A DNA stretch of 64,000 nucleotides from Trinickia caryophylli (lineage in GTDB: Bacteria > Pseudomonadota > Gammaproteobacteria > Burkholderiales > Burkholderiaceae), in contig NZ_CP139970.1 of NCBI RefSeq assembly GCF_034424545.1, forward strand, positions 3,348,001-3,412,000, in the 5' to 3' direction. The notes under the pieces were generated by a model. That model searched no databases and was not told where the DNA came from. It saw only the letters and a list, made by a program, of their open reading frames with translations. Each line of letters starts with the position of its first letter. The first letter of the stretch is position 1. The position numbers and the translations under genes are program-made. Below, one piece after another: positions 1 through 64,000 of this stretch.

Positions 1-2
1 TC

Positions 3-650
3 AAGGATGCGCCGGTGCGCGCGCACGAGTTGCCGAACGTCATCGAAATCGACGCTATCCGCCGACGCGCAGCCGAGAGCACACCGTCTGCCCGCTCGCC
101 GTTCATCGTTTCCGTGGCGCGGCTCGACGAAGGGCAGAAGGACCACCGCACATTGCTGCGTGCCTTTGCGAAGGCGCGCGCGCAACGACCTGGCATCGGC
201 GATCTGTTGCTGATCGGCGACGGGCCGGATCGCGAGCCGCTCGCGCAGCTCGCGCGCGAACTCGGCATCGAGCCGGCCGTTCGCTTCCTGGGCTTTTGCG
301 CCAACCCTTTCCCCTACATGCGCGCGGCCGAGATGCTCGTGCTCAGCAGCCGCTACGAAGGATTCGGCATGGTGCTCGGAGAGGCGATGGCGTTGGGCAC
401 GCCCGTCATATCCGCTGATTGCCCGACGGGCCCGCGGGACCTGCTCGACGGCGGGCGGGCAGGGTTGCTCGTCGCGCCCGGCGACGCAGACGCAATGGCC
501 GACGCGATGCTCAGGCTCGCCACGGACGAGGCGTTGCGCGAGAGCCTGCGACGCAATGCCGCCGCCAAAGTGCGAACCTTCTCGCCGGAAAACGCCAATC
601 GGCGAATGCTTGCGCTCTGGCACTTATTTTCCTCAAAACATGAGAAATAG
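3..650 (+). CDS. Glycosyltransferase family 4, C-terminal part (5' truncated by window)
   Basis: The reading frame is open to the left edge, so only the C-terminal ~215 residues of a retaining GT-B glycosyltransferase are seen. The visible part is the nucleotide-sugar-binding Rossmann domain: a PFIVSVARLDEGQKDH strand/loop, a LLIGDGPD segment, and the family signature SRYEGFGMVLGEAMALGTPVI, which carries the two acidic residues of the EX7E motif. It probably transfers a sugar onto lipid-linked or LPS core acceptors at the cytoplasmic face of the inner membrane. A GT9 gene follows 46 bp downstream on the same strand, consistent with an LPS core or glycan cluster. The donor and acceptor sugars cannot be read from this fragment. 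Confidence 0.85.
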   Translation, partial: KDAPVRAHELPNVIEIDAIRRRAAESTPSARSPFIVSVARLDEGQKDHRTLLRAFAKARAQRPGIGDLLLIGDGPDREPLAQLARELGIEPAVRFLGFCANPFPYMRAAEMLVLSSRYEGFGMVLGEAMALGTPVISADCPTGPRDLLDGGRAGLLVAPGDADAMADAMLRLATDEALRESLRRNAAAKVRTFSPENANRRMLALWHLFSSKHEK

Positions 651-696
651 CGCGTAACCGCGTGTAAACTAAGGGTTCGGAAAACGTACCCGTTCC

Positions 697-1914
697 ATGA
701 TCAAAGAGCGATGCGCGGCCTGGCCGCCCAATACGATCGCCGTCGTGTGCCTGCAGCGCATCGGCGATGTGCTGCTGTCGACGGCGCTCGTCAGGTCGAT
801 CAAGCGACAATGGCCTGACGCCCAGGTCGACATGATCGTTTTTCGCGGTACCGAGAGCGCGCTCGAGCACAACCCGGACATTCGCCGCGTCACGGTGGTC
901 GAGCGCCGCGCGTCATGGCGCAGCCGCATCGGCGATGCGGCGCGCATCTGGCGGCGCTACGACCTTGCGTGTGTGCTGCAGGCGTCGACTCGGGGGCGCT
1001 TTTATGCGTGGGCCGCCGCGCGCTACCGCATCGGCGTGCTCGACCCCGACTGTCCGCAACGTGCCAGCCGGGTGATGATCGATCGGCTCGTGCCGGATGA
1101 ACATCGCCGCGTGCACACCCTCACGAGCAACCTCGCGCTGACCCAAGTGATGGGTATCCCGCCGGTGGCCGACGTCGTACCGCCGGGTATCGGCGAGGAG
1201 CCGGCGCGACGTGCCGCGTTGGATGCGCGGCTTGCAGCCGCCCAGGCGCCTTTTGCCGTCATTCATCCGTCCCCGATGTTCGCCTACAAGCAGTGGCGCC
1301 TCGACGGGTGGGTAGAAACGGTTCGCCGGCTGCGCGACGCCGGCTTCGCGGTGGTGCTGACGGGCGGGCCCGCGCCGGCCGAGGCGGAATACGCTGAACA
1401 GGTTGTCGCGCACGCGAGCGCGCCCGTTCTGAACCTCGTCGGTCAATTGAGCCTCGGCGAAACGGCGGAAGTCATCCGGCGTGCGGCGCTTTTCGTCGGG
1501 CCCGATACCGGGGTTACCCATATCGCGGCCGCTTGCGGGACGCCCACCGTCGCGATCTTCGGGCCATCCAATCCGATGCGATGGGGGCCCTGGCCGAGCG
1601 CGTGGCCGGCCGGCCGCGAGCCCTGGCCGCTGCGCGGATCGGCACGCCGCGGCAACGTCTTCCTGCTGCAGGGCGAGGGAGATTGCGTGCCTTGCAAGGC
1701 CGAGGGCTGCGAGCGGCATGTAACGAGTACGAGCCGGTGTCTGACCGAACTCGATGCTCGCCGCGTATTGGCGGCGGTGGCCGACGTGCTCGATCGCCCG
1801 GATCTCGTGCCGGCCGGTGTGACGCAGCCGGTGGTCGGCCCCGGCCCCGACATCGTGCGGGGCACGCCTGCGTTCAGTGGCGGTCGCCGCGGCGCGTCGC
1901 CCACGCCAGCTTGA
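697..1914 (+). CDS. Glycosyltransferase family 9 (heptosyltransferase-like)
   Basis: A 405-residue GT-B protein of the ADP-heptose:LPS heptosyltransferase family. The N-terminal domain opens with IAVVCLQRIGDVLLSTALVRSIK, where the conserved GD...L(S/T)TP-like loop binds the acceptor. The C-terminal domain has the GT9 signature FVGPDTGVTHIAAACGTPTVAIFGPS followed by a W-G-PW element. A late cysteine cluster (GDCVPCK...GCERH) is seen in several GT9 members. ATG 697 is the natural start. The 3' end overlaps the opposite-strand GT2 gene by 41 bp. Role: probably adds heptose or a related sugar to the LPS inner core; which heptosyltransferase (WaaC/F/Q type) is not decided. Confidence 0.88.
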   Translation: MIKERCAAWPPNTIAVVCLQRIGDVLLSTALVRSIKRQWPDAQVDMIVFRGTESALEHNPDIRRVTVVERRASWRSRIGDAARIWRRYDLACVLQASTRGRFYAWAAARYRIGVLDPDCPQRASRVMIDRLVPDEHRRVHTLTSNLALTQVMGIPPVADVVPPGIGEEPARRAALDARLAAAQAPFAVIHPSPMFAYKQWRLDGWVETVRRLRDAGFAVVLTGGPAPAEAEYAEQVVAHASAPVLNLVGQLSLGETAEVIRRAALFVGPDTGVTHIAAACGTPTVAIFGPSNPMRWGPWPSAWPAGREPWPLRGSARRGNVFLLQGEGDCVPCKAEGCERHVTSTSRCLTELDARRVLAAVADVLDRPDLVPAGVTQPVVGPGPDIVRGTPAFSGGRRGASPTPA

Positions 1915-2680
1915 GGAAACGGTAGTAGACGGTTTGCGCGTTGAATACCGCGATCATGAAGCCGGTGCGGCCGTCGAGAAAGCCAAGACGCAGCACATAC
2001 GTGCGCACGAATGCCCACGCTCCGCGCCACAGTGCCTGCGCAAATCCAGCGCTTTTTCCGGCGGCGAGCCGTTGTTGTGCGCCCGCACTCGAGTAGGCGT
2101 CGAGCTTGCGCAGCACGGTTTCGAAATCCTCGTACGAGTAATGGAGCAGTTTGCCGGCGAGCCGGGCGGCCGGTCCTTCGAAGACGAGGCGCTCGTGGAC
2201 GAGATCGTCCGAGAACCGCGCCGCGTCTCGCCTGAAAAGGCGCGGCACCCAGTCGGGGTACCAGCCGCTATGGCGGACCCATGTTCCGCAAAAGCTCGAA
2301 AGGCGATCGAGTGCATAGATGTTCGCATGGGCGGAGCCGATTGCCTCGACAATCGCACGCGCGAGCTCGGGCGTGACGACCTCGTCCGTATCGATCGAGA
2401 GCACCCAGTCCGTCGACAGCGCCGCCAGGGCCCGGTTTTTTTGCGGCCCGAAGCCGGGCCAGTCGGGCGCTTCGATCACGCGGGCCCCATGGGCGCGCGC
2501 GATCGCGACCGTCGCATCGTGGCTGCCGCCGTCGACGAGGACGACCTCGTCGGCGAACGCCACCGCCTCGAGGCATTGCGCGAGCCGCGCCGCGCTATTG
2601 AACGCGATGATGGCGACGCCGAGCGTGGGGCGGGTGGGGGAGGCAGGGGGTGGATTCGGCACGGGATGAAGTCGTCGCAA
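1874..2680 (-). CDS. Glycosyltransferase family 2, WaaE/KdtX-like LPS core glycosyltransferase
   Basis: A 268-residue GT-A enzyme. The domain starts LGVAIIAFNSAARLAQCLEAV, then DEVVLVDGGSHDAT, and the metal-binding DXD-like motif is seen as SIDTDEVV. The C-terminal half (WVPRLFRRDAARFSDDLVHERL, FLDGRTGFMIAVFNAQTVYYRF) resembles the WaaE/KdtX family, which adds beta-1,4-glucose to core heptose I. A TTG at 2678-2680 gives this length; a GTG a few codons in is an alternative, because the first ~17 residues are proline-rich and poorly conserved in look. The gene faces the GT9 gene and overlaps its tail by 41 bp. Confidence 0.85.
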   Translation of the reverse strand: MRRLHPVPNPPPASPTRPTLGVAIIAFNSAARLAQCLEAVAFADEVVLVDGGSHDATVAIARAHGARVIEAPDWPGFGPQKNRALAALSTDWVLSIDTDEVVTPELARAIVEAIGSAHANIYALDRLSSFCGTWVRHSGWYPDWVPRLFRRDAARFSDDLVHERLVFEGPAARLAGKLLHYSYEDFETVLRKLDAYSSAGAQQRLAAGKSAGFAQALWRGAWAFVRTYVLRLGFLDGRTGFMIAVFNAQTVYYRFLKLAWATRRGDRH

Positions 2681-2809
2681 AAAAGTCGCTGAAGTATACC
2701 GGGGAGCGATGCGACCCTTCGCGCCCCGCGATCGAATGGCGCCGAGGCAACACGCGCAGTTCGCGCCGGCGGCGATACAGCGGCGTGCGGCCGCACCCGG
2801 GACCGCGGC

Positions 2810-2815
2810 TATAAT
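2810..2815 (+). promoter_or_regulatory. Candidate -10 element for msbA
   Basis: A perfect TATAAT lies 72 bp upstream of the msbA start codon. No good -35 hexamer stands at 16-18 bp, so this is only half a promoter; the surrounding DNA is otherwise GC-rich, which makes the hexamer stand out. Confidence 0.4.
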
Positions 2816-2886
2816 GCTTCGACTTTCGACGGCCTGCGCCGGCCTTCCGGACAGACACCGCCGAGCAACAGCGACAAGGGAATCAG

Positions 2887-4668
2887 TTGGAAAAAGGAAA
2901 CACCGCGAGCGGGACGAAGGGCCCGAAGCAGCGCACCACCCGTTCGGTATTCAAGCGCCTATGGCCTTTCGTCAAACCCAATCTCTGGGTGGTCATTCTG
3001 GCCGTGGCGACGATGGGCGTGAGTTCGGCCACCGACGCGGGGATCCCCGCGCTGCTCAAGCCGTTGCTGGACCATGGGTTCGGCGCGAAGGCGAATATCA
3101 GCGCGAAATGGCTCGTGCCGCTCGCCGTGATCGGGCTCGCACTCGTGCGCGGGACTGCACAGTATGCGTCGGGCTATCTGCTCTCGTACGTGTCGAACCG
3201 CATCCTGCTGCAGTTGCGGCTCACGATGTTCGAACGCATGATCCATACGGGCGCCACCTTCTTTCAGCGCGAGACGGCGAGCACCGTCATCAATGCGATC
3301 GTTTTCGAGGTCAATCAGATCCTGGGCGTGCTGACGGGCGTCATGGTCACGCTCGTGCGCGATTCGTTGACCGTCTTTTTCCTGCTCGGCTATCTCTTTT
3401 ACCTGAACTGGCGCCTGACGCTGATCGTCGCCGTGATCCTGCCCGGAATCGGGTGGATCGTGAGCAAGATCAACCGGCGCCTGCGCCGGCTCGGCCGCGA
3501 GCAACAGACGCTCACGAACGAGCTTTCCTATATCGTCGAGGAGACGGTGGGCGGCTATAAGGTCGTGAAGGTCCACAACGGCGAGCAATACGAGATCGAC
3601 CGTTTCGCGCAGATGAGCAAGCGGTTGAGAGGCTATGCGATGCGCATGGCGGTGTCGGGGGGGCTCGCGCAGCCGCTGACGCAGTTTCTCGCTTCGATCG
3701 CGCTCGCGATCGTCATCACGATCGCCGTCGTGCAATCGGCGAACGATCAGACCACCGTGGGTGGATTCGTGGCCTTCGTCACCTCGATGTTGCTGATCAT
3801 CTCGCCGCTCAAGCACCTGATCGACGTGAATCAGCCGCTGCAGCGCGGCGTCACGGCCGCCGAACTCATTTTCGGCCTCATCGACGAGCCGCCCGAGCCC
3901 AAGGGCGGCAGCCGTCCGTTGCCGCGCGCTCGCGGCGAGATCGAGTTCCGCGACGTGTCGTTCACCTATACCACGAGCGAGCGGCGTATTCTCGACGACG
4001 TTTCACTGCGAGTAGCCCCCGGGGAGATGGTCGCGCTTGCCGGACCTTCGGGCAGCGGCAAGACCTCGCTCGTGAACCTGCTTCCGCGCTTTTTCGATCC
4101 GAGCGGCGGCACGATATTGGTCGACGGCGTGCCCATCGACGAGTACGACGTCCATGCGCTGCGCAGCCAGATTGCGATGGTGAGCCAGGATGTCGTGCTC
4201 TTCAACGATACGATGGCGGCGAACGTTGCCTACGGCCAGACGCCCGATCGCGACCGCGTTCAGGCCGCGTTGCGCGCGGCGAATCTGGCCGATGTCGTGG
4301 CATCGCTGCCTGACGGCATCGATACGCAAATCGGCGGCAACGGGATGCGCCTGTCCGGCGGACAACGTCAGCGTCTCGCCATTGCACGCGCGATCTACAA
4401 GGACGCCCCGATTCTGATTCTGGACGAGGCCACCTCGGCGCTCGACTCGGAATCCGAGCGCCATGTCCAGGCCGCGCTCGAGACGTTGATGGAAGGGCGC
4501 ACGACGCTCGTCATCGCTCACCGTCTTTCGACGATCGAACGTGCCGACCGCATTCTCGTCATGGAGGCGGGGCATATCGTCGAGCATGGCAGCCACAGCG
4601 AATTGCTGCGCCGCGACGGGCTCTACGCCCACCTGCACCGGATCCAATATCAACAGCAGGCCGCCTGA
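2887..4668 (+). CDS. msbA: Lipid A/LPS flippase ABC transporter MsbA
   Basis: A 593-residue half transporter with the permease domain first and the ATPase second. It flips lipid A-core across the inner membrane, using ATP. Membrane segments fall in residues ~30-320. The nucleotide-binding domain shows Walker A GPSGSGKT (about 386-393), the ABC signature LSGGQRQR (from 489), Walker [13 protein letters not shown] (from 509) and the H-loop AHRLST (His 545). Length fits MsbA (about 580-600). The start is a TTG preceded by a purine-rich GACAAGGG stretch; no ATG is available before the conserved KRLWPFVKP segment. LPS glycosyltransferases upstream support the LPS role. Confidence 0.95.
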
Positions 4669-4679
4669 GCGGCCGATCG

Positions 4680-4705
4680 GGCTGCCGGCCGGCAGCCGCA
4701 TTTTA
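4680..4705 (+). terminator. Terminator-like hairpin after msbA
   Basis: An 18-bp perfect palindrome (4680-4697, half-site GGCTGCCGG) begins 12 bp after the msbA stop and is followed closely by TTTT. It lies between convergent genes. The short T run makes it a moderate candidate for a Rho-independent terminator. Confidence 0.5.
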
Positions 4706-4716
4706 GGCCGGTTCGT

Positions 4717-5061
4717 TCACACGCCGCCCGTGACGAGCGGCAGTACGGTCAGATCCGGATGCGTGCCGTCGACGATCGTACGCCCGACATGCATGCCTTC
4801 CTTCCAGGCAGCCGCTTCACTGCCGAAGCTTTCCTCGCCGTCGGCATGAAAGGGCACGGCGTGCCCCGGCAGCTTGGGATCGGCTCCGGGATGGCAGACG
4901 TAGCCCGCATAGGTGTACCGGTTGCCGGTGGTGACCGTGCGGGTGGATGGCGCGGGTTTGCCGTGCCCCGGCGGCGGTTCCGGCGTGTGCACGTGCGCCG
5001 ACACGTGGACTTCGAAACCTTCGTATTCGGCCATCCGCCATTGGCCCGCATCGTCAGACAT
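4717..5061 (-). CDS. Conserved hypothetical protein, 114 residues
   Basis: The protein begins MSDDAGQWRMAEYEGFEVHVSAHVH and contains a pattern of aromatic and glycine residues (YTYAGYVCHPGAD, FHADGEESFGSEAAAWKEGMHVGR) that suggests a small soluble beta-rich fold. There is no signal peptide or membrane segment. The start is chosen at 5061 because a strong GAGGAGG ribosome binding site stands 7 bp before it; the frame extends upstream without such a site. It is convergent with msbA. I do not recognise a functional family with confidence and assign none. Confidence 0.75.
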   Translation of the reverse strand: MSDDAGQWRMAEYEGFEVHVSAHVHTPEPPPGHGKPAPSTRTVTTGNRYTYAGYVCHPGADPKLPGHAVPFHADGEESFGSEAAAWKEGMHVGRTIVDGTHPDLTVLPLVTGGV

Positions 5062-5160
5062 CGAGCGCCTCCTCATCGGGGGACAAGCGGCCGCTTTGCG
5101 ACGCGCGGCCCCGGTACGCGACCGCAACTTCCGGGTGCCGTTGCGCCCTTTGCGCGAGGG

Positions 5161-5319
5161 CTAATGCCGGTGCCGCAACCGGTCCCACAGGCGGTGCCCT
5201 TCGAGCCTGCCAAGCCAGCGATCGCGCCGCCGCTCGCGGTGGAAGTGGGAAGCGATAATAATGACGGCGGCAATCAGCACGACAAGCCCCGTCACGACGC
5301 CTTCGATCGATTCGGCCAT
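5161..5319 (-). CDS. Small single-span membrane protein, 52 residues
   Basis: A short frame reading MAESIEGVVTGLVVLIAAVI then IIASHFHRERRRDRW and ending RLRHRH. Residues ~8-23 form one hydrophobic helix followed by a strongly basic tail, so the N-terminus would face the periplasm and the tail the cytoplasm by the positive-inside rule. A near-perfect AGGAGGTCGCG ribosome site precedes the ATG at 5319. It lies 99 bp upstream of the hypothetical gene ending at 4717, on the same strand, and may be cotranscribed with it. Function unknown; homologues would have to be found by a short-protein search. Confidence 0.6.
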   Translation of the reverse strand: MAESIEGVVTGLVVLIAAVIIIASHFHRERRRDRWLGRLEGHRLWDRLRHRH

Positions 5320-5489
5320 CGCGACCTCCTGACGAATCGCCTACATGAGGAAATTCTAGGCGATTTGCGTTATGCCGCACCGCGCCGCGCGGGTTTGGTC
5401 GACTTGCTTACATCTGTAACGCGCGGACACAAATCGTGCCGAACGTGCGCCGTCCGCCACGCATCTAAGCCGCATAGAGGGGAACAATC

Positions 5490-5738
5490 ATGGTCAGATC
5501 ATTGATCGCCGTCGCCTTGGCCGCGCTCGTATCGGGCTGCGTGATCGATCCGGGAGCGCCGTACTACAGCAGCTATACCTACAGCAGCTACGGTTACGGC
5601 TATGCGCCGGGCTACTATGCGCCGAATTATTACGCGCCGGGGTACTACTATGCCCCCGGCTACTACAGTCAGCCCACGATCGGCATCTGGGGAGGCTGGC
5701 ATAGCGGTGGGCATCACCGCGGCTGGCATGGACGATAG
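5490..5738 (+). CDS. Tyrosine/glycine-rich small lipoprotein
   Basis: An 82-residue protein with a lipoprotein signal peptide: MVRSLIAVALAALVSGC, with lipobox LVSGC placing the lipidated Cys at residue 17. The mature part is low-complexity: repeated YAPGYYAP-type units rich in Tyr, Pro and Gly, then a His/Gly/Trp-rich tail (GGWHSGGHHRGWHGR). This composition resembles surface or matrix-associated envelope lipoproteins, but no function is known to me. AGAGGGGA upstream of ATG 5490 is a good ribosome site. The monocistronic setting, with a T-run hairpin downstream, suggests independent control. Confidence 0.75.
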   Translation: MVRSLIAVALAALVSGCVIDPGAPYYSSYTYSSYGYGYAPGYYAPNYYAPGYYYAPGYYSQPTIGIWGGWHSGGHHRGWHGR

Positions 5739-6100
5739 GTTCGCGTCTCGTCAGCTCCGCCGTTCCCGCTTCGATGCGCTACCGTTGTCCGCCGTTCCCG
5801 TTCCCGTTCCGTTAAGCGCCCTCGCGGGATTTCGCGTGTCCCGGTAGCGACCGGCGTCCGACTTCAGCCTGAAGCGCGGTCTTTTTTGGGGCAGTACCGC
5901 CCGTCGAATGCGGCGCGGCCGCCCCTCTCGCATGGCGAAGTGTTGCCATTTTGCGCTCTCGCCAATCAATTTTGGCTCCCTACATTTGCATCCGTTGTCA
6001 TTCATCCGTCCGGTTTACGACCGGAGCGGTGAAATCGGCGAGCGGACGTGTTTCCTTGCGACCTCGGCCGTGATGCCATACCAAACCGTGGAGCGCGTTC
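5739..6100. other. Intergenic stretch, 362 bp
   Basis: Apart from the terminator at 5849-5887, this holds a short run of CGTTCC repeats near 5789-5812 and a less GC-rich stretch (about 5940-6020) that would be the natural promoter region of the permease gene. I could not pick a convincing -35/-10 pair and see no gene with a ribosome site. Confidence 0.4.
5849..5887 (+). terminator. Probable Rho-independent terminator after the Tyr-rich lipoprotein
   Basis: GACCG (5849-5853) pairs with CGGTC (5877-5881), with an inner CTTCAG/CTGAAG element, and TTTTTT (5882-5887) follows at once. The outer stem is short, so folding should be checked. Confidence 0.5.
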
Positions 6101-7549
6101 ATGAGTGCAACTATGCCAAACAGCCCGTCTACCGAATTACGCAAGGGGGCGCTGGGTCTTGGTTTCATCGTTTTCTTCGTCATCTCCGCCGCCGGACCCC
6201 TGGTGGCCATCGCGGGCGGGCTGCCGATCGGCATCATGCTCGGCAACGGTGCGGGCACGCCCGCATTGCTCGTGGCAACCGTCGCAATCCTGCTCATGTT
6301 CGCGGCCGGCTATACGGCCATGGCGCGCTACGTGACGAACGCGGGGGGCTTTTATGCCTTCACGGCCCGAGGGCTGGGCGGCAAGGCTGGCGGGGCGGCA
6401 GCCATGCTGGCGTTACTCGGCTACAACGCGATGCAAATCGGCCTGTACGGAATGTTCGGCGCGGTATCGGCCGGCTTTCTGAGCATGCACTTCGGCATGA
6501 GCGTGCCGTGGTGGGTCTGCGCGTTCGCCGCGCTGGCAAGCATCGCCGTGCTGGGCTATCGCCAGATCGACCTCTCGGCGAAGCTGCTGTCGTTGCTGGT
6601 TCTCGGCGAGTACGTCGTCGTGCTCGTGCTCGACATCGCCATCCTCAGGGCAGGCGGCCAGTCGGGCGTGGACCTCGCGTCGTTTTCACCCCGGGTTTTT
6701 CTGAGCGGCACCCCCTCCATCGGTTTTCTCTTCTGTTTCGCGAGCTTCATCGGCTTCGAGGCCACCACGATCTACAGCGAAGAGGCGAAGGATCCGCGTC
6801 GCACGGTCCCACTCGCGACCTACATCTCGGTGCTGCTGATCGGCGCGTTCTACGCCTTTTCCGTCTGGTGCATGGTGATTGGGGCAGGCGGTACGCAAAT
6901 CGTGAAAACGCTGAACGGCCTGGCCGATCCCACGACATTCCTCTATTCGCTTTCGAGCCGTTATGCGAACGCCGCGCTGACCGACGCGATGAGCCTGCTT
7001 TTCATCACCAGTGTCTATGCGGGCCTGCTCGCCTTTCACAATTCGGCCGCGCGCTATTTCTACGCGACCGGGCGCGAAGGACTGTTGCCGGCGCGGCTGG
7101 GGCGCACGCATCCCGAGCATCGCAGCCCGCACGCCGGCTCGTTGTTGCAGACGTTGTGCGCCGCAGCGGTGGTGACCGCCTTCGTCCTCGCGCGCACGGA
7201 CCCGGTGCTGACGCTCTTCTCCTGGCTTACAAATCTCGCCACGCTATGCATCATCGCGTTGATGGCGTTGTCGTCGGCTGCCGTATTGGCTTTTTTTGCG
7301 CGTCATCGCGCTCTCGAGGAGGGGCCGCTGCGCGTGAAGGTCTTGCCGGTGATCTCCGGCATTGCCCTTGCCGCGTTGCTCGTGCTCGCCGTCGTCAGCT
7401 TCCCCGTGCTGACCGGTGCGAGCGCGGGGCTGTCCTACGCCCTCACCGCCACCTTGCCGGTCGCCGTCATCGTCGGCATCGCAGCCGCCTCGCATCTGAA
7501 GCAACGCGATCCCGCCGCCTACGGCCGCCTGGGCAATTCGAAGCTGTAA
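6101..7549 (+). CDS. APC-superfamily amino acid/amine permease
   Basis: A 482-residue inner-membrane protein with about 12 hydrophobic spans. The N-terminal GALGLGFIVFFVISAAGPLVAIAGGLP and the FASFIGFEATTIYSEEAKDPRRTVPLATY segment (helix 6 and the following loop) are hallmarks of the APC family. The expected job is proton- or sodium-driven uptake of an amino acid, amine or ethanolamine-like substrate. It is the first gene of a co-oriented set with an aldehyde dehydrogenase, an AraC regulator, a porin and an amine-oxidase-like flavoprotein, so import of an amine that is then oxidised to an aldehyde and acid is the simplest reading. The exact substrate is not visible. Confidence 0.9.
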   Translation: MSATMPNSPSTELRKGALGLGFIVFFVISAAGPLVAIAGGLPIGIMLGNGAGTPALLVATVAILLMFAAGYTAMARYVTNAGGFYAFTARGLGGKAGGAAAMLALLGYNAMQIGLYGMFGAVSAGFLSMHFGMSVPWWVCAFAALASIAVLGYRQIDLSAKLLSLLVLGEYVVVLVLDIAILRAGGQSGVDLASFSPRVFLSGTPSIGFLFCFASFIGFEATTIYSEEAKDPRRTVPLATYISVLLIGAFYAFSVWCMVIGAGGTQIVKTLNGLADPTTFLYSLSSRYANAALTDAMSLLFITSVYAGLLAFHNSAARYFYATGREGLLPARLGRTHPEHRSPHAGSLLQTLCAAAVVTAFVLARTDPVLTLFSWLTNLATLCIIALMALSSAAVLAFFARHRALEEGPLRVKVLPVISGIALAALLVLAVVSFPVLTGASAGLSYALTATLPVAVIVGIAAASHLKQRDPAAYGRLGNSKL

Positions 7550-7770
7550 CGGCGCCACGGCCAAGCGCGTGAAGCGATGGTTCGCGGCGCGGCTGCCGAC
7601 CTCCTCGGGCCGCTCGCCGCCGCACCGCGCCCGGCTATCGGCGTTTTCCCTCGGTCGGGTGCGCGCTGCCGATTTGGGATAACGGCGAACGAAGTGGCCT
7701 CGATACCATCGATCTATACCGCGCGCCATGTGGCGCGCCCCTTGCGCCCAACATTTGCAGGACAGTCTCC

Positions 7771-9270
7771 ATGAATCATGCCGGCCTGGTGCCCGTCGAT
7801 CGATCCGTCAGCGCGTTTCTGTCGCGAGAACACGGGCTTTTTATCGACGGCGTGTCGCAACCGTCGCGATCGTCGCGGCGCCTCGACGTATTCGATCCCG
7901 CGAGCGGCGAGCGGCTGGCAAGCGTTCCCGATGCCGATGCGCGCGATGTCGATGCCGCCGTGCAAAGCGCGCGCGCCGCGTTCGACAAGCGCATCTGGCG
8001 CGGGCTGCGACCCGCCGAGCGCGAGCGCATTTTGCTGCGCATAGCCGACTTGCTCGAGCGGGACGCCGAGGTCTTCGCGCAGTTGGAAACGCTGAATCAG
8101 GGAAAGTCGATTCATGTGGCCCGCGGTGTGGAAGTGGGCGCGAGCATCGAGTACATCCGCTACATGGCGGGCTGGGCCACCAAGATCGAGGGCGAAACGC
8201 TCGACGTCTCGATTCCGCATCCGCCCGGTGCGCGATATACGGCCTACACGCGCAAGGAGCCCGTAGGCGTGGTCGCGGGCATCGTGCCGTGGAATTTTCC
8301 GTTGATGATCGCGATCTGGAAGCTGATTCCCGCGCTGGCGGCGGGTTGCTCGATCGTCATCAAGCCGTCGCCGGAGACGCCGCTCACGGCCCTGCGTCTC
8401 GGGGAGCTCGCGCTCGAGGCGGGCGTGCCTGCCGGCGTTTTCAACGTCGTCACGGGAGGGCGCGAATGCGGCGCGGCCCTCGCGTCGCACCGGGGCATCG
8501 GCAAGATTTCGTTTACGGGCTCCACGCCCACCGGCAAGCTCGTCGGTCTTGCCGCCGTCGAGAACATGACACGCTTTTCGCTCGAACTGGGCGGCAAGAA
8601 TCCCGCAGTGATGCTCGCGGACGTGGACGTCGACCAGGCCGTCCAAGGCGTGCTGTTCGGCGGTTTCTTCAATCAAGGCCAGGTATGCGCGGGCGCTTCG
8701 CGGATCTACGTGCATCGCGACAAGTATCGCGCCGTTGCCGACGGTCTGGCCCAAGCCGCTCGCGCGATGAAGCTCGGGCCGGGGATGGACCCGGCCTCCG
8801 AGATCAATCCACTCGTATCGGCGCAGCATCGCGACCGCGTGATGGCACATCTGGCGACGGCGCGCGCGCAGGGGCTGCGGTTTCTCGCGGGTGGCGACGC
8901 GGTGCAGTCCCCCGGCTATTACGTGGCGCCCGCCGTACTCGCCGACGTGCCTCCCGGCGCCTCGCTCGTGCGCGACGAGGTGTTCGGCCCGGTGCTGGCC
9001 GTGATGCCGTTCGACGATCCGCTCGACGCGATCGCGCAGGCCAACGACAGCCCTTACGGTCTTGCCGCGAGCCTGTGGAGCAACGATCTGAAGGCCGTGA
9101 TGAATCTGGTGCCGGAGATGGAAGCAGGCACGGTATGGGTCAATTGCCATGTGCCGCTCGATCCGAGCATGCCGTTCGGCGGGTTCAAGCAATCGGGTAT
9201 CGGGCGTGAGTTCGGCAGGCATGCGGTCGAAGGTTTCACCGAAACGAAATCGGTGTGCATCGCGCACTGA
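7771..9270 (+). CDS. Aldehyde dehydrogenase, phenylacetaldehyde dehydrogenase (FeaB)-like
   Basis: A 499-residue NAD(P)-dependent aldehyde dehydrogenase. Visible elements: PWNFP (Asn 175), cofactor Lys 198 in IKPSPETPL, the Rossmann loop SFTGSTPTG, general base Glu 272 in LELGGKNP and nucleophile Cys 306 in NQGQVCAGAS. The C-terminal WVNCHVPLDPSMPFGGFKQSGIGRE resembles FeaB/StyD phenylacetaldehyde dehydrogenases more than betaine aldehyde dehydrogenases. It should oxidise an aldehyde, probably made by an amine oxidase or transaminase, to the acid. A 7-bp hairpin (7721-7738) lies in the leader. The downstream AraC gene may control it. The exact aldehyde is inferred, not shown. Confidence 0.88.
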   Translation: MNHAGLVPVDRSVSAFLSREHGLFIDGVSQPSRSSRRLDVFDPASGERLASVPDADARDVDAAVQSARAAFDKRIWRGLRPAERERILLRIADLLERDAEVFAQLETLNQGKSIHVARGVEVGASIEYIRYMAGWATKIEGETLDVSIPHPPGARYTAYTRKEPVGVVAGIVPWNFPLMIAIWKLIPALAAGCSIVIKPSPETPLTALRLGELALEAGVPAGVFNVVTGGRECGAALASHRGIGKISFTGSTPTGKLVGLAAVENMTRFSLELGGKNPAVMLADVDVDQAVQGVLFGGFFNQGQVCAGASRIYVHRDKYRAVADGLAQAARAMKLGPGMDPASEINPLVSAQHRDRVMAHLATARAQGLRFLAGGDAVQSPGYYVAPAVLADVPPGASLVRDEVFGPVLAVMPFDDPLDAIAQANDSPYGLAASLWSNDLKAVMNLVPEMEAGTVWVNCHVPLDPSMPFGGFKQSGIGREFGRHAVEGFTETKSVCIAH

Positions 9271-9366
9271 GGCAAGCTCGCCGCGCTATTTTTGTCCGCT
9301 TAGCATGCTGAAGTAAGCGCGCGCAGCGTCGGCGGGCGGCTGCGTTCATTGATGCAAGGGCGGGCC

Positions 9367-10311
9367 ATGAATTTTCTGATCACCTCGTTCGAGGACGTAC
9401 ACGATCATTCGGCTGCGGTGGACGGCTGGAATCAGACGTATCGGCAGATGATGCCCGGCGCGTTCCGCAGCCGCCTCGTGCAAGCGCGCGAGGCCAATTT
9501 CTTCTTCTTCCGCGAGACGATGAACCGGCGGGTGATCGAGCAGGGCGTCTCGCCGCCCGGCTATGCCTCGTTGGCGGTGCCGCTTTACGCGCCCATTACG
9601 GGCACGTTTCAAGGGCAGCCGGTCAACGGGTATGCCTTTCTTGCTCTCGGCGCCAACGAGGAATTTCGCTTCCATACGCAGGACGTGATGGACTTCATCG
9701 GCGTGAGTCTGCCGGTCTCGGAGATGGAGGAACTGGTGGCTGCCGTGGCGGGCGACGCGTGCGCGCGCGGTCTCGCCCGCAGCGTATTGCCGATTCGCAG
9801 CGAACATGGCGAAAGGCTGCGCAATCAGATTGCGCCGTATCTCGAGCGAGCCGAGCGTACCCCCGCGCTCGGCTGCAATGCCGTGGCGGGGAAGGTATTC
9901 CGGGACGAGATCGTCAGCGCATTGCTCGACCTACTGGCCGGAGCGAGCCCGGAGCCGGTGAACGATCTCACCCATCGGACCTACAGCGACATCGTGCGCC
10001 TCAGCGAGCGCATCGTTCGCAACCGGGAGGGCGACGAGCCGGTGACGGTGCTCGACCTTTGCCGCGCGCTGCGCTGCAGCCGGCGGACGCTGCAAACGAG
10101 CTTCCAGCGCGTGGCCAATGTCACGCCGGTTGCCTATTTGCGCGCCTATCGACTGAATGCGGTGCGGGAACTGCTGCGCTCGACGTCGCCGGAAGCGCTT
10201 TCGATCGGCGATGCCGCGAGCCGTTGGGGGTTCATTCACCTCGGCTATTTCGCGCAGGAGTACCGCACGCTTTTCAACGAAATGCCGTCTCATACGCGGC
10301 GCTTGAGCTGA
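9367..10311 (+). CDS. AraC-family regulator (EutR/FeaR-like group)
   Basis: About 314 residues. The C-terminal ~100 residues are a double helix-turn-helix of the AraC type (VTVLDLCRALRCSRRTLQTSFQ ... GFIHLGYFAQEYRTLF). The N-terminal domain (NFLITSFEDVHDHSAAVDGW) is not the cupin type; it resembles regulators such as EutR that sense an amine or catabolic intermediate. ATG 9367 is preferred because AAGGG stands 6 bp before it; TTG 9349 and ATG 9352 are alternatives adding 5-6 residues. It sits between the aldehyde dehydrogenase and porin genes, so it probably activates this locus in response to its substrate. Confidence 0.88.
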   Translation: MNFLITSFEDVHDHSAAVDGWNQTYRQMMPGAFRSRLVQAREANFFFFRETMNRRVIEQGVSPPGYASLAVPLYAPITGTFQGQPVNGYAFLALGANEEFRFHTQDVMDFIGVSLPVSEMEELVAAVAGDACARGLARSVLPIRSEHGERLRNQIAPYLERAERTPALGCNAVAGKVFRDEIVSALLDLLAGASPEPVNDLTHRTYSDIVRLSERIVRNREGDEPVTVLDLCRALRCSRRTLQTSFQRVANVTPVAYLRAYRLNAVRELLRSTSPEALSIGDAASRWGFIHLGYFAQEYRTLFNEMPSHTRRLS

Positions 10312-10411
10312 CAGGAGTTGCCGATCTGCGCTAACCCGCCGTTTTATAGCTGGATACAGTCGCCATACCGCAATGCAAACGCGGTATCGACCAACGAGAT
10401 CCAGACGGGAC

Positions 10412-11629
10412 ATGAGCATGAGGCGGCATATCGGCAGGGCATCCTTCGTCATCGTATGTGCCGCGGCGGCGCAAAATGCATGGGCGCAGAGCAGCGTGAC
10501 CCTGTATGGCACCGTGGACGCCGGTGTGATTTATTCGACCAACCAGCAGACCACCAATGCGAGTGGCGCGGTGGGCAGCGGGCACGCGGTGCAGTTGAGC
10601 GGCGGCAATCTCGTGCCGTCGCGCTGGGGCCTGATGGGGGCCGAAGATCTCGGTGGTGGGCTCAAAGCGAGCTTCGACCTCGAAAACCAGTTCCTCACGG
10701 GTACCGGCGCCATGCTGCAAAGCGGTGCGTTATTCAATCGGCAGGCATGGGTCGGACTCGGCAAGGACGGCATAGGCACGCTCGCGATCGGGCGGCAATA
10801 CGACTCCTATTCCGATTTCCTCGGCGTATATGCGTCCAGCAATAATTGGGCGACGCTCTATGGCTCCCATCTGGGCGACGTCGATAATCTCAATGAAGCG
10901 TTCAATTTCAACAATGCGTTGAAATTCACGAGTGCGAATTTCCATGGCCTGACGTTCGGTGCCACGTTCAGCTTCGGCGGGCAGGCTGGCAACTTCGCCG
11001 CAAAACGCGGTTATGCGGTGGCGGCCGCTTACGCACGCGGCCCGATATCGTTGAGCGCAGGCTATCTGTCGCTCAACCAGCCGCTCGACGCGGCATTGGG
11101 CGGATCGAGCGGCTACATCGGCGACTTCTCGTGCTCGAACCCGGGGGCGGCTTACTGTCAGTTGCAAAACTCGGTTTCGATGAAGGCCTGGGGCGTGGGC
11201 GGCTCGCTTGCAATCGACAAGGCGACGGTGGCTGTCGTCTATACCCATACGCGCCTGGCACACAGCCAGTATTTCGCGAGTGCCGTACAGCCTGCGGGCG
11301 CCGACGTCCAATTCGATATTGCCGAACTGAACGGCGTATATGCGCTGACGCCCGCATGGACGCTCGGCGCGGCATACATCTTCAACAACGCACGGCCGGA
11401 CGGCGGCAGCGCCACGCGTTTTCACCAAGTCAACCTCGGCACGAACTACGCGCTTTCCAAGCGCACGGCGCTCTATACGGTTCTCATCGCACAAAAGGCG
11501 TCGGGTAAGGGGCTCGGCATCGATACGGCGACGGGAGCCAGTGCGAACTATGCGCAGATCCCGAACCTCGTCAACAGCAACTCCGATCGCCAGCTTGCCG
11601 TCATGGCCGGCATTCGCGTGAACTTCTGA
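10412..11629 (+). CDS. Gram-negative general porin (OmpC/OpcP-type)
   Basis: A 405-residue outer-membrane trimeric porin. The signal peptide MSMRRHIGRASFVIVCAAAA ends near AWA-QSS, and the mature protein begins SSVTLYGTVDAGVIYSTNQQ, the usual beta-proteobacterial porin opening. The chain is a series of amphipathic strands (SRWGLMGAEDLGGGLKASFDLENQF; RQAWVGLGKDGIGTLAIGRQYD) and ends in Phe (GIRVNF), the recognition signal of the BAM machine. ATG 10412 gives the complete signal peptide; an upstream in-frame codon at 10373 would add an unlikely basic extension. Placement in the catabolic set suggests it lets the substrate cross the outer membrane. Confidence 0.93.
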   Translation: MSMRRHIGRASFVIVCAAAAQNAWAQSSVTLYGTVDAGVIYSTNQQTTNASGAVGSGHAVQLSGGNLVPSRWGLMGAEDLGGGLKASFDLENQFLTGTGAMLQSGALFNRQAWVGLGKDGIGTLAIGRQYDSYSDFLGVYASSNNWATLYGSHLGDVDNLNEAFNFNNALKFTSANFHGLTFGATFSFGGQAGNFAAKRGYAVAAAYARGPISLSAGYLSLNQPLDAALGGSSGYIGDFSCSNPGAAYCQLQNSVSMKAWGVGGSLAIDKATVAVVYTHTRLAHSQYFASAVQPAGADVQFDIAELNGVYALTPAWTLGAAYIFNNARPDGGSATRFHQVNLGTNYALSKRTALYTVLIAQKASGKGLGIDTATGASANYAQIPNLVNSNSDRQLAVMAGIRVNF

Positions 11630-11777
11630 ACGGCGGGTCGCGCCCCTGTGGCGCACGTCGAACGCCGCGCCGGTCGCGGGCCTCTTCGAAGTCGATGGGG
11701 CCATTCCCACGCCGTTGCGAGCGATCGCGCGCGGTACCGCCATTCGGCATCTTTTTCAGGATTTGAACGGGTAGTCA

Positions 11778-13079
11778 ATGCATACGGACGAAACACCGAC
11801 TTACTACACGGCCACGAGGAAATACGACCTCGCTTTCCCGTCGCTCGAAGGCGACATCGAGGCCGAGGTCGTTATCGTCGGCGGAGGGTTCTCGGGCATC
11901 CATACGGCGCTGGAGCTCGCCGAGCGCGGCGTGACCGATACCGTGGTGCTGGAGGGCCGTCACCTCGGTTACGGCGGCACGGGGCGCAACGGCGGACAGG
12001 TCATGGCGGGTATCGGCCATGACCTCGATGCAATTCGGCGCGACGTGGGGGACGAAGGTCTGCAGGCGATCTTCGCCTTGAGCGACCTCGGGCCGCAGAT
12101 CATGCGCGAGCGCATCGCGCGGTACGGCATCGATGCCGATTTTCGCAGCGGCTATGGCTATCTCGCGTACAACGCGCGGCAGGCAGCCACGCTGAAAGCA
12201 TGGGAAAAGGAATTCCAGTCGCTCGGCTCGCCGTACGAGATCCGCTACCTGGAAGGGCGCGACGTCGGGCAGATCATCGGTTCCGACGTCTATCACGCGG
12301 CCTTGCTGCACATGGGCGGAGGACACGTTCACTCGCTGAACCTGCTGCTCGGGGAAGCGAAAGCCGTTTCGGAGGTCTACGGCGGACGGATTTTCGAGTA
12401 CAGCCCGGTGCTCGAGGTCACGTACGGCGATTCGATCGTGGCGAGAACGGCGAAGGGGCGCGTCAAGGCACGCAAACTGGTCTGGGCGGTCGACGGCTTC
12501 AATAACCGCATCGAGCCTGCGCTGCACGGCAGCACGATCAACGTGTACGCCTACAACTCGGTGACGGAGCCGTTGAGCGCGGCGCTGATCGAGCGCATCA
12601 GCCCTATCCGGGGCGCCTATAGCGATATTCGGCCCGTCATCAACTACTACCGCGTGACCAACGACAACCGGCTCATGTTCGGTTCGTCGACACAGTTGAT
12701 CGAGCGCATGCCGACCGACCTGAAGGAGTGGAACCGCCGCCTGATGCTCGAGGTGTTTCCCTACTTGCACGACGTGAGGATCGACCTTGCATGGGGCGGG
12801 CCGATGGCGACGACGCGCAATCTCTTTCCTCAGCTCGGCACGCTGCCGGGGCACCCCAATGCGTTTTTCGTCCAGGGGTACTGCGGCTTCGGCGTCACGC
12901 CGAGCCAGATCATCTGCAAGATCCTGGCCGAAGGCGTGCTCGGCGGCTCGGAGCGCTACCGGCTGCTGAGTTCGGTCGGCCGGGCCGAAATCGCCGGCAA
13001 AGATCGTTATCGCGCACTGCTCGTCACCTTGGGCAAGGCGCTGCATCAGACTTCCGGCTACTGGCATGGACGCCGTTGA
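11778..13079 (+). CDS. FAD-dependent oxidoreductase, PuuB/OrdL-like amine oxidase
   Basis: A 433-residue DAO-fold flavoprotein. The FAD dinucleotide-binding motif VVIVGGGFSGIHTALELAERG lies at about residues 30-52, after the short N-terminal segment typical of gamma-glutamylputrescine oxidases, and the GYGGTGRNGGQV loop follows. The C-terminal segment (GPMATTRNLFPQLG; YCGFGVTPSQIICK) closes the FAD site. Such enzymes oxidise a primary or secondary amine to an aldehyde, with release of ammonia and hydrogen peroxide. That would supply the substrate of the aldehyde dehydrogenase upstream. The substrate may be glutamylputrescine, an arylalkylamine or another amine; the sequence alone does not tell. 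Confidence 0.85.
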   Translation: MHTDETPTYYTATRKYDLAFPSLEGDIEAEVVIVGGGFSGIHTALELAERGVTDTVVLEGRHLGYGGTGRNGGQVMAGIGHDLDAIRRDVGDEGLQAIFALSDLGPQIMRERIARYGIDADFRSGYGYLAYNARQAATLKAWEKEFQSLGSPYEIRYLEGRDVGQIIGSDVYHAALLHMGGGHVHSLNLLLGEAKAVSEVYGGRIFEYSPVLEVTYGDSIVARTAKGRVKARKLVWAVDGFNNRIEPALHGSTINVYAYNSVTEPLSAALIERISPIRGAYSDIRPVINYYRVTNDNRLMFGSSTQLIERMPTDLKEWNRRLMLEVFPYLHDVRIDLAWGGPMATTRNLFPQLGTLPGHPNAFFVQGYCGFGVTPSQIICKILAEGVLGGSERYRLLSSVGRAEIAGKDRYRALLVTLGKALHQTSGYWHGRR

Positions 13080-13110
13080 GTTCCATCCGTTCAGCGCAAG
13101 AGGTTCTCTC

Positions 13111-13479
13111 ATGGGCATGACCAACATCGATCGCGAGACGGCGATTTCCGATCTCGACGCCTGGGGCAGTTTCAGCAAACTCGGCGCCGAAGTCGTCGAG
13201 GGCGGCGACGTGCAGGCATACGGACGGGCGACATACGGCGCGCCCACCGACCCTGTCAATGCGGGCTATTTCGGAACCACGAAGGGCACGTATCGTCTCG
13301 TCTATCCGTTCAGCGAGCAGGCGACGCTGCTGCGCGGCGAGCTGCGCATCACCGACGAGAGCACGGGCGAGACCCATCATTTCAAGCCGGGCGATACGTG
13401 GTTCGTCACGAAGGGCACGCCGACGCTATGGGAGGTCCTCAGCGACGGATTCACGAAGCACTATCTGTGTTTCGCGTGA
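13111..13479 (+). CDS. Cupin-domain protein (DUF861/Cupin_3)
   Basis: A 122-residue single-domain cupin. The second cupin motif is seen as GETHHFKPGDTWFVTKGTPTLWEV, typical of the DUF861 group. Proteins of this family are often encoded beside PuuB-like flavoproteins, as here (31 bp downstream). ATG 13111 is chosen because AAGAGG stands 8 bp before it; the upstream in-frame region carries no ribosome site. The two His in THH could be metal ligands. Catalytic or regulatory role unknown. Confidence 0.82.
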   Translation: MGMTNIDRETAISDLDAWGSFSKLGAEVVEGGDVQAYGRATYGAPTDPVNAGYFGTTKGTYRLVYPFSEQATLLRGELRITDESTGETHHFKPGDTWFVTKGTPTLWEVLSDGFTKHYLCFA

Positions 13480-13563
13480 GGCGCGCATGCTTCGCCGCCG
13501 GTCCATTGCGGCAACGCGGCGGCAACGCGGCGGCAGCCGGGGCCTCGACCGAGGTCGCAGGTC

Positions 13564-14322
13564 ATGGCGGCCCCGGCCTCGAATTCCACGATCAGCCGAA
13601 CGAAACGGGAGTGGCCGGTGCGCGAGCATGCCGGACGTGACGACGTAGAGGGCGCATCGGGCGACGAGCTGGGCATCATGCACAGCATTGCGGGAAGGAT
13701 GCGCGGATTCCTCTACCGGCAACTGAACGACGACGATTACACGGTCGTCTATGCGACGCCCTCCATCGAGACACTCACGGGCTATCCCGCATCGGACTTC
13801 GCCAACAATGCCGTGCGTACGCTGCCGTCTCTCACGGTCAGGGAAGACGAGACCTATGTGGTCGGCGTCGTGCGCCAGGCATTGGAGAGGCGCGAGCCGT
13901 GGACCGTCGACTACCGGATCCGGACCGCGCGCGGCAATCTGGTCTGGGTGCGGGAAGTGGGAGGGGGCGTATTTTCGGATAGGGGCGAACTGCTTTTTCT
14001 CGAGGGTCTCGTGATCGAAGTACAGGGGGAAAGAGCCGCCGAGCTGGCGCTGCAGGGGCGCGTCGTGGCGCTGACGCAAGCCACCAACCCGATCCTCGCG
14101 CACGTGGACGAGATCCTGAAGACTATTCGAATGTTGTCCATTCTCTCGTTCAACGCGCGATTCGAAGCAGCACGTGCGGGCGACGCGGGACGTGGCTTTA
14201 CCGTCGTGGCCGCGGAAATGAAGCGTCTTGCCGACGATACGGACCGACTGGCGAAGCAGATTTCCGAAAGCGTGAAGGTCGCGCGGCAGGTGATGGCGGG
14301 CACCGTCTCCAGCGCCGGCTAG
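13564..14322 (+). CDS. Soluble PAS-domain protein with a truncated chemoreceptor signalling tip
   Basis: About 252 residues without membrane spans. Residues ~45-155 form a PAS fold of the PAS_3 type (YTVVYATPSIETLTGYPASDF ... WVREVGGGVFSDRGELLFLEGLV). Residues ~165-245 match only the hairpin tip of methyl-accepting chemotaxis proteins, SFNARFEAARAGDAGRGFTVVAAEMKRLADDT, which contacts CheA/CheW. The long coiled-coil arms, the HAMP domain and the methylation helices are missing. ATG 13564 follows GAGG at 9 bp; later starts are possible. It may be a cytoplasmic energy or ligand sensor feeding the chemotaxis array, or an adaptor. No che genes are in the window. Confidence 0.78.
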   Translation: MAAPASNSTISRTKREWPVREHAGRDDVEGASGDELGIMHSIAGRMRGFLYRQLNDDDYTVVYATPSIETLTGYPASDFANNAVRTLPSLTVREDETYVVGVVRQALERREPWTVDYRIRTARGNLVWVREVGGGVFSDRGELLFLEGLVIEVQGERAAELALQGRVVALTQATNPILAHVDEILKTIRMLSILSFNARFEAARAGDAGRGFTVVAAEMKRLADDTDRLAKQISESVKVARQVMAGTVSSAG

Positions 14323-14420
14323 CCGGCAGCGGTCCGCCTTACGCCGCTGCTGCGATTTTCTGCGGTTGCCGCACGGCTGGCGATTGTATTATCGGAGGTT
14401 TTCCACTCAGGCAGAACAGC

Positions 14421-15200
14421 ATGGCCAACGAAAGGCGCGGCATCCAGTCGATCGAGGTCGGTGGAGCGCTGCTGCGCGCGCTGGTCGATCACGGCGGCCC
14501 GATGTCGCTCGGGGAACTCTCGCGCAAGGCAGGCATGACGGCCGCCAAGGCCCATCCGTATCTCGTCAGCTACAGCAATCTCGGTCTGATCCAGCAGGAT
14601 GCCGCCACGGGCCGCTACGAGCTTGGCCCATTCGCGCTCCAAATGGGCCTGATCAGCCTGCAGCGCTCCGACCCGGTACGCACGGCCATTCCGCTCGTCG
14701 ACGAAATGCTGGCCCCGTTCGGGCAGACGGTCGCGCTTGCGACGGCCGGCAGCTATGGCCCGACGATCGTCCACATTCATCAGGCGGCAGACCCGATCTA
14801 CGTCACGATGCGCACCGGAACCGTCATGTCGCTGATGCAGACGGCCACCGGGCAGATCTTCGCCGCCTATCTGCCGCCCATGACGGTCGATGCCCTGATC
14901 GCGATCGAAGAGGCCGGCGCCTTGCAGATCGGCGCCGCCCCCAAGCCTTTTACGCGTGCCCAGATCGAAGAACGTCTCGCCGAGGTGCGCCGTCAGCGGC
15001 TTGCGTTTAGCGTCGACGATCCGACAGTGGGGATCACCGCCATGAGCGCGCCCGTGTTCGATCATTCACACCATATCGTGCTGGCTATCACCGTCATCGG
15101 GCCGAGCGGCTCGATCGATCCCGACCCCGCCGGCCATCTGGCCCGTGCATTGCGCGCCTGCGCCGATACCGTATCGACGCGCCTGGGTTTCTCCGCCTGA
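14421..15200 (+). CDS. IclR-family transcriptional regulator
   Basis: 259 residues: an N-terminal winged helix-turn-helix ([51 protein letters not shown]) and a C-terminal IclR effector domain (residues ~85-255) that binds small, often aromatic, acids. It precedes, in the same direction, a flavin monooxygenase operon starting 242 bp downstream. The AT-rich region between them carries a near-inverted repeat that could be its operator. Expected to control the operon 15443-20004 in response to its substrate; whether as repressor or activator is unknown. Confidence 0.9.
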   Translation: MANERRGIQSIEVGGALLRALVDHGGPMSLGELSRKAGMTAAKAHPYLVSYSNLGLIQQDAATGRYELGPFALQMGLISLQRSDPVRTAIPLVDEMLAPFGQTVALATAGSYGPTIVHIHQAADPIYVTMRTGTVMSLMQTATGQIFAAYLPPMTVDALIAIEEAGALQIGAAPKPFTRAQIEERLAEVRRQRLAFSVDDPTVGITAMSAPVFDHSHHIVLAITVIGPSGSIDPDPAGHLARALRACADTVSTRLGFSA

Positions 15201-15223
15201 TCTTTCGCTGAACGTCGCAAGAA

Positions 15224-15255
15224 GGCCTCGCGAGCGCTGAGCGCATCGCGAGGCC
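15224..15255 (+). terminator. Strong hairpin after the IclR gene
   Basis: A perfect 10-bp stem (GGCCTCGCGA at 15224-15233, complement at 15246-15255) starts 23 bp after the iclR-type stop. There is no T run on this strand, so termination is plausible but unproven; it could also protect the 3' end. Confidence 0.45.
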
Positions 15256-15367
15256 TGCGCACGCCTGTCGGTTCGACGCGCGCGTGCGCCTTCCGACGCC
15301 TTCCGTTCCTCCGCCCTCGCTTCTCGCCCCGAGCCTCGATCCGCGCTGGGCTAGGGTAAACGGGAAT

Positions 15368-15415
15368 TTGCTATAGACGAATGAATTTTACAATAGCTAA
15401 ACACTCATCTAAGCT
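15368..15415 (+). promoter_or_regulatory. Candidate promoter/operator of the flavin monooxygenase operon
   Basis: In a conspicuous AT-rich patch, TTGCTA (15368-15373) and TACAAT (15389-15394) are separated by 15 bp, slightly short for sigma-70. The same DNA holds a near-inverted repeat (TTTGCTAT ... ATAGCTAAA) and a direct GCTAA repeat. An IclR regulator gene is immediately upstream, so this is the best operator candidate. Start codon lies ~50 bp downstream. Confidence 0.45.
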
Positions 15416-15442
15416 AAGTTCGTTCTACATGGTGGAGACTGC

Positions 15443-17152
15443 GTGAACAAAGGACATTCGACAGTGGTCGACTATCAGCGGCTTCGATTCGACTATCGGC
15501 CAGCCCCGGAATTGGGAGGAGATGCCGACCTCGTACATCCCGTTGTAATCGTGGGGGCGGGGCCGGTCGGGCTGGCCGCGGCCATCGATCTGGCGCAGCA
15601 GGGCGTGAGCGTGACGCTCGTCGATAACGACGACGCGCTTTCGGTCGGCTCGCGCGCATTGTGCTTCTCCAAGCGCACGCTGGAAATCTTCGATCGCCTG
15701 GGCTGCGGCCAGCGCATGGTGGACAAGGGGGTCGGCTGGAACGTTGGGAAGGTCTTCCTGCAGGACGAGTTGCTCTACACGTTCGATCTGCTGCCCGAAT
15801 CGGGGTACGGGCGCCCGGCCTTCGTCAACCTTCAGCAGTACTACGTCGAGGGTTACCTCGTCGAACGCGCCGCGGAATGCGAGAACATCGAGATCCGCTG
15901 GAAGAGCGAAGTGGTCGCGCTGGAGCAGCACGGGGATCATGTGGTGCTTCTGGTCGATACGCCGGACGGCCGGTATGCAATGAACGCGCGCTATGTGATC
16001 GCGGCCGATGGCGCACGCAGCGCGGTACGCAGAGCGCTCGGTCTGGAGAGCCATGGGCGCACGTTCAAGGACCGCTTTCTGATCGCCGACGTGCGGATGA
16101 AGGCACCGTTTCCCGCAGAACGCTGGTTCTGGTTCGACCCGCCTTTTCACCGCAATCAGTCGGTGTTGCTGCATCAGCAGCCCGACGGTGTCTGGCGCAT
16201 CGATTTCCAGCTCGGCTGGGACGCCGATCCGGTGGTGGAGAAGGAGCCCGATCGCGTGATACCTCGCGTGCAGGCGCTGCTTGGCGAAGGCGTCGAGTTC
16301 GAGCTCGAATGGGTCAGCGTGTACACGTTTTCGTGCCTGCGCATGGAGCGCTTTCGCCACGGCCGGGTGCTGTTCGCGGGCGACGCCGCGCATGGCGTGT
16401 CGCCGTTCGGCGCGCGCGGTGCGAATAGCGGCATCCAGGATACCGACAATCTCGCTTGGAAGCTGCGGCTTGTGTTGAACGGGCAGGCACCCGAGACGTT
16501 GCTCGACAGCTACGCCTCCGAGCGCGAATACGCAGCGGACGAGAACATCCTCAACTCGACGCGCGCGACGGATTTCATCACGCCGAAGAGTGCCGTGTCG
16601 CGTCTGTTCCGCGACGCCACGCTGGGGCTCGCGAAGCGCTGTCCGTTCGCGCGCAGGCTAGTCAACAGCGGGCGCCTGTCGGTGCCGGCCGTGCTGCGCG
16701 AGTCCGCGCTCAATACGCCCGATCGCGCAGGGGACGGCTTTGCCGGAGATGTGGTCCCGGGGGCCGTCATGCCCGATGCGCCGATGCGCACGCCGGGTGG
16801 GCCAGCCTGGTTTCTCCAGTTGATCGCGCGGCACGCATTCACCGGCGTGTACTTCTGCGAGGCGGCGCAAGACCCCGCGCAAACGCTGATGCGATTGCAG
16901 GCGCCGACGAGGAATGCGATTCCGATGCGCGCCGTTGTGGTCGTTGCGCCGGGTACGGCGATGCCTGCCGGGCCGCTTCCGGAAGGCGTGGCAGTTGCCG
17001 AAGACGTCGAAGGCTTGCTCGCCCGGCGTCTCGACGCCCGGCCAGGATCGTTCTACCTCGTGCGCCCCGATCAACACCTTTGCGCGCGTTGGCGCGAGTA
17101 CGCCGAGACGGATGCCATTGCGGCGCTGAATCGCGCAATCTGCAACGGATGA
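15443..17152 (+). CDS. FAD-dependent aromatic hydroxylase (MhpA-like)
   Basis: A 569-residue class A flavoprotein monooxygenase. The FAD-binding GXGXXG is VVIVGAGPVGLAAAIDLAQQG (about residues 33-53). The second FAD motif is VLFAGDAAHGVSPFGARGANSGIQD, and a DG motif is in YVIAADGARSAVRR. Length and the C-terminal thioredoxin-like tail resemble 3-(3-hydroxyphenyl)propionate hydroxylase and related phenol hydroxylases. It would use NAD(P)H and oxygen to hydroxylate an aromatic ring in the cytoplasm. The start is GTG 15443, preceded by GGTGGAG. It leads an operon with the DUF2783, MBL and MFS genes. The substrate is unproven. Confidence 0.88.
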   Translation: MNKGHSTVVDYQRLRFDYRPAPELGGDADLVHPVVIVGAGPVGLAAAIDLAQQGVSVTLVDNDDALSVGSRALCFSKRTLEIFDRLGCGQRMVDKGVGWNVGKVFLQDELLYTFDLLPESGYGRPAFVNLQQYYVEGYLVERAAECENIEIRWKSEVVALEQHGDHVVLLVDTPDGRYAMNARYVIAADGARSAVRRALGLESHGRTFKDRFLIADVRMKAPFPAERWFWFDPPFHRNQSVLLHQQPDGVWRIDFQLGWDADPVVEKEPDRVIPRVQALLGEGVEFELEWVSVYTFSCLRMERFRHGRVLFAGDAAHGVSPFGARGANSGIQDTDNLAWKLRLVLNGQAPETLLDSYASEREYAADENILNSTRATDFITPKSAVSRLFRDATLGLAKRCPFARRLVNSGRLSVPAVLRESALNTPDRAGDGFAGDVVPGAVMPDAPMRTPGGPAWFLQLIARHAFTGVYFCEAAQDPAQTLMRLQAPTRNAIPMRAVVVVAPGTAMPAGPLPEGVAVAEDVEGLLARRLDARPGSFYLVRPDQHLCARWREYAETDAIAALNRAICNG

Positions 17153-17157
17153 GGCCA

Positions 17158-17529
17158 ATGTCGCTCAATACCGAACTCAATCTTGCCGATCCCGACGCGT
17201 TTTACGAACGCATGATCGAACTGCATGCCGGGCTCACCGATCAGCAAAGTCTCCGGCTGAACGACCGGCTGGCCGCGCTGCTATCCGCAACCGTCGCCGA
17301 CACCGCCGTATTGCGCGAGGCCGTCGCCGTCGCGAATGACGGAGCCAATGACGGAGCCGATGACGGAGCCGATGACGCAGCGCGCTCTCCGATCCACGTG
17401 GCGAAGCTCATCTTGCTGCTGGCGAACCATATCGGCGACTCGGCGATTCTCGATCGGATCTTTTCCGAGGGCGCGCGGATGGCGGCCGAGCTGGCGTCGA
17501 CGCCGGCGCCCGGCAACGTGCCGAGTTAG
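17158..17529 (+). CDS. DUF2783-family small protein with a repeat insertion
   Basis: 123 residues. The start (LNLADPDAFYERMIELHAGL) and end (HVAKLILLLANHIGDSAILDRIF) match the DUF2783 family, short proteins that occur beside flavin monooxygenases of this type. Between the two conserved halves lies a low-complexity NDGANDGADDGADD stretch coded by a 12-bp tandem repeat. The gene starts 5 bp after the monooxygenase stop; ATG 17149, overlapping that stop, is an alternative start. Helical and cytoplasmic by appearance. Its role is unknown; the constant pairing suggests a partner or stabiliser of the hydroxylase. Confidence 0.82.
   Translation: MSLNTELNLADPDAFYERMIELHAGLTDQQSLRLNDRLAALLSATVADTAVLREAVAVANDGANDGADDGADDAARSPIHVAKLILLLANHIGDSAILDRIFSEGARMAAELASTPAPGNVPS
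17335..17378 (+). repeat. 12-bp in-frame tandem repeat inside the DUF2783 gene
   Basis: Three copies of [A/G]ATGACGGAGCC (17335-17346, 17347-17358, 17359-17370) and a partial fourth. The unit is a multiple of three, so copy-number change keeps the frame and would lengthen or shorten an acidic Asp/Gly/Ala linker. Confidence 0.9.
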
Positions 17530-17595
17530 CGCGCAGTCAAGGCCGTCACGCGTGTTTTCGCACAACCCTGCCTCTATGAACATGGGAGTTCTCAC

Positions 17596-18555
17596 ATGGC
17601 AAAAGCTTTTGCATCGCAGGCCGATCTCGAAGTCAAGAAGATCAGCTGGACCCAACTTTCCGAGAATGCCTACGCCTATACCGCGGAAGGCGACCCGAAC
17701 TCCGGTGTGATCGTCGGCGACGACGGCGTGCTGATCGTCGATACCACCGCGACGCCTGCGATGGCGCAGGACCTGATCGCCAAAATCCGCAGCGTGACGG
17801 ACAAGCCCATCAAGTACGTGGTGCTTTCGCATTACCACGCGGTGCGCGTGCTTGGCGCGTCGGCCTACTTCGACGAAGGTGCTCAACAGATCATCGCCAG
17901 CCGCGGCACGTACGAAATGATCGTCGAGCGCGGCGAAGCCGACATGAAATCCGAGATCGAGCGTTTTCCGCGCCTGTTCGCGGGTGTGGAGACGGTGCCG
18001 GGCCTGACGTGGCCCACGCTCGTGTTCGACAAAGAGATCACGCTCTTTCTCGGCAAGCTCGAGGTGAAGATCGCGCATCTCGGCGCAGGTCATACGAAGG
18101 GCGACACCGTGGTATGGCTTCCCTCGCAAAAGGTGCTGTTTTCGGGCGACCTGGTGGAGTACGAAGCAGCCTGCTACTGCGGCGATGCGCAATTGGCCGA
18201 ATGGCCCGCGACGCTCGAGGCGCTGCGTGCGCTCGGCGCGGAGAAACTCGTGCCGGGCCGCGGGCCGGCGCTGACGAATCGGGCGGAGGTGGACAAGGGC
18301 CTCGACTACACGCGGGATTTCGTCACGACACTGCTGGCAAGCGGCCGCGAGGCGGTGAATCAAAAGCTCGATCTCAAGGGGGCGATGGCACTCGCGCGCA
18401 AGGCGATGGATCCCAAATTCGGCCAGGTGTTCATTTATGAGCACTGCCTGCCTTTCGACGTCTCGCGCGCCTATGACGAGGCGGGCGGCATCGTGCATCC
18501 GCGCATCTGGACAGCCGAGCGCGACAAGGAGATGTGGAGCGCGCTGCAAGGCTGA
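17596..18555 (+). CDS. Metallo-beta-lactamase-fold hydrolase with an altered metal motif
   Basis: 319 residues of MBL fold. Several ligands are in place: His 79, His 81, GHTKGD with His 166 and FSGD with Asp 185. The canonical HXHXDH is instead HYHAVR (79-84): the Asp and the third His, which hold the second metal, are Val and Arg. The protein could therefore bind one metal only, or use a different site. The C-terminal ~90 residues (QVFIYEHCLPFDVSRAYDEA) are an extra helical part. There is no signal peptide. It belongs to the hydroxylase operon and may hydrolyse a ring-cleavage or ester intermediate; this is inference. Confidence 0.85.
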   Translation: MAKAFASQADLEVKKISWTQLSENAYAYTAEGDPNSGVIVGDDGVLIVDTTATPAMAQDLIAKIRSVTDKPIKYVVLSHYHAVRVLGASAYFDEGAQQIIASRGTYEMIVERGEADMKSEIERFPRLFAGVETVPGLTWPTLVFDKEITLFLGKLEVKIAHLGAGHTKGDTVVWLPSQKVLFSGDLVEYEAACYCGDAQLAEWPATLEALRALGAEKLVPGRGPALTNRAEVDKGLDYTRDFVTTLLASGREAVNQKLDLKGAMALARKAMDPKFGQVFIYEHCLPFDVSRAYDEAGGIVHPRIWTAERDKEMWSALQG

Positions 18556-18681
18556 CGCATGCAGGAAGTCCAAGGCGGCCCGAGCGCGATCGCGGCACCG
18601 GGCCTCCGACTTACGCTTGGGCAGGACCAAGGCACCCAGATGCTCGATGCCCGAGTGTCCCGGAGATACAGGAGACGAAGT

Positions 18682-20004
18682 ATGAATCACGTCGTAACGC
18701 TCACGACGCCGTTTGCCGCTGCGCAGCGGCAGACGATGCGCAAGGTTGCCTGGCGCATCGTGCCGTTTTTATTCCTTTGCTACGTGGTGTCGTTTCTCGA
18801 CCGCATCAACATCGGCTTCGCCCAGTTGCAGATGAAACACGATCTCGGCTTCAGCGATGCGATGTACGGGTTCGGCGCGGCCGTGTTCTACATCGGCTAC
18901 GTGCTGTTCGAAGTGCCGAGCAACATGCTGCTCGCACGCGAGGGTGCGCGCCGGACGTTCATGCGGATCATGCTGCTATGGGGTGTGGCATCGATGAGCA
19001 TGATGTTCGTTACGAAGCCTTCGCATTTTTATGCTTTGCGTTTCCTGCTCGGCGTGTTCGAGGCGGGGTTCTTTCCGGGCATCGTGCTCTATCTGACGTA
19101 CTGGTTCCCGGCAAATCGGCGTGCCGCGGTCCTTGCCGTTTTCTTCGCGGGCGTGGCGGTGGCGGGGGTGCTCGGCGGATTGGTATCGGGCTGGATCATG
19201 CGCGATCTGAACGGGGTAGGCGGGCTTTTCGGCTGGCAATGGATGTTCGCGCTCGAGGGCTTGCCGGCGGTGTTGTTGGCCTTCTTCACGCTGGCCTGTC
19301 TCGTGGACGGGCCTGAGCATGCGGGCTGGCTCAGCGAGTCGGAGCGCAACTGGCTCATCGCGGTGTGCAAGGAGGGCGAGCGTCCGGCAGATCATCCGCA
19401 CGCTCATGCGATCGTGCAGGCGCTGCGCAATCCGCGGGTGCCGCTTTTCGCATTCGTCTATTTCGCGCTGACGTGTGCTTCGCTCACGCTCAATTTCTGG
19501 TTGCCGCTGATGATCCGCGACTTCGGCGTACGCGACGTGCTCTCGATCAGCCTCTATACGACGATCCCGAATGCTGTCGGCGCAGTTGGCCTGATCCTGA
19601 TTGCGCGGCATTCCGACCGTACGGGCGAGCGTCTCGTGCACTTCGCGCTGTGCACGGTGGGCGGCGGGCTCGCGCTGGCTGCCCTGACGCTGCATCTGCC
19701 GAGTCTCGCCGCGATGCTCGTGCTCCTTTCGGTGGCTGCCGTATTGATCTTCGCTGCACTGCCCATCTTCTGGGCGGTGCCCGCGCTGCACCTGTCCCGC
19801 GATGCGCTGGCGCCGGGACTTGCGCTGATCAGCAGCATCGGAATCACGAGCGGGATCGTCAGCCCCTGGGCGATCGGGTACATCCGCACCACCACGGGCA
19901 GCATGGACCTCGCGTTTTACCTGCTTGCCGCGTTGCTCGTCGCGAGCGGGGCAGCCATGCTCGTCGTCGGGCGCCATGCAGCGGGGCACCGCGTCAGAAA
20001 TTGA
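18682..20004 (+). CDS. MFS transporter, anion:cation symporter (ACS)-like
   Basis: 440 residues with 12 predicted membrane helices. It opens RKVAWRIVPFLFLCYVVSFLDRINIGFAQLQMK, the hallmark of the ACS family (hydroxyphenylacetate, tartrate, hexuronate and phthalate permeases), and has the FEVPSNMLLARFG-like loop (here LFEVPSNMLLAREG). ATG 18682 is preferred because AGGAGAC stands 6 bp upstream. As last gene of the IclR-linked operon it most likely imports the aromatic or organic acid substrate with protons. The 3' end overlaps the opposite-strand outer-membrane gene by 11 bp. Confidence 0.9.
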   Translation: MNHVVTLTTPFAAAQRQTMRKVAWRIVPFLFLCYVVSFLDRINIGFAQLQMKHDLGFSDAMYGFGAAVFYIGYVLFEVPSNMLLAREGARRTFMRIMLLWGVASMSMMFVTKPSHFYALRFLLGVFEAGFFPGIVLYLTYWFPANRRAAVLAVFFAGVAVAGVLGGLVSGWIMRDLNGVGGLFGWQWMFALEGLPAVLLAFFTLACLVDGPEHAGWLSESERNWLIAVCKEGERPADHPHAHAIVQALRNPRVPLFAFVYFALTCASLTLNFWLPLMIRDFGVRDVLSISLYTTIPNAVGAVGLILIARHSDRTGERLVHFALCTVGGGLALAALTLHLPSLAAMLVLLSVAAVLIFAALPIFWAVPALHLSRDALAPGLALISSIGITSGIVSPWAIGYIRTTTGSMDLAFYLLAALLVASGAAMLVVGRHAAGHRVRN

Positions 20005-20665
20005 GTTGCATGCCGGCGACGACAGAGGTGGGATAAGCGCGTACTTGATCACGGGTTCCATGTGGAAGCCGGGCAAACAGCGCATTGCATTCCGCGAACA
20101 CCGCAATGTGGTCGCCGACGGTATAAGAGACGCCGAGGCCAGCCGAGGGAACCCAGCATTTCTCGTCGACGCTTGTTTGGTGACGGGCGTCCGGAGCGGA
20201 CCAGTTTGTCGTCAACTGGCTGACACCGATTTTCTCGTACAGGTCCACTTGCCCTAGACGATGCTTGAATACGGCGGAAAAGGTATTTTGTTCGGTGATG
20301 AGGAGCTTTTTGGTTGCCAATCGATCGTCAGCAATGTTCCACGCCCGACTGTCGCGAGTGGTCGACATACCAATCCCCGCGCGCAGGCCATCGCCAATTG
20401 CGAAAGGCAAAAATCCCACTGATAGGGAGGTGCCAGGGTGCGCCGACATATCGACGCCGAAGGTCCGGCGCCCGGTGCCTCGTTCGGGAATGGCGGACAT
20501 CTCCCCGCCTACCCCGATCGTAAAAGCGTTCTTGACGTCGAACGATACCTCCGGCGATAGCGGGCATGGAATGCAGGGAGAGTTATCCACGTCGCGGGCT
20601 GTCGCGAGATTGGCGTTGGCCGCAATGGCTGCGGCAAGGAGTGTCATGGCGATTTTCGTGATCAT
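19994..20665 (-). CDS. Small outer-membrane beta-barrel protein
   Basis: 223 residues. A Sec signal peptide (MITKIAMTLLAAAIAANANL, cut near TARD) is followed by a CIPCP element and alternating polar/hydrophobic strands, ending in Phe (VVAGMQLNF), as in OmpA/OmpW-sized barrels. ATG 20665 is chosen for the signal peptide and a purine-rich GAAAAGAG upstream; the frame runs further but is not a plausible leader. I do not recognise the family. It is divergent from the MerR-ATPase gene, with three strong inverted repeats in the 280 bp between them, so that regulator may control it. Base composition looks lower in GC than neighbours, hinting at transfer. Confidence 0.75.
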   Translation of the reverse strand: MITKIAMTLLAAAIAANANLATARDVDNSPCIPCPLSPEVSFDVKNAFTIGVGGEMSAIPERGTGRRTFGVDMSAHPGTSLSVGFLPFAIGDGLRAGIGMSTTRDSRAWNIADDRLATKKLLITEQNTFSAVFKHRLGQVDLYEKIGVSQLTTNWSAPDARHQTSVDEKCWVPSAGLGVSYTVGDHIAVFAECNALFARLPHGTRDQVRAYPTSVVAGMQLNF

Positions 20666-20701
20666 GATCTGGCTCTTTTCCGATGGTGTCAGTGATTGAC
20701 T

Positions 20702-20748
20702 TGATCCCAGTCCTGCGCGGCACCGGCCGCCGCGCAGGACTGGGATCA
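20702..20748. repeat. Perfect 20-bp inverted repeat (hairpin) upstream of the barrel gene
   Basis: The arms 20702-20721 and 20729-20748 are exact complements (arm begins TGATCCCAGTCC), with a 7-base loop. It lies 37 bp before the barrel gene's start codon, so it would be in its leader RNA or promoter. No T run follows in either direction. Confidence 0.9.
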
Positions 20749-20791
20749 TTTTCGTTGACGGCCCCAAGGGTCGAGCAAGCTGAAAATGATC
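20744..20791. repeat. 10-bp inverted repeat GATCATTTTC/GAAAATGATC
   Basis: The two exact complementary 10-mers are at 20744-20753 and 20782-20791, 28 bp apart. The first overlaps the right arm of the preceding hairpin, so the two structures would be mutually exclusive in RNA. Confidence 0.85.
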
Positions 20792-20802
20792 GGTGATTTC
20801 AT

Positions 20803-20818
20803 TTGATCGATCGATCAA
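20803..20818. promoter_or_regulatory. 16-bp palindrome, candidate operator
   Basis: A perfect palindrome with three overlapping GATC sites (TTGATCGATCGATCAA). It lies in the divergent region between the barrel gene and the MerR-type gene. MerR proteins bind palindromic operators between stretched -35 and -10 boxes; this is a candidate, though clear promoter boxes around it were not found. Confidence 0.45.
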
Positions 20819-20945
20819 CGCAATGCGTGAGCGAACGGGCACCTGTCGAGCCCGGTATTGTTTGCGATTTGTGCATTACCTCTGGACACGTCCCTTGGGG
20901 CCGTCCGCAGACTGTCTGTCCATTCGTGCAACATTGGAGCAGTCC

Positions 20946-21971
20946 ATGAACGCCACAGGTCGAAAGCTAAACGCGGGGAGCGCCGCCAAGTTACTTGGGG
21001 TATCGGTAAAAACCCTACGAATATATGAAAAGGCGGGGCTGCTTGCGCCCAGCCGCAACGAATCGGGGTATAGGCAATTCGGCAAGTCCGATCTTGATCG
21101 TGCCGCTCATATTGTCCTTATGCGGCGGACTGGCTTCACACTCGCGGAGATCTCGCAGTGCATGGGATATCCTGAAGCTGAAGCCGAGACGACGCTGTCC
21201 GCCGCTTTGACGGATAAGGTGGTGGAGCGGACGAGACAGATTAAGACACTCTTCCTCCAGCTGGATTACATCAGGTTCTTGCGCACGGTACCCACACCTC
21301 CTCTTGAGGGCGAGGATCGTGCGCTCGAGCCTGAGCGCGTGTCGGAAACCCGGTCTGTTTCGTTTCCATTGTCGTCGCCCTGGGATGGCCAGATATTCAG
21401 CATGCCGGATATACGCCGGCTGAATTACATTGTCGGCCCGGTGGGCAGTGGAAAAACGCAACTGGCTCTTCAACTGGGGTGGGCGTTGCCAAGCGGGGTC
21501 TTTATAAATTTCAACAAGGTCCAGCGTGTGGCGCGTTCCGCAGCGGACCCGCTGAACTTCCGGAAGACGGAGGGGCCGCTTCAAATGCGTATCGACGAGG
21601 CCCTGGCGGACCTCGCCGATGGTGGGGCGACGCTATCCGACGCACTGCACACGTTGGTCCACTCTATCGAGGACACGCTTCTGAGCGGGCCGTCCGAGTT
21701 CCTGATCGTCGATCGGGTCGAGGAGGATCTGGATTTGCCGACCCAAAAGGCAGTGGGCGCTTACCTTCGCAGACGCGCGGCCGAGGCGCGTAGCGGTGCA
21801 ATCTTTGCCGTGACGCGCTCCGCCGCGATCGTGGATCTGGCCACCGCAGGAGACGAACAGAGCGTCATCCTCTGTCCTCCTAATCGCAGTCTGCCGATCA
21901 GCGTGCCGCTTCGTTCCGATGCGTACGGTTACGAGACACTGGTCATGTGCCTCGAATCACGAGACGGGTAG
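20946..21971 (+). CDS. MerR-type regulator fused to a P-loop ATPase
   Basis: 341 residues. Residues 8-115 are a MerR winged helix (SAAKLLGVSVKTLRIYEKAGLLAPSRNESGYRQF) with the usual dimer helix (ALTDKVVERTRQIKTLFLQL). After a linker, residues ~140-335 form an ABC/AAA-like nucleotide-binding domain: Walker A GPVGSGKT at 164-171, a Walker B-like FLIVDR at 252-257 with Arg where the catalytic Glu usually stands, and a later strand FAVTRSAAIVDL that resembles the H-loop region of SMC/OLD-type ATPases without its His. ATG 20946 follows TTGGAG. This is not a standard MerR effector domain; nucleotide-dependent regulation or DNA bridging is possible but unproven. Confidence 0.8.
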   Translation: MNATGRKLNAGSAAKLLGVSVKTLRIYEKAGLLAPSRNESGYRQFGKSDLDRAAHIVLMRRTGFTLAEISQCMGYPEAEAETTLSAALTDKVVERTRQIKTLFLQLDYIRFLRTVPTPPLEGEDRALEPERVSETRSVSFPLSSPWDGQIFSMPDIRRLNYIVGPVGSGKTQLALQLGWALPSGVFINFNKVQRVARSAADPLNFRKTEGPLQMRIDEALADLADGGATLSDALHTLVHSIEDTLLSGPSEFLIVDRVEEDLDLPTQKAVGAYLRRRAAEARSGAIFAVTRSAAIVDLATAGDEQSVILCPPNRSLPISVPLRSDAYGYETLVMCLESRDG

Positions 21972-21994
21972 CGATGGGCCCGCCGTTCTCGCGT

Positions 21995-23458
21995 TTACAT
22001 CAGCACGATGTCGTACTGCTCCTGACTCAGGTTCGACTCGACCTGTAACGACACGGGCTTGCCGATGAAGTCGATCAGCATCGCAAGATGCTGGGATTCT
22101 TCGTCGAGAAAAAGATCGATCACCTGCTGCGAGGCCACGACGCGAAATTCGCGCGGATTGAACTGCCGCGATTCGCGCAGGATCTCGCGCAGCACGTCGT
22201 AACACACCGTACGCGCGGTCTTGACCTGCCCCTTGCCCTCGCATACGGGGCAGGGCTCGCACAGCACGTGCGCGAGCGATTCGCGCGTGCGCTTTCTCGT
22301 CATCTCCACGAGCCCCAGTTGCGAGAACCCATTCACAGTGGAGCGTGTTCGATCGCGCGACAGTGCCTTCTTCAACTCGCCGAGTACCGCATCGCGGTGC
22401 TCGACATTCTCCATATCGATGAAGTCGATGATGATGATCCCGCCGAGATTGCGCAGCCGCAGTTGCCGGGCGATGGTATGCGCCGCCTCGAGGTTCGTCT
22501 TGAAGATGGTGTCGTCGAAGTTGCGCGCGCCGACATAGCCGCCGGTATTCACGTCGATCGTCGTCATTGCCTCGGTCTGGTCGATCATCAGATAGCCGCC
22601 CGACTTCAGATCGACGCGCCGGGACAGCGCACGCTGGATCTCGGTCTCGACATTGTAGAGATCGAAGAGCGGCCGCTCGCCGGTATAGTGCTGCAGTTTG
22701 GCGCTGACAGCCGGCGTGAACTCGGTGGCGAACTCGCTCAGCATCTGATAAGTCTCGCGCGAATCGACCTGGATACGGGTCGTCTCGTCGTTGACGAAAT
22801 CGCGCAGTACGCGCTGCGCGAGATTGAGGTCTTGATAGAGCAGGCTCGTGGGCGGCAGCCGCTGCGCCTGCGCCACCACCGTCGCCCAGGTCTTGCGCAG
22901 ATAGGCGACGTCCCCCGCGAGTTCTTCGCTCGTGGCATCTTCGGCGATCGTGCGCACGATGTAGCCGCCTTTCTCGTCGGCCGGCAGCACCGCGGTGAGG
23001 CGCGCGCGGATCGCCTCGCGCTCGGCTTCGTCTTCGATTTTCTGCGAGACGCCGATGTGCGGCTCCTGCGGGAGATAGACGAGCGTGCGTCCCGCGATGC
23101 TGACCTGTGTGGAGAGGCGGGCGCCTTTCGTACCGATCGGGTCCTTGATGACCTGGACCATCAGCGTCTGGCCCTCGAACACGGTCTTCTCGATCGGCTG
23201 CGGCGGGCTTGCATGTTCCCCGGCGGCTCGCGGCTGCCAGATATCGGCCACATGCAGGAACGCGGCCCGTTCGAGGCCGATGTCGATGAATGCCGACTGC
23301 ATGCCCGGCAGCACGCGCACGACCTTGCCCAGGTAGACGTTGCCGACACGCCCGCGCGATGCCGTGCGTTCGATGTGCAGCTCCTGCACGGCGGCTTGCT
23401 GGACCAGCGCGACGCGCGTTTCCTGCGGAGTGACGTTGATCAGGATCTCTTCGTTCAT
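21995..23458 (-). CDS. rng: Ribonuclease G
   Basis: 487 residues, full length for RNase G (the RNase E C-terminal scaffold is absent). The N-terminal S1 domain contains RGRVGNVYLGKVVRVLPGMQSAFIDIG; the catalytic DNase I-like domain shows IIIIDFIDME with the magnesium-binding Asp residues; CEPCPVCEGKG is the zinc-link region. It cuts single-stranded 5'-monophosphorylated RNA, including the 16S rRNA precursor. maf follows 24 bp downstream on the same strand, as in many beta- and gamma-proteobacteria. Confidence 0.95.
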   Translation of the reverse strand: MNEEILINVTPQETRVALVQQAAVQELHIERTASRGRVGNVYLGKVVRVLPGMQSAFIDIGLERAAFLHVADIWQPRAAGEHASPPQPIEKTVFEGQTLMVQVIKDPIGTKGARLSTQVSIAGRTLVYLPQEPHIGVSQKIEDEAEREAIRARLTAVLPADEKGGYIVRTIAEDATSEELAGDVAYLRKTWATVVAQAQRLPPTSLLYQDLNLAQRVLRDFVNDETTRIQVDSRETYQMLSEFATEFTPAVSAKLQHYTGERPLFDLYNVETEIQRALSRRVDLKSGGYLMIDQTEAMTTIDVNTGGYVGARNFDDTIFKTNLEAAHTIARQLRLRNLGGIIIIDFIDMENVEHRDAVLGELKKALSRDRTRSTVNGFSQLGLVEMTRKRTRESLAHVLCEPCPVCEGKGQVKTARTVCYDVLREILRESRQFNPREFRVVASQQVIDLFLDEESQHLAMLIDFIGKPVSLQVESNLSQEQYDIVLM

Positions 23459-23481
23459 TGTTCTCGCCTGTCCGTTTCGTC

Positions 23482-24120
23482 TCAGAAGTCGACCTGTGCG
23501 GCGCGCAGGAGCGCTGCAGTCTCAAAAAGGGGCAGACCCATGATACCCGAATAGGATCCCTCGATCCGCTCGATGAACTCGGCTGCGCGGCCCTGAATTC
23601 CGTAGGCGCCGGCTTTGCCGAGCGGTTCGCCCGTACGCGCGTAGCGCAACAGCGCCTCGGCCGAGGCCGGCGCGAAGCGCACGGCCGAGCGCGACATCGC
23701 GGGCGGCAGCAGGTGCCCGCCCGCGTCGAGGACGGCCACGGCGGTCAGTACTTCGTGCTCCCGGCCCGCGAGGCGCGCGAGCATCGATACGGCATGTTCC
23801 ACGTCGTCGGGCTTGCCGAGGATCGCGCCATCGATCGTGACGGTGGTATCGGCAACGAGGACCGGCGCTGGCCGGTGGCCGCCGGCCACGCGGCGGGCGT
23901 GCGCCGCCTCGGCCTTCGCTACCGTCACGCGGCGCACATAGGCCTCGGCCGATTCGCCGGCGCATTCGGCCTCCAGCGCTTCGGCGTCTTCGTCGGGGCG
24001 CGGCAGGAGCAACTCGAAGCGTACGCCGAGCTGGCCCAGCAGTTCCTGGCGGCGTGGGCTTTGCGAGGCGAGGTAGACGAACGGGTAAAGCGGGGAGGCG
24101 GGCGTCGTCGGTTCGGGCAT
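23482..24120 (-). CDS. maf: Maf nucleotide pyrophosphatase (YhdE-like)
   Basis: 212 residues. The substrate-binding start [17 protein letters not shown] and the late [26 protein letters not shown] motif define Maf proteins. The ADTTV segment carries the metal-binding Asp. Maf/YhdE-type enzymes hydrolyse dTTP/UTP or modified pyrimidine triphosphates to monophosphates. ATG 24120 is preferred over an upstream in-frame start at 24210, which would run into rlmH. Lies between rng and rlmH in a housekeeping block. Confidence 0.93.
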
Positions 24121-24170
24121 CGTCGTTCTCGTGAGGCGCCGCGACGCGCCGCGGGAGAAGCGGAGCCGCG

Positions 24171-24641
24171 TCAGGCGCGATGATAGGGATGATTCTGCGT
24201 GATGCTCCACGCGCGGTAAAGCTGTTCGGCCAGCAGCACACGCACCATGCCGTGCGGCAGCGTGAGGCTCGAGAGGCGCAGCAACTGATCGGCGCGCGAT
24301 TTCAATTGCGGATCGAGCCCGTCGGCGCCGCCGATGACGAACGCGACGTCGCGCCCGTCCTGCTGCCAGGCAGGCAGCGCCTCGGCGAGCTGCATCGTCG
24401 TCCAGTCGCGTCCGCGCTCGTCGAGCGCGACGATGCGTGCGCCCTTCGGTAGCGCTGCCTCGATGCGCTGGCGTTCGGCGGCCATCACGCTTTGCGCCGT
24501 GCGCCCGCCGCTGCGCAACTCAGGCTTGATCTCGCGCAGCTCGATGCGCAGCTCGGGTGGCATGCGCTTCGCGTACTCGTCGAAGCCTGCCGCGATCCAG
24601 TCGGGCATCTTGTGGCCCACGGCGAGGATATGCAGTTTCAT
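24171..24641 (-). CDS. rlmH: 23S rRNA (pseudouridine1915-N3)-methyltransferase RlmH
   Basis: 156 residues, the standard length. It begins [16 protein letters not shown] and ends [20 protein letters not shown], the trefoil-knot (SPOUT) end that binds S-adenosylmethionine; FVIGGADGL is the glycine-rich loop of the knot. It methylates pseudouridine 1915 in helix 69 of 23S rRNA on the assembled ribosome. It is 30 bp downstream of rsfS in the conserved nadD-rsfS-rlmH order. Confidence 0.97.
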
Positions 24642-24671
24642 GTCGCTGGGGGCACGCTGCTCGCGAATGCC

Positions 24672-25160
24672 TCAGGCGCCCTTGCCGCGGCGCTTGGCCG
24701 GGCTCTTGCGGGCCGGCTTGGCCGCTGCCTTGCCCTCGTCTTCGTCTTCGTTCTCGTCGTCGTCGTCGTCGTCGTCGATCGGCTCGCTTGCGCGCGCGCC
24801 GCCGAACGGGCTCGAAGTCGCGAGCTTCACGCGCACGGGCTTGTCGCCCCAGATCTCTTCGAGGTTGTAGTACTGCCTGAGCGCCGGCTGCAGGATATGC
24901 ACGATCGCATCGCCGCAATCGACGAGCACCCATTCGCCGATATCCTCGCCTTCCGTGCTGATGATTTCGCCGCCGGCTTCCTTGACCTTGTCGCGCACGC
25001 TCGATGCGAGCGCCTTCGTCTGGCGGTTCGAGGTGCCGCTCGCGACGATCACGCGATCGAAGAGCTCGGTCAGGTGGGTCGTGTTGAAGACCCGAATATC
25101 TTGCGCCTTGACGTCTTCGAGACCGTCTACGATCGCGCGTTGCAGTTTGCGAATATCCAT
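24672..25160 (-). CDS. rsfS: Ribosome silencing factor RsfS with an acidic/basic tail
   Basis: 162 residues. The core (1-115) is RsfS/Iojap: MDIRKLQRAIVDGLEDVKAQDIRV, FDRVIVASGTSNRQTKALA and WVLVDCGDAIVHILQPALRQYYNLEEIWGDKP. It binds ribosomal protein L14 and blocks subunit joining in stationary phase. The C-terminal ~40 residues are unusual: a run of seven Asp then alternating Asp/Glu, and a Lys/Arg/Ala/Pro-rich end. The acidic run is coded by a trinucleotide repeat. It starts 2 bp after the nadD stop, implying translational coupling. Confidence 0.96.
   Translation of the reverse strand: MDIRKLQRAIVDGLEDVKAQDIRVFNTTHLTELFDRVIVASGTSNRQTKALASSVRDKVKEAGGEIISTEGEDIGEWVLVDCGDAIVHILQPALRQYYNLEEIWGDKPVRVKLATSSPFGGARASEPIDDDDDDDENEDEDEGKAAAKPARKSPAKRRGKGA
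24754..24777. repeat. Trinucleotide repeat (TCG x 8) in rsfS
   Basis: Eight uninterrupted copies on the plus strand, reading GAC/GAC (Asp) codons in rsfS. Slippage would change the length of the poly-Asp run by whole residues. Confidence 0.9.
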
Positions 25161-25162
25161 GA

Positions 25163-25942
25163 TTACCGATGGTACAGATGATGTTGAAGAATATAGCGCC
25201 AGACGGATTCGGGAATCGTGTCGGGCGGCGGCAGTGCCGGTGCGCCGTCAGGGCCGGCGGCCGCGAGCCGCTCGCGGAGCTGGGCGCGGATATCGGTGGC
25301 CGAAACTTCGAGCGCGAGCGTCGCATCGATGAACAGGAGCCCCGAGGGCGTAGCGCGCAAGCGCTCCGCGCTCGCTTCGTGGGCCGCGAGCTCGCGCGCG
25401 AGCGGCGCCGATGCGGCGGCGAGGTCGAATCCCGGCCGGGTAGCGGCGCAAATGTGCGCGAAATCGAAAAGATGTCGCCAGTCGTGCCAGGTGTCGAGCC
25501 GTACGAGTTGATCGGCACCGATCAGCAACGACAGCGAAGCGTGCGCGCCTTCGCGTGCGCGCCAGCGTCGCAGCGTATCGATCGTATAGGTGGGGCCCGT
25601 ATGCTCGATTTCGTCGGTGGCGACGCTTACCGTCGTGCCCGGCAACTCGAGGGAAGCAGCGGCCGCGCGCGTCATCGCGAGGCGGTGATGCGCTTCGGAC
25701 ACATCGTGCTTCTGCCAGGGCTGCCCCGCCGGTAGCAGGACGAGCTCGGTAAGACCCAGCAGCTCGGTGAAGCGCCGGGCGAGCGCGAGATGGCCGTTAT
25801 GGATCGGGTCGAACGTGCCGCCGAGCAGACCGACACGGCGAGGCAAGGCGGGCACGGCGCGGGCGGCGTCGACGCTCGCGGGCTTCATGCAAGCCGCGGC
25901 GATGGGCGAACTCGGGGCTGGATCCTTTATTCGTCGAGCCAT
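25163..25942 (-). CDS. nadD: Nicotinate-nucleotide adenylyltransferase
   Basis: 259 residues. The nucleotidyltransferase motif [20 protein letters not shown] (with HNGH) is at about 38-57, and the late [12 protein letters not shown] matches the ISSTXIR motif that binds ATP phosphates. It converts nicotinate mononucleotide and ATP to deamido-NAD. The ATG at 25942 overlaps the end of hemF by 16 bp; ATG 25888 is an alternative that would remove an 18-residue poorly conserved extension. rsfS follows directly. Confidence 0.95.
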
Positions 25943-26856
25943 GCGCGCGGCTTCAGAAAATCGCTGTAAAGCCGCGCCTCGGGCGTGCCCGGCTCCGGGT
26001 GCCAGTTGTAGCGCCAGTTCGCGACGGGCGGCATCGACAACAGAATCGATTCGGTGCGGCCGCCGCTTTGCAGGCCGAAATGCGTGCCCCGGTCGAACAC
26101 GAGATTGAATTCCACGTAACGTCCGCGCCGGTAAGCCTGGAAGGCGCGCTCGCGCTCGCCGTAAGGCGTGGCGCGCCGGTTCTCGAGGATCGGCAGATAG
26201 GCCGCGAGAAACGCGTCGCCGGCGCTGCGCATCATCTCGAACGAGCGCTCGAAGCCGAGTTCGTCGAAGTCGTCAAAGAAGATTCCGCCTATGCCGCGCG
26301 TCTCGTTGCGGTGCTTGAGAAAGAAGTACTCGTCACACCAGCGTTTGAAACGCGGATAAAGTTCGGAGCCGAACGGGTTCAGCGCATCGCGGCAGACGCG
26401 GTGAAAGTGCCGGGCATCGTCCTCGTAGCCATAGCAGGGCGTGAGATCCATCCCTCCGCCGAACCAGACGACGGGCGCCTCGCCTGCCTTGGTGGCCGCG
26501 ATGAGCCGCACGTTCATGTGCACCGTTGGGCAATGCGGGTTGCGAGGATGCATGACGAGCGACACGCCCATCGCCTCGAAGCCGCGCCCCGCCAGATGCG
26601 GGCGCGCCGCGCTCGCGGATGGCGGCAGAGCGTCGCCGGCCACGTCGGAGAATCCGATCCCGCCCCGTTCGATGAGCTCGCCGCCCTCGAGGATCATCGT
26701 CACGCCGCCGCCGCGCAGGTGATCGCCCGCCGGGCGCTGCCAGGCATCAGCCGCAAACGGCTGGCCGTCGAGAGCGCCGATTGCATCGGCAATGCGCTGT
26801 TGCAGCGCGCGCAGATAGTCGCGTACCGCGGCGGTGTCGAAAGTCGATTCGGTCAT
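25927..26856 (-). CDS. hemF: Oxygen-dependent coproporphyrinogen III oxidase
   Basis: 309 residues, the normal size. Family-defining stretches are visible: [48 protein letters not shown] and [13 protein letters not shown]. It decarboxylates coproporphyrinogen III to protoporphyrinogen IX with oxygen during haem synthesis, in the cytoplasm. It lies between purD and nadD on the minus strand and overlaps nadD by 16 bp. Confidence 0.97.
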
Positions 26857-27014
26857 CGGTCAACGTCGAGTGGAGGGGCGGCCGGTCCGCGCCCGGGGGA
26901 GGGCGCGGCGCGCGTATGCCATGGGGCCGATTCTAGCGGAGCAGGCCGTATATTAGGTGGGCCGCCGGGGAGCCCGCTATGCGGTTCGCCCCGGCACGGC
27001 TCGCCAGGGCGCCG

Positions 27015-28289
27015 TCAGTGCTTGCGTGTGAGCGCGCGGTAGCCGATGTCGCGGCGGTATTGCATCCCGTCGAAAGAAATTTGATTGACGGCGTCGTAGG
27101 CGGCCGATTGCGCGCCGCGTACGGAGTCCGCGAGGCCGACCACGCAGAGCACGCGCCCGCCCGAGGTCGAGAGCTTGCCATCCGCAAGCGTCGTGCCCGC
27201 GTGGAACGTCACCGCGTTGTCGGTTTCCGCCGGAATGCCGTTGATCCGATCGCCCTTGCGCGGCGCGTCGGGATAACCGTGAGCGGCGAGCACGACCCCG
27301 AGCGCCGTGCGGCGGTCCCACGCCAGCTCCACCGTATCGAGCGTGCCGGCGATTGCCTGTTCGAGCACTTTCGAGAAGTCGCCCTTCAGGCGCGCCATGA
27401 TGGGCTGGGTCTCCGGATCGCCCATGCGGCAGTTGAATTCGAGCGTTTTCGGGTTGCCTTCGGCGTCGATCATGAGGCCCGCATAGAGGAAGCCCGTATA
27501 GCGGATCCCTTCCTTTTCCATGCCGCGCACGGTGGGCAGGATGATCTCGCGCATCACGCGCGCATGCAGTTGCGGCGTGACGATCGGCGCGGGCGAGTAG
27601 GCGCCCATGCCGCCCGTATTGGGGCCAGCGTCGCCGTCCATGAGCCGTTTGTGGTCCTGGCTCGAGGCGAGCGGCAGGACATGCTTGCCGTCGACCATGA
27701 CGATGAAGCTCGCTTCCTCGCCGGCCAGGAATTCCTCGATGACCACGCGCGCGCCGGCGTCGCCGAGCTTGTTGTCGGCGAGCATCATGTCGACGGCCGT
27801 ATGCGCTTCGTCGAGCGTCGTGGCGACGACCACGCCCTTGCCCGCCGCGAGGCCGTCGGCCTTGATGACGATCGGGGCGCCTTTTTGGTCGAGATAGGCG
27901 TGAGCGGCTGCCGCATCGGAGAACGTCTCGTACTCGGCCGTCGGAATGCCGTTGCGCTTCATGAACGCCTTGGCGAAGTCCTTCGAGCTCTCGAGCTGCG
28001 CGGCTTCCCTGGTCGGCCCGAAAACCTTCAGCCCGCGCTGGCGGAAGAGATTGACGATGCCGGCCGCAAGCGGCGCCTCGGGGCCGACCACGGTGAAGGC
28101 GACCTGCTCGCGCTCGGCGAAGTCGGCCAGCGCTTCGAGATCGGTGATGGCGACGTTGCGCAGGCGCTCGTCCTGCGCGGTGCCGCCGTTGCCGGGCGCC
28201 ACGTAGACGATCTGCACGCGCGACGACTGGGCGAGCTTCCAGGCCAGCGCATGTTCGCGGCCGCCGGAACCGACGACGAGTAATTTCAT
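27015..28289 (-). CDS. purD: Phosphoribosylamine-glycine ligase
   Basis: 424 residues, full length. It opens MKLLVVGSGGREHALAWKLAQ (the GARS N domain), has the ATP-grasp core (PIVIKADGLAAGKGVVVA; FIVMVDGKHVLPLASSQDHKR; NTGGMGAYSPAP) and ends with the GARS C domain. It joins glycine to phosphoribosylamine in the second step of purine synthesis. A GGGGATTGAT stretch precedes the ATG. A 10-bp perfect hairpin lies in the gap to yebC. Confidence 0.98.
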   Translation of the reverse strand: MKLLVVGSGGREHALAWKLAQSSRVQIVYVAPGNGGTAQDERLRNVAITDLEALADFAEREQVAFTVVGPEAPLAAGIVNLFRQRGLKVFGPTREAAQLESSKDFAKAFMKRNGIPTAEYETFSDAAAAHAYLDQKGAPIVIKADGLAAGKGVVVATTLDEAHTAVDMMLADNKLGDAGARVVIEEFLAGEEASFIVMVDGKHVLPLASSQDHKRLMDGDAGPNTGGMGAYSPAPIVTPQLHARVMREIILPTVRGMEKEGIRYTGFLYAGLMIDAEGNPKTLEFNCRMGDPETQPIMARLKGDFSKVLEQAIAGTLDTVELAWDRRTALGVVLAAHGYPDAPRKGDRINGIPAETDNAVTFHAGTTLADGKLSTSGGRVLCVVGLADSVRGAQSAAYDAVNQISFDGMQYRRDIGYRALTRKH

Positions 28290-28314
28290 ATCAATCCCCG
28301 AGAACCTGAAAGGG

Positions 28315-28340
28315 GCGGCCGGCGCATGAACGCCGGCCGC
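28315..28340 (-). terminator. Hairpin between yebC and purD
   Basis: A perfect 10-bp inverted repeat (GCGGCCGGCG / CGCCGGCCGC) with a 6-base loop lies downstream of yebC and 25 bp upstream of purD on the minus strand. No proper T tract follows, so it may attenuate or only separate the messages. Confidence 0.4.
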
Positions 28341-28397
28341 GATGTCTGGACTGGATCGGCGCCGCCGGCATGCCGCACGGCCGGCGCCTTGGCGCGC

Positions 28398-29126
28398 TCA
28401 CTCCTCGGCGATCGACGCGTTGGTATAAACCTCTTGCACGTCGTCGAGATTCTCGAGCGCGTCGAGGAGCTTTTGCATTTTCACGGCATCGTCGCCGGCG
28501 AATTCGACTTCCGTTTGCGGCTTCATCGTCACTTCGGCGAGTTCGGCCTTGAAGCCGGCCGCATCGAGGGCCGCTTTCACCTTCGAGAAGTCGTTCGGGG
28601 GGCACAGTACTTCGATGCTGCCGTCGTCGTTCGTCACGACGTCGTTCGCGCCGGCATCGAGCGCGGCCTCCATCAGCTTGTCCTCGGACGTGCCGGGGGC
28701 GAAGAGGAACTGGCCTACGTGATCGAAGAGAAACGAGACCGAGCCGTCCGTGCCCATGTTGCCGCCGAACTTCGAAAACGCATGCCGGACTTCGGCCACC
28801 GTGCGCGTGCGGTTGTCGGTCATCGTATCGACGATGATCGCCGCGCCGTTGATGCCGTAGCCCTCGTAGCGGATTTCCTCGTAGCTGGCCCCGTCCACGC
28901 CGCCCACGCCGCGCTGGATCGCGCGGTTGATGTTGTCCTTCGGCATATTGGCGTCGGTCGCCTTTTCCACCGCGAGCCGCAGGCGGGGATTGGCGTCGAT
29001 GTCGCCCCCGCCCATGCGGGCCGCCACCTGGATTTCCTTGATGAGGCGTGTCCAGACCTTGCCGCGCTTGGCGTCGGCTGCCGCTTTCTTATGCTTGATG
29101 TTGGCCCATTTGGAATGACCAGCCAT
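28398..29126 (-). CDS. yebC: YebC/PmpR-family protein
   Basis: 242 residues. The start [25 protein letters not shown] is diagnostic, and the acidic C-terminal domain ([13 protein letters not shown]) is typical. Family members have been described as DNA-binding regulators, and more recently as factors that relieve ribosome stalling at proline-rich stretches; both ideas come from other species. ATG 29126 follows GGAG at a good distance; the longer frame upstream is arginine/proline-rich and not conserved in appearance. Confidence 0.95.
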
Positions 29127-29276
29127 ACTCTTTCTCCGTGGCGTGCGCGGCGCGCGCACGCATGATGCGTTCGATGTCTGCGAATGTGCGAGTGATATCG
29201 CGGTGTCAGGCGGCGTGTCGCGCGGCTTTGAGGCGACGATGCGAAAGCGCGCGGGCCGCTCGAGGAGCAGACTGCG

Positions 29277-29287
29277 ATTTTACCACG
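29277..29287 (-). promoter_or_regulatory. Candidate extended -10 promoter for yebC
   Basis: On the minus strand TGGTAAAAT gives a TGN-extended -10 (TAAAAT, 29277-29282) about 150 bp upstream of yebC. No -35 is evident, which is tolerated for extended -10 promoters. Confidence 0.4.
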
Positions 29288-29305
29288 CCGCCCGGGCGCC
29301 GCCGC

Positions 29306-29334
29306 GGCTGGCCGGTACGGGCCGCGGGCCAGCC
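29306..29334 (-). terminator. Hairpin just after upp
   Basis: An exact 8-bp stem (GGCTGGCC / GGCCAGCC, 13-base loop) begins 5 bp past the upp stop on the minus strand. Without a T run it is a terminator-like structure only. Confidence 0.4.
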
Positions 29335-29339
29335 GACGC

Positions 29340-29990
29340 TCAGTTCTTGGTGCCGAAGAGGCGATCGCCCGCGTCGCCGAGGCCGGGGATGATGTAGGCG
29401 TGCTCGTTCAGGTGCGAGTCGAGCGAAGCGACGAAGAGTTTGACGTCCGGGTGGGCGCGCTGGAATACCTCGACGCCCTCCGGCGCGGCCACGAGCGCGA
29501 GAAAAAGGATGTTCTCGCCGGCCACGTTGCGGCGCTTGAGCACGTCGACCGCGTGGGCAGCCGAATTGCCCGTTGCCACCATCGGGTCGCAAAGGATGAA
29601 AATGCGGTCTTCCAGATCGGGCAGCCGGACCAGATATTCGACGGGGCGGTGCGCATCGTCGCGGTACACGCCGATATGGCCGACGCGCGCCGACGGGATC
29701 AGCTCCAGCAGGCCGTCCGACATGCCGACGCCCGCGCGCAGCACCGGCACGATCGCGAGCTTCTTGCCGGCGATGACGGGCGCGTCGATCTCGACGAGCG
29801 GCGTGGCGACGCGTTTGGTCGTGATCGGCAGATTGCGGGTGATTTCGTAGCCCATCAGCAGCGTGATCTCGCGCAGCAGCTCGCGGAACGTGCGCGTGGA
29901 CGTGTCCTTGTCGCGCATGTGCGTGAGTTTGTGCTGAATCAGCGGGTGATCGAGGATATAAAGATTCGGGAAACGGCTGTCTTGTTTCAT
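29340..29990 (-). CDS. upp: Uracil phosphoribosyltransferase
   Basis: 216 residues. Family motifs: [26 protein letters not shown] near the start, [27 protein letters not shown], the PRPP-binding [12 protein letters not shown] and the C-terminal [18 protein letters not shown]. It salvages uracil to UMP using PRPP. ATG 29990 begins the conserved [10 protein letters not shown] segment; an upstream in-frame codon adds only proline-rich residues. Confidence 0.97.
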
Positions 29991-30162
29991 AGCGGGGGCG
30001 CGAGGCGGCTCAAAGGGAGGCAACGTGCAGTTTACCGAAAGAAAGGGCGCTGCTCGCGACGGGGGCCCCGGGGCGCCGTGACGCAGCGGGCCCGGCGCGG
30101 GCCGGGGACGCGATTTTTCTGGGATTGAGACGTCCGCGCGGCAAGCGCGGCATCAATTCTTC

Positions 30163-30168
30163 TACAAT
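30163..30168 (+). promoter_or_regulatory. Candidate -10 for the SDR gene
   Basis: TACAAT lies 34 bp before the ATG at 30202 in an AT-richer patch. No matching -35 was found. Confidence 0.35.
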
Positions 30169-30201
30169 CGGCACGATTCGTCGCAACGCGGGAACATCGT
30201 C

Positions 30202-30981
30202 ATGGACTTGGGTATCGCAGGCAAGACCGCGCTCGTATGCGCGGCGAGCAAGGGGCTGGGGCGCGGTTGCGCCGAGGCGCTCGCGGCGGAGGGCGCCGAC
30301 CTCGTCATCGTCGCACGCACGGCGGAGACGCTCGAGGCCACGGCCGCCGACATTCGCGCGAAGACGGGCGCGCGCGTGCGCACCGTGGCTTGCGACATCA
30401 CGACGGCCGAGGGCCGCCAGTCGGCCCTCGCGGCCTGTCCGCAGCCCGACATCCTCGTCAACAACGCGGGCGGGCCGCCCCCCGGCGATTTTCGTCAGTT
30501 CACGCACGACGACTGGCTCCGCGCGCTCGAGGCCAACATGCTCACGCCGATCGCACTGATCCAGGCGACGATCGACGGCATGATCGAGCGCGGCTTCGGG
30601 CGCGTCGTGAATATCACGAGCTCTTCGGTCAAGGCGCCGATCGACGTGCTGGGCCTGTCCAACGGCGCGCGCTCGGGGCTCACGGGCTTCGTTGCCGGCG
30701 TGGCGCGCAAGGTCGCGCCGCACGGCGTCACGATCAACAACCTGCTGCCCGGCATCTTCGACACGGACCGCATCGCCACGACACTGAAGGCCCAGGCCGT
30801 GGCGAAGGGAATCGACATCGACGAGGCGCGCGCCGAGCGCATGAAGACCGTTCCGGCCGGCCGTTTCGGCACGCCCGAAGAGTTCGGCAAGGCCTGCGCG
30901 TTCCTTTGCAGCGCGCACGCAGGCTACATCACGGGGCAGAACTGGCTCATCGACGGCGGAGCGTACCCCGGCACGTTCTGA
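30202..30981 (+). CDS. Short-chain dehydrogenase/reductase
   Basis: 259 residues of classical SDR fold. The cofactor loop is altered from TGxxxGIG to [22 protein letters not shown], a variant found in a subgroup of SDRs annotated as 3-oxoacyl-ACP reductase-like. [11 protein letters not shown] is the NNAG strand. The catalytic region reads [23 protein letters not shown], where the expected Tyr-XXX-Lys is LSNGA: the active-site Tyr and Lys are missing. Activity is therefore doubtful, or uses another residue. The mgsA gene follows at 101 bp. Confidence 0.85.
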
Positions 30982-31082
30982 GCGGGGGCGTCCCGATTCC
31001 GATCGCGGGCGGCGCGAAGCCGCCGGATCGAACGATTTTTCATGGCAGGCAGTACAGCATCGAACACAAGGAGAGCCGTTTC

Positions 31083-31472
31083 ATGACCCCAAGCGTCGCA
31101 TTGATCGCGCACGACCACAAGAAAGACGACATCGTCGCCCTCGCCGGCGAATATGCGACGTTGCTGCGCGGCTGTCGCCTCGTGGCCACGGGCACCACGG
31201 GCGGCCGTATCGCCACGGCGCATGGGCTCGAAGTGGAGCGCATGCTCTCGGGGCCGCACGGCGGCGATCTGCAGATCGGTGCGCGGCTGGCCGAAGGCGG
31301 CATCGACATCGTCGTCTTTTTGCGCGACCCGATGACGCCGCAGCCGCACGAGCCCGACATCAACGCGCTCGTGCGGGCCTGTGACGTTCACAACGTGCCG
31401 TGCGCGACCAACGTCGCGACGGCGCGCATGATCCTCGACGCACTTGCGAGGCACGTCGCCCAGGGCGCCTGA
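31083..31472 (+). CDS. mgsA: Methylglyoxal synthase
   Basis: 129 residues, a single MGS-like domain. It starts [22 protein letters not shown], has the phosphate-binding GTTGGRIA loop, then [36 protein letters not shown] with the catalytic Asp residues. It converts dihydroxyacetone phosphate to methylglyoxal, a bypass of lower glycolysis under phosphate limitation. The start codon follows AAGGAGAGCCG-like purines (AAGGAG at about 31070). Confidence 0.95.
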
Positions 31473-31566
31473 GCGGGGCGGCGCACCGGTCGCCCGGTGT
31501 GCTGCGTGCGCGATCTGTCACGACCTGTCACGACTTGCCACGATGATTCACGAGAAGGAGAGCACG

Positions 31567-32541
31567 ATGGTGAAGGCCATTCGATTCGAACGTACCGGCG
31601 GGCCGGAAGTGATGCAGTGGGTCGACGTCGACGTGGGCGAGCCCGGGCCGGGTGAGGCCCGCGTTCGCCAGGAGGCGGTCGGGCTCAACTACATCGATGT
31701 CTATTTCCGCACGGGCCACTATCCACTGCCGCTTCCCGCAGGCCTGGGCATGGAGGCGGCCGGCGTCGTCACGGCCGTCGGAGAGGGCGTGACGCGGTTC
31801 AAGGCAGGCGATCGCGTAGCCTACGTGGCACGGCCGCCGGGCGCCTACGCGCAGGAGCGCGTCCTGAAGGCGGACGTGCTCGTCGCACTCCCCGATTCGA
31901 TTTCGTCCGACGATGCGGCGTCGGTCATGCTGCAGGGGCTGACAGCGCAATACCTGCTGCGTCGCACGTTTCGAGTCGAACCCGGGCAGACGATCCTGAT
32001 CCATGCGGCGGCCGGCGGTGTAGGCCTGCTCGTGTGCCAATGGGCGAAGGCGCTCGGCGCGACGGTGATCGGCACTGTTGGCTCCGACGAAAAAGCCGAG
32101 CTCGCGCGCGCGCATGGCTGCGATCACCCGATCGTCTATACGCGCGAGAACTTCACCGAGCGCGTGCGCGAGATCACGAACGGCGCGGGCGTGCCCGTCG
32201 TCTACGATTCGATCGGCAAGGACACCTACGTGGGGTCGCTCGACTGTCTCGCGCCGCTCGGGTACTTCGTCAGCTTCGGCAGCGCGTCGGGCCCGCTGCC
32301 GCCGCTCGACGCCGGCGAACTCGCCAGTCGCGGCTCGCTCTTTTTCACGCGGCCGACGCTTTTCAGCTACATCGCCAAGCGCGAATGGCTCGATGCGATG
32401 GCTGCCGAGCTGTTCGACGTGCTCGCCTCGGGCAAGGTGAAAACGAGCATTCGCCAGCGTTACGCGCTCGCCGACGTGGCGCAGGCGCATCGCGATCTCG
32501 AAGCGCGCAAGACCACGGGTTCGACGATTCTCGTGCCGTAA
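31567..32541 (+). CDS. Quinone oxidoreductase (zinc-independent MDR family)
   Basis: 324 residues. The N-terminal GroES-like domain begins MVKAIRFERTGGPEVMQWVDV and contains GLNYIDVYFRTGHYPLPLPAGLGMEAAGVV; the Rossmann fold shows ILIHAAAGGVGLLVCQWAKALGATVIGTVGSDEK, typical of QorA-like NADPH:quinone reductases, with no zinc-binding cysteines. It reduces quinones by one or two electrons in the cytosol. ATG 31567 follows AAGGAG at 7 bp. It is downstream of mgsA, perhaps linked to electrophile or aldehyde stress. Confidence 0.92.
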   Translation: MVKAIRFERTGGPEVMQWVDVDVGEPGPGEARVRQEAVGLNYIDVYFRTGHYPLPLPAGLGMEAAGVVTAVGEGVTRFKAGDRVAYVARPPGAYAQERVLKADVLVALPDSISSDDAASVMLQGLTAQYLLRRTFRVEPGQTILIHAAAGGVGLLVCQWAKALGATVIGTVGSDEKAELARAHGCDHPIVYTRENFTERVREITNGAGVPVVYDSIGKDTYVGSLDCLAPLGYFVSFGSASGPLPPLDAGELASRGSLFFTRPTLFSYIAKREWLDAMAAELFDVLASGKVKTSIRQRYALADVAQAHRDLEARKTTGSTILVP

Positions 32542-32768
32542 TGCATGCCGGCGGGTATTGCGGGCATCAAGCCGCTCGCGGCGTTTACGCGTTTTTTACA
32601 TGCCCGCCGCGAGCTTTGATCGGTTCTTTACTCGTTTGTGGGTACGCTGGCCGACAGCGCACGATGCGACGGCGAGCGTACCCGCATAGCACGTGCCGCT
32701 TTGCAATTTTCGGGCGCAGTACCGCCGATCGCCGCGTTGCCGCATGCGTCGCGCGCGCCTTCGTATCC

Positions 32769-32792
32769 TGTGTACCTCGCTGTGTACCTCGC
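32769..32792. repeat. 12-bp tandem duplication upstream of kdpD
   Basis: TGTGTACCTCGC is repeated twice without a gap, ending 19 bp before the kdpD start codon. It falls in the leader where the ribosome site would be and leaves no clear Shine-Dalgarno sequence. Confidence 0.9.
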
Positions 32793-32811
32793 GGACCTTG
32801 CGCACCGAAGC

Positions 32812-35628
32812 ATGAATCGACCTGATCCCGACCAACTGCTCGACCGGCTTCAACGCGAAGAGGAAAAACGCAGGCGCGGCAAGCTGAAGATCTTTTTCGG
32901 CGCATCGGCCGGCGTCGGCAAGACCTTCGCGATGCTGCAGGCCGCGCGCCAGCGCCAGGCAGAGGGTGTCGACGTGCTCGTGGGCATCGTCGAGACGCAC
33001 GGGCGCACCGAAACGGCGGCGCTCCTGGACGGGCTCGAGCGGCTTGCGCCGCTGACGATCGACTACCGGGGCCGCAGCATCGGCGAGTTCGATCTCGATG
33101 GCGCGCTCGCACGGCAGCCCCAGCTCGCGCTCGTCGACGAACTTGCTCACACGAACGTGCCCGGCGCCCGCCATCTGAAGCGCTGGCAGGACGTGCAGGA
33201 GCTGCTCGACGCCGGCATCGACGTCTATACGACCGTCAATGTCCAGCACCTCGAAAGCCTGAACGACATCGTCGGGCAGATCACCGGCATTCGGGTATGG
33301 GAGACCGTGCCCGATCGCATCTTCGATCTTGCCGACGAGGTCACGCTCGTCGATCTTCCCGCCGAGGAACTGCTCGATCGCCTGCGCGACGGCAAGGTGT
33401 ACCTCGGCCAGCAGGCCGAGCAGGCGGTACGCAACTTCTTCCGCAAGGGCAATCTGATCGCGCTGCGCGAACTGGCGCTGCGGCGCACCGCGGATCGCGT
33501 CGATGCGCAGATGCGCGAGTATCGCGCCGACCGGGCGATCGAACGGATCTGGCAGGCGCGCGAACGGCTTCTCGTGTGCGTGGGCCCGGGCCCGGAAGCG
33601 CCGATGCTCGTGCGCGCGGCGGCGCGGCTTGCCGCGAGCCTGAAGGCCGACTGGATCGCCGCCTATGTCGAGACGCCGAAGCTGCAGCGTTTGCCCAGCG
33701 CCGCGCGCGAGCGCACCCTCGGCGCGCTCAAGCTCGCGGCAGAGCTCGGCGCCGAGACCGCAACGCTCGCCGGCGACGACGCCATTGCCGCACTCGTCGG
33801 CTATGCGCGGGTGCGCAACGTCTCGAAGCTCGTGGCGGGCGGCTCGTCCCGGCTCGGGCTCGGGCGCAGGTTCACCCGGCCGCTCGGCGAGCGGCTCGTG
33901 GAGCGGGCGGGCGATGTCGACGTCACGCTGATCCGCGCGTTTCCGGACGCCGAGCTGCGCGAGCGCGGCAAGCGTGCCGTGCCGCTCGATCGCGGTGCGC
34001 GAATCTGGCGCGATGCGCTCGTTACCGGCGCCGCCGGGTCGCGCTCGCCGCTGAGCCATTATCTCTACGCGCTCGCGATCGGCATCGTCATCACGGGGCT
34101 CGCGTCGCGGCTCTTCGCGCAGATCGATCGCACGAACCTTGCGATGATCTACCTGCTGGGCGTGGTCTTCGCGGCCGTCAAACTCGGGCGCGGCCCGGCC
34201 GCGATGCTGTCGTTCGTCTCGGTGGCGGCCTTCGACTTCTTCTTCGTGCCGCCGAGGCTTTCGTTTTCCGTCAGCGACACGCAATACCTGCTGACGTTTT
34301 TCGGCATGCTGCTCACGGCGCTCGTGATCAGTCACCTGACGTCGCGCTTTTTGCGCGAAGCGAGCGTGGCGCGGCACCGCGAGCGCCGCACGAGCGCGAT
34401 GTACGCCATGGCGCGCGAACTCGGTGCCGCGTTGACGACCGAGCAGATCGTCGAGATCGGCACGCGGCACGTCGGCGAAGTGTTTCGCGCGCGCGTGGCG
34501 GTGCTGTTGCCCGACAGTGCCGACAAAGTGCAGCAGAAAGTCGAGCGGCCGGACGAATCGGTGATGCTCGCGGGCGCCGCGCTCGATCTCGACGTCGCGC
34601 AATGGGTCTATGACCAGCAAAAGCCGGCCGGCCGCGGCACCGACACGCTGCCGGCGGCGCAGGCGCGCTATTTGCCGCTCAAGGCGCCGATGCGCACGCG
34701 CGGCGTACTGGCCGTGCTTGTGACGGACGTGCGCACGCTCGGGGTGCCCGAACAGCAGCGCATGCTCGATGCGTTCGCCGCGCAGATCGCGCTCGCGCTC
34801 GAGCGCGTGCATTACGTCGAGATCGCGCGCGACGCGCTCGTCAGCATGGAGTCCGAGCGCTTGCGCAATTCGCTGCTGTCGGCCATCTCGCACGATCTGC
34901 GCACGCCGCTCACGGCGATCGTCGGTTTCTCGTCGATGCTCGCCCAGGAGCGAGCGGCCGGCGCCTCGCCCGCCGACGGCCTCGTCGAGGCGATCCACGA
35001 CGAGGCGCTGCGCATGACCGGCATCGTCACGAACCTGCTCGACATGGCGCGGCTGCAGGCCGGCAGCCCCAGGCTCAACCGCCAGTGGACGCCGCTCGAG
35101 GAGGCGATCGGCGCGGCGCTGGCCGCCTGCAAGCGCGTGCTTGCAGGGCATCCGGTCCGCGTGACGCTGGCGGCCGGGCTGCCGCTCCTGCGGCTCGACG
35201 CGGTATTGATGGAGCGGCTCTTTTCGAATCTCTTCGAAAACGCGGCGAAGTACGCGCCGGCCGGCACGCCGCTCGCGATCGGTGCGGAGCGCATCGAAGC
35301 GGGCGGCAAGCCGTTCGTGCGGGTGGCTGTGGACGATGGCGGACCGGGCCTGCCGCCAGGCATGGAGGCACGCGTGTTCGAGAAATTCACGCGCGGCGAG
35401 AAGGAGTCGGCCAAGCCCGGCATCGGGCTCGGGCTGGCCATCTGTCGCGCCATCGTCGAGGCGCACGACGGGGACATCGGTGCCGAGAACCGGCGCGATG
35501 CCGAAGGCCGGGTCGCGGGCGCGCGTTTCTGGTTTACGCTGCCGGTCGAACCGCAGCCCATGCTGGCCGACGAACCCGGGCCGGCCGCCGCGCCGCTGCC
35601 GCCCTTGTCACCCACTGCCGAACCATGA
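32812..35628 (+). CDS. kdpD: Sensor histidine kinase KdpD
   Basis: 938 residues. Domains in order: KdpD N-terminal ATP-binding domain (Walker A GASAGVGKT at 30-38; ALVDELAHTNVPGARHLKRWQDV), universal-stress-like domain (~250-375), four membrane helices of the DUF4118 type (~420-515), a GAF-like domain, HisKA with phospho-acceptor His about 694 (SAISHDLRTPLTAI) and a HATPase domain (NLFENAAKYAPAG; GIGLGLAICRAIVEAH). It senses potassium or turgor and phosphorylates KdpE. An open frame continues upstream to 32638, but MNRPDPDQLLDRLQ is the normal start. kdpFABC is not adjacent. Confidence 0.95.
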   Translation: MNRPDPDQLLDRLQREEEKRRRGKLKIFFGASAGVGKTFAMLQAARQRQAEGVDVLVGIVETHGRTETAALLDGLERLAPLTIDYRGRSIGEFDLDGALARQPQLALVDELAHTNVPGARHLKRWQDVQELLDAGIDVYTTVNVQHLESLNDIVGQITGIRVWETVPDRIFDLADEVTLVDLPAEELLDRLRDGKVYLGQQAEQAVRNFFRKGNLIALRELALRRTADRVDAQMREYRADRAIERIWQARERLLVCVGPGPEAPMLVRAAARLAASLKADWIAAYVETPKLQRLPSAARERTLGALKLAAELGAETATLAGDDAIAALVGYARVRNVSKLVAGGSSRLGLGRRFTRPLGERLVERAGDVDVTLIRAFPDAELRERGKRAVPLDRGARIWRDALVTGAAGSRSPLSHYLYALAIGIVITGLASRLFAQIDRTNLAMIYLLGVVFAAVKLGRGPAAMLSFVSVAAFDFFFVPPRLSFSVSDTQYLLTFFGMLLTALVISHLTSRFLREASVARHRERRTSAMYAMARELGAALTTEQIVEIGTRHVGEVFRARVAVLLPDSADKVQQKVERPDESVMLAGAALDLDVAQWVYDQQKPAGRGTDTLPAAQARYLPLKAPMRTRGVLAVLVTDVRTLGVPEQQRMLDAFAAQIALALERVHYVEIARDALVSMESERLRNSLLSAISHDLRTPLTAIVGFSSMLAQERAAGASPADGLVEAIHDEALRMTGIVTNLLDMARLQAGSPRLNRQWTPLEEAIGAALAACKRVLAGHPVRVTLAAGLPLLRLDAVLMERLFSNLFENAAKYAPAGTPLAIGAERIEAGGKPFVRVAVDDGGPGLPPGMEARVFEKFTRGEKESAKPGIGLGLAICRAIVEAHDGDIGAENRRDAEGRVAGARFWFTLPVEPQPMLADEPGPAAAPLPPLSPTAEP

Positions 35629-36323
35629 GCGAGCCGACTCTCACCGTTGTCCTGATCGAAGACGAAAAGCAGATCCGGCGCTTCGTGCGCGCCTCGCTCG
35701 AAGGCGAGGGCATCGGCGTATTCGAAGCCGAGACGGGCAAGCAGGGGCTCGTCGAGGCCGCCACCCGCAAGCCCGATCTCGTCATCGTCGATCTGGGGCT
35801 GCCCGATACCGACGGGCTCGACGTCATTCGCGAGCTGCGAGCCTGGAGCGACACGCCCGTCATCGTGCTGTCCGCGCGTACGCAGGAGAGCGAAAAAGTG
35901 GCCGCGCTCGATGCAGGGGCGGACGACTATCTGACCAAGCCGTTCGGCGTGTCGGAACTGCTGGCGCGCATTCGCGCGCATCTGCGCCGGCGCAACGTGT
36001 CGGGCGCCAGCGAAACGCCGCTCGTGCGCTTTGGCGGGGTTGCCGTCGATCTTGCCAACCGCCTCGTCACGCGCGACGGCGAGCCGGTTCACCTGACTCC
36101 GATCGAATACCGGCTCCTCGCCACGCTCGTGCGCCACGCCGGGCGCGTGCTGACCCACCGGCAATTGCTGCGCGATGTCTGGGGGCCTTCGCACGTCGAA
36201 TCGAGCCACTATCTGCGCATCTACATGGCCCATCTGCGGCAAAAGCTCGAGCACGATCCCGCGCAACCCGAGTACATCGTGACGGAAACGGGCGTCGGCT
36301 ATCGCCTTTCGGGCGTCGCCTGA
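35625..36323 (+). CDS. kdpE: Response regulator KdpE
   Basis: 232 residues of the OmpR/PhoB class. The receiver domain has the acidic pair in LIEDEKQ, phospho-acceptor Asp 56 (VIVDLGLPDTDGLDVI), SART and Lys of YLTKPFG; the C-terminal winged helix has HLTPIEYRLLATLVRHAGRVLTHRQLLRDVWG. It overlaps kdpD by 4 bp (ATGA), so the two are translationally coupled. In other bacteria it activates kdpFABC on potassium limitation; here its target is not nearby. Confidence 0.95.
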   Translation: MSEPTLTVVLIEDEKQIRRFVRASLEGEGIGVFEAETGKQGLVEAATRKPDLVIVDLGLPDTDGLDVIRELRAWSDTPVIVLSARTQESEKVAALDAGADDYLTKPFGVSELLARIRAHLRRRNVSGASETPLVRFGGVAVDLANRLVTRDGEPVHLTPIEYRLLATLVRHAGRVLTHRQLLRDVWGPSHVESSHYLRIYMAHLRQKLEHDPAQPEYIVTETGVGYRLSGVA

Positions 36324-36529
36324 GGCACGCGCCGGTATTCATGCCGACTGGGTAAAACGCTGCGAGCGGCATCCGCAGGGCCTGAAGGCGGTTGCATGGC
36401 GACCGCCGGCGAGTCCGTCACGAGCAGCCCTGGTGCATAAGCATGCAGTACGGCCGCCGCCCGGGCACCGACGTTGGGTTCGTTCGATTTCTTCTGATCT
36501 TGCTCAAGCGGCGGCGCAGTGGGCGTGTC

Positions 36530-36535
36530 TATAAT
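36530..36535 (+). promoter_or_regulatory. Candidate -10 for the DUF4126 gene
   Basis: A perfect TATAAT 62 bp before ATG 36597; no -35 at the usual spacing was found. Confidence 0.4.
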
Positions 36536-36596
36536 GAGATAAAGGCCTGCGAAGCGAGTGCACCCGTTCGTCGGCGACCGGAACGTGGGAGGCGCA

Positions 36597-37217
36597 ATGC
36601 TCGACGCACTTTCGCTTGGCGCCGGCCTGTCATGGGCGAGCGGCCTGCGACTTTATCTGACGGTGTTCGTCGTCGGCCTGCTTGCGCGCCTGAACGTCGT
36701 GCATCTGCCCGAGTCTCTTTCGGCGCTCGCATCGCCGTGGGTCCTCGGCACCGCGGCGCTGTTCGCCGTCATCGAATTCTTCGCCGACCGCATTCCCGCC
36801 TTCGATTCGCTCTGGGACGCGATCCATACGTTCATCCGGATTCCGGCCGGCGCGTTGCTCGCGGCCGGGGCCCTCGGCGGCCATGCCGATCCGGCCCTGA
36901 TGACGCTCGCGGCGCTTGCCGGCGGAACGCTCGCGGGCTCGGCCCATCTGACGAAGGCGGGCACGCGAGCCCTCATCAATCTTTCTCCCGAGCCGTTCTC
37001 GAACTGGATTGCCTCGTCGACGGAAGACGTGCTCGTCTGCATCGGTCTTGCGCTCGCGCTCTTCGTGCCGATCGTCTTCCTTGCTTCGATGATCGGCTTT
37101 CTGGCGCTGGCCGGCTGGGCGCTGCCCAGGCTGTGGCGCGGGGTGCAGGGCGGCTATCGTGGCATCGCGGCGCACATGGGCTCGCGCCTCGGCTCGCTCG
37201 GAGGCAAGCGCGATTGA
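36597..37217 (+). CDS. DUF4126-family membrane protein
   Basis: 206 residues with about five hydrophobic segments. It starts MLDALSLGAGLSWASGLRLYLTVFVVGLLARL and contains EFFADRIPAFDSLWDAIHTFIRIPAGALLAAGAL, both characteristic of DUF4126. The short loop SAHLTKAGTRALINLSPEPFSNW lies between helices. Inner-membrane location; the function of the family is unknown. GGGAGGCGCA precedes the ATG. The FtsX-like permease gene begins overlapping its stop. Confidence 0.85.
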   Translation: MLDALSLGAGLSWASGLRLYLTVFVVGLLARLNVVHLPESLSALASPWVLGTAALFAVIEFFADRIPAFDSLWDAIHTFIRIPAGALLAAGALGGHADPALMTLAALAGGTLAGSAHLTKAGTRALINLSPEPFSNWIASSTEDVLVCIGLALALFVPIVFLASMIGFLALAGWALPRLWRGVQGGYRGIAAHMGSRLGSLGGKRD

Positions 37218-39805
37218 GCGGGCAGGGGGCCTTTGGACACGGGCGCGCAGGCGTCACCGATTTGATCCGGCAGGCCGCGCGGATGACTGCACGCGACTGG
37301 CGCGCCGGCGAGTTGACGATGCTCGCGCTGGCGCTCGTGCTGGCCGTCGCGGCGCTTTCGAGCGTGGCCTTTCTCGCCGGTCGGCTTCAGCAGGGGCTCG
37401 AGCGCGATGCGCGGCGCATGATCGCCGCCGATTTCGTCGTGCGGGCCGATCATCCGGTCGATGCGCGCTTTGTCGAACAAGCCCGAACGCTCGGGCTCAA
37501 GACCGCGACGACCGTCATTTTCCCGAGCATGGTGGCGCGGGCCGCGCCCGGCGGCGCGGCTGACGCAGCGCTTGCGAATGCGCGGCTTGCCGCCGTCAAG
37601 GCCGTGTCCTCCGGCTACCCGCTGCGCGGCGCGCTGCGCATCGCTTCCGCGCCCGACGCGCCCGATCGCCCGGCCGAGGGCATCCCGCCGTCCGGGACGG
37701 TGTGGGTCGACGCGGAGCTGCTCGGTGCGCTGCACGCGCACGTGGGCGAGCGCGTGCAACTCGGCGAGCGCAGTTTCGTCATCGGCGCGGTCATCACGCG
37801 CGAGCTGGACCGCGGCTTTGCCTTCGTCAATTTCTCGCCGCGGCTCATGCTGCGTGCCGACGAGCTCGCCGCCACGGGGTTGCTCGGCTACGGCAGCCGC
37901 GTCACGTACCGTCTGCTCGTCGCGGGCGACGACGGCGCCGTGGCCCGCTTCTCGCGCTTTTCGCACGAGCAGATCGACGGTGGCAGGATGCGCGGCGTGG
38001 CCCTCGAATCGCTGCAGGACGGCCAGCCGCAAGTGCGCGAAACACTCGACCGGGCCGACCATTTCCTGCGGCTCGTCTCTCTGCTGACGGCGTTGCTCGC
38101 GGCCGTGGCCATCGCCATGGCGGCGCATCGCTACATGCGCCGCCACCTCGATAGCTGTGCGGTGATGCGTTGCCTGGGCCTCGACGAGAGGGCGCTGCGC
38201 GCGCTCGTCGTGCTCGAGTTCGTCATCGTGGGGCTCGTGGCCGGCATCGTCGGCGCCGCCCTCGGCTTCGCCGGGCATTTCGCGCTGCTCGCGTGGCTCG
38301 GGCAGCTCATCGCCGTGCAACTGCCGCTGGCGACTCCACTGCCGGCGATCGAAGGCGTGGCCGCGGGCCTCGTGTTGCTGATCGGCTTCGCATTGCCGCC
38401 GCTCCTGCCGCTCACGCGCGTGCCACCGGTGCGGGTGCTGCGCCGGGAGTGGGACGGCAAGGCACGTATTGCCTGGCTCGCGTATGCGCTCGGTATCGCA
38501 CTCTTCGGAGCGTTGCTCGTGCTTGCGGCCGGCGAACTCAAGCTCGGCGGGATCGTGGCGGGCGGCTTCGCGGCCGGGCTCGTCATATTCGCCGGGGTGG
38601 CGCGTGCCGCCATCCGGCTTGCCTCGTGGGTCGCGCGGCGCGAGCATGCCACGAGCCGCCTCGCGGCGAGCGTCGGCTGGCGCTACGCGCTTGCCTCGCT
38701 CGAGCGCCGAGGCCTTGCCAGCGCGCTGCAGATCACAGCGCTCGCGATCGGCCTCATGTGCCTGCTGCTGATCGCCATTACGCGCGACGATCTCGTGGCC
38801 GGCTGGCGCAAGTCCACACCGGCCGATGCGCCGAACCAATTCATCATCGACATCCAACCCGATCAGCGGCAGGCCGTCGCGGCTTATCTCGCCCGACACG
38901 GCGTGCCCGGAGTCGTGATCGAACCGATGGTGCGGGCGCGGCTGACGGCGATCGGCGGCAAGCCCGTGGACCCGGCGGCCTACAAAAGCGAGGATGCGCG
39001 CAGGCTCGTCGACCGCGAGTTCAATCTCTCTTATCGCACGAGCCTGCCCGAGGACAACCGCATCGTCGAAGGCCGCTGGTATGGGAATTCGACGCGGCCT
39101 GAGATCTCGATCGAGGCCGGGCTCGCGAAGCTGATTGGCGTGAAGCTCGGCGACGTCCTGCGCTTCGACGTTGCGGGGCTGCCCATCGACGCGGCCGTGA
39201 CGAGCGTGCGCAAGCTCGATTGGGGAACGTTCAAGGTCAACTTCTTCGTGCTGATGCCGCCCGCTGCGCTGCAGACCTTCCCGGCTATCTACATCACGAG
39301 CTTTCATCTGCAGCCCGAACGCCGGGCGGTGCTGGACGGCCTCATCGCCGCCTATCCGAACCTGACGACGATCGATGTCGGCGCGATCCTTGCGCAGATT
39401 CAGCACGTGCTGGAGCAGGTGATCGGCGCCGTGCAGTTCCTCTTCGCCTTCACGCTGGCGGCGGGCGTCCTCGTGCTTTACTCGGCGCTGGCAGGCACGC
39501 GTGACGAGCGCATGCGAGAATCGGCGCTGCTGCGCGCGCTCGGTGCCTCGCATCGGCAGGTGCTGGCGGTGCAGGCTGCGGAGTTCGCGATCGTCGGAGC
39601 GCTGGCAGGGTTGATGGCGGCCGCGGGCGCGCAGGCGCTCGGCGCCGTGCTCGCGAGCCGTGTGTTCAACTTCTATCTCGACTTCGACCCGTGGCTTTTG
39701 CCGGTCGGCATCATCGCGGGCGTGGCGTGCGCGGGCGTGGGCGGCTGGTTCAGCCTGCGGCGCGTGCTGATGCGCCCGGCCGCGCAGTCGCTGCGCGATG
39801 CCTGA
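37214..39805 (+). CDS. FtsX-like ABC transporter permease (YbbP-type)
   Basis: About 863 residues with two FtsX-type membrane domains, each after a large periplasmic region, plus a central helix cluster (~270-480). The segment MTARDWRAGELTMLALALVLAVAALSSV holds the first helix; the last three helices are near residues 725-855. Such permeases work with a LolD/YbbA-like ATPase in lipoprotein or lipid handling, or in mechanotransmission. TTG 37214, overlapping the DUF4126 stop and preceded by GGAGG, is preferred; TTG 37262 or ATG 37283 are possible. No ATPase gene is adjacent, so its partner is elsewhere. Confidence 0.82.
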   Translation: MSGQGAFGHGRAGVTDLIRQAARMTARDWRAGELTMLALALVLAVAALSSVAFLAGRLQQGLERDARRMIAADFVVRADHPVDARFVEQARTLGLKTATTVIFPSMVARAAPGGAADAALANARLAAVKAVSSGYPLRGALRIASAPDAPDRPAEGIPPSGTVWVDAELLGALHAHVGERVQLGERSFVIGAVITRELDRGFAFVNFSPRLMLRADELAATGLLGYGSRVTYRLLVAGDDGAVARFSRFSHEQIDGGRMRGVALESLQDGQPQVRETLDRADHFLRLVSLLTALLAAVAIAMAAHRYMRRHLDSCAVMRCLGLDERALRALVVLEFVIVGLVAGIVGAALGFAGHFALLAWLGQLIAVQLPLATPLPAIEGVAAGLVLLIGFALPPLLPLTRVPPVRVLRREWDGKARIAWLAYALGIALFGALLVLAAGELKLGGIVAGGFAAGLVIFAGVARAAIRLASWVARREHATSRLAASVGWRYALASLERRGLASALQITALAIGLMCLLLIAITRDDLVAGWRKSTPADAPNQFIIDIQPDQRQAVAAYLARHGVPGVVIEPMVRARLTAIGGKPVDPAAYKSEDARRLVDREFNLSYRTSLPEDNRIVEGRWYGNSTRPEISIEAGLAKLIGVKLGDVLRFDVAGLPIDAAVTSVRKLDWGTFKVNFFVLMPPAALQTFPAIYITSFHLQPERRAVLDGLIAAYPNLTTIDVGAILAQIQHVLEQVIGAVQFLFAFTLAAGVLVLYSALAGTRDERMRESALLRALGASHRQVLAVQAAEFAIVGALAGLMAAAGAQALGAVLASRVFNFYLDFDPWLLPVGIIAGVACAGVGGWFSLRRVLMRPAAQSLRDA

Positions 39806-39847
39806 GGCGTGCGAGCGATTACCCTGCATTTGTCTTTTCGATGACGT

Positions 39848-40270
39848 ATGACCGATAACCACGACGACGAGCCGGCTGCACCGACTGCGTTCGAACTCAT
39901 CGGCGGCGAGACGCGCGTGCGCGAGCTTGTCGACCGTTTCTACGACCTTATGGATCTCGAGCCCGAATTCGCCGGTATCCGGGCCATGCATCCTCCTTCG
40001 CTCGACGGCTCGCGCGACAAGCTGTTCTGGTTTCTATGCGGCTGGCTTGGCGGACCGGACTACTACATCGAGCGCTTCGGCCATCCGCGGCTGCGCGCGC
40101 GACATCTTCCGTTTCCGATCGCGACACAGGAGCGCGATCAGTGGCTGCGCTGCATGGCATGGGCAATGGAGGACGTGGGCTTGTCCGAGGCATTGCGCGA
40201 GCGCTTGTTGACGGCGCTGTTCGGCACCGCCGATTGGATGGTCAATCGCGCTCCGGCACGAAAAGAATGA
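39848..40270 (+). CDS. Group II truncated haemoglobin
   Basis: 140 residues of the 2-over-2 globin fold. The likely proximal His is 86 in RARHLPFPI, distal B10 Tyr is 32 in RFYDLM, and Trp 99 (DQWLRCM) is the G8 Trp typical of group II (TrHbO). LIGGETRVRELVDRFYDLMD is the A/B helix. It binds oxygen or nitric oxide in the cytoplasm and may take part in NO detoxification or redox sensing. A hairpin follows at 40275. Confidence 0.92.
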   Translation: MTDNHDDEPAAPTAFELIGGETRVRELVDRFYDLMDLEPEFAGIRAMHPPSLDGSRDKLFWFLCGWLGGPDYYIERFGHPRLRARHLPFPIATQERDQWLRCMAWAMEDVGLSEALRERLLTALFGTADWMVNRAPARKE

Positions 40271-40576
40271 GCGGGAGGCCTGCGCATGGTCACGGCAGGC
40301 CTCGAAACCGCGCGCAGTCCGCTGCAATCGTGCTCCCGTAAAGGGACTCGAAGCGCCAGCGGGTACGACGCATGAACCATCCGGCGAGCACCGGCCCGGT
40401 CGATCGACCGGTACGGAACCGACGAAGAGATGCGGCAAGCCTGCCTGGGCGGGCGGCCTTGCGGCTGAGGATAATGGTCGACAGCTCGATATTGGCCGCC
40501 GCGACGGCGCATGACCGCCGCGGCAGGGCGGCAACGGCAGGCGCTGCTGCCACCCGATCTTGTCGGAGAACCATAG
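40271..40576. other. Intergenic stretch, 306 bp
   Basis: Holds the hairpin above and a perfect 16-bp palindrome at 40396-40411 (half-site CCGGTCGA). A 94-codon open frame on the minus strand lacks a ribosome site and looks like an arginine-rich shadow. No promoter for the AlaX gene could be picked out. I see no supported gene. Confidence 0.4.
40275..40303 (+). terminator. Hairpin after the truncated haemoglobin gene
   Basis: An exact 9-bp stem (GAGGCCTGC / GCAGGCCTC) with an 11-base loop starts 4 bp after the stop codon. There is no T run, so it is a likely 3'-end structure rather than a clear intrinsic terminator. Confidence 0.45.
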
Positions 40577-41308
40577 ATGACGACTCGTGCTCTCTTTCGC
40601 GAAGATGCCTATCTGACCCGTTGCGACGCGTCTATCGTCGCGATCGGCGACGACGGTATTCTCCTTGATCGAACCGTGTTTTATCCGCTCGGCGGCGGGC
40701 AGGCCGGCGATACGGGCGCACTCGTGCTGCGCGATGGCGCGCGCATCGAGGTCGCCGACACGCGCAAGGCCCGCTTCGAGGGCGCGACGCCCGACGATTC
40801 GCTGCACGTGCCAGCGGCAGGTCAGGAAGCGGTCCTCGCACGGCTGCGCGCGGGCGAGCCCGTCATCGCCGAGATCGACTGGGCGCGGCGGCATCGCCAC
40901 ATGCGGTTGCATACCGCCAGTCACCTGATGTGCGCGGTACTGCCGTATCCGGTGGATGGCTGCAGCATCACGGCCGACTATGCGCGGCTCGACTTCGCAA
41001 CGACGGAGCCGATCGTACGCGAAGCGGTCGAGGAGCGGCTTGCCGAACTCGTTGGCGGCGCATACGCAGTCGGCACGGAATGGATCACCGACGATGAGAT
41101 GGCCGAGCGGCCGGAACTCGTGCGCACAATGAGCGTCAAGCCGCCGATGGGTCTCGGGAGGGTGCGTCTTTTGCGCATCGACGGTGTGGACTTGCAGCCA
41201 TGCGGAGGGACGCACGTGCGCAATACGTCCGAGATCGGCGGGTTGCGCGTTGCGAAGCTCGAAAAGAAGAGCGCGCGCACGCGCCGTCTCGTATTGGAGT
41301 TCGCGTGA
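40577..41308 (+). CDS. Alanyl-tRNA editing protein AlaX
   Basis: 243 residues. It corresponds to the free-standing editing domain of alanyl-tRNA synthetase: FYPLGGGQAGDTG near the start, the zinc motif HTASH (His 112 and His 116) and CGGTH (Cys 209 and His 213). It hydrolyses Ser- or Gly-tRNA(Ala), preventing mistranslation. The DUF924 gene begins within its stop codon. Confidence 0.93.
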   Translation: MTTRALFREDAYLTRCDASIVAIGDDGILLDRTVFYPLGGGQAGDTGALVLRDGARIEVADTRKARFEGATPDDSLHVPAAGQEAVLARLRAGEPVIAEIDWARRHRHMRLHTASHLMCAVLPYPVDGCSITADYARLDFATTEPIVREAVEERLAELVGGAYAVGTEWITDDEMAERPELVRTMSVKPPMGLGRVRLLRIDGVDLQPCGGTHVRNTSEIGGLRVAKLEKKSARTRRLVLEFA

Positions 41309-41985
41309 GCGGCCCGCCGGATATCGATACGAACGCGAGCCGCGAAGCATCGCACCGCTCGCCATCGGCGCATGCGGGCGACGACATGGCTGGCTACGCG
41401 GCACTCGACGCACGCGCACGCGAGGTGCTCGACTTCTGGTTCGGAGAACCCGGCTCGAGCCGTTTCGGGCAACCGTGGAAAGCATGGTTCTCAGGCGACC
41501 CCGCCTTTGATGCGCTGCTGCGCGAGCGCTTCGGCGCGACGCTTGCCGAAGCGCGAAGCGGCGCTTTCGACGGGTGGCCGCGCACGCCGCTGGGCGCGCT
41601 GGCGCTCATCGTCGTGCTCGATCAGTTTTCGCGCAACGTTCATCGCGGCAGGCGCGAAGCCTTCGGGGGCGATGCGCGGGCTCTCGGCGTCGCGAAAGCG
41701 CTCGTGGCGGCAGGCGGCGACCGCGCATTGCCGTCGCCGCATCATCGCGCATTCGCCTATCTGCCGTTCGAACACGACGAATCGCGCGAGAGCCAGGCGC
41801 GTGCGGTCGAGCTCTTCGAAGCGCTTTCGCGCGAGCCGGGGGCCAAAGGGTACCTCGGTTATGCCCGGCAGCACGCCGTCATCATCGAGCGATTCGGTCG
41901 CTTCCCGCATCGCAATGCCATCCTCGGCCGCCATTCGACCGACGAGGAGCGCGCATTCCTGCTCGAGCCAGGATCGTCGTTTTGA
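41305..41985 (+). CDS. DUF924-family protein
   Basis: 226 residues from a GTG that overlaps the AlaX stop (GTGA), preceded by GGAG; ATG 41386 is an alternative. Conserved stretches are EVLDFWFGEPGSSRFG, PRTPLGALALIVVLDQFSRNVHRG and SPHHRAFAYLPFEHDESRESQ, all typical of DUF924, an all-helical TPR-like fold. No signal peptide. The family has no known biochemical role; tight coupling to alaX may be only positional. Confidence 0.88.
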   Translation: MSGPPDIDTNASREASHRSPSAHAGDDMAGYAALDARAREVLDFWFGEPGSSRFGQPWKAWFSGDPAFDALLRERFGATLAEARSGAFDGWPRTPLGALALIVVLDQFSRNVHRGRREAFGGDARALGVAKALVAAGGDRALPSPHHRAFAYLPFEHDESRESQARAVELFEALSREPGAKGYLGYARQHAVIIERFGRFPHRNAILGRHSTDEERAFLLEPGSSF

Positions 41986-42042
41986 GCAGGCGGTGCCGGG
42001 CGGCAGCGCCGGGCGAAGAAGAGAAGAAACGTGGCCGGTGGC

Positions 42043-42798
42043 TCAGCGTCCGCCGGCCACGTCCAGCAGCGCGCCGGTCACATAGGATGCTTCATCGCCG
42101 AGCAGCCAGACGATCGCTTCGGCGACTTCCTCCGCGGTACCCGGCCGCCCGAGCGGGGACTGCGCACCGAGCACGGCCGCGCGATCGGGGCGCCCGCCGC
42201 TTGCATGGATCTCGGTCTCGATTAGGCCGGGACGTACCGCATTCACGCGCACGCCGCGCGGACCCAGCTCTTTCGCCAGCCCGATCGTCATCGTATCGAC
42301 GGCGCCTTTCGACCCCGCATAGTCCACGTATTCGTTCGGCGAGCCCAGCCGCGCCGCGGCCGACGACACGTTGACGATCGCCCCGCCGCGCCCGCCGCGG
42401 TCGGTCGACATGCGGCGCGCCGCTTCGCGCGCGCAGAGATAGGCGCCGAGTACGTTGACTTCGAAAAGACGCTTGAGCCGGGTGCCGTCCATATCGGCGA
42501 GCGGCATCGATGCGGCGACGATCCCGGCATTGTTCACGAGCGCGTCGATTCGGCCGAAGCGCGCGGCGAGCGCATCGAACATGGCGACGACGGCGGCCTC
42601 GTCGGCGACGTCGGCCTGCACGACGAACGCCTCGCCGCCGTTGCGCTCGATCGCGGCGGCCGTGGCGTCGGCCGCGGCTGCGTCGCGCGTATAGTTCACG
42701 CCTATCGACCAGCCCCGGGCGGCAAGCGCGAGCGCGCACGCGCGGCCGATGCCGCGGCTCGCGCCGGTGATGAGGACGACACGGGAGGCTTCAGGCAT
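42043..42798 (-). CDS. Short-chain dehydrogenase/reductase
   Basis: 251 residues, classical SDR. VVLITGASRGIGRACALALAARGW is the NAD(P)-binding TGxxxGIG loop; NNAG follows in VNNAGIVAASM; the catalytic Ser is in VNVSSAAARLGSPNEYVDYAGSKGAV, with Tyr and Lys in Y-XXX-K (YAGSK). The C-terminal ASYVTGALLDVAGGR is usual. The substrate is not known. It lies 6 bp downstream of the LOG gene on the minus strand, so the two are probably cotranscribed with the TetR gene. Confidence 0.92.
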   Translation of the reverse strand: MPEASRVVLITGASRGIGRACALALAARGWSIGVNYTRDAAAADATAAAIERNGGEAFVVQADVADEAAVVAMFDALAARFGRIDALVNNAGIVAASMPLADMDGTRLKRLFEVNVLGAYLCAREAARRMSTDRGGRGGAIVNVSSAAARLGSPNEYVDYAGSKGAVDTMTIGLAKELGPRGVRVNAVRPGLIETEIHASGGRPDRAAVLGAQSPLGRPGTAEEVAEAIVWLLGDEASYVTGALLDVAGGR

Positions 42799-42804
42799 GG
42801 TCTG

Positions 42805-43389
42805 TCAAACGGCTTCGCGCTCGGTAGCCCACTTGTCGCGGGCGGGCGGCCGATACTGCCGCATCGTCCCGATGAGCGCGGCCGGCTCCGAACCCATCGT
42901 CAAGATATCGAGATAAGTGTGCTGCATGAACCCTTCGCCCACGATGTGGGCGAGCATGGCCGCGAGCGGCTCGTAATAGCCATCGACGTTCAGGAGCCCG
43001 ATTGGCTTGGCGTGATAGCCGAGCTGCGCCCAGGTATAGACCTCGAAGAGTTCCTCGAGCGTGCCGGCGCCACCGGGCAACGCAACGAACCCGTCCGCGA
43101 GATCGGCCATCATCTTCTTGCGCTCGTGCATATCGGGCACGACGTGCAGCTCGGTGAGCCCCGAGTGACCGATTTCCTTGTCGACGAGCAGTTTGGGAAT
43201 CACGCCGACGGCGCGCCCACCGGCCGCGAGCACGGCATCGGCGACTGTGCCCATGAGCCCCACGTGGCCGCCGCCGTAGACGAGCGAGCAGCCGGCCGCG
43301 ACGAGGGCTTCGCCGAATGCCTTGGCCGCCTCCGCATACACGGGCTTCGCGCCGAGCGACGACCCGCAATAGACACAGATCGACTTCAT
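42805..43389 (-). CDS. LOG-family nucleotide phosphoribohydrolase
   Basis: 194 residues of the TIGR00730 Rossmann family. It starts MKSICVYCGSSLGAKPVY and shows the catalytic PGGAGTLEE loop, with Arg/Lys in MHERKKMM. Members cleave AMP-type 5'-nucleotides (cytokinin riboside monophosphates in plant-associated microbes) to base plus ribose phosphate. Often annotated as a putative lysine decarboxylase, which is a misnomer. It overlaps the TetR gene by 4 bp. Confidence 0.92.
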   Translation of the reverse strand: MKSICVYCGSSLGAKPVYAEAAKAFGEALVAAGCSLVYGGGHVGLMGTVADAVLAAGGRAVGVIPKLLVDKEIGHSGLTELHVVPDMHERKKMMADLADGFVALPGGAGTLEELFEVYTWAQLGYHAKPIGLLNVDGYYEPLAAMLAHIVGEGFMQHTYLDILTMGSEPAALIGTMRQYRPPARDKWATEREAV

Positions 43390-44114
43390 GGCTGAGCGTC
43401 CTTGGTTGCGCTCTTCGCGCCGGTCTCGCGCGGCGGCAGATAATCGTGGAATTCGCGCATCGGCAGCTTGCCGGAGACGAGATCGTCGAACAGCTGGCGC
43501 GAGCGGCCGCGCAGATATGGCGCCATGATCGAAATCACGTGCACGCTGACCTGATGCAGCTCGACGCGAATGGCTTCCTGATCGTTGTACTTGCGCGGGT
43601 TCATGACGAACTGGTACGACAGCCAATACGTGGCGATGACGCCCATGTTCGTCGAAATGACCTGGATTTCGTCGGGCGTGGCGACCATCTCGTCGTCCGC
43701 CACGAGCAACTCGCACATCTCGCGCGCGAAGCGCACCTTATGGCTGATGATTTGCTTGAAATGCATCTCGAGCGTGCGATTTCGCGCGAGCAGGTCGTTG
43801 AGATCGCGATAAAGGAAACGGTACTGCCACATGAAATCGGCCATGTATTGCAGATAGGACCACGTTTCGTCGATCGTCGGACGATGGTCCTCCGGAAATC
43901 GGAGCCGCTTTTCGATCGCCTGCTCGAATTGCGCAAAAATACTATTAATAATATCGTCTTTATTGCGGAAGTGGTAATAGAGATTGCCGGGGCTAATCTC
44001 CATTTCCTCCGCGATCGTGGTCGTCGTGACGTTCGGCTCGCCGATCTCGTTGAACAGTTTCAACGACAGCTCGAGGATCCGTTCGCGGGTGCGGCGGGGA
44101 GTTTTCGCTTCCAT
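43386..44114 (-). CDS. TetR-family transcriptional regulator
   Basis: 242 residues. The N-terminal DNA-binding domain reads TRERILELSLKLFNEIGEPNVTTTTIAEEMEISPGNLYYHFRNKDDII; the remainder is an all-helical ligand domain (TetR_C with the FLYRDLNDLLARNRTLEMHF stretch seen in lipid-responsive members). ATG 44114 is preferred to an upstream in-frame start because METs conserved with the family begin at EAKTPRRTRERI. It leads a minus-strand operon with the LOG and SDR genes. Ligand unknown. Confidence 0.9.
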   Translation of the reverse strand: MEAKTPRRTRERILELSLKLFNEIGEPNVTTTTIAEEMEISPGNLYYHFRNKDDIINSIFAQFEQAIEKRLRFPEDHRPTIDETWSYLQYMADFMWQYRFLYRDLNDLLARNRTLEMHFKQIISHKVRFAREMCELLVADDEMVATPDEIQVISTNMGVIATYWLSYQFVMNPRKYNDQEAIRVELHQVSVHVISIMAPYLRGRSRQLFDDLVSGKLPMREFHDYLPPRETGAKSATKDAQP

Positions 44115-44211
44115 GTCGTCCGGCCCAGTGGCGCCGGGCGATGCGGGCACACGGGAGTCCGCATCGTTTCGAGCCCGGCTTGGTTGGTATGTCTTTGGGT
44201 GTTGTGGGCCG

Positions 44212-44217
44212 ATTATA
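44212..44217 (-). promoter_or_regulatory. Candidate -10 for the tetR-LOG-SDR operon
   Basis: TATAAT on the minus strand lies 98 bp before the TetR start codon. No -35 at 16-18 bp is evident. Confidence 0.35.
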
Positions 44218-44323
44218 AACGCGCCATCCTCGTAGCCGGCCGCCCATTCGGGTTTTCATGGAGCACGAACGTGCGTGCTAAAAATGAGATATGACGAATG
44301 GGTAGTGGGGAGCGGACAGCATG

Positions 44324-44818
44324 TCAGTGGCCGGCGCCCGTCAGCCGGCTGAGCCATGCGGCGGCAAGCGGGCCCACGATCAACCCCCAGGTGAGGACGC
44401 AGACCACGAGAGCCACCGTCACGGCGGCGCTGCCGAGATCCTTTGCGCGGCGGGAGAGTTCGTGCCGTTCGAGGGAGATGCGGTCGATTGCCGCTTCCAC
44501 GCTCGAATTCAGCAATTCGACGATCAGCACGAGCAGTACCGAGCCGATCAGAAGCACGTGCGACACGGCGTCCACGGGTACGAGCGTGCCGGCGGGCACG
44601 AGAATGGCGGCGAGCGTGAGCTCCTGACGAAACGCGCTCTCCTCGCGAATTGCGACTTGAAAGCCGCTGATCGAGTTCTTGAGCGCGTGCCATGCGCGCG
44701 TGAGTCCGCGGTTGCCCTTGTAGGGGTTGAACGGCGGCGGGGCGAGCGGATCGTCGGGCCCGAGCGGCTCGCGCGGCTCGTGGTCGTCGGCGTGGGCGGC
44801 AGGTTCGTCGCGCTTCAT
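44324..44818 (-). CDS. dgkA: Diacylglycerol kinase
   Basis: 164 residues: a ~35-residue hydrophilic, Pro/Asp-rich N-terminal extension, then the DgkA core. NRGLTRAWHALKNSISGFQVAIREESAFRQEL begins the surface helix and ELLNSSVEAAIDRISLERHELSRRAKDLGSAAV holds the active-site Glu and the Asn/Ser. Three membrane helices follow the usual pattern. It phosphorylates diacylglycerol to phosphatidic acid in the inner membrane. It overlaps the GT4 gene by 4 bp (ATGA), so lipid recycling may serve that glycosyltransferase. Confidence 0.94.
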   Translation of the reverse strand: MKRDEPAAHADDHEPREPLGPDDPLAPPPFNPYKGNRGLTRAWHALKNSISGFQVAIREESAFRQELTLAAILVPAGTLVPVDAVSHVLLIGSVLLVLIVELLNSSVEAAIDRISLERHELSRRAKDLGSAAVTVALVVCVLTWGLIVGPLAAAWLSRLTGAGH

Positions 44819-45846
44819 GCGGGGGCGTTTTCCTCGCGCCAGTGCGCGCCGGAAAGCGGCTTCAGGTGGGCTGCGAACTGTTCCGATGCGGCGCGCCAGG
44901 AAAAGCGCTCGGCCCAGGCGCGGGCGTCGGCGCGGTCGATCTTGAGTGCGTCGAGGCAGGCTTCGCGCAGATCCTCGTTCATCGCGCCGGCCCCGCCGTC
45001 GCCGAGCACGTCGATCGGGCCCGTCACGGGATACGCGGCCACCGGTGTGCCGCAGGCTAGCGCCTCGAGCAGCACGAGGCCGAACGTATCGGTGCGGCTC
45101 GGGAACACGAACACGTCCGCCGCCGCATAGACCTTGGCGAGTTCGGCTTGGCTCAGCACGCCGAGATAGTTGACCTCGGGGTAACGTGACTTGAGTTCGG
45201 CCAGCGCCGGCCCTTCGCCCGCCACCCATTTCGAGCCGGGCAGATTGAGCTTCAGAAACGCCTCGACGTTCTTTTCGATGGCAACACGGCCTACGTAGAG
45301 GAAGATCGGACGCGCTGTATTGAGGACCTTCGAGTCCATCGGATGGAAGATGTCGAGATCGACGCCGCGCGTCCAGAGCACGACGTTGCGAAAGCCGTAA
45401 TGTTCGAGATCGGTCTTGACGACAGGCGTGGGCGCCATGACCGCGAGCGAGGGCCGATGGAACCAGCGCAGGAAGCGATAGGTCGCGGCGGCAGGCAGCG
45501 CGAAGCGGGCTTCGACGTATTCGGGAAAGCGCGTGTGGTAGGCGGTCGTGAACGGCAGCCCGTGTTTCATCGCATAGCGTCGGGCCGCGAGCCCGAGCGG
45601 GCCTTCGGTGGCGATGTGCAGCGCATCGGGCGCGAATTCGTCGATGCGCGCGTTCAGGCGCCGGCGCGGAAAGAGCGAAAGCCGGATTTCGGGGTAGGTC
45701 GGACAGGGAATCGTGCGGAATTCGAGCGGCGTGAGAAGTTCGACGCGGTGGCCGAGCGCCGTGAGTTCGCGCGTGGTGTTCTTCAATGTGCGCACGACGC
45801 CGTTGACCTGGGGTTCCCAGGCGTCGGTCACGATCATGATCTTCAT
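44815..45846 (-). CDS. Glycosyltransferase family 4, MgtA-like mannosyltransferase
   Basis: 343 residues of GT-B fold. The start KIMIVTDAWEPQVNGVVRTLKN is the donor/acceptor loop of the GDP-mannose-dependent alpha-mannosyltransferase group; LYVGRVAIEKNVEAFL begins the C-terminal domain, and SRTDTFGLVLLEALACGTPV carries the EX7E pair. It probably adds a sugar to a membrane lipid such as diacylglycerol. It sits between an LpxH-like phosphoesterase and dgkA, all on the minus strand. Acceptor unproven. Confidence 0.88.
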   Translation of the reverse strand: MKIMIVTDAWEPQVNGVVRTLKNTTRELTALGHRVELLTPLEFRTIPCPTYPEIRLSLFPRRRLNARIDEFAPDALHIATEGPLGLAARRYAMKHGLPFTTAYHTRFPEYVEARFALPAAATYRFLRWFHRPSLAVMAPTPVVKTDLEHYGFRNVVLWTRGVDLDIFHPMDSKVLNTARPIFLYVGRVAIEKNVEAFLKLNLPGSKWVAGEGPALAELKSRYPEVNYLGVLSQAELAKVYAAADVFVFPSRTDTFGLVLLEALACGTPVAAYPVTGPIDVLGDGGAGAMNEDLREACLDALKIDRADARAWAERFSWRAASEQFAAHLKPLSGAHWREENAPA

Positions 45847-45890
45847 GCGGGGGGCCTCTTGTCGGTCTCGGAAAAAAGGGCGCGCGGGCC

Positions 45891-46853
45891 TCAGGCAGCC
45901 GTGGCTTTCGCCTTGCGCGCGGAGGTTTGGGGCGCCCGCATGACGGTCCAGAACACGACCAGCAGCTCGCCCTCGAGGGTCTCGACGAGCGCCGAGAGGC
46001 TTTCGACCCAGTCGCCGTCGTTGCAATAGACGAGACCGTCGACGTCGCGGATTTCCGCCTTGTGGATGTGGCCGCAGACGACGCCGTCGCAGCCGCGCCG
46101 CCGGGCTTCGTCTACCATGACGTGCTCGAACGACGAGATGAAGTTCACCGCGTTTTTCACCTGATGCTTCAGGTATTGCGAGAGCGACCAGTACTGAAAG
46201 CCGAAGCGGCTGCGGATTCGGTTGAACCAGCGGTTTAGAACGAGAATCGCGGTGTAGGCCGTGTCGCCGAGGTAGGCGAGCCACTTGGCATGCTGGATGA
46301 CACCGTCGAAGAGATCGCCGTGGACGATCCACAGGCGCTTGCCGAGCAGCGTCGTATGAAACGCTTCCTCGCGCACCTGGATATCGCCGAAGGCGAGATC
46401 GCAGAACTGACGCGCCGCTTCGTCGTGGTTGCCGGGGATGTAGGTGACCTGCGTGCCCTTGCGCGCCTTGCGCAGGACCTTCTGCACGACGTCGTTGTGC
46501 GCCTGCGGCCAATACCAGCCTTTTTTGAGCTGCCAGCCGTCGATGATGTCGCCGACGAGGTACAGGTATTCCGACTCGTTGTGGCGCAGGAAGTCGAGCA
46601 GGTAGTCGGCCTGGCAGCCGCTCGAGCCCAGATGAATGTCCGAGAGCCAGATCGTGCGGTAGCGATGGGGCTTGTCGACGGTGTCGTCGTGATGGGCGCT
46701 CGAAGAGGGGTCGCGCTCGGGGCCGCGCGTCGATACCGGCGTGCCGCTCGGGGCGGTGGGGTGAAACGGCACGGCATCGACGCTCGCGCCGAGCCGCTTG
46801 AAGAGCGAAGTCGCGGACGAGCGGTCCATGGCTTCTCGCGTCGAGTTGGACAT
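45891..46853 (-). CDS. LpxH-like UDP-2,3-diacylglucosamine diphosphatase-family phosphoesterase
   Basis: 320 residues. All calcineurin-like metal motifs are present: LSDIHLGS, LVGDIIDGW, PGNHDE, IVHGDLFDG and GHIHKAEI. A ~70-residue disordered N-terminal extension precedes them. The length and the pairing with an MgtA-like glycosyltransferase differ from the housekeeping LpxH (about 240-270 residues), so this may be a paralogue acting on another nucleotide-linked lipid rather than the lipid A enzyme. ATG 46853 is the first ATG; an earlier in-frame start at 46886 is possible. Confidence 0.85.
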   Translation of the reverse strand: MSNSTREAMDRSSATSLFKRLGASVDAVPFHPTAPSGTPVSTRGPERDPSSSAHHDDTVDKPHRYRTIWLSDIHLGSSGCQADYLLDFLRHNESEYLYLVGDIIDGWQLKKGWYWPQAHNDVVQKVLRKARKGTQVTYIPGNHDEAARQFCDLAFGDIQVREEAFHTTLLGKRLWIVHGDLFDGVIQHAKWLAYLGDTAYTAILVLNRWFNRIRSRFGFQYWSLSQYLKHQVKNAVNFISSFEHVMVDEARRRGCDGVVCGHIHKAEIRDVDGLVYCNDGDWVESLSALVETLEGELLVVFWTVMRAPQTSARKAKATAA

Positions 46854-47185
46854 GTACGCATTGCGCCATGTGCGTGTGACTGCCACATGACAGTCACGAG
46901 ACGTTCTTATTACGGGCTATGGGGGCGTGGAGCGGGGCGGATTACCGCTACGCGCATTTTCATCCGCGCGTTTCCGAACCGGCTGCCGATGTTGATGAGG
47001 GCGGGCGTAGTTTTGTCGACTCGCCAAACGGCACCGTACGAACAGCACCGTATTCAAGCACTCACCCATTGACGTGCGGCGCGCCTTCAGTTGGCCGCAC
47101 AGCTTGGCAAGCTGGAGATGAAAATTCTCGGACCAGACCGATAACCGCGCGATAACCGCGCAAACGCGCGGCAAATTCCCGGATG
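46854..47185. other. Intergenic stretch, 332 bp
   Basis: Separates two minus-strand transcription units. It holds a 7-bp inverted repeat (GTGACTG/CAGTCAC, 46876-46897) just upstream of the phosphoesterase gene, an AGCTT/AAGCT pair near 47101-47113 and an 11-bp tandem duplication at 47140-47161. No open frame here carries a ribosome site that convinces me. Confidence 0.4.
47140..47161. repeat. 11-bp tandem duplication GATAACCGCGC
   Basis: Two exact, adjacent copies (47140-47150 and 47151-47161), followed by a related ACGCGCGG. It lies 25 bp past the stop of the RDD gene. Confidence 0.85.
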
Positions 47186-47740
47186 CTAATCGCGCGCGAC
47201 CGCGATGATGCGGGTGCCGGCCAAACGATCATGCGGAAACTGACGCCCCGGGTGAAGTCGCGCGGCCGCGGCCCATAGCACGAACCAGCATGCCGATACC
47301 GCGAGCGTGACGGGCACGGACAGATGCAAAAGCGAATGCAGCGCCAGCGGGGGTAGAAACCAGAGCCACGCGAGCAAATAACGGGCAATGGCGCGGACAG
47401 GCGCGAGCGGCGCGCCACGAGCATCGATAACACGAAGCCGCCACGTTTTCATCGGCAATGTCTGCCCGCCGTGCGTCCAGAACCATACGAAGTAGACGGC
47501 GAGAACCACAGCGATCCAAGCTGCAAGCAGATTGTGATGAGTCAGACCGTTGCGCTGCTGGGTGAGCGTCGAAAAGAGATAGCCGGCAAAAAAGATCACG
47601 CCAAAAAGGATCACCGCTTCGTAAGCGAGCGAGGCAAGACGCCGACGTACCGTGGGTGGTGCGCCCGCGAGACCGGCGAGCGCGACCGCCTCGGCCGGCG
47701 GTTCGGCGTGCTTTGTCGGGCCGGGGCTGGCCACGCTCAT
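47186..47740 (-). CDS. RDD-family membrane protein
   Basis: 184 residues with three to four membrane helices. The RDD signature Arg-Asp-Asp is seen in modified form (RRRLASLAYEAVILFGV ... HGGQTLPMKTWRLRVIDARG). Family members are proposed ion exchangers or insertion-type membrane proteins; the exact job here is unknown. It overlaps the DUF3106 gene by 4 bp and is last in a sigma-factor operon. Confidence 0.88.
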   Translation of the reverse strand: MSVASPGPTKHAEPPAEAVALAGLAGAPPTVRRRLASLAYEAVILFGVIFFAGYLFSTLTQQRNGLTHHNLLAAWIAVVLAVYFVWFWTHGGQTLPMKTWRLRVIDARGAPLAPVRAIARYLLAWLWFLPPLALHSLLHLSVPVTLAVSACWFVLWAAAARLHPGRQFPHDRLAGTRIIAVARD

Positions 47741-48480
47741 GCGCCGCGGAACACGGAAGGCGCCTCGGAAGGCGAGAGCGGCGTCGGCGCAGGGGCACTC
47801 GGCGTGGCCGAGGAGCCCGGTTGGGGCGCCGCGGCGCCCGAGGCCGGCGTACCGCTCGCGGCCGCGGCGCCGCTTGCGCCGTCCGCCGATACATCGGCGA
47901 GCCGGTTGATCCCGCGAATCTCGCTTTTCACGCCCGAGGGCGGGGCGCTGACGACCGTCGGCCGGCGCTTGCGCGCGCTCGCGGCAAGCTTCGCCTTCTG
48001 TTCGGGCGACAGTTCCTGATAGGTGTTCCAGGCCTTCTGTCGGGCCTGCGGCGGCAGCGCCTTGGAAACCTGATAGTTTTCACGCGCGACGCGCCGCTGC
48101 TCGGGGGTCATCCGGACCCATTCGGCCATGCGCTCGTGCAGCCGCTTTTGCTGCTCGGGCGACATCTTGGCGAACCGCGATGCGATCTTGATCCATTTAC
48201 GCTTGCGTTCGTCGCTGAACCTGTCCCACTCGGCCGCAAACGGCGCCAGCGCGGCATGCTGATCGACGCTCAGATGGGACCACGACAAGGGGTTGCTGTC
48301 GATGAGAGGCGGCAACTCGAGCGAAAGCAGCGGCGGTACCGACGCGGGCGCCGGTGCCGCGCCGCTACCCGTGCGCACGATCGGCTGCGCGGTAAAAAAA
48401 CGCGGGTACGTGGCGGCAAACGCGACCGCCGATGCGATCGCGCAAGCGAAAACGACGGCCAGGCCGCGCTTGTAACTCAC
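47737..48480 (-). CDS. DUF3106-family exported protein
   Basis: 247 residues. One N-terminal hydrophobic segment (GLAVVFACAIASAVAFAAT) acts as signal or anchor. The middle (WDRFSDERKRKWIKIASRFAKMSPEQQKRLHERMAEWVRMTPEQRRVARENY) is the DUF3106 helical repeat, with SPEQ/TPEQ motifs resembling CpxP/Spy-like or Heavy-metal-resistance helices. The C-terminus is a Pro/Ala/Ser-rich tail. Likely periplasmic. It is part of the sigma factor-DUF3619-DUF3106-RDD operon and may be a regulatory or stress partner. Confidence 0.87.
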   Translation of the reverse strand: MSYKRGLAVVFACAIASAVAFAATYPRFFTAQPIVRTGSGAAPAPASVPPLLSLELPPLIDSNPLSWSHLSVDQHAALAPFAAEWDRFSDERKRKWIKIASRFAKMSPEQQKRLHERMAEWVRMTPEQRRVARENYQVSKALPPQARQKAWNTYQELSPEQKAKLAASARKRRPTVVSAPPSGVKSEIRGINRLADVSADGASGAAAASGTPASGAAAPQPGSSATPSAPAPTPLSPSEAPSVFRGA

Positions 48481-48504
48481 GCCGGTCTCCTCCAGGCCAT
48501 TCGC

Positions 48505-48921
48505 TCAGCGCGCGCGAGAGAGGTACGCGTTGAACCCGTGGTCGAGGTACGCGTTGAGGGGGAGATCGTCGTTGAGCATGGCGGCGTCGATGTCGGCCAA
48601 CTCGGCCGCGCGTTGCACATTTTCCCAGTACGCGATGCCGGCGATACCGATCAGAAGCGCGAGAATCGGCCAGACGAGCGCGAGGCGGCGCAGCGGCTTG
48701 ATGCGCGGACCGGCCGCGGACATGCCGGCTGGCGCCCCGGCCAATGCGGGCACGAACACCGGCGCGTGAGCCGGCTCGGGCTTCTTGCGCGCAACGGCGA
48801 GCCGCCGCGCAGCAGCCAGCCGTTCGGCGGCCGGCGCGGGCAGGCCGGCGGCACGCTCGTCGAGCGCGCGGCACACCTTGAGCGCGAACTCGAGTTCTTT
48901 CGTGTCGGGAGCGGAAGTCAT
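48505..48921 (-). CDS. DUF3619-family membrane protein, possible anti-sigma partner
   Basis: 138 residues: a cytoplasmic N-terminal ~75 residues (ELEFALKVCRALDERAAGLPAPAAERLAAAR), a single membrane helix (LALVWPILALLIGIAGIAYW) and a short periplasmic end (LNDDLPLNAYLDHGFNAYLSRAR). This topology and the 4-bp overlap with the sigma factor gene are what an anti-sigma factor would show. DUF3619 itself has no proven function, so that role is inference. Confidence 0.85.
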   Translation of the reverse strand: MTSAPDTKELEFALKVCRALDERAAGLPAPAAERLAAARRLAVARKKPEPAHAPVFVPALAGAPAGMSAAGPRIKPLRRLALVWPILALLIGIAGIAYWENVQRAAELADIDAAMLNDDLPLNAYLDHGFNAYLSRAR

Positions 48922-49481
48922 AGCGTAATTCCTTTTGCCTTGAGCGCGGCCGCCAGCGTATGCGTGGCGCGCGAGCAATGCGTTTTCACGCTGCCTTCGG
49001 AGCACCCCATCGCGGCGGCCGTCTCGGCCACATCCATATCTTCCCAATAACGCATGAGAAACGCCTCCCGTTGACGCGCCGGTAGTTTTTGGATTTCCGC
49101 GTCGATGAGTGCAAGTACTTGATCGCGTTCGAGCTTTTGCTCGCTGCTTTCGGAGCCGCTGCCGTGCTCGCCGGTCTCCAGCGTTTCGAGCAGGTCGAAT
49201 TCGTCCTCGTCGCCGCCGGCGAACGAGGAGAAGAGGCTCACCCACGTATTGCGTACTTTCTGCCGACGAAAATGGTCGTGCGTTACATTTTGCAGGATAC
49301 GCTGAAAGAGTAGCGGGAGTTCGGCAAGCGGCCGGTCCCCGTACTTCTCGGCCAGCTTGATCATCGCATCCTGGACGATGTCGAGCGCGGCATCGTCATC
49401 GCGCACAGCGTAGACGGTCTGTTTGAACGCCCGTCTTTCGACGGACGCCAGGAAGTCGGCGAGTTCCTTGTCTGATGCCAT
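48918..49481 (-). CDS. ECF-type RNA polymerase sigma factor
   Basis: 187 residues. Region 2 lies at about 10-80 (VYAVRDDDAALDIVQDAMIKLAEKYGDRP; LFQRILQNVTHDHFRRQK), and region 4 at about 125-180 (LPARQREAFLMRYWEDMDVAETAAAMGCSEGSVKTHCSRATHTL). Between them is an acidic linker (GGDEDEFDLLETLETGEHGSGSESSEQ). ATG 49481 gives the expected start; the longer open frame is arginine-rich and unlikely. It heads an operon with DUF3619, DUF3106 and RDD genes, which are probably among its own targets. The inducing stress is unknown. Confidence 0.92.
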   Translation of the reverse strand: MASDKELADFLASVERRAFKQTVYAVRDDDAALDIVQDAMIKLAEKYGDRPLAELPLLFQRILQNVTHDHFRRQKVRNTWVSLFSSFAGGDEDEFDLLETLETGEHGSGSESSEQKLERDQVLALIDAEIQKLPARQREAFLMRYWEDMDVAETAAAMGCSEGSVKTHCSRATHTLAAALKAKGITL

Positions 49482-49836
49482 CCGGGAGCGGCGAAGCGCG
49501 TTCGCGCCGTAAACGTTCGAAAAAAAGTCGTAAAACCCGCGGATGCTAGCAAACTTTCGAGATAGTGGGGCGCTTCTGGCCGCCGGAAGCGGCCGCCGCG
49601 TCGTTTTTCGGGGGCGTCCGGGGCGCTTCCGACGCAAGGCGCGTGCCCGGGGCATCAGATTTTGCTTGACCGTCGGACGTACAAAAGTTAAGTTCTAAGG
49701 TTCGCAACATAAGTGACTGTCTCTTTTGAGGCGGGCCCAAGAAGTCCGCCTGTCAACTGGACGCGCCGCTTGAACCCGAGCCACAAGCCCGGCAGAGAGC
49801 ACCCGATCAATTTTTTGCCGAAAATTCGAAAGGTGA
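49482..49836. other. Divergent intergenic region between sigma factor and ilvI
   Basis: 355 bp holding control DNA for both directions. Towards ilvI, TTGACC (49666-49671) stands 17 bp before a weak TAAGTT, so an imperfect promoter is possible. A 7-bp RNA hairpin (49730-49736 with 49744-49750, one G-U pair) lies ~90 bp before ilvI; no T run follows. I looked for an Ile/Val/Leu-rich leader peptide here and found none. Minus-strand open frames are arginine/serine-rich shadows. Confidence 0.45.
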
Positions 49837-51603
49837 ATGATGAATATGCCCAGCGCGGAATTCTCCACGTCGGATACCACTCCCTCTCATGATGCCGCCT
49901 CGATCGGCGCCACCGTGCTCATGCGCGCGCTGGCCGACGAAGGCGTCGAAGTGCTCTGGGGCTACCCCGGCGGCGCGGTGCTCTACATTTACGACGAGCT
50001 TTACAAGCAGGACAAGGTTCAGCACGTCCTCGTGCGCCACGAGCAGGCTGCCGTGCACGCGGCCGACGGCTACGCGCGCGCGACGGGCAAGGTCGGCGTG
50101 TGCCTCGTGACCTCCGGTCCCGGCGTCACCAACGCGGTGACGGGCATCGCCACGGCCTACATGGATTCGATCCCGCTCGTCATCATCAGCGGCCAGGTGC
50201 CCACGGCCGCGATCGGCCAGGACGCCTTCCAGGAGTGCGACACGGTCGGCATCACGCGGCCCTGCGTGAAGCATAACTTCCTCGTGAAGGACGTGCGCGA
50301 TCTCGCCGCCACGGTCAAGAAGGCGTTCTATATCGCGCGCACGGGCCGCCCGGGCCCGGTGCTCATCGATATCCCGAAGGACATCTCGAAGACGCCGTGC
50401 GACTACGAGCCGGTCAAGAGCGTTTCGCTGCGCTCGTACAACCCGGTCACGAAGGGCCATTCGGGCCAGATCCGCAAGGCTGTCTCGCTGCTCCTTTCCG
50501 CGAAGCGCCCCTACATCTACACGGGTGGCGGCATCGTGTTGGCCGACGCCTCGCGCGAACTGAACCAGCTCGCCGATCTGCTCGGCTACCCGGTCACGAG
50601 CACGCTGATGGGGCTGGGCGGCTACCGTGCGAGCGACAGGAAGTTCCTCGGCATGCTCGGCATGCATGGCACGTACGAAGCCAACATGGCGATGCAGAAC
50701 TGCGACGTACTGATCGCGATCGGCGCGCGCTTCGACGATCGCGTGATCGGCAGTCCGCAGCATTTCTCGTCGCGCCCGCGCAAGATCGTTCATATCGACA
50801 TCGATCCGTCGTCGATCAGCAAGCGCGTGAAGGTCGACATTCCGATCGTCGGCGACGTGAAAGAAGTGCTCAAGGAGATCATCGAGCAGTTGCAGCACGC
50901 CGAGCACGGCCCCGACACCCAGGCACTCGCCGAGTGGTGGAAGGAGATCGAGGGCTGGCGCGCGAAGCATTGCCTCAAGTACGACCGCGAGAGCACCGTC
51001 ATCAAGCCGCAATACGTCGTCGAAAAGCTCTGGGAGCTCACGGACGGCAATGCGTTCGTGTGCTCCGACGTCGGCCAGCATCAGATGTGGGCGGCGCAGT
51101 TCTACCGCTTCGACAAGCCGCGCCGCTGGATCAACTCGGGCGGCCTCGGCACGATGGGCTTCGGCCTGCCGGCCGCGATGGGCGTGAAAATGGCGCATCC
51201 TGATTCGGAAGTCGTCTGCATTACGGGCGAAGGCTCGATCCAGATGTGCATCCAGGAGCTGTCCACCTGCAAGCAGTACGACACGCCCGTCAAGATCATC
51301 TCGCTGAACAACCGCTATCTCGGCATGGTCCGCCAGTGGCAGCAGATCGAATACAGCAAGCGCTATTCGCATTCCTACATGGATGCGCTGCCCGACTTCG
51401 TGAAGCTTGCCGAGGCCTACGGCCACGTCGGCATGCGCATCGAGAAAACCGCGGATGTCGAGCCCGCATTGAAAGAGGCGCTGCGGCTGAAGGACCGCAC
51501 CGTTTTCCTCGATTTCCAGACCGATCCGACCGAAAACGTCTGGCCCATGGTCCAAGCCGGCAAAGGCATCACCGAGATGCTGCTCGGCGCCGAGGATCTC
51601 TGA
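49837..51603 (+). CDS. ilvI: Acetolactate synthase, catalytic subunit
   Basis: 588 residues. Three domains: TPP-binding PYR (residues ~20-190; catalytic Glu in VRHEQAAVHAADGYARATG), central FAD/structural domain (~215-350) and TPP-binding PP domain with the GEGSIQMCIQELSTCKQY ... SLNNR magnesium motif. It condenses two pyruvates to acetolactate (or pyruvate with 2-oxobutyrate), the first common step of valine, leucine and isoleucine synthesis. AAAGGTGA precedes the ATG. ilvH and ilvC follow in order. Confidence 0.97.
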   Translation: MMNMPSAEFSTSDTTPSHDAASIGATVLMRALADEGVEVLWGYPGGAVLYIYDELYKQDKVQHVLVRHEQAAVHAADGYARATGKVGVCLVTSGPGVTNAVTGIATAYMDSIPLVIISGQVPTAAIGQDAFQECDTVGITRPCVKHNFLVKDVRDLAATVKKAFYIARTGRPGPVLIDIPKDISKTPCDYEPVKSVSLRSYNPVTKGHSGQIRKAVSLLLSAKRPYIYTGGGIVLADASRELNQLADLLGYPVTSTLMGLGGYRASDRKFLGMLGMHGTYEANMAMQNCDVLIAIGARFDDRVIGSPQHFSSRPRKIVHIDIDPSSISKRVKVDIPIVGDVKEVLKEIIEQLQHAEHGPDTQALAEWWKEIEGWRAKHCLKYDRESTVIKPQYVVEKLWELTDGNAFVCSDVGQHQMWAAQFYRFDKPRRWINSGGLGTMGFGLPAAMGVKMAHPDSEVVCITGEGSIQMCIQELSTCKQYDTPVKIISLNNRYLGMVRQWQQIEYSKRYSHSYMDALPDFVKLAEAYGHVGMRIEKTADVEPALKEALRLKDRTVFLDFQTDPTENVWPMVQAGKGITEMLLGAEDL

Positions 51604-51720
51604 CGCAAAGCGGCGCCGTTCGCCGCGCCCGCGCCGGCCGCCTTCACGAAAGGCGGATGCGGGCGGGCGGCGGGGGCGGATGCCGCGTGGATCGACATCT
51701 GGATAAACGGGAATACGACA

Positions 51721-52212
51721 ATGCGACATATCATCTCCGTTCTGCTGGAAAACGAACCGGGTGCGCTTTCGCGCGTGGTCGGTCTTTTTTCGGCGCGCGG
51801 CTACAACATTGAGACCTTGACGGTGGCGCCGACCGAGGACCGCTCGCTCTCGCGGATGACCATCGTTTCCATTGGCTCGGACGACGTGATCGAACAGATC
51901 ACGAAGCACTTGAACCGCCTGATCGAGGTGGTGAAGGTGGTCGACTTGACCGAAGGCGCCCACATCGAGCGCGAGCTGATGCTGATCAAGGTCCGAGCGG
52001 TGGGCAAGGAGCGCGAAGAGATGAAGCGGATGGCGGACATTTTCCGCGGCCGCATCATCGACGTGACCGAGAAGACCTATACGATCGAGTTGACGGGGGC
52101 GAGCGACAAGCTCGACGCCTTCATCGAGGCGCTCGATGCGACGGTGATTCTCGAGACGGTCCGCACGGGCAGCTCGGGCATCGGCCGCGGCGAGCGCATT
52201 TTGAAAGTCTGA
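51721..52212 (+). CDS. ilvH: Acetolactate synthase, regulatory subunit
   Basis: 163 residues. An N-terminal ACT domain (MRHIISVLLENEPGALSRVVGLFSARGYNIETLTVAPTED) binds valine for feedback inhibition; the C-terminal part (RELMLIKVRA ... GRIIDVTEKTYTIELTGASDKLDAFIEAL) is ALS_ss_C. It forms the holoenzyme with IlvI. A 117-bp gap separates the two genes, with no terminator visible. Confidence 0.97.
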   Translation: MRHIISVLLENEPGALSRVVGLFSARGYNIETLTVAPTEDRSLSRMTIVSIGSDDVIEQITKHLNRLIEVVKVVDLTEGAHIERELMLIKVRAVGKEREEMKRMADIFRGRIIDVTEKTYTIELTGASDKLDAFIEALDATVILETVRTGSSGIGRGERILKV

Positions 52213-52223
52213 TGCCGGTTTGA

Positions 52224-53312
<1,089 letters not shown>

Positions 53313-53445
53313 AAATCGAAGCGATACCGGGGGCGGTGCGCTTGTACGTGAGTGCCCGGCCCCTATCGTTCGGTCTATCCCCTTTCCTCTCACGTTTCGG
53401 CGATGCGCCGCGGCGTGAGGTGCGGAAAGCGGACTTGGCCGCCTG

Positions 53446-53480
53446 AAGCCGTCCCGCGCGCCGAGCGTCGGACGGCTTTT
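53446..53480 (+). terminator. Rho-independent terminator between ilvC and psd
   Basis: A perfect 9-bp stem (AAGCCGTCC / GGACGGCTT) closes a 15-base loop and runs into TTTT at 53477-53480. It is the only clear terminator after ilvC. Confidence 0.75.
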
Positions 53481-53488
53481 GCTATCCT
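53480..53488 (+). promoter_or_regulatory. Candidate extended -10 promoter for psd
   Basis: TGC-TATCCT forms a TGN-extended -10 30 bp before the psd ATG. It begins on the last T of the preceding terminator, so the terminator and the new promoter abut. Confidence 0.4.
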
Positions 53489-53517
53489 ACGGTTTTACAA
53501 AAAGACTGAAACGATCC

Positions 53518-54156
53518 ATGAATTACCCTCATCCGATCATTGCGCGCGAAGGCTGGCCGTTTATCGCGATCGCTGCCGTGCTCGCGCTCGTGGTCCACGC
53601 TTTCGCAGGGTTCGGCCTCGCCTGGCTTTTCTGGCTGCTGCTGATCTTCGTCGTGCAGTTCTTCCGCGATCCGCCGCGCCCCATCCCTACCGAGGCGAAC
53701 GCCGTGCTTTGTCCTGCCGACGGGCGCATCGTCGCCGTGGAGACGACGCACGATCCGTACGCAAACCGTGAGGCGCTGAAAATCAGCGTGTTCATGAACG
53801 TGTTCAATGTCCATTCGCAGCGCTCGCCGGTCGATGGCGCGGTGACGAAGGTCGAGTACTTCCCCGGCGCGTACCTGAACGCCGCCGTGGACAAGGCCTC
53901 GCTCGAGAACGAGCGCAATGCCGTGGTGATCCAGACCGGCAGCGGCCACACGGTCACGGCCGTGCAGATCGCGGGCCTCATCGCGCGGCGCATCCTTTGC
54001 TACGTCCGGGTGGGAGAGCCGCTCACGCGCGGCCAGCGTTACGGGTTCATCCGCTTCGGCTCGCGCGTCGACGTCTACCTGCCGCTCGGAAGCCGGGCCC
54101 GGGTCTCGATCGGCGAGAAGGTGCAGGCCTCGTCGACGATTCTCGCCGAGCTCTGA
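53518..54156 (+). CDS. psd: Phosphatidylserine decarboxylase (short, PSD-A type)
   Basis: 212 residues. Two N-terminal hydrophobic helices anchor it; [30 protein letters not shown] and [18 protein letters not shown] are conserved, the latter with the catalytic His residues. The proenzyme cleaves itself to make the pyruvoyl group; the site is probably in the C-terminal [12 protein letters not shown], where Ala-Ser-Ser-Thr stands in place of the more familiar Gly-Ser-Thr. It makes phosphatidylethanolamine and is followed 21 bp later by pssA, its substrate-making partner. Confidence 0.93.
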
Positions 54157-54177
54157 GCCCGGCGCGAGGAGGTTTCG

Positions 54178-55068
54178 ATGGCCGCATTCAAACCGCGTCG
54201 CCCGCGCACCGGCTCCTCGCCGTTGCCGCGAACGTTTCGCCGCAACAAGGCGCTCGGGGCCGAGGCCGCGAGCGCCTTGTCGCCGGCGCCCGCCGAGACG
54301 CGCCGTGCCGCGCGCCAGCAATTTCTGCGCAAGCGCGGCATCTACCTGCTGCCGAACGCGTTCACCACGGCCGCGCTCTTTTGTGGATTCTTCGCCGTGG
54401 TCCAGGCGATGAACGTCCGTTTCGAGATCGCCGCGATCGCGATTTTCGTCGCGATGGTGCTCGACGGCATGGACGGGCGCGTCGCCCGGATGACGCATAC
54501 TCAGAGCGCGTTCGGCGAGCAATTCGACAGTTTGTCCGACATGGTGTCGTTCGGCGTAGCGCCGGCGCTCGTCATGTACGAATGGATACTGAAGGACCTC
54601 GGCCGCTGGGGCTGGCTGGCCGCGTTCGTCTACTGTTCCGGTGCCGCATTGCGCCTCGCGCGGTTCAACACGAACATCGGCGTGGTCGACAAGCGTTTTT
54701 TCCAAGGATTGCCGAGTCCGGCCGCCGCCGCGCTGATCGCAGGCTTCGTCTGGCTCGCGACCGACAACCGCGTGCCGCTCAAGCTCGTCTGGTTGCCCTG
54801 GGTCGCGTTCGCGCTGACCGTCTATGCCGGCGTGACGATGGTCTCGAACGCGCCGTTTTATAGCGGCAAGGCGCTCGACGTGCGTCACCGCGTGCCGTTT
54901 GCGGCGATTCTGCTTGTCGTGGTGGCGTTCGTGCTCGTCTCGTCCGATCCGCCGTTGATGCTGTTCGGCCTTTTCGTGCTCTACGGCATGTCCGGCTACC
55001 TGTTTTGGGCTTATCTCGCACTGCGCCGGCGGGAAAACCCGGCACGGTCGGCCCAGCACGAGCATTGA
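54178..55068 (+). CDS. pssA: CDP-diacylglycerol-serine O-phosphatidyltransferase
   Basis: 296 residues. After a basic ~60-residue N-terminal extension (RPRTGSSPLPRTFRRNK), the CDP-alcohol phosphatidyltransferase motif is intact: DG-RVAR then eight residues, G, EQF, D, SLS, D (DGRVARMTHTQSAFGEQFDS...SD). About seven hydrophobic helices follow. It makes phosphatidylserine from CDP-diacylglycerol and serine at the inner membrane. AGGAGG precedes the ATG. Confidence 0.95.
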   Translation: MAAFKPRRPRTGSSPLPRTFRRNKALGAEAASALSPAPAETRRAARQQFLRKRGIYLLPNAFTTAALFCGFFAVVQAMNVRFEIAAIAIFVAMVLDGMDGRVARMTHTQSAFGEQFDSLSDMVSFGVAPALVMYEWILKDLGRWGWLAAFVYCSGAALRLARFNTNIGVVDKRFFQGLPSPAAAALIAGFVWLATDNRVPLKLVWLPWVAFALTVYAGVTMVSNAPFYSGKALDVRHRVPFAAILLVVVAFVLVSSDPPLMLFGLFVLYGMSGYLFWAYLALRRRENPARSAQHEH

Positions 55069-55105
55069 TCCATGGCCCGGCCGGCCGCAGCGCGGGCCGG
55101 GCTGA

Positions 55106-55134
55106 TTGCACGATTTCGCGAATGCCGCTATAGT
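55106..55134 (+). promoter_or_regulatory. Candidate leuA promoter
   Basis: TTGCAC (55106-55111) and TATAGT (55129-55134, five of six consensus bases) are 17 bp apart, the ideal sigma-70 spacing. Transcription would start near 55140-55142, on the ATG of the short frame at 55142. Confidence 0.65.
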
Positions 55135-55141
55135 CGGCGAC

Positions 55142-55231
55142 ATGCTGAATTTCGCATTTCCCCCCCTATTCCTGCCCGCCTGTGCGCCGCTAAGCGGCCT
55201 AGCACTAGCGTCGGCGCGCCTTGCGCGCTGA
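55142..55231 (+). CDS. Putative leucine leader peptide of leuA (29 residues)
   Basis: A short frame with 7 leucines in 29 codons: it begins MLNFAFPPLFLPACAPLSGL and ends ALASARLAR. Four of the seven Leu codons are CTA, a codon that is scarce in the neighbouring long genes by eye. The predicted transcription start falls on its ATG and there is no Shine-Dalgarno sequence, so it would be translated as a leaderless message. Slow reading of CUA under leucine shortage could steer RNA folding ahead of leuA, as in enterobacterial leuL attenuation. The frame ends 105 bp before leuA. Not proved; it may be chance. Confidence 0.6.
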   Translation: MLNFAFPPLFLPACAPLSGLALASARLAR

Positions 55232-55286
55232 TCGTCCTCGCCTCCGTCTGCCTCGTTCGCTCTTCGGCGTCGCCAGCGGTGGCGAC
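55214..55286 (+). promoter_or_regulatory. Possible leuA attenuator structures
   Basis: Two hairpins follow or overlap the end of the leader frame: GCGCGC/GCGCGC (55214-55219 with 55223-55228), which spans the last leader codons, and GTCGCCA/TGGCGAC (55269-55275 with 55280-55286), extended by GGC/GCC. CCTTTTC follows the second at ~10 bases, so its U tract is poor. A competing antiterminator pairing was not clear by eye. Confidence 0.4.
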
Positions 55287-55336
55287 AACGCCCGAATTCC
55301 CTTTTCAGACCGTGAACCGTCCCCTGGAGACCTGAG

Positions 55337-56881
55337 ATGGCAGACAAGTTGATAATTTTCGACACGACGTTGCGCGACGGCGAGCAGTCGCCCGGCGCGT
55401 CGATGACGAAAGAGGAAAAGATCCGCATCGCAAGGCAACTCGAGCGGATGCGCGTCGACGTCATCGAGGCGGGGTTCGCGGCCAGCTCGAACGGCGACTT
55501 CGATGCGATCAACGCCATCGCGTCGATCGTCAAGGACAGCACGGTCTGCTCGCTCGCTCGGGCAAACGATCGAGACATCCAGCGCGCGGCCGATGCGCTG
55601 GCCCCGGCCGAGCGCTTCCGCATTCACACCTTCATCGCCACTTCGCCGCTGCACATGGAGAAGAAGTTGCGCATGACGCCGGATCAGGTCTTCGAGCAGG
55701 CGCGCCTCGCCGTGCGCTTCGCGCGCAAGTTCACTGACGACGTCGAGTTCTCCCCCGAGGACGGCAGCCGCTCGGACATGGATTTCCTGTGCCGGGTACT
55801 CGAAGCGGTGATCGACGAGGGCGCACGGACGATCAACATCGCCGATACGGTGGGCTACGGTGTACCCGAGCTCTACGGCAGCCTCGTCAAGACGCTGCGC
55901 GAGCGCATTCCGAATTCGGACAAGGCGATCTTTTCGGTGCACTGCCATAACGACCTCGGCATGGCGGTGGCGAATTCGCTCGCGGGCGTGAAGATCGGCG
56001 GCGCGCGCCAGGTCGAATGCACCATCAACGGGCTCGGCGAGCGCGCGGGCAATACGGCCCTCGAGGAAATCGTGATGGCCGTGAAGACGCGCAAGGACTA
56101 CTTCGGGCTCGAGGTTGGCCTCGATACGACGCAAATCGTGCCCGCATCGAAGCTCGTCTCGCAGATCACGGGCTTCGTGGTGCAGCCGAACAAGGCGGTG
56201 GTGGGCGCAAACGCGTTCGCGCACGCGTCGGGCATTCACCAGGACGGCGTTCTGAAAGCGCGCGATACCTACGAGATCATGCGTGCGGAAGACGTGGGCT
56301 GGTCGGCCAACAAGATCGTGCTCGGCAAGCTCTCGGGCCGCAACGCGTTCAAGCAGCGTCTGCAGGAACTCAACGTGACGCTCGAAAGCGAGAGCGAACT
56401 CAATACGGCCTTTGCGCGCTTCAAGGAACTGGCCGATCGCAAGTCCGAGATCTTCGACGAAGACATCATCGCGATCGTCAGCGAAGAGTCGGCGGCTGCA
56501 GCGGAGCGCGAGCGTTACAAGTTCGTGTCGCTCGCGCAGCACTCGGAGACGGGCGAGCGCCCGCATGCACGCGTCGTTTTCTCGGTGGACGGCAAGGAGA
56601 CGGTTGGCGAGGCGCGCGGCAACGGCCCCGTGGATGCAACGCTCAATGCGATCGAGGGCGAAGTCGGCAGCGGCTCCGAGCTGCTGCTCTATTCGGTCAA
56701 CGCGATCACGACCGGCACGCAGGCTCAGGGCGAGGTGACCGTGCGGCTTTCGAAGAACGGGCGCATCGTGAATGGCGTCGGCACGGATCCCGATATCGTC
56801 GCCGCTTCGGCGAAGGCTTACATTTCCGCGCTCAACAAGCTCTATACCAACGTCGAGAAGGTCAATCCCCAGGCCATCTGA
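55337..56881 (+). CDS. leuA: 2-Isopropylmalate synthase
   Basis: 514 residues. The catalytic TIM barrel begins [23 protein letters not shown] and has [31 protein letters not shown] metal ligands (HCHNDLG) and [16 protein letters not shown]; the C-terminal LeuA dimer domain (~390-510) binds leucine for feedback inhibition. It joins acetyl-CoA and 2-oxoisovalerate in the first step of leucine synthesis. GGAGACCTGAG precedes the ATG. A leader peptide candidate and hairpins lie upstream; a strong terminator lies downstream. Confidence 0.97.
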
Positions 56882-56929
56882 TCCAGGTCCGGCCGCCCGT
56901 TGCGGCGCCGCGGCCGCATGCGAATATCT

Positions 56930-56964
56930 GCCCTCGCGCCGGCTTTGCCGGGCGAGGGCTTTTT
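56930..56964 (+). terminator. Rho-independent terminator after leuA
   Basis: GCCCTCGC (56930-56937) pairs with GCGAGGGC (56952-56959), with an inner CCGGC-TTT-GCCGG stem, followed by TTTTT. A strong intrinsic terminator, 49 bp past the stop. Confidence 0.9.
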
Positions 56965-57021
56965 CATGGCCTTCCGCGCCCGCGGCGAGCCGCTCAGGTA
57001 CGCCCGCGCTGAGAACCCGAA

Positions 57022-57531
57022 TCAGAACCCGAAGTGGCGGCGGTCGGGGTCGTGCAGTGGATCGGGCGTTTTCTGCGTGAGGCGCAGGATGCCCTGATCG
57101 TCGAAATAGAAGTTGTAGAGCATGTACCAGACGCCGTCCTCGAGGTAACGGTAGCTCCATACCTCGCGCTTCATGAGGGGGAAGTACGACGTCTCGACGG
57201 GACGGCCGAAGTTCACGAGGACATCGCGCTTCGTCCACTGGCCGATCTGCGCCTTGTAGAACTCGTTCGGTTGCAGCACCTGCCGCAGCTTGAGAACCTT
57301 GCCCGAAGCGTCGACGTCAGCCGCGACGGTCACTTCGCCGAACGGCTGAGTGGGCCACATGAGCCGCTTGCCGCCGTCGGGCAGATCGTAGACCTCGCGT
57401 GGCGGGCCGAAGCGCGCGACAACGGCGGACGCGTCCTCGCCGGGCTGGAATCGCTCCCACGGTTGAACGCAGCCGGCAAGCAGCAGGGCTGTGCAGGCGA
57501 ACAGGGCAGAAAGGCGCTTTCCGATCGACAT
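57022..57531 (-). CDS. Outer-membrane lipoprotein, BamE/SmpA-like fold
   Basis: 169 residues. Lipoprotein signal peptide MSIGKRLSALFACTALLLAGC, lipidated Cys at residue 21. The mature protein (FQPGEDASAVVARFGPPREVYDLPDGGKRLMWPTQPFGEVT; WTKRDVLVNFGRPVETSYFPLMKREVWSYRY) has two copies of a G-x-P-turn unit like SmpA/OmlA (BamE) domains. Probably periplasm-facing and outer-membrane anchored. Not recognised as bamE itself, which is shorter. The gene converges on leuA. Confidence 0.82.
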   Translation of the reverse strand: MSIGKRLSALFACTALLLAGCVQPWERFQPGEDASAVVARFGPPREVYDLPDGGKRLMWPTQPFGEVTVAADVDASGKVLKLRQVLQPNEFYKAQIGQWTKRDVLVNFGRPVETSYFPLMKREVWSYRYLEDGVWYMLYNFYFDDQGILRLTQKTPDPLHDPDRRHFGF

Positions 57532-57750
57532 GGTTATTCTCCGTTGCGCGTGCGTGCGTGCGTGCGCGGCGGCTGCTCCATACGGCCGCCCGCGGCGTGT
57601 AGCGGGGTTTTATCACGGCTTCGGGTTTGTTGGACAGCAGCCAGGCAAAACGGTGCGGCCGATGGCCGCTGCTCGCTTGCGGTGCGGGCTTGCCGAGCCG
57701 CAGCCGCCCAGCCTATGATCCGCGCTTCGATCGAATAGGAGGAAAAGCCG

Positions 57751-59079
57751 ATGGGCAGATGGATTAGCCGCGTCGCCGCGGTCGCCGTCCTGGGCGCGTG
57801 GGCCATCGCGGCCGCCGCTGCGGGCGGGGAGGGCGGCGCCGGAACGGGAGCGGCGGAGCCGGTGAGGCTGGCGCTCGTCGAGGGCATGTCGGGGCCGTTC
57901 GCCGATGCGGGCGCGGCCGTCGAGCGCAATCTGCGTTTCGGCGTCGAGCGCGTGAATGCGCGCGGCGGCGTCACGCTCGCCGACGGGCGGCATCCGCTCG
58001 AACTCGTCGTGATGGACAGCCGCGGCGGCGTGGAGGAGGCGCTCGTGCAGCAGCGGGCCGCGGCTGACCGCCGCATCCCGTTCATCCTGCAGGGCAATGG
58101 CTCGGCGGTCGCGGCCGCGCTCGTCGCGGCCATCGACAAGCACAACGCCCGCGAGCCCGGCAATCGCGAGCTTTTTCTCAATTATTCGGCCGACGACCCG
58201 GCGCTCACAGGTGCCGGCTGCAGCTTCTGGCATTTCCGCTTCGACGCCCACGCGGGCATGCGCATGAACGCGCTGGCCGACGTGATCGCTGGCGAGCGGG
58301 CCGTGAAGAAGGTCTATCTGCTGAATCAGGATTACAGCTTCGGGCACGACGTGAGTGCGCTTGCCCGTGAGTCGCTGGCCGCGCGCCGGCCTGACATTGC
58401 CGTGGTGGGCGACGAATTTCATCCGATCGGTCGCGTGAAGGATTTCACCCCTTATCTCGCGAAAATCCGCGCGAGCGGGGCCGACGCCGTCGTGACCGGC
58501 AACTGGGGCAACGATCTGACTCTGCTCGTGAAAGCGGCGCGCGAGCAGGGTTACGTCGGGAAGTTCTACACGTTCTACGGCAACAGCCTCGGGGCGCCGG
58601 CCGCGCTCGGCGACGCTGGCGTCAAGCGCGTGGTGGCGGTGGCCGACTGGCATCCGAACGCCGGTGCGTCGGCGCTTTTCGCCGATCGGGCCTCGGGCGC
58701 GAAACCGGCGCTCTCGGATGCCTACTACGCGGCGTTCCGCGCGCGTTTTCCGGCTGCCCGCGACGATTACCCCGTGCTGCGCATGGAAATCATGATCGAG
58801 ATGCTGGCCGACGCGATTTCACGCGCACGCACGACCGACGCCGCGGCGGTGGCCAGGGCGCTCGAGGGTATGAAGTACGACAACGGGTTTCAGCGCGCGA
58901 CGATGGAGGCGGCCGATCACCAATTGATCCAGCCCCTTTATGTGATGGAGATGGACAAGGCGGGGACCACGGGCGTGCGGTTCGACAACGAGGGGTCGGG
59001 GTATGGCTTCCGAACCGTGCTTGCACTATCGCCGGAGAAAACCCGCCTGCCGAGCGTGTGCCGAATGAAACGGCCGTGA
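57751..59079 (+). CDS. Branched-chain amino acid-type ABC transporter substrate-binding protein
   Basis: 442 residues. A Sec signal peptide (RWISRVAAVAVLGAWAIAAA) leads to a LivJ/LivK-type periplasmic binding fold: PVRLALVEGMSGPFADAGAAVERNLRFGVERVNARGG and VYLLNQDYSFGHDVSALARESLAARRPDIAVVGDEFHPIGRVKDFTPYLAKIRASGADAVVTGNWGND. Members bind amino acids, amides or aromatic acids. No permease or ATPase genes are adjacent, so it is an orphan receptor in this window. AGGAGGAAAAGCCG precedes the ATG. Ligand unknown. Confidence 0.88.
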   Translation: MGRWISRVAAVAVLGAWAIAAAAAGGEGGAGTGAAEPVRLALVEGMSGPFADAGAAVERNLRFGVERVNARGGVTLADGRHPLELVVMDSRGGVEEALVQQRAAADRRIPFILQGNGSAVAAALVAAIDKHNAREPGNRELFLNYSADDPALTGAGCSFWHFRFDAHAGMRMNALADVIAGERAVKKVYLLNQDYSFGHDVSALARESLAARRPDIAVVGDEFHPIGRVKDFTPYLAKIRASGADAVVTGNWGNDLTLLVKAAREQGYVGKFYTFYGNSLGAPAALGDAGVKRVVAVADWHPNAGASALFADRASGAKPALSDAYYAAFRARFPAARDDYPVLRMEIMIEMLADAISRARTTDAAAVARALEGMKYDNGFQRATMEAADHQLIQPLYVMEMDKAGTTGVRFDNEGSGYGFRTVLALSPEKTRLPSVCRMKRP

Positions 59080-59203
59080 TCGAGGCAGCCCGCATGGGAC
59101 GCGCGCGAGCGACCTCCCGGCGCCCGGATGCCCGAGCTGGCGCCCGGGCATGGCAGCCGGGGCCGGGCCGACAGGCGGCTGCCTTTGCCGGTGGCGGACG
59201 TGA

Positions 59204-59209
59204 TACAAT
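59204..59209 (+). promoter_or_regulatory. Candidate -10 for rpsO
   Basis: TACAAT 70 bp before the rpsO ATG. The upstream TTTGCC is too close (14 bp) to be a normal -35. Confidence 0.4.
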
Positions 59210-59278
59210 GCGCGCTTCGTCGTAACCCACGGCACGGCCTTTCTTCCGTGACCGCCTGTTTGCTTTAAAGGAAATCAA

Positions 59279-59548
59279 ATGTCTGTTGCTGATATCAAGA
59301 AGTCCGAAATCGTCGAGAAGTTTGCTCGCGCCGCGAACGATACGGGTTCGCCCGAAGTGCAGGTCGCGCTGCTGACCTCGCGCATCAACGAACTGACCCT
59401 CCACTTCAAGTCGCACACGAAGGATCACCACAGCCGCCGCGGCCTGCTGCGCATGGTGAGCCGCCGTCGCAAGCTGCTCGACTATTTGAAGGGCAAGGAT
59501 GCCGACCGCTACCGCTCGCTGATCGAGAAGCTGGGTCTGCGCAAGTAA
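59279..59548 (+). CDS. rpsO: 30S ribosomal protein S15
   Basis: 89 residues, standard length. Reads [39 protein letters not shown] then [30 protein letters not shown] and [12 protein letters not shown]. It binds the 16S rRNA central domain early in 30S assembly; in Escherichia coli it also represses its own message by a leader pseudoknot. TAAAGGAAATCAA is a strong ribosome site. Followed by a terminator and pnp, the classical rpsO-pnp order. Confidence 0.99.
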
Positions 59549-59572
59549 TTGGTCATCGTCGTTTCATGCAAG

Positions 59573-59611
59573 ATGCCTGTGTCAGTCTGCTGATGCAGGC
59601 ATTTTGTTTTT
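59573..59611 (+). terminator. Rho-independent terminator after rpsO
   Basis: ATGCCTG (59573-59579) pairs with CAGGCAT (59596-59602), with an inner TCAG/CTGA pairing, followed by TTTGTTTTT. It should end most rpsO messages, with readthrough into pnp possible. Confidence 0.85.
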
Positions 59612-60066
59612 CGCGTCGGCACTAGTGGCCCCTTGGGCGGCTACCGGTGCACCGCGTGGAGCTGTGGCTGGAGTGAGCTTTGGTTGCCCGCCGGCGAGGC
59701 GCTCGAGCGCCCGCGCCGGCCCACGCTAAGCCCATGCCGGCTCAATGCAGGGTTGCCGGCCGCAGCGAGCGCTTCAGGGCTTGCTGCGGTTGCATGCAAA
59801 GCTGAACGGCACGCGCCATGCGGCGTGCCGGGCAAGGCGGCATTGCGCGAAGGGTGCGCGTGCCGGCTTCGCCGAAACGGGCCGCCCGGGCGGGTAGAGC
59901 TTTGTGTCATTCCAGTACGACGCACGCGTTTTTCGCGAGCATGGCGCTGGAATGGCATAACACTCCTCATCCTGCCGGCGCCGGCCATCGGCGCCGCCCG
60001 CCTCGGTTCGACGGGAGGCCAGGCGGCGATACGCACAATGAGATAGCAAGAAAGCAAGGAGTGACC
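59612..60066. other. Long pnp leader region, 455 bp
   Basis: Contains several GC-rich inverted repeats and no supported gene. The clearest is an 11-bp pair, TGTCATTCCAG (59905-59915) with CTGGAATGGCA (59947-59957), one G-U in RNA, ~110 bp before the pnp start. A long frame open on this strand merely runs into pnp. Long structured leaders are usual for pnp, where RNase III cleavage and PNPase control the message in enteric bacteria. Confidence 0.5.
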
Positions 60067-62217
60067 ATGTCAATGTTCAATAAAGTCGTCAAAGAGTTTA
60101 AGTGGGGGCAGCATACCGTTCGCCTCGAGACGGGCGAGATCGCCCGCCAGGCGACAGGCGCCGTCATCGTCGACGTGGAAGACACCGTCGTGCTCGCCAC
60201 CGTGGTCGGTGCGAAGACGGCCAAGCCCGGTCAGGATTTTTTCCCGTTGACCGTCGATTACATCGAAAAGACCTACTCGGCCGGCAAGATCCCGGGCGGC
60301 TTCTTCCGCCGCGAGGGCCGCCCGTCCGAACTCGAGACGCTGACCTCGCGCCTCATCGACCGCCCGCTGCGTCCGCTTTTCCCCGAAGGCTTCTACAACG
60401 AAGTGCAGGTCGTCATCCACGTGCTGTCGGTCAACCCCGAGATTCCGGCCGACGTGCCGGCGATGATCGGCGCGTCGGCGGCGCTTGCCGTCTCCGGCCT
60501 GCCGTTCCACGGCCCGGTGGGTGCCGCGCGCGTTGCCTACGTCAATAACGAGTACGTGCTGAACCCCACGCGCTCGCAGATGAAGGATTCGCGTCTCGAA
60601 CTCATCGTTGCGGGCACCGAGCGTGCCGTGCTGATGGTCGAGTCGGAAGCCGACCAACTGCCGGAAGACGTGATGCTTGGCGCCGTCGTGTTCGGCCATG
60701 AGCAGATGCAAACGGCGATCGACGCGATCCACGAACTCGTGCGCGATGGCGGCAAGCCCGAATGGGACTGGCAGCCCGCCGCGAAGAACGAGGCGCTGAT
60801 CGCGCGCGTGACGGATCTTGCGTACGGTGACCTGACGGCTGCCTACCAGATCCGCAACAAGCAGGAGCGCTCGACGAAGCTCAAGGAGATCTACGCCGCG
60901 ACGGGCGCAAAGCTCGACGAGGAAGCGCTTGCCGCCGGTACGGTGCCCGCAGACAAGGCGACGATCGGCAATATCCTGTTCGATCTCGAAGCGAAGATCG
61001 TCCGCAGCCAGATCCTGAACGGCGAGGCTCGCATCGACGGCCGCGACACGCGCACGGTGCGCCCGATCGAGATCCGTACCGGCGTGCTGCCGCGCACGCA
61101 CGGCTCGGCGCTCTTCACGCGCGGCGAGACGCAGGCGCTCGTCGTGGCGACGCTCGGCACGAAGGGAGACGAGCAGATCATCGACGCGCTCGAAGGCGAG
61201 TACCGCGAGCGCTTCATGCTCCACTACAACATGCCGCCGTTCGCCACCGGCGAAACGGGGCGCGTCGGCTCGCCGAAGCGCCGCGAGATCGGCCATGGCC
61301 GCCTCGCCAAGCGTGCGCTGGCCGCCTGCCTGCCGAGCGCTGACGAATTCGGCTACTCGATTCGCGTCGTGTCGGAAATCACCGAGTCGAACGGCTCGTC
61401 GTCGATGGCGTCGGTTTGCGGCGGCTGTCTCGCGCTGATGGACGCCGGCGTGCCGATGAAGGCGCACGTGGCCGGTATCGCGATGGGTCTCATTCTCGAA
61501 GGCAACAAGTTCGCAGTGCTGACCGACATCCTCGGCGACGAGGACCACCTCGGCGACATGGACTTCAAGGTGGCCGGTACGGCGGACGGCGTGACGGCCC
61601 TGCAGATGGACATCAAGATCCAGGGGATCACGAAGGAAATCATGCAGGTCGCGCTCGCGCAGGCGAAGGAAGGCCGCATGCACATCCTCGGCAAGATGAC
61701 GGAAGCGGTTGCCGGCGCAAACACCGAACTCTCCGAGTTCGCGCCGCGAATGATCACGATCAAGATCAACCCCGAGAAGATCCGCGACGTGATCGGCAAG
61801 GGCGGGTCGGTCATCCGCGCGTTGACCGAAGAAACGGGCACGACGATCGATATCTCCGACGACGGCGTGGTGACGATCGCGAGCACGAGCAGCGAAGGCA
61901 TGGCCGAGGCAAAGCGCCGCATCGAGGCGATCACGGCCGAGATCGAGGTGGGCCAGATCTACGAAGGCTCCGTGCTCAAGCTGCTCGAGTTCGGTGCGAT
62001 CGTGAACATCCTGCCGGGCAAGGATGGTCTGCTGCATATTTCCGAGATCGCGAACGAGCGCATCAAGGACATCAAGGACTATCTGACCGAAGGCCAGCAC
62101 GTCCGGGTGAAGGTCATCTCGACCGACGAGAAGGGCCGTGTGCGCCTGTCGTCGAAGGCGCTGCTGAACGACGCGGCGTCCGGCGCGGGGCAGCCCGAGC
62201 AGGCGCCGCAGCAGTGA
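60067..62217 (+). CDS. pnp: Polyribonucleotide nucleotidyltransferase (PNPase)
   Basis: 716 residues. Order of domains: first RNase PH domain (residues ~10-225), helical linker, second RNase PH domain (~325-545; [29 protein letters not shown]), KH domain ([28 protein letters not shown]) and S1 domain ([38 protein letters not shown]). It degrades RNA 3' to 5' with phosphate. ATG 60067 follows AAGGAGTGACC; ATG 60073 is an alternative two codons in. Confidence 0.99.
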
Positions 62218-62235
62218 TGCGGTGATCTGACGCAG

Positions 62236-62275
62236 AAACGGCCGGTTGCGTGTCGAGCGCACCGGCCGTTTTTTT
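62236..62275 (+). terminator. Rho-independent terminator after pnp
   Basis: AAACGGCCGGT (62236-62246) pairs exactly with ACCGGCCGTTT (62261-62271) and runs into seven T residues. A textbook intrinsic terminator. Confidence 0.95.
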
Positions 62276-62344
62276 ATGAGAAAGTGGGCGGATGAGCGGC
62301 GTGCCGTCCGCGCAACCGCGATCGCAGCCAGAGAGGTGACGTAG

Positions 62345-63361
62345 ATGAAAGCAATCGAAATTACCGAGTTCGGCGGGCCGGAAGTCCTTGCGCTGGCGGA
62401 GCGGCCGACGCCCGAGCCGGCGGCCGGCGAGGTGCTCGTGAAAGTCGCCGCGTCCGGCGTGAACCGGCCTGACGTGTTTCAGCGCAAGGGTTCGTACGCG
62501 CCGCCCCCCGGTGCGTCGGATCTGCCGGGGCTCGAGATCGCGGGCGAGATCGTTGGTGGTGCGCTGGACCCGAAGCACAACCCGTTCGGCTTGAAGATGG
62601 GCGATCGCGTTTGCGCCTTGCTGGCCGGCGGTGGCTATGCGCAATACGTCGCTGTTCCGCTCGCGCAGTGCCTGCCCGTGCCGGCCGGCCTGACCGACAT
62701 CGAAGCGGCGTCACTGCCGGAGACGTTCTTCACCGTCTGGAGCAACGTTTTCGATCGGGCGCAACTGGGCGCGGGCGAAGGCGGCGCGAACGAAACGCTG
62801 CTCGTACAGGGCGGCTCGAGCGGCATCGGCGTGGCGGCGATCCAGATCGCGCACGCACTCGGATTCCGTGTTTTCGCGACGGCCGGGACGGCCGACAAAT
62901 GCCAGGCGTGCGAATCGCTGGGCGCCGAGCGCGCGATCAACTACAAGTCGGAAGACTTCGTCGAGGTCGTAAAATCGCTCACGAACAATCGGGGTGTCGA
63001 CGTCATCCTCGATATGGTCGGGGGCGGCTATGTTCCGCGTGAGCTCTCGGCACTCGCCGATGGTGGCCGCCTGGTGCTCATCGCATTGCTCGGCGGCGCG
63101 AAAGCCGAGGTGAATCTGGGCGAAATTCTGCGCCGCCGGCTGAGCATTACGGGCTCGACGCTGCGCCCGCGCCCGGTCGAGTTCAAGGCCAAGATCGCGG
63201 CGGCGCTTGCGGCCAAGGTATGGCCGCACGTCGAATCCGGGCAGATCAAGCCGATTATCTATCGGGTGCTCCCCGCCCATGAGGCCAAGCAAGCGCATGC
63301 GCTGATGGAGAGTGGCGAACACATCGGCAAAATCGTGCTCGACTGGTCGCAGACGGTTTGA
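62345..63361 (+). CDS. NAD(P)H quinone oxidoreductase (PIG3/Qor-like)
   Basis: 338 residues of the zinc-free MDR superfamily. It begins MKAIEITEFGGPEVLALAERPTPEPAAGEVLVKVAASGVNRPDVFQR (the N-R-P-D pattern of the PIG3/TP53I3 group), with the cofactor loop LLVQGGSSGIGVAAIQIAHALGFRVFATAGTADK. It reduces quinones, probably ortho-quinones, with NADPH. GAGAGGTGACGTAG precedes the ATG. The tpiA promoter -35 overlaps its stop codon. Confidence 0.93.
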   Translation: MKAIEITEFGGPEVLALAERPTPEPAAGEVLVKVAASGVNRPDVFQRKGSYAPPPGASDLPGLEIAGEIVGGALDPKHNPFGLKMGDRVCALLAGGGYAQYVAVPLAQCLPVPAGLTDIEAASLPETFFTVWSNVFDRAQLGAGEGGANETLLVQGGSSGIGVAAIQIAHALGFRVFATAGTADKCQACESLGAERAINYKSEDFVEVVKSLTNNRGVDVILDMVGGGYVPRELSALADGGRLVLIALLGGAKAEVNLGEILRRRLSITGSTLRPRPVEFKAKIAAALAAKVWPHVESGQIKPIIYRVLPAHEAKQAHALMESGEHIGKIVLDWSQTV

Positions 63362-63387
63362 CCACACAAGCCGACGCGCAGTAAAAT
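63358..63387 (+). promoter_or_regulatory. Candidate tpiA promoter overlapping the qor-like stop codon
   Basis: TTGACC (63358-63363, five of six) and TAAAAT (63382-63387, five of six) are 18 bp apart. The -35 includes the TGA of the preceding gene. The -10 lies in the loop of a 6-bp hairpin (CGCGCA/TGCGCG, 63375-63393) followed by TTTT, so a weak terminator overlaps it. Confidence 0.65.
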
Positions 63388-63458
63388 TGCGCGTTTTGCG
63401 TGCGCGTTGCCGGATTTTCAAGGCGTCGGAAAACCGTTGCGGCGCGCCTCGGCGATCT

Positions 63459-63567
63459 GGTTCGTAATCGGGTTGTGAGCAGGTTGTGAGCGCGTTGTGA
63501 TCGGGTCGCACCCGGTTCGCAATCGAATTACAACCGAATTACAACCGGCTTTGCGATCGGTTTGCAG
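63459..63567. repeat. 11-bp-phased degenerate repeat array before tpiA
   Basis: Related 11-mers follow each other: GGTTGTGAGCA, GGTTGTGAGCG, CGTTGTGATCG (63471-63503), then GGTTCGCAATC, then two perfect GAATTACAACC copies (63525-63546), flanked by GGTTCGTAATC and GGTTTGCAGC variants. The GGTTGT block and the ACAACC block are inverse complements, so the leader RNA could fold on itself. It lies in the ~225-nt leader of tpiA. Confidence 0.8.
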
Positions 63568-63619
63568 CTGGCCCCCGGCATCGCGCCGCAGGGCGGGAAA
63601 GCGGGAGGAAGGGCGAGAC

Positions 63620-64000
63620 ATGGCGGATCAACGAGCGAAATGGGTGGTCGGTAACTGGAAGATGCACGGGCGGCTCGCGCAAAACGAGTCGCTGCTGCGC
63701 GCCCTCGCAAGCGGCGCCGCCGGATTGGGCGAGCGCGTGCGCGTAGGGGTATGTGTGCCGACTCCCTATCTCGCTCAGGTTCAGTCGCTGCTTGCCGGCA
63801 CGCCGCTCGCCTGGGGCGTGCAGGACATTTCGGTGCACGAGCAAGGGGCTTATACCGGCGAGGTCGCGGCCGAGATGGCGGTCGAGTTCGGGGCCACGCT
63901 CGCAATCGTGGGTCACTCGGAGCGGCGGGCTTATCATGGCGAGCGTTCGGAGCTCGTGGCGGCGAAGGCGCAGCGTGCACTGAACGCGGGACTCACGCCG
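63620..64000 (+). CDS. tpiA: Triosephosphate isomerase, N-terminal part (3' truncated by window)
   Basis: 127 residues are seen, about half of the usual ~250. [12 protein letters not shown] carries the conserved Asn-Lys pair with catalytic Lys 14; [19 protein letters not shown] and AIVGHSERR hold the catalytic His. The catalytic Glu lies beyond the window edge. It interconverts dihydroxyacetone phosphate and glyceraldehyde 3-phosphate. GGAGGAAGGG precedes ATG 63620. In this family of bacteria secG and the nuo genes usually come next. Confidence 0.97.

Follow-up and report, generated by a model that had tools for sequence, protein, structure and literature searches.

The window analysed here is a stretch of 64,000 nucleotides that we take to come from the genus Trinickia. 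Its region 55106-55336 lies between an ORF at 54178-55068, whose product we take to be phosphatidylserine-synthase-like, and the ORF at 55337-56881, which we take to be leuA; farther upstream of leuA are ORFs that are presumably ilvI-, ilvH- and ilvC-like. The leuC gene is on a separate contig and not in a leuABCD operon. An initial annotation, made from the letters alone, proposed a candidate leaderless leucine attenuator peptide in front of leuA, and the elements on which it relied (TTGCAC and TATAGT separated by 17 nt, then an ATG at 55142 that opens a 29-codon frame in which Leu is encoded 7 times, 4 times by CTA) are all confirmed in the sequence. It had also placed two hairpins between the frame and leuA; one hairpin (55255-55297, called T below) does follow the frame, but the two others that we find (55186-55198 and 55213-55228) lie inside it. 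The features are collected in Table 1.

Table 1. Features between the promoter and leuA in the window (codon places are matched to 27-codon close-kin leaders, the window leader being two codons longer)
Feature	Position	Strand	Basis
-35 hexamer TTGCAC	55106-55111	+	sequence
-10 hexamer TATAGT	55129-55134	+	sequence; 17-nt spacer from the -35; 7 nt before ATG 55142
Leader ORF, predicted leaderless, 29 codons, 7 Leu, 4 CTA	55142-55231	+	ATG 55142-55144, TGA 55229-55231; predicted transcription start is its first base
CTA control codon 9	55166-55168	+	sequence
CTA control codon 17	55190-55192	+	sequence; CTA in 32/36 27-codon close-kin leaders
CTA control codon 20	55199-55201	+	sequence; CTA at the presumed corresponding place in 34/36 27-codon leaders
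CTA control codon 22	55205-55207	+	sequence; CTA at the presumed corresponding place in 33/36 27-codon leaders
Hairpin P1, GCCGC-TAA-GCGGC, inside the ORF	55186-55198	+	folding
Hairpin P2, GGCGCGCCTTGCGCGC plus stop, at the ORF end	55213-55231	+	folding (hairpin 55213-55228); fits the order-wide end CGC-NNN-GSG-CGC-stop
Stretch following the stop, rich in pyrimidines and poor in A	55232-55254	+	composition
Extended hairpin T with near-invariant core CGCCAGCGGTGGCG (55271-55284)	55255-55297	+	core in 86/87 close kin
Interrupted U-tract TTCCCTTTT after T	55297-55305	+	conserved in kin
Probable leuA ribosome site CTGGAG	55324-55329	+	sequence
leuA, 2-isopropylmalate synthase, 514 aa	55337-56881	+	ORF and relatives
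leuA start region; GGCAGAC (55339-55345) complements GTCTGCC (55246-55252)	55337-55345	+	possible pairing, suggestive

The predicted leader peptide, MLNFAFPPLFLPACAPLSGLALASARLAR, has Leu at 7 of its 29 positions, with CTA at codons 9, 17, 20 and 22. A genome-wide count of CTA usage had been named in the initial annotation as a check on the proposal; here CTA makes up 10 of the 876 Leu codons (1.1%) across 25 ORFs of the window, which were picked by eye and are perhaps not all genes, and none of the 226 Leu codons in seven core genes. The probability of at least 4 CTA among 7 Leu codons is about 6e-7, and the Leu content of the 29-codon frame is by itself only mildly unusual (p 0.014), so the choice of codon is more striking than the richness in Leu. 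The other two frames of the leader region contain no CTA, and one of them has stops. The RNA from 55142 to 55348 (207 nt) folds better than shuffled versions of itself (z -2.34; 2 of 200 shuffles were as good).

Relatives of this leader are widespread. We gathered 258 leuA loci, which include the best 80 among the matches listed and 100 further listed places, and these gave an uneven sample of 256 distinct upstream regions. A leader was scored where TAnnnT is followed after 5-8 nt by a frame of 14-40 codons with at least 4 Leu codons and at least 2 CTA. By this test 166 of the 256 distinct upstream regions have a leader, as against none on the reverse strand and at most one of 256 in any of ten dinucleotide-shuffled sets. 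When the promoter criterion is dropped, a CTA-rich upstream frame is found in 170 loci, and in 148 of them a -10-like hexamer ends 6-7 nt ahead of the ATG. In 161 distinct leaders the leader frame has 526 CTA triplets and the other two have 8 and 31, and CTA accounts for 526 of the 1025 Leu codons; the frame richest in Leu and CTA was taken in loci offering several, which biases these frame counts and the counts by genus toward in-frame CTA, and the shuffle-controlled 166/256 is therefore the fairer figure. The initial annotation had proposed looking in relatives for a kept frame and kept Leu codons, and its proposal comes through this comparison strongly, here and in the order-level sample described below (44 of 84 upstream regions).

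Sorted by our handles for genera, and with the same frame choice in force, the leader (at least 4 Leu) is present in all loci of the window's own genus (11/11) and of g14 (3/3), g12 (22/22) and g25 (13/13), in most of those of g3 (24/25), g13 (8/9), g10 (24/29) and g21 (25/37), in 4/10 of g11, 1/6 of g8 and the single loci of g5 and g7 (1/1 each), and in none of those of g17 (0/3), g18 (0/2), g19 (0/2) and g24 (0/1). Third codon positions are the most variable within the frame in g1, g10, g12 and g21, and the single-site synonymous and non-synonymous changes number 62 and 61 in g1, 657 and 927 in g10, 239 and 140 in g12, and 632 and 918 in g21; from this mixed pattern it follows that the Leu codons and the end are held and the whole peptide is not. 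No Rfam family matched at the gathering score in the region, in the whole window or in 16 related loci; two Rfam matches that fell outside the leader are at chance level. Upstream of leuC and trpE (20 relatives' loci each) no leader clearly like that of leuA was found, and none of the 20 trpE upstream regions has a Trp-rich leader. Two weak matches among the 20 leuC loci, one of them 564 nt upstream and the other in a single genome, were taken as chance.

The promoter is backed by this conservation across relatives, not by its consensus score. A consensus promoter scan of the window listed no site here, because the -35 hexamer matches the consensus at only 3 of 6 positions. TATAGT is the -10 hexamer in 122 of 178 leader loci, and the distance from -10 to ATG is 6-7 nt in 176 of the 178 leaders (within a search window of 5-8 nt, the start sites being predicted). 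The arrangement TATAGT-n7-ATG occurs at three sites in the own genome, as many as in the control; the two sites other than that of the leader were judged by eye. Transcription in the window is predicted from this layout to start at or within 1-2 bases of ATG 55142.

Similar leaders reach far beyond the Burkholderiaceae, and some lineages within the family are without them; these losses tell against the universality of the leader. Twelve of the 37 g21 loci fail the leader test; 11 of the 12 have TATAGT within 300 nt, with the proper frame absent, and two loci named Paraburkholderia (L031 and L032) are of the same type. Of these 12 failing g21 loci, 5 have hairpin T where it normally lies (a sixth match is elsewhere), versus 24 of the 25 g21 loci with a leader. 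The Paraburkholderia-type loci L012, L031, L032, L114-L117 and L119-L125 have mostly kept the promoter and lost the frame, and in part of them T is missing or altered; this group is in effect a natural loss experiment. In five g10 loci the test fails because the start codon or the -10 is altered or the frame is shifted (judged by eye), two g8 loci have kept the frame at a 13-nt gap, and 3 of the 6 failing g11 loci (L130, L131 and L141) retain a leaderless frame poor in Leu. These last three and L035 (named Pandoraea) have kept a frame at the -10 with few Leu codons or no CTA, and the sensor may have been lost or changed in them. The strict test also misses real leaders with another -10 or spacing (L223, L258 and, with a 13-nt gap, L129/L229), and some of the loci scored as absent or broken are near misses. 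A different kind of upstream region is seen at L047, L048, L051, L055, L060, L065, L075, L087, L103 and L338, which have no leader and where the gene just upstream ends in what looks by eye like the LeuA C-terminal domain; the sequences suggest tandem leuA copies, with a leader on only some, in several loci.

What lies between leader and leuA differs by lineage. In the groups that we take to be of Cupriavidus type (g3), Ralstonia type (g25) and Polynucleobacter type (g13), an intrinsic terminator follows the leader in 23/24, 13/13 and 8/8 loci, respectively, and the same is true of 33 of 41 loci in the named set, which is largely Comamonadaceae-type. A segment of the leader, most often lying past the last CTA codons and ahead of the stop, complements the 5' arm of the terminator; the sequences differ by group, with leader/terminator-arm pairs CAGGTCGGGACGCG/CGCCCCGGCCTG, GCTTGGGGC/GCCCCAGC and ACGGGC/GCCCGT. 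This leader/terminator duplex is matched by at most 2 of 50 shuffles in only 27 of 79 loci, a count for which the shuffles are GC-rich and one locus, L171, is close kin of the window. A ribosome at the stop would cover the complementary segment and leave the terminator free to form, and a ribosome held at the CTA codons would leave the segment free. By their anatomy these lineages have ordinary attenuation with a leaderless leader. At the Cupriavidus-type loci L019, L023 and L106 the stop-codon region CGCGCTAAGG complements a downstream CCTTAGCGCG, with matching changes between L019 and L023 (seen by eye), and this pairing is a possible pause or protector hairpin.

The window's own lineage is different in its output step. 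No canonical intrinsic terminator is found between leader and leuA in the window or in any of the 11 own-genus loci; with a terminator looked for and not found there, the window leader is by membership not a classical terminator attenuator. Weak terminator matches are present at a -8 kcal cut-off in 3/21 g12, 7/24 g10 and 3/25 g21 loci, and at -10 kcal L171 is the sole match among the close kin. Hairpin T is present instead, about 40 nt after the leader stop. Its core, CGCC-W-N-CGGTGGCG, is found in 86 of 87 close kin when two mismatches are allowed, in a set that was selected by the pattern of the peptide end and so favours conserved ends. The fold of distinct T segments beats 95 of 100 shuffles in 19/19 cases in g10, 3/3 in g14, 16/23 in g21 and 6/11 in g1, but in only 1/15 in g12, and T shows little covariation (double changes at one pair) because the core hardly varies. 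The U-tract that follows, TTCC[GC]TTTT, has T at 73 and 94%, and then at 94, 76, 89 and 74%, of 62 loci (g1, g10, g14 and g21), and later positions drift. Under a relaxed terminator test T scores in 6/11 g1, 15/24 g10 and 2/3 g14 loci, as against 2/33, 0/72 and 0/9 in the corresponding shuffles; none of the 25 g21 and 21 g12 loci scores, and the window itself fails too. We also considered whether T is a repeated genome element; its core pattern has 3 sites in the own genome, which is the control count, and the idea was rejected.

Pairing of the leader end with T reaches rank 5/100 or better in 4 of 72 loci (two of them with T misplaced) and 3/60 or better in 3 of 86 loci in a second shuffle comparison, neither an excess over shuffles, and the same is true in the close kin when the leader end is compared with T's 5' arm and with the middle stretch; no antiterminator is therefore claimed in this lineage. 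A fold model in which a stalled or finished ribosome masks the RNA hardly changes T or the ribosome site and gives no clear switch. The fold of the leader's last 36 nt is beyond shuffles in only 16 of 86 close kin, and an alignment-wide RNAalifold of the 87 close kin, from ATG to leuA, gives only weak consensus pairs. The stretch from the stop to T in 86 close kin has a C/G ratio of 1.64, 0.28 YC per nt and 5.6% A; after T the C/G ratio is 2.48, and positions 55232-55322 of the window are 40.7% C and 24.2% G.

An order-level sample took in 84 of 94 leuA places (6 others were in the earlier sets and 4 were left out); its loci are not independent, since L337 comes from a genome already represented among the earlier loci and several share a genus. 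Here we required an exact TTGC 16-18 nt before TANANT, an ATG 6-10 nt after it and a frame with at least 4 Leu codons, and found this arrangement in 44 of the 84 upstream regions, in none of five shuffled sets and never on the reverse strand. The same TTGC-including test is positive in 139 of the 256 family-level and named upstream regions. CTA is present in few of the order-level leaders, most of which use CTG. Their peptides end in R-x(1,2)-R-x(0,2) in 43 of 44 cases, often as LLLR[PL][AG]R, a feature that was not used in selecting them, and 28 of the 44 are 27-28 codons long. The last codons of 28 order-level loci picked by eye are mostly CTG CTG CGC NNN G[CG]G CGC stop (CTG in 23 and 26, CGC in 26, GCG/GGG in 25 and CGC in 27 of them), and the window leader, which ends CGC CTT GCG CGC TGA, is consistent with this order-wide end. 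These third positions are kept even in upstream regions of 33-34% G+C, which argues for a constraint at the RNA level. An intrinsic terminator is absent in 39 of the 44, and the first 30 nt after their stops contain 517 C and 167 G. A CAAYTYG-like motif lies within 45 nt after the stop in 8 of the 44 leaders, where shuffles lead one to expect 0.4; the loci that have it include L339, L340, L367, L381, L386, L389 and L401.

In a class-level sample of 29 further loci, mostly of other families, 11 have a frame that lies 5-8 nt from the -10 and contains 3 or more Leu codons. The loci L306, L308, L311, L313, L315, L323, L324 and L328, from other families, have Leu-rich frames with the same -10/ATG spacing; by eye, the last codons of some of these class-level loci fold into a hairpin across the stop, and a CCTGGCGAGG motif comes after it in several. 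The order-level comparison leads us to a broader reading, for and against which we see the case as evenly balanced. The Betaproteobacteria would have an ancient, order-wide leaderless leuA leader, usually without an intrinsic terminator, in the form of TTGC, -10 and ATG at the RNA 5' end, about 27 codons ending CTG-CTG-CGC-NNN-GSG-CGC-stop, a sequence under RNA-level constraint, and then C-rich RNA. The ancestral switch would have been a leaderless attenuator working with no intrinsic terminator, the control codons would have become the rare CTA in the Burkholderiaceae, and the output modules would have been replaced independently by lineage: strong intrinsic terminators in the Cupriavidus/Ralstonia-, Polynucleobacter- and Comamonadaceae-type lineages, and hairpin T with its interrupted U-tract in the window's kin.

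For the window itself we consider it likely that the region is a leucine-responsive leuA leader, with a control peptide made from a leaderless RNA. A ribosome would load on the RNA 5' end at ATG 55142 and read the 29-codon CTA-rich frame; with charged tRNA-Leu in short supply it would pause at CTA codons 17-22, and with leucine ample it would run to the stop at 55229 and cover the end of the frame. The position of the ribosome would then determine how the RNA behind it folds, and with that whether leuA is expressed or shut off, and the wide conservation suggests that the leader turns leucine synthesis up at leucine shortage. The leucine attenuator reading of the initial annotation thus gains support from conservation and from the terminators and complementary segments of sister lineages; its further claim, that ribosome pausing controls leuA, stands as regards the conserved leader but finds no textbook terminator or antiterminator in this lineage. 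Most likely the window leader works like a classical attenuator, and for the output step in this lineage we lean slightly toward premature termination at T, unaided or helped by Rho. The idea that the frame is a product of chance, or of a DNA or RNA palindrome (a CTAG-rich hairpin) that mimics coding, does note that CTA codons lie inside predicted hairpins in the own genus, but it is hardly credible in the face of a 526/8/31 frame bias across unlike leaders and of 0-1 positives per shuffled set of 256.

Other ways of coupling the leader to leuA deserve more weight. Rho-dependent attenuation, in which Rho would load on the C-rich, G-poor RNA downstream of the leader stop and leader translation would set whether it catches RNA polymerase ahead of leuA, is possible though rather doubtful. 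It fits the excess of C over G after the stop in the 44 order-level leaders and the lack of an intrinsic terminator in 39 of them, and also the C/G ratios before and after T in the close kin and the C-rich 55232-55322 of the window. About 3% of window stretches, however, have C-over-G bubbles as large (C-G of 12-13 in 78 nt), so that they are no rarity; the site would stay open with a ribosome stalled upstream too, unless folding hid it, and no such folding was found; and when a ribosome sits at the stop the modelled post-stop stretch is on average less open (0.32 vs 0.38) instead of more. Translational attenuation, in which leader translation would alter access to the leuA start, seems unlikely, as does translational control of leuA in this lineage generally. 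The GTCTGCC of the post-stop stretch could form seven perfect pairs with GGCAGAC in leuA codons 1-3, and complements are found in many close kin despite differing leuA starts (ATGGCAGAC, ATGACAGAC, ATGGCAGCAGAC), with 18 of the 69 loci ranking 5/100 or better; the median rank is nevertheless 22/100, several g21 loci have no complement, GGCTGAC and TCCGAC/GCCGAC starts are unmatched, and the terminator lineages presumably control transcription. Still less probable is a regulatory nascent peptide whose end, LLLR[PL][AG]R-stop, would arrest or pace the ribosome with or without leucine as ligand. The R-x(1,2)-R-x(0,2) ends of 43 of 44 order-level leaders, the 27-28 codon length of 28 of them and their use of mostly CTG rather than CTA speak for it, but the third positions kept at 33-34% G+C point to a constraint on the RNA, and Comamonadaceae-type leaders end quite differently while keeping their Leu runs. 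An additional role in trans for the peptide or the short RNA left by termination, as reported for rnTrpL/peTrpL of Sinorhizobium, we think very improbable; the leaderless layout is the same and the available part of one report gives a precedent (PMC7298713), but the peptide here drifts outside the Leu and end positions.

If a leucine-responsive leader translated from a leaderless RNA is indeed what these loci carry, control of leucine synthesis in many Betaproteobacteria would start with a ribosome on a bare 5' end, and leaderless translation would set a core pathway in this group. The lineages would form a natural series, with a single sensor (Leu codons and a fixed end) coupled to varied output modules, so that the evolution of attenuators becomes testable. 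The analysis also points to a small conserved gene, one that the annotation of many genomes may lack, and the leader may account for leuA upstream regions that have no visible terminator. Leaderless mRNAs have been reported in Burkholderia cenocepacia and Cupriavidus metallidurans (PMC4603805, PMC7563307), and the main texts of these two papers were found to make no mention of leuA or of leader peptides. The initial annotation knew of no description for the Burkholderiaceae, and we agree in that full-text searches of open papers yielded no description of a leaderless leuA leader for Betaproteobacteria, although the surveys of Vitreschak 2004 and Lopatovskaya 2010 may predict one. On the sequence comparisons above, the window leader is one of a conserved family of apparently leaderless leuA leaders, and no description of this family was found.

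The leuL/leuABCD attenuator is the textbook enterobacterial system. As described in the available part of one account (PMC6123439), enterobacterial leuL resembles the leader studied here in having a Leu-containing leader peptide just before leuA, and its terminator and competing segment are shared by the window's relatives; the window differs from it in its predicted leaderless start and in having no canonical terminator, no Rfam match and no leuABCD operon. Closer in layout is leuL of Streptomyces lividans, which the accessible portion of its report describes as leaderless, as predicted for the window leader, and as lacking a typical Rho-independent terminator (PMC8079986). Leu leader peptides are described in other Actinobacteria as well (PMC1262725, PMC5784534), and as far as the available parts of these three papers go they share with the window a Leu-run peptide upstream of leuA; they differ in that phylum and peptide are unrelated and in that no CTA bias is mentioned there, and the actinobacterial LEU element is presented as a pseudoknot in which the Leu run is paired to the leuA ribosome site. 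The mycobacterial polycysteine leaderless attenuators, going by the title of the report alone, likewise have a leaderless short ORF of cognate codons, though for cysteine. Among proteobacteria the nearest parallel is trpL of Sinorhizobium meliloti, whose leader-peptide RNA begins with ATG, as predicted here; in the part of that work available (PMC7298713) it differs from the window leader in responding to tryptophan, in belonging to the alphaproteobacteria and in having a terminator.
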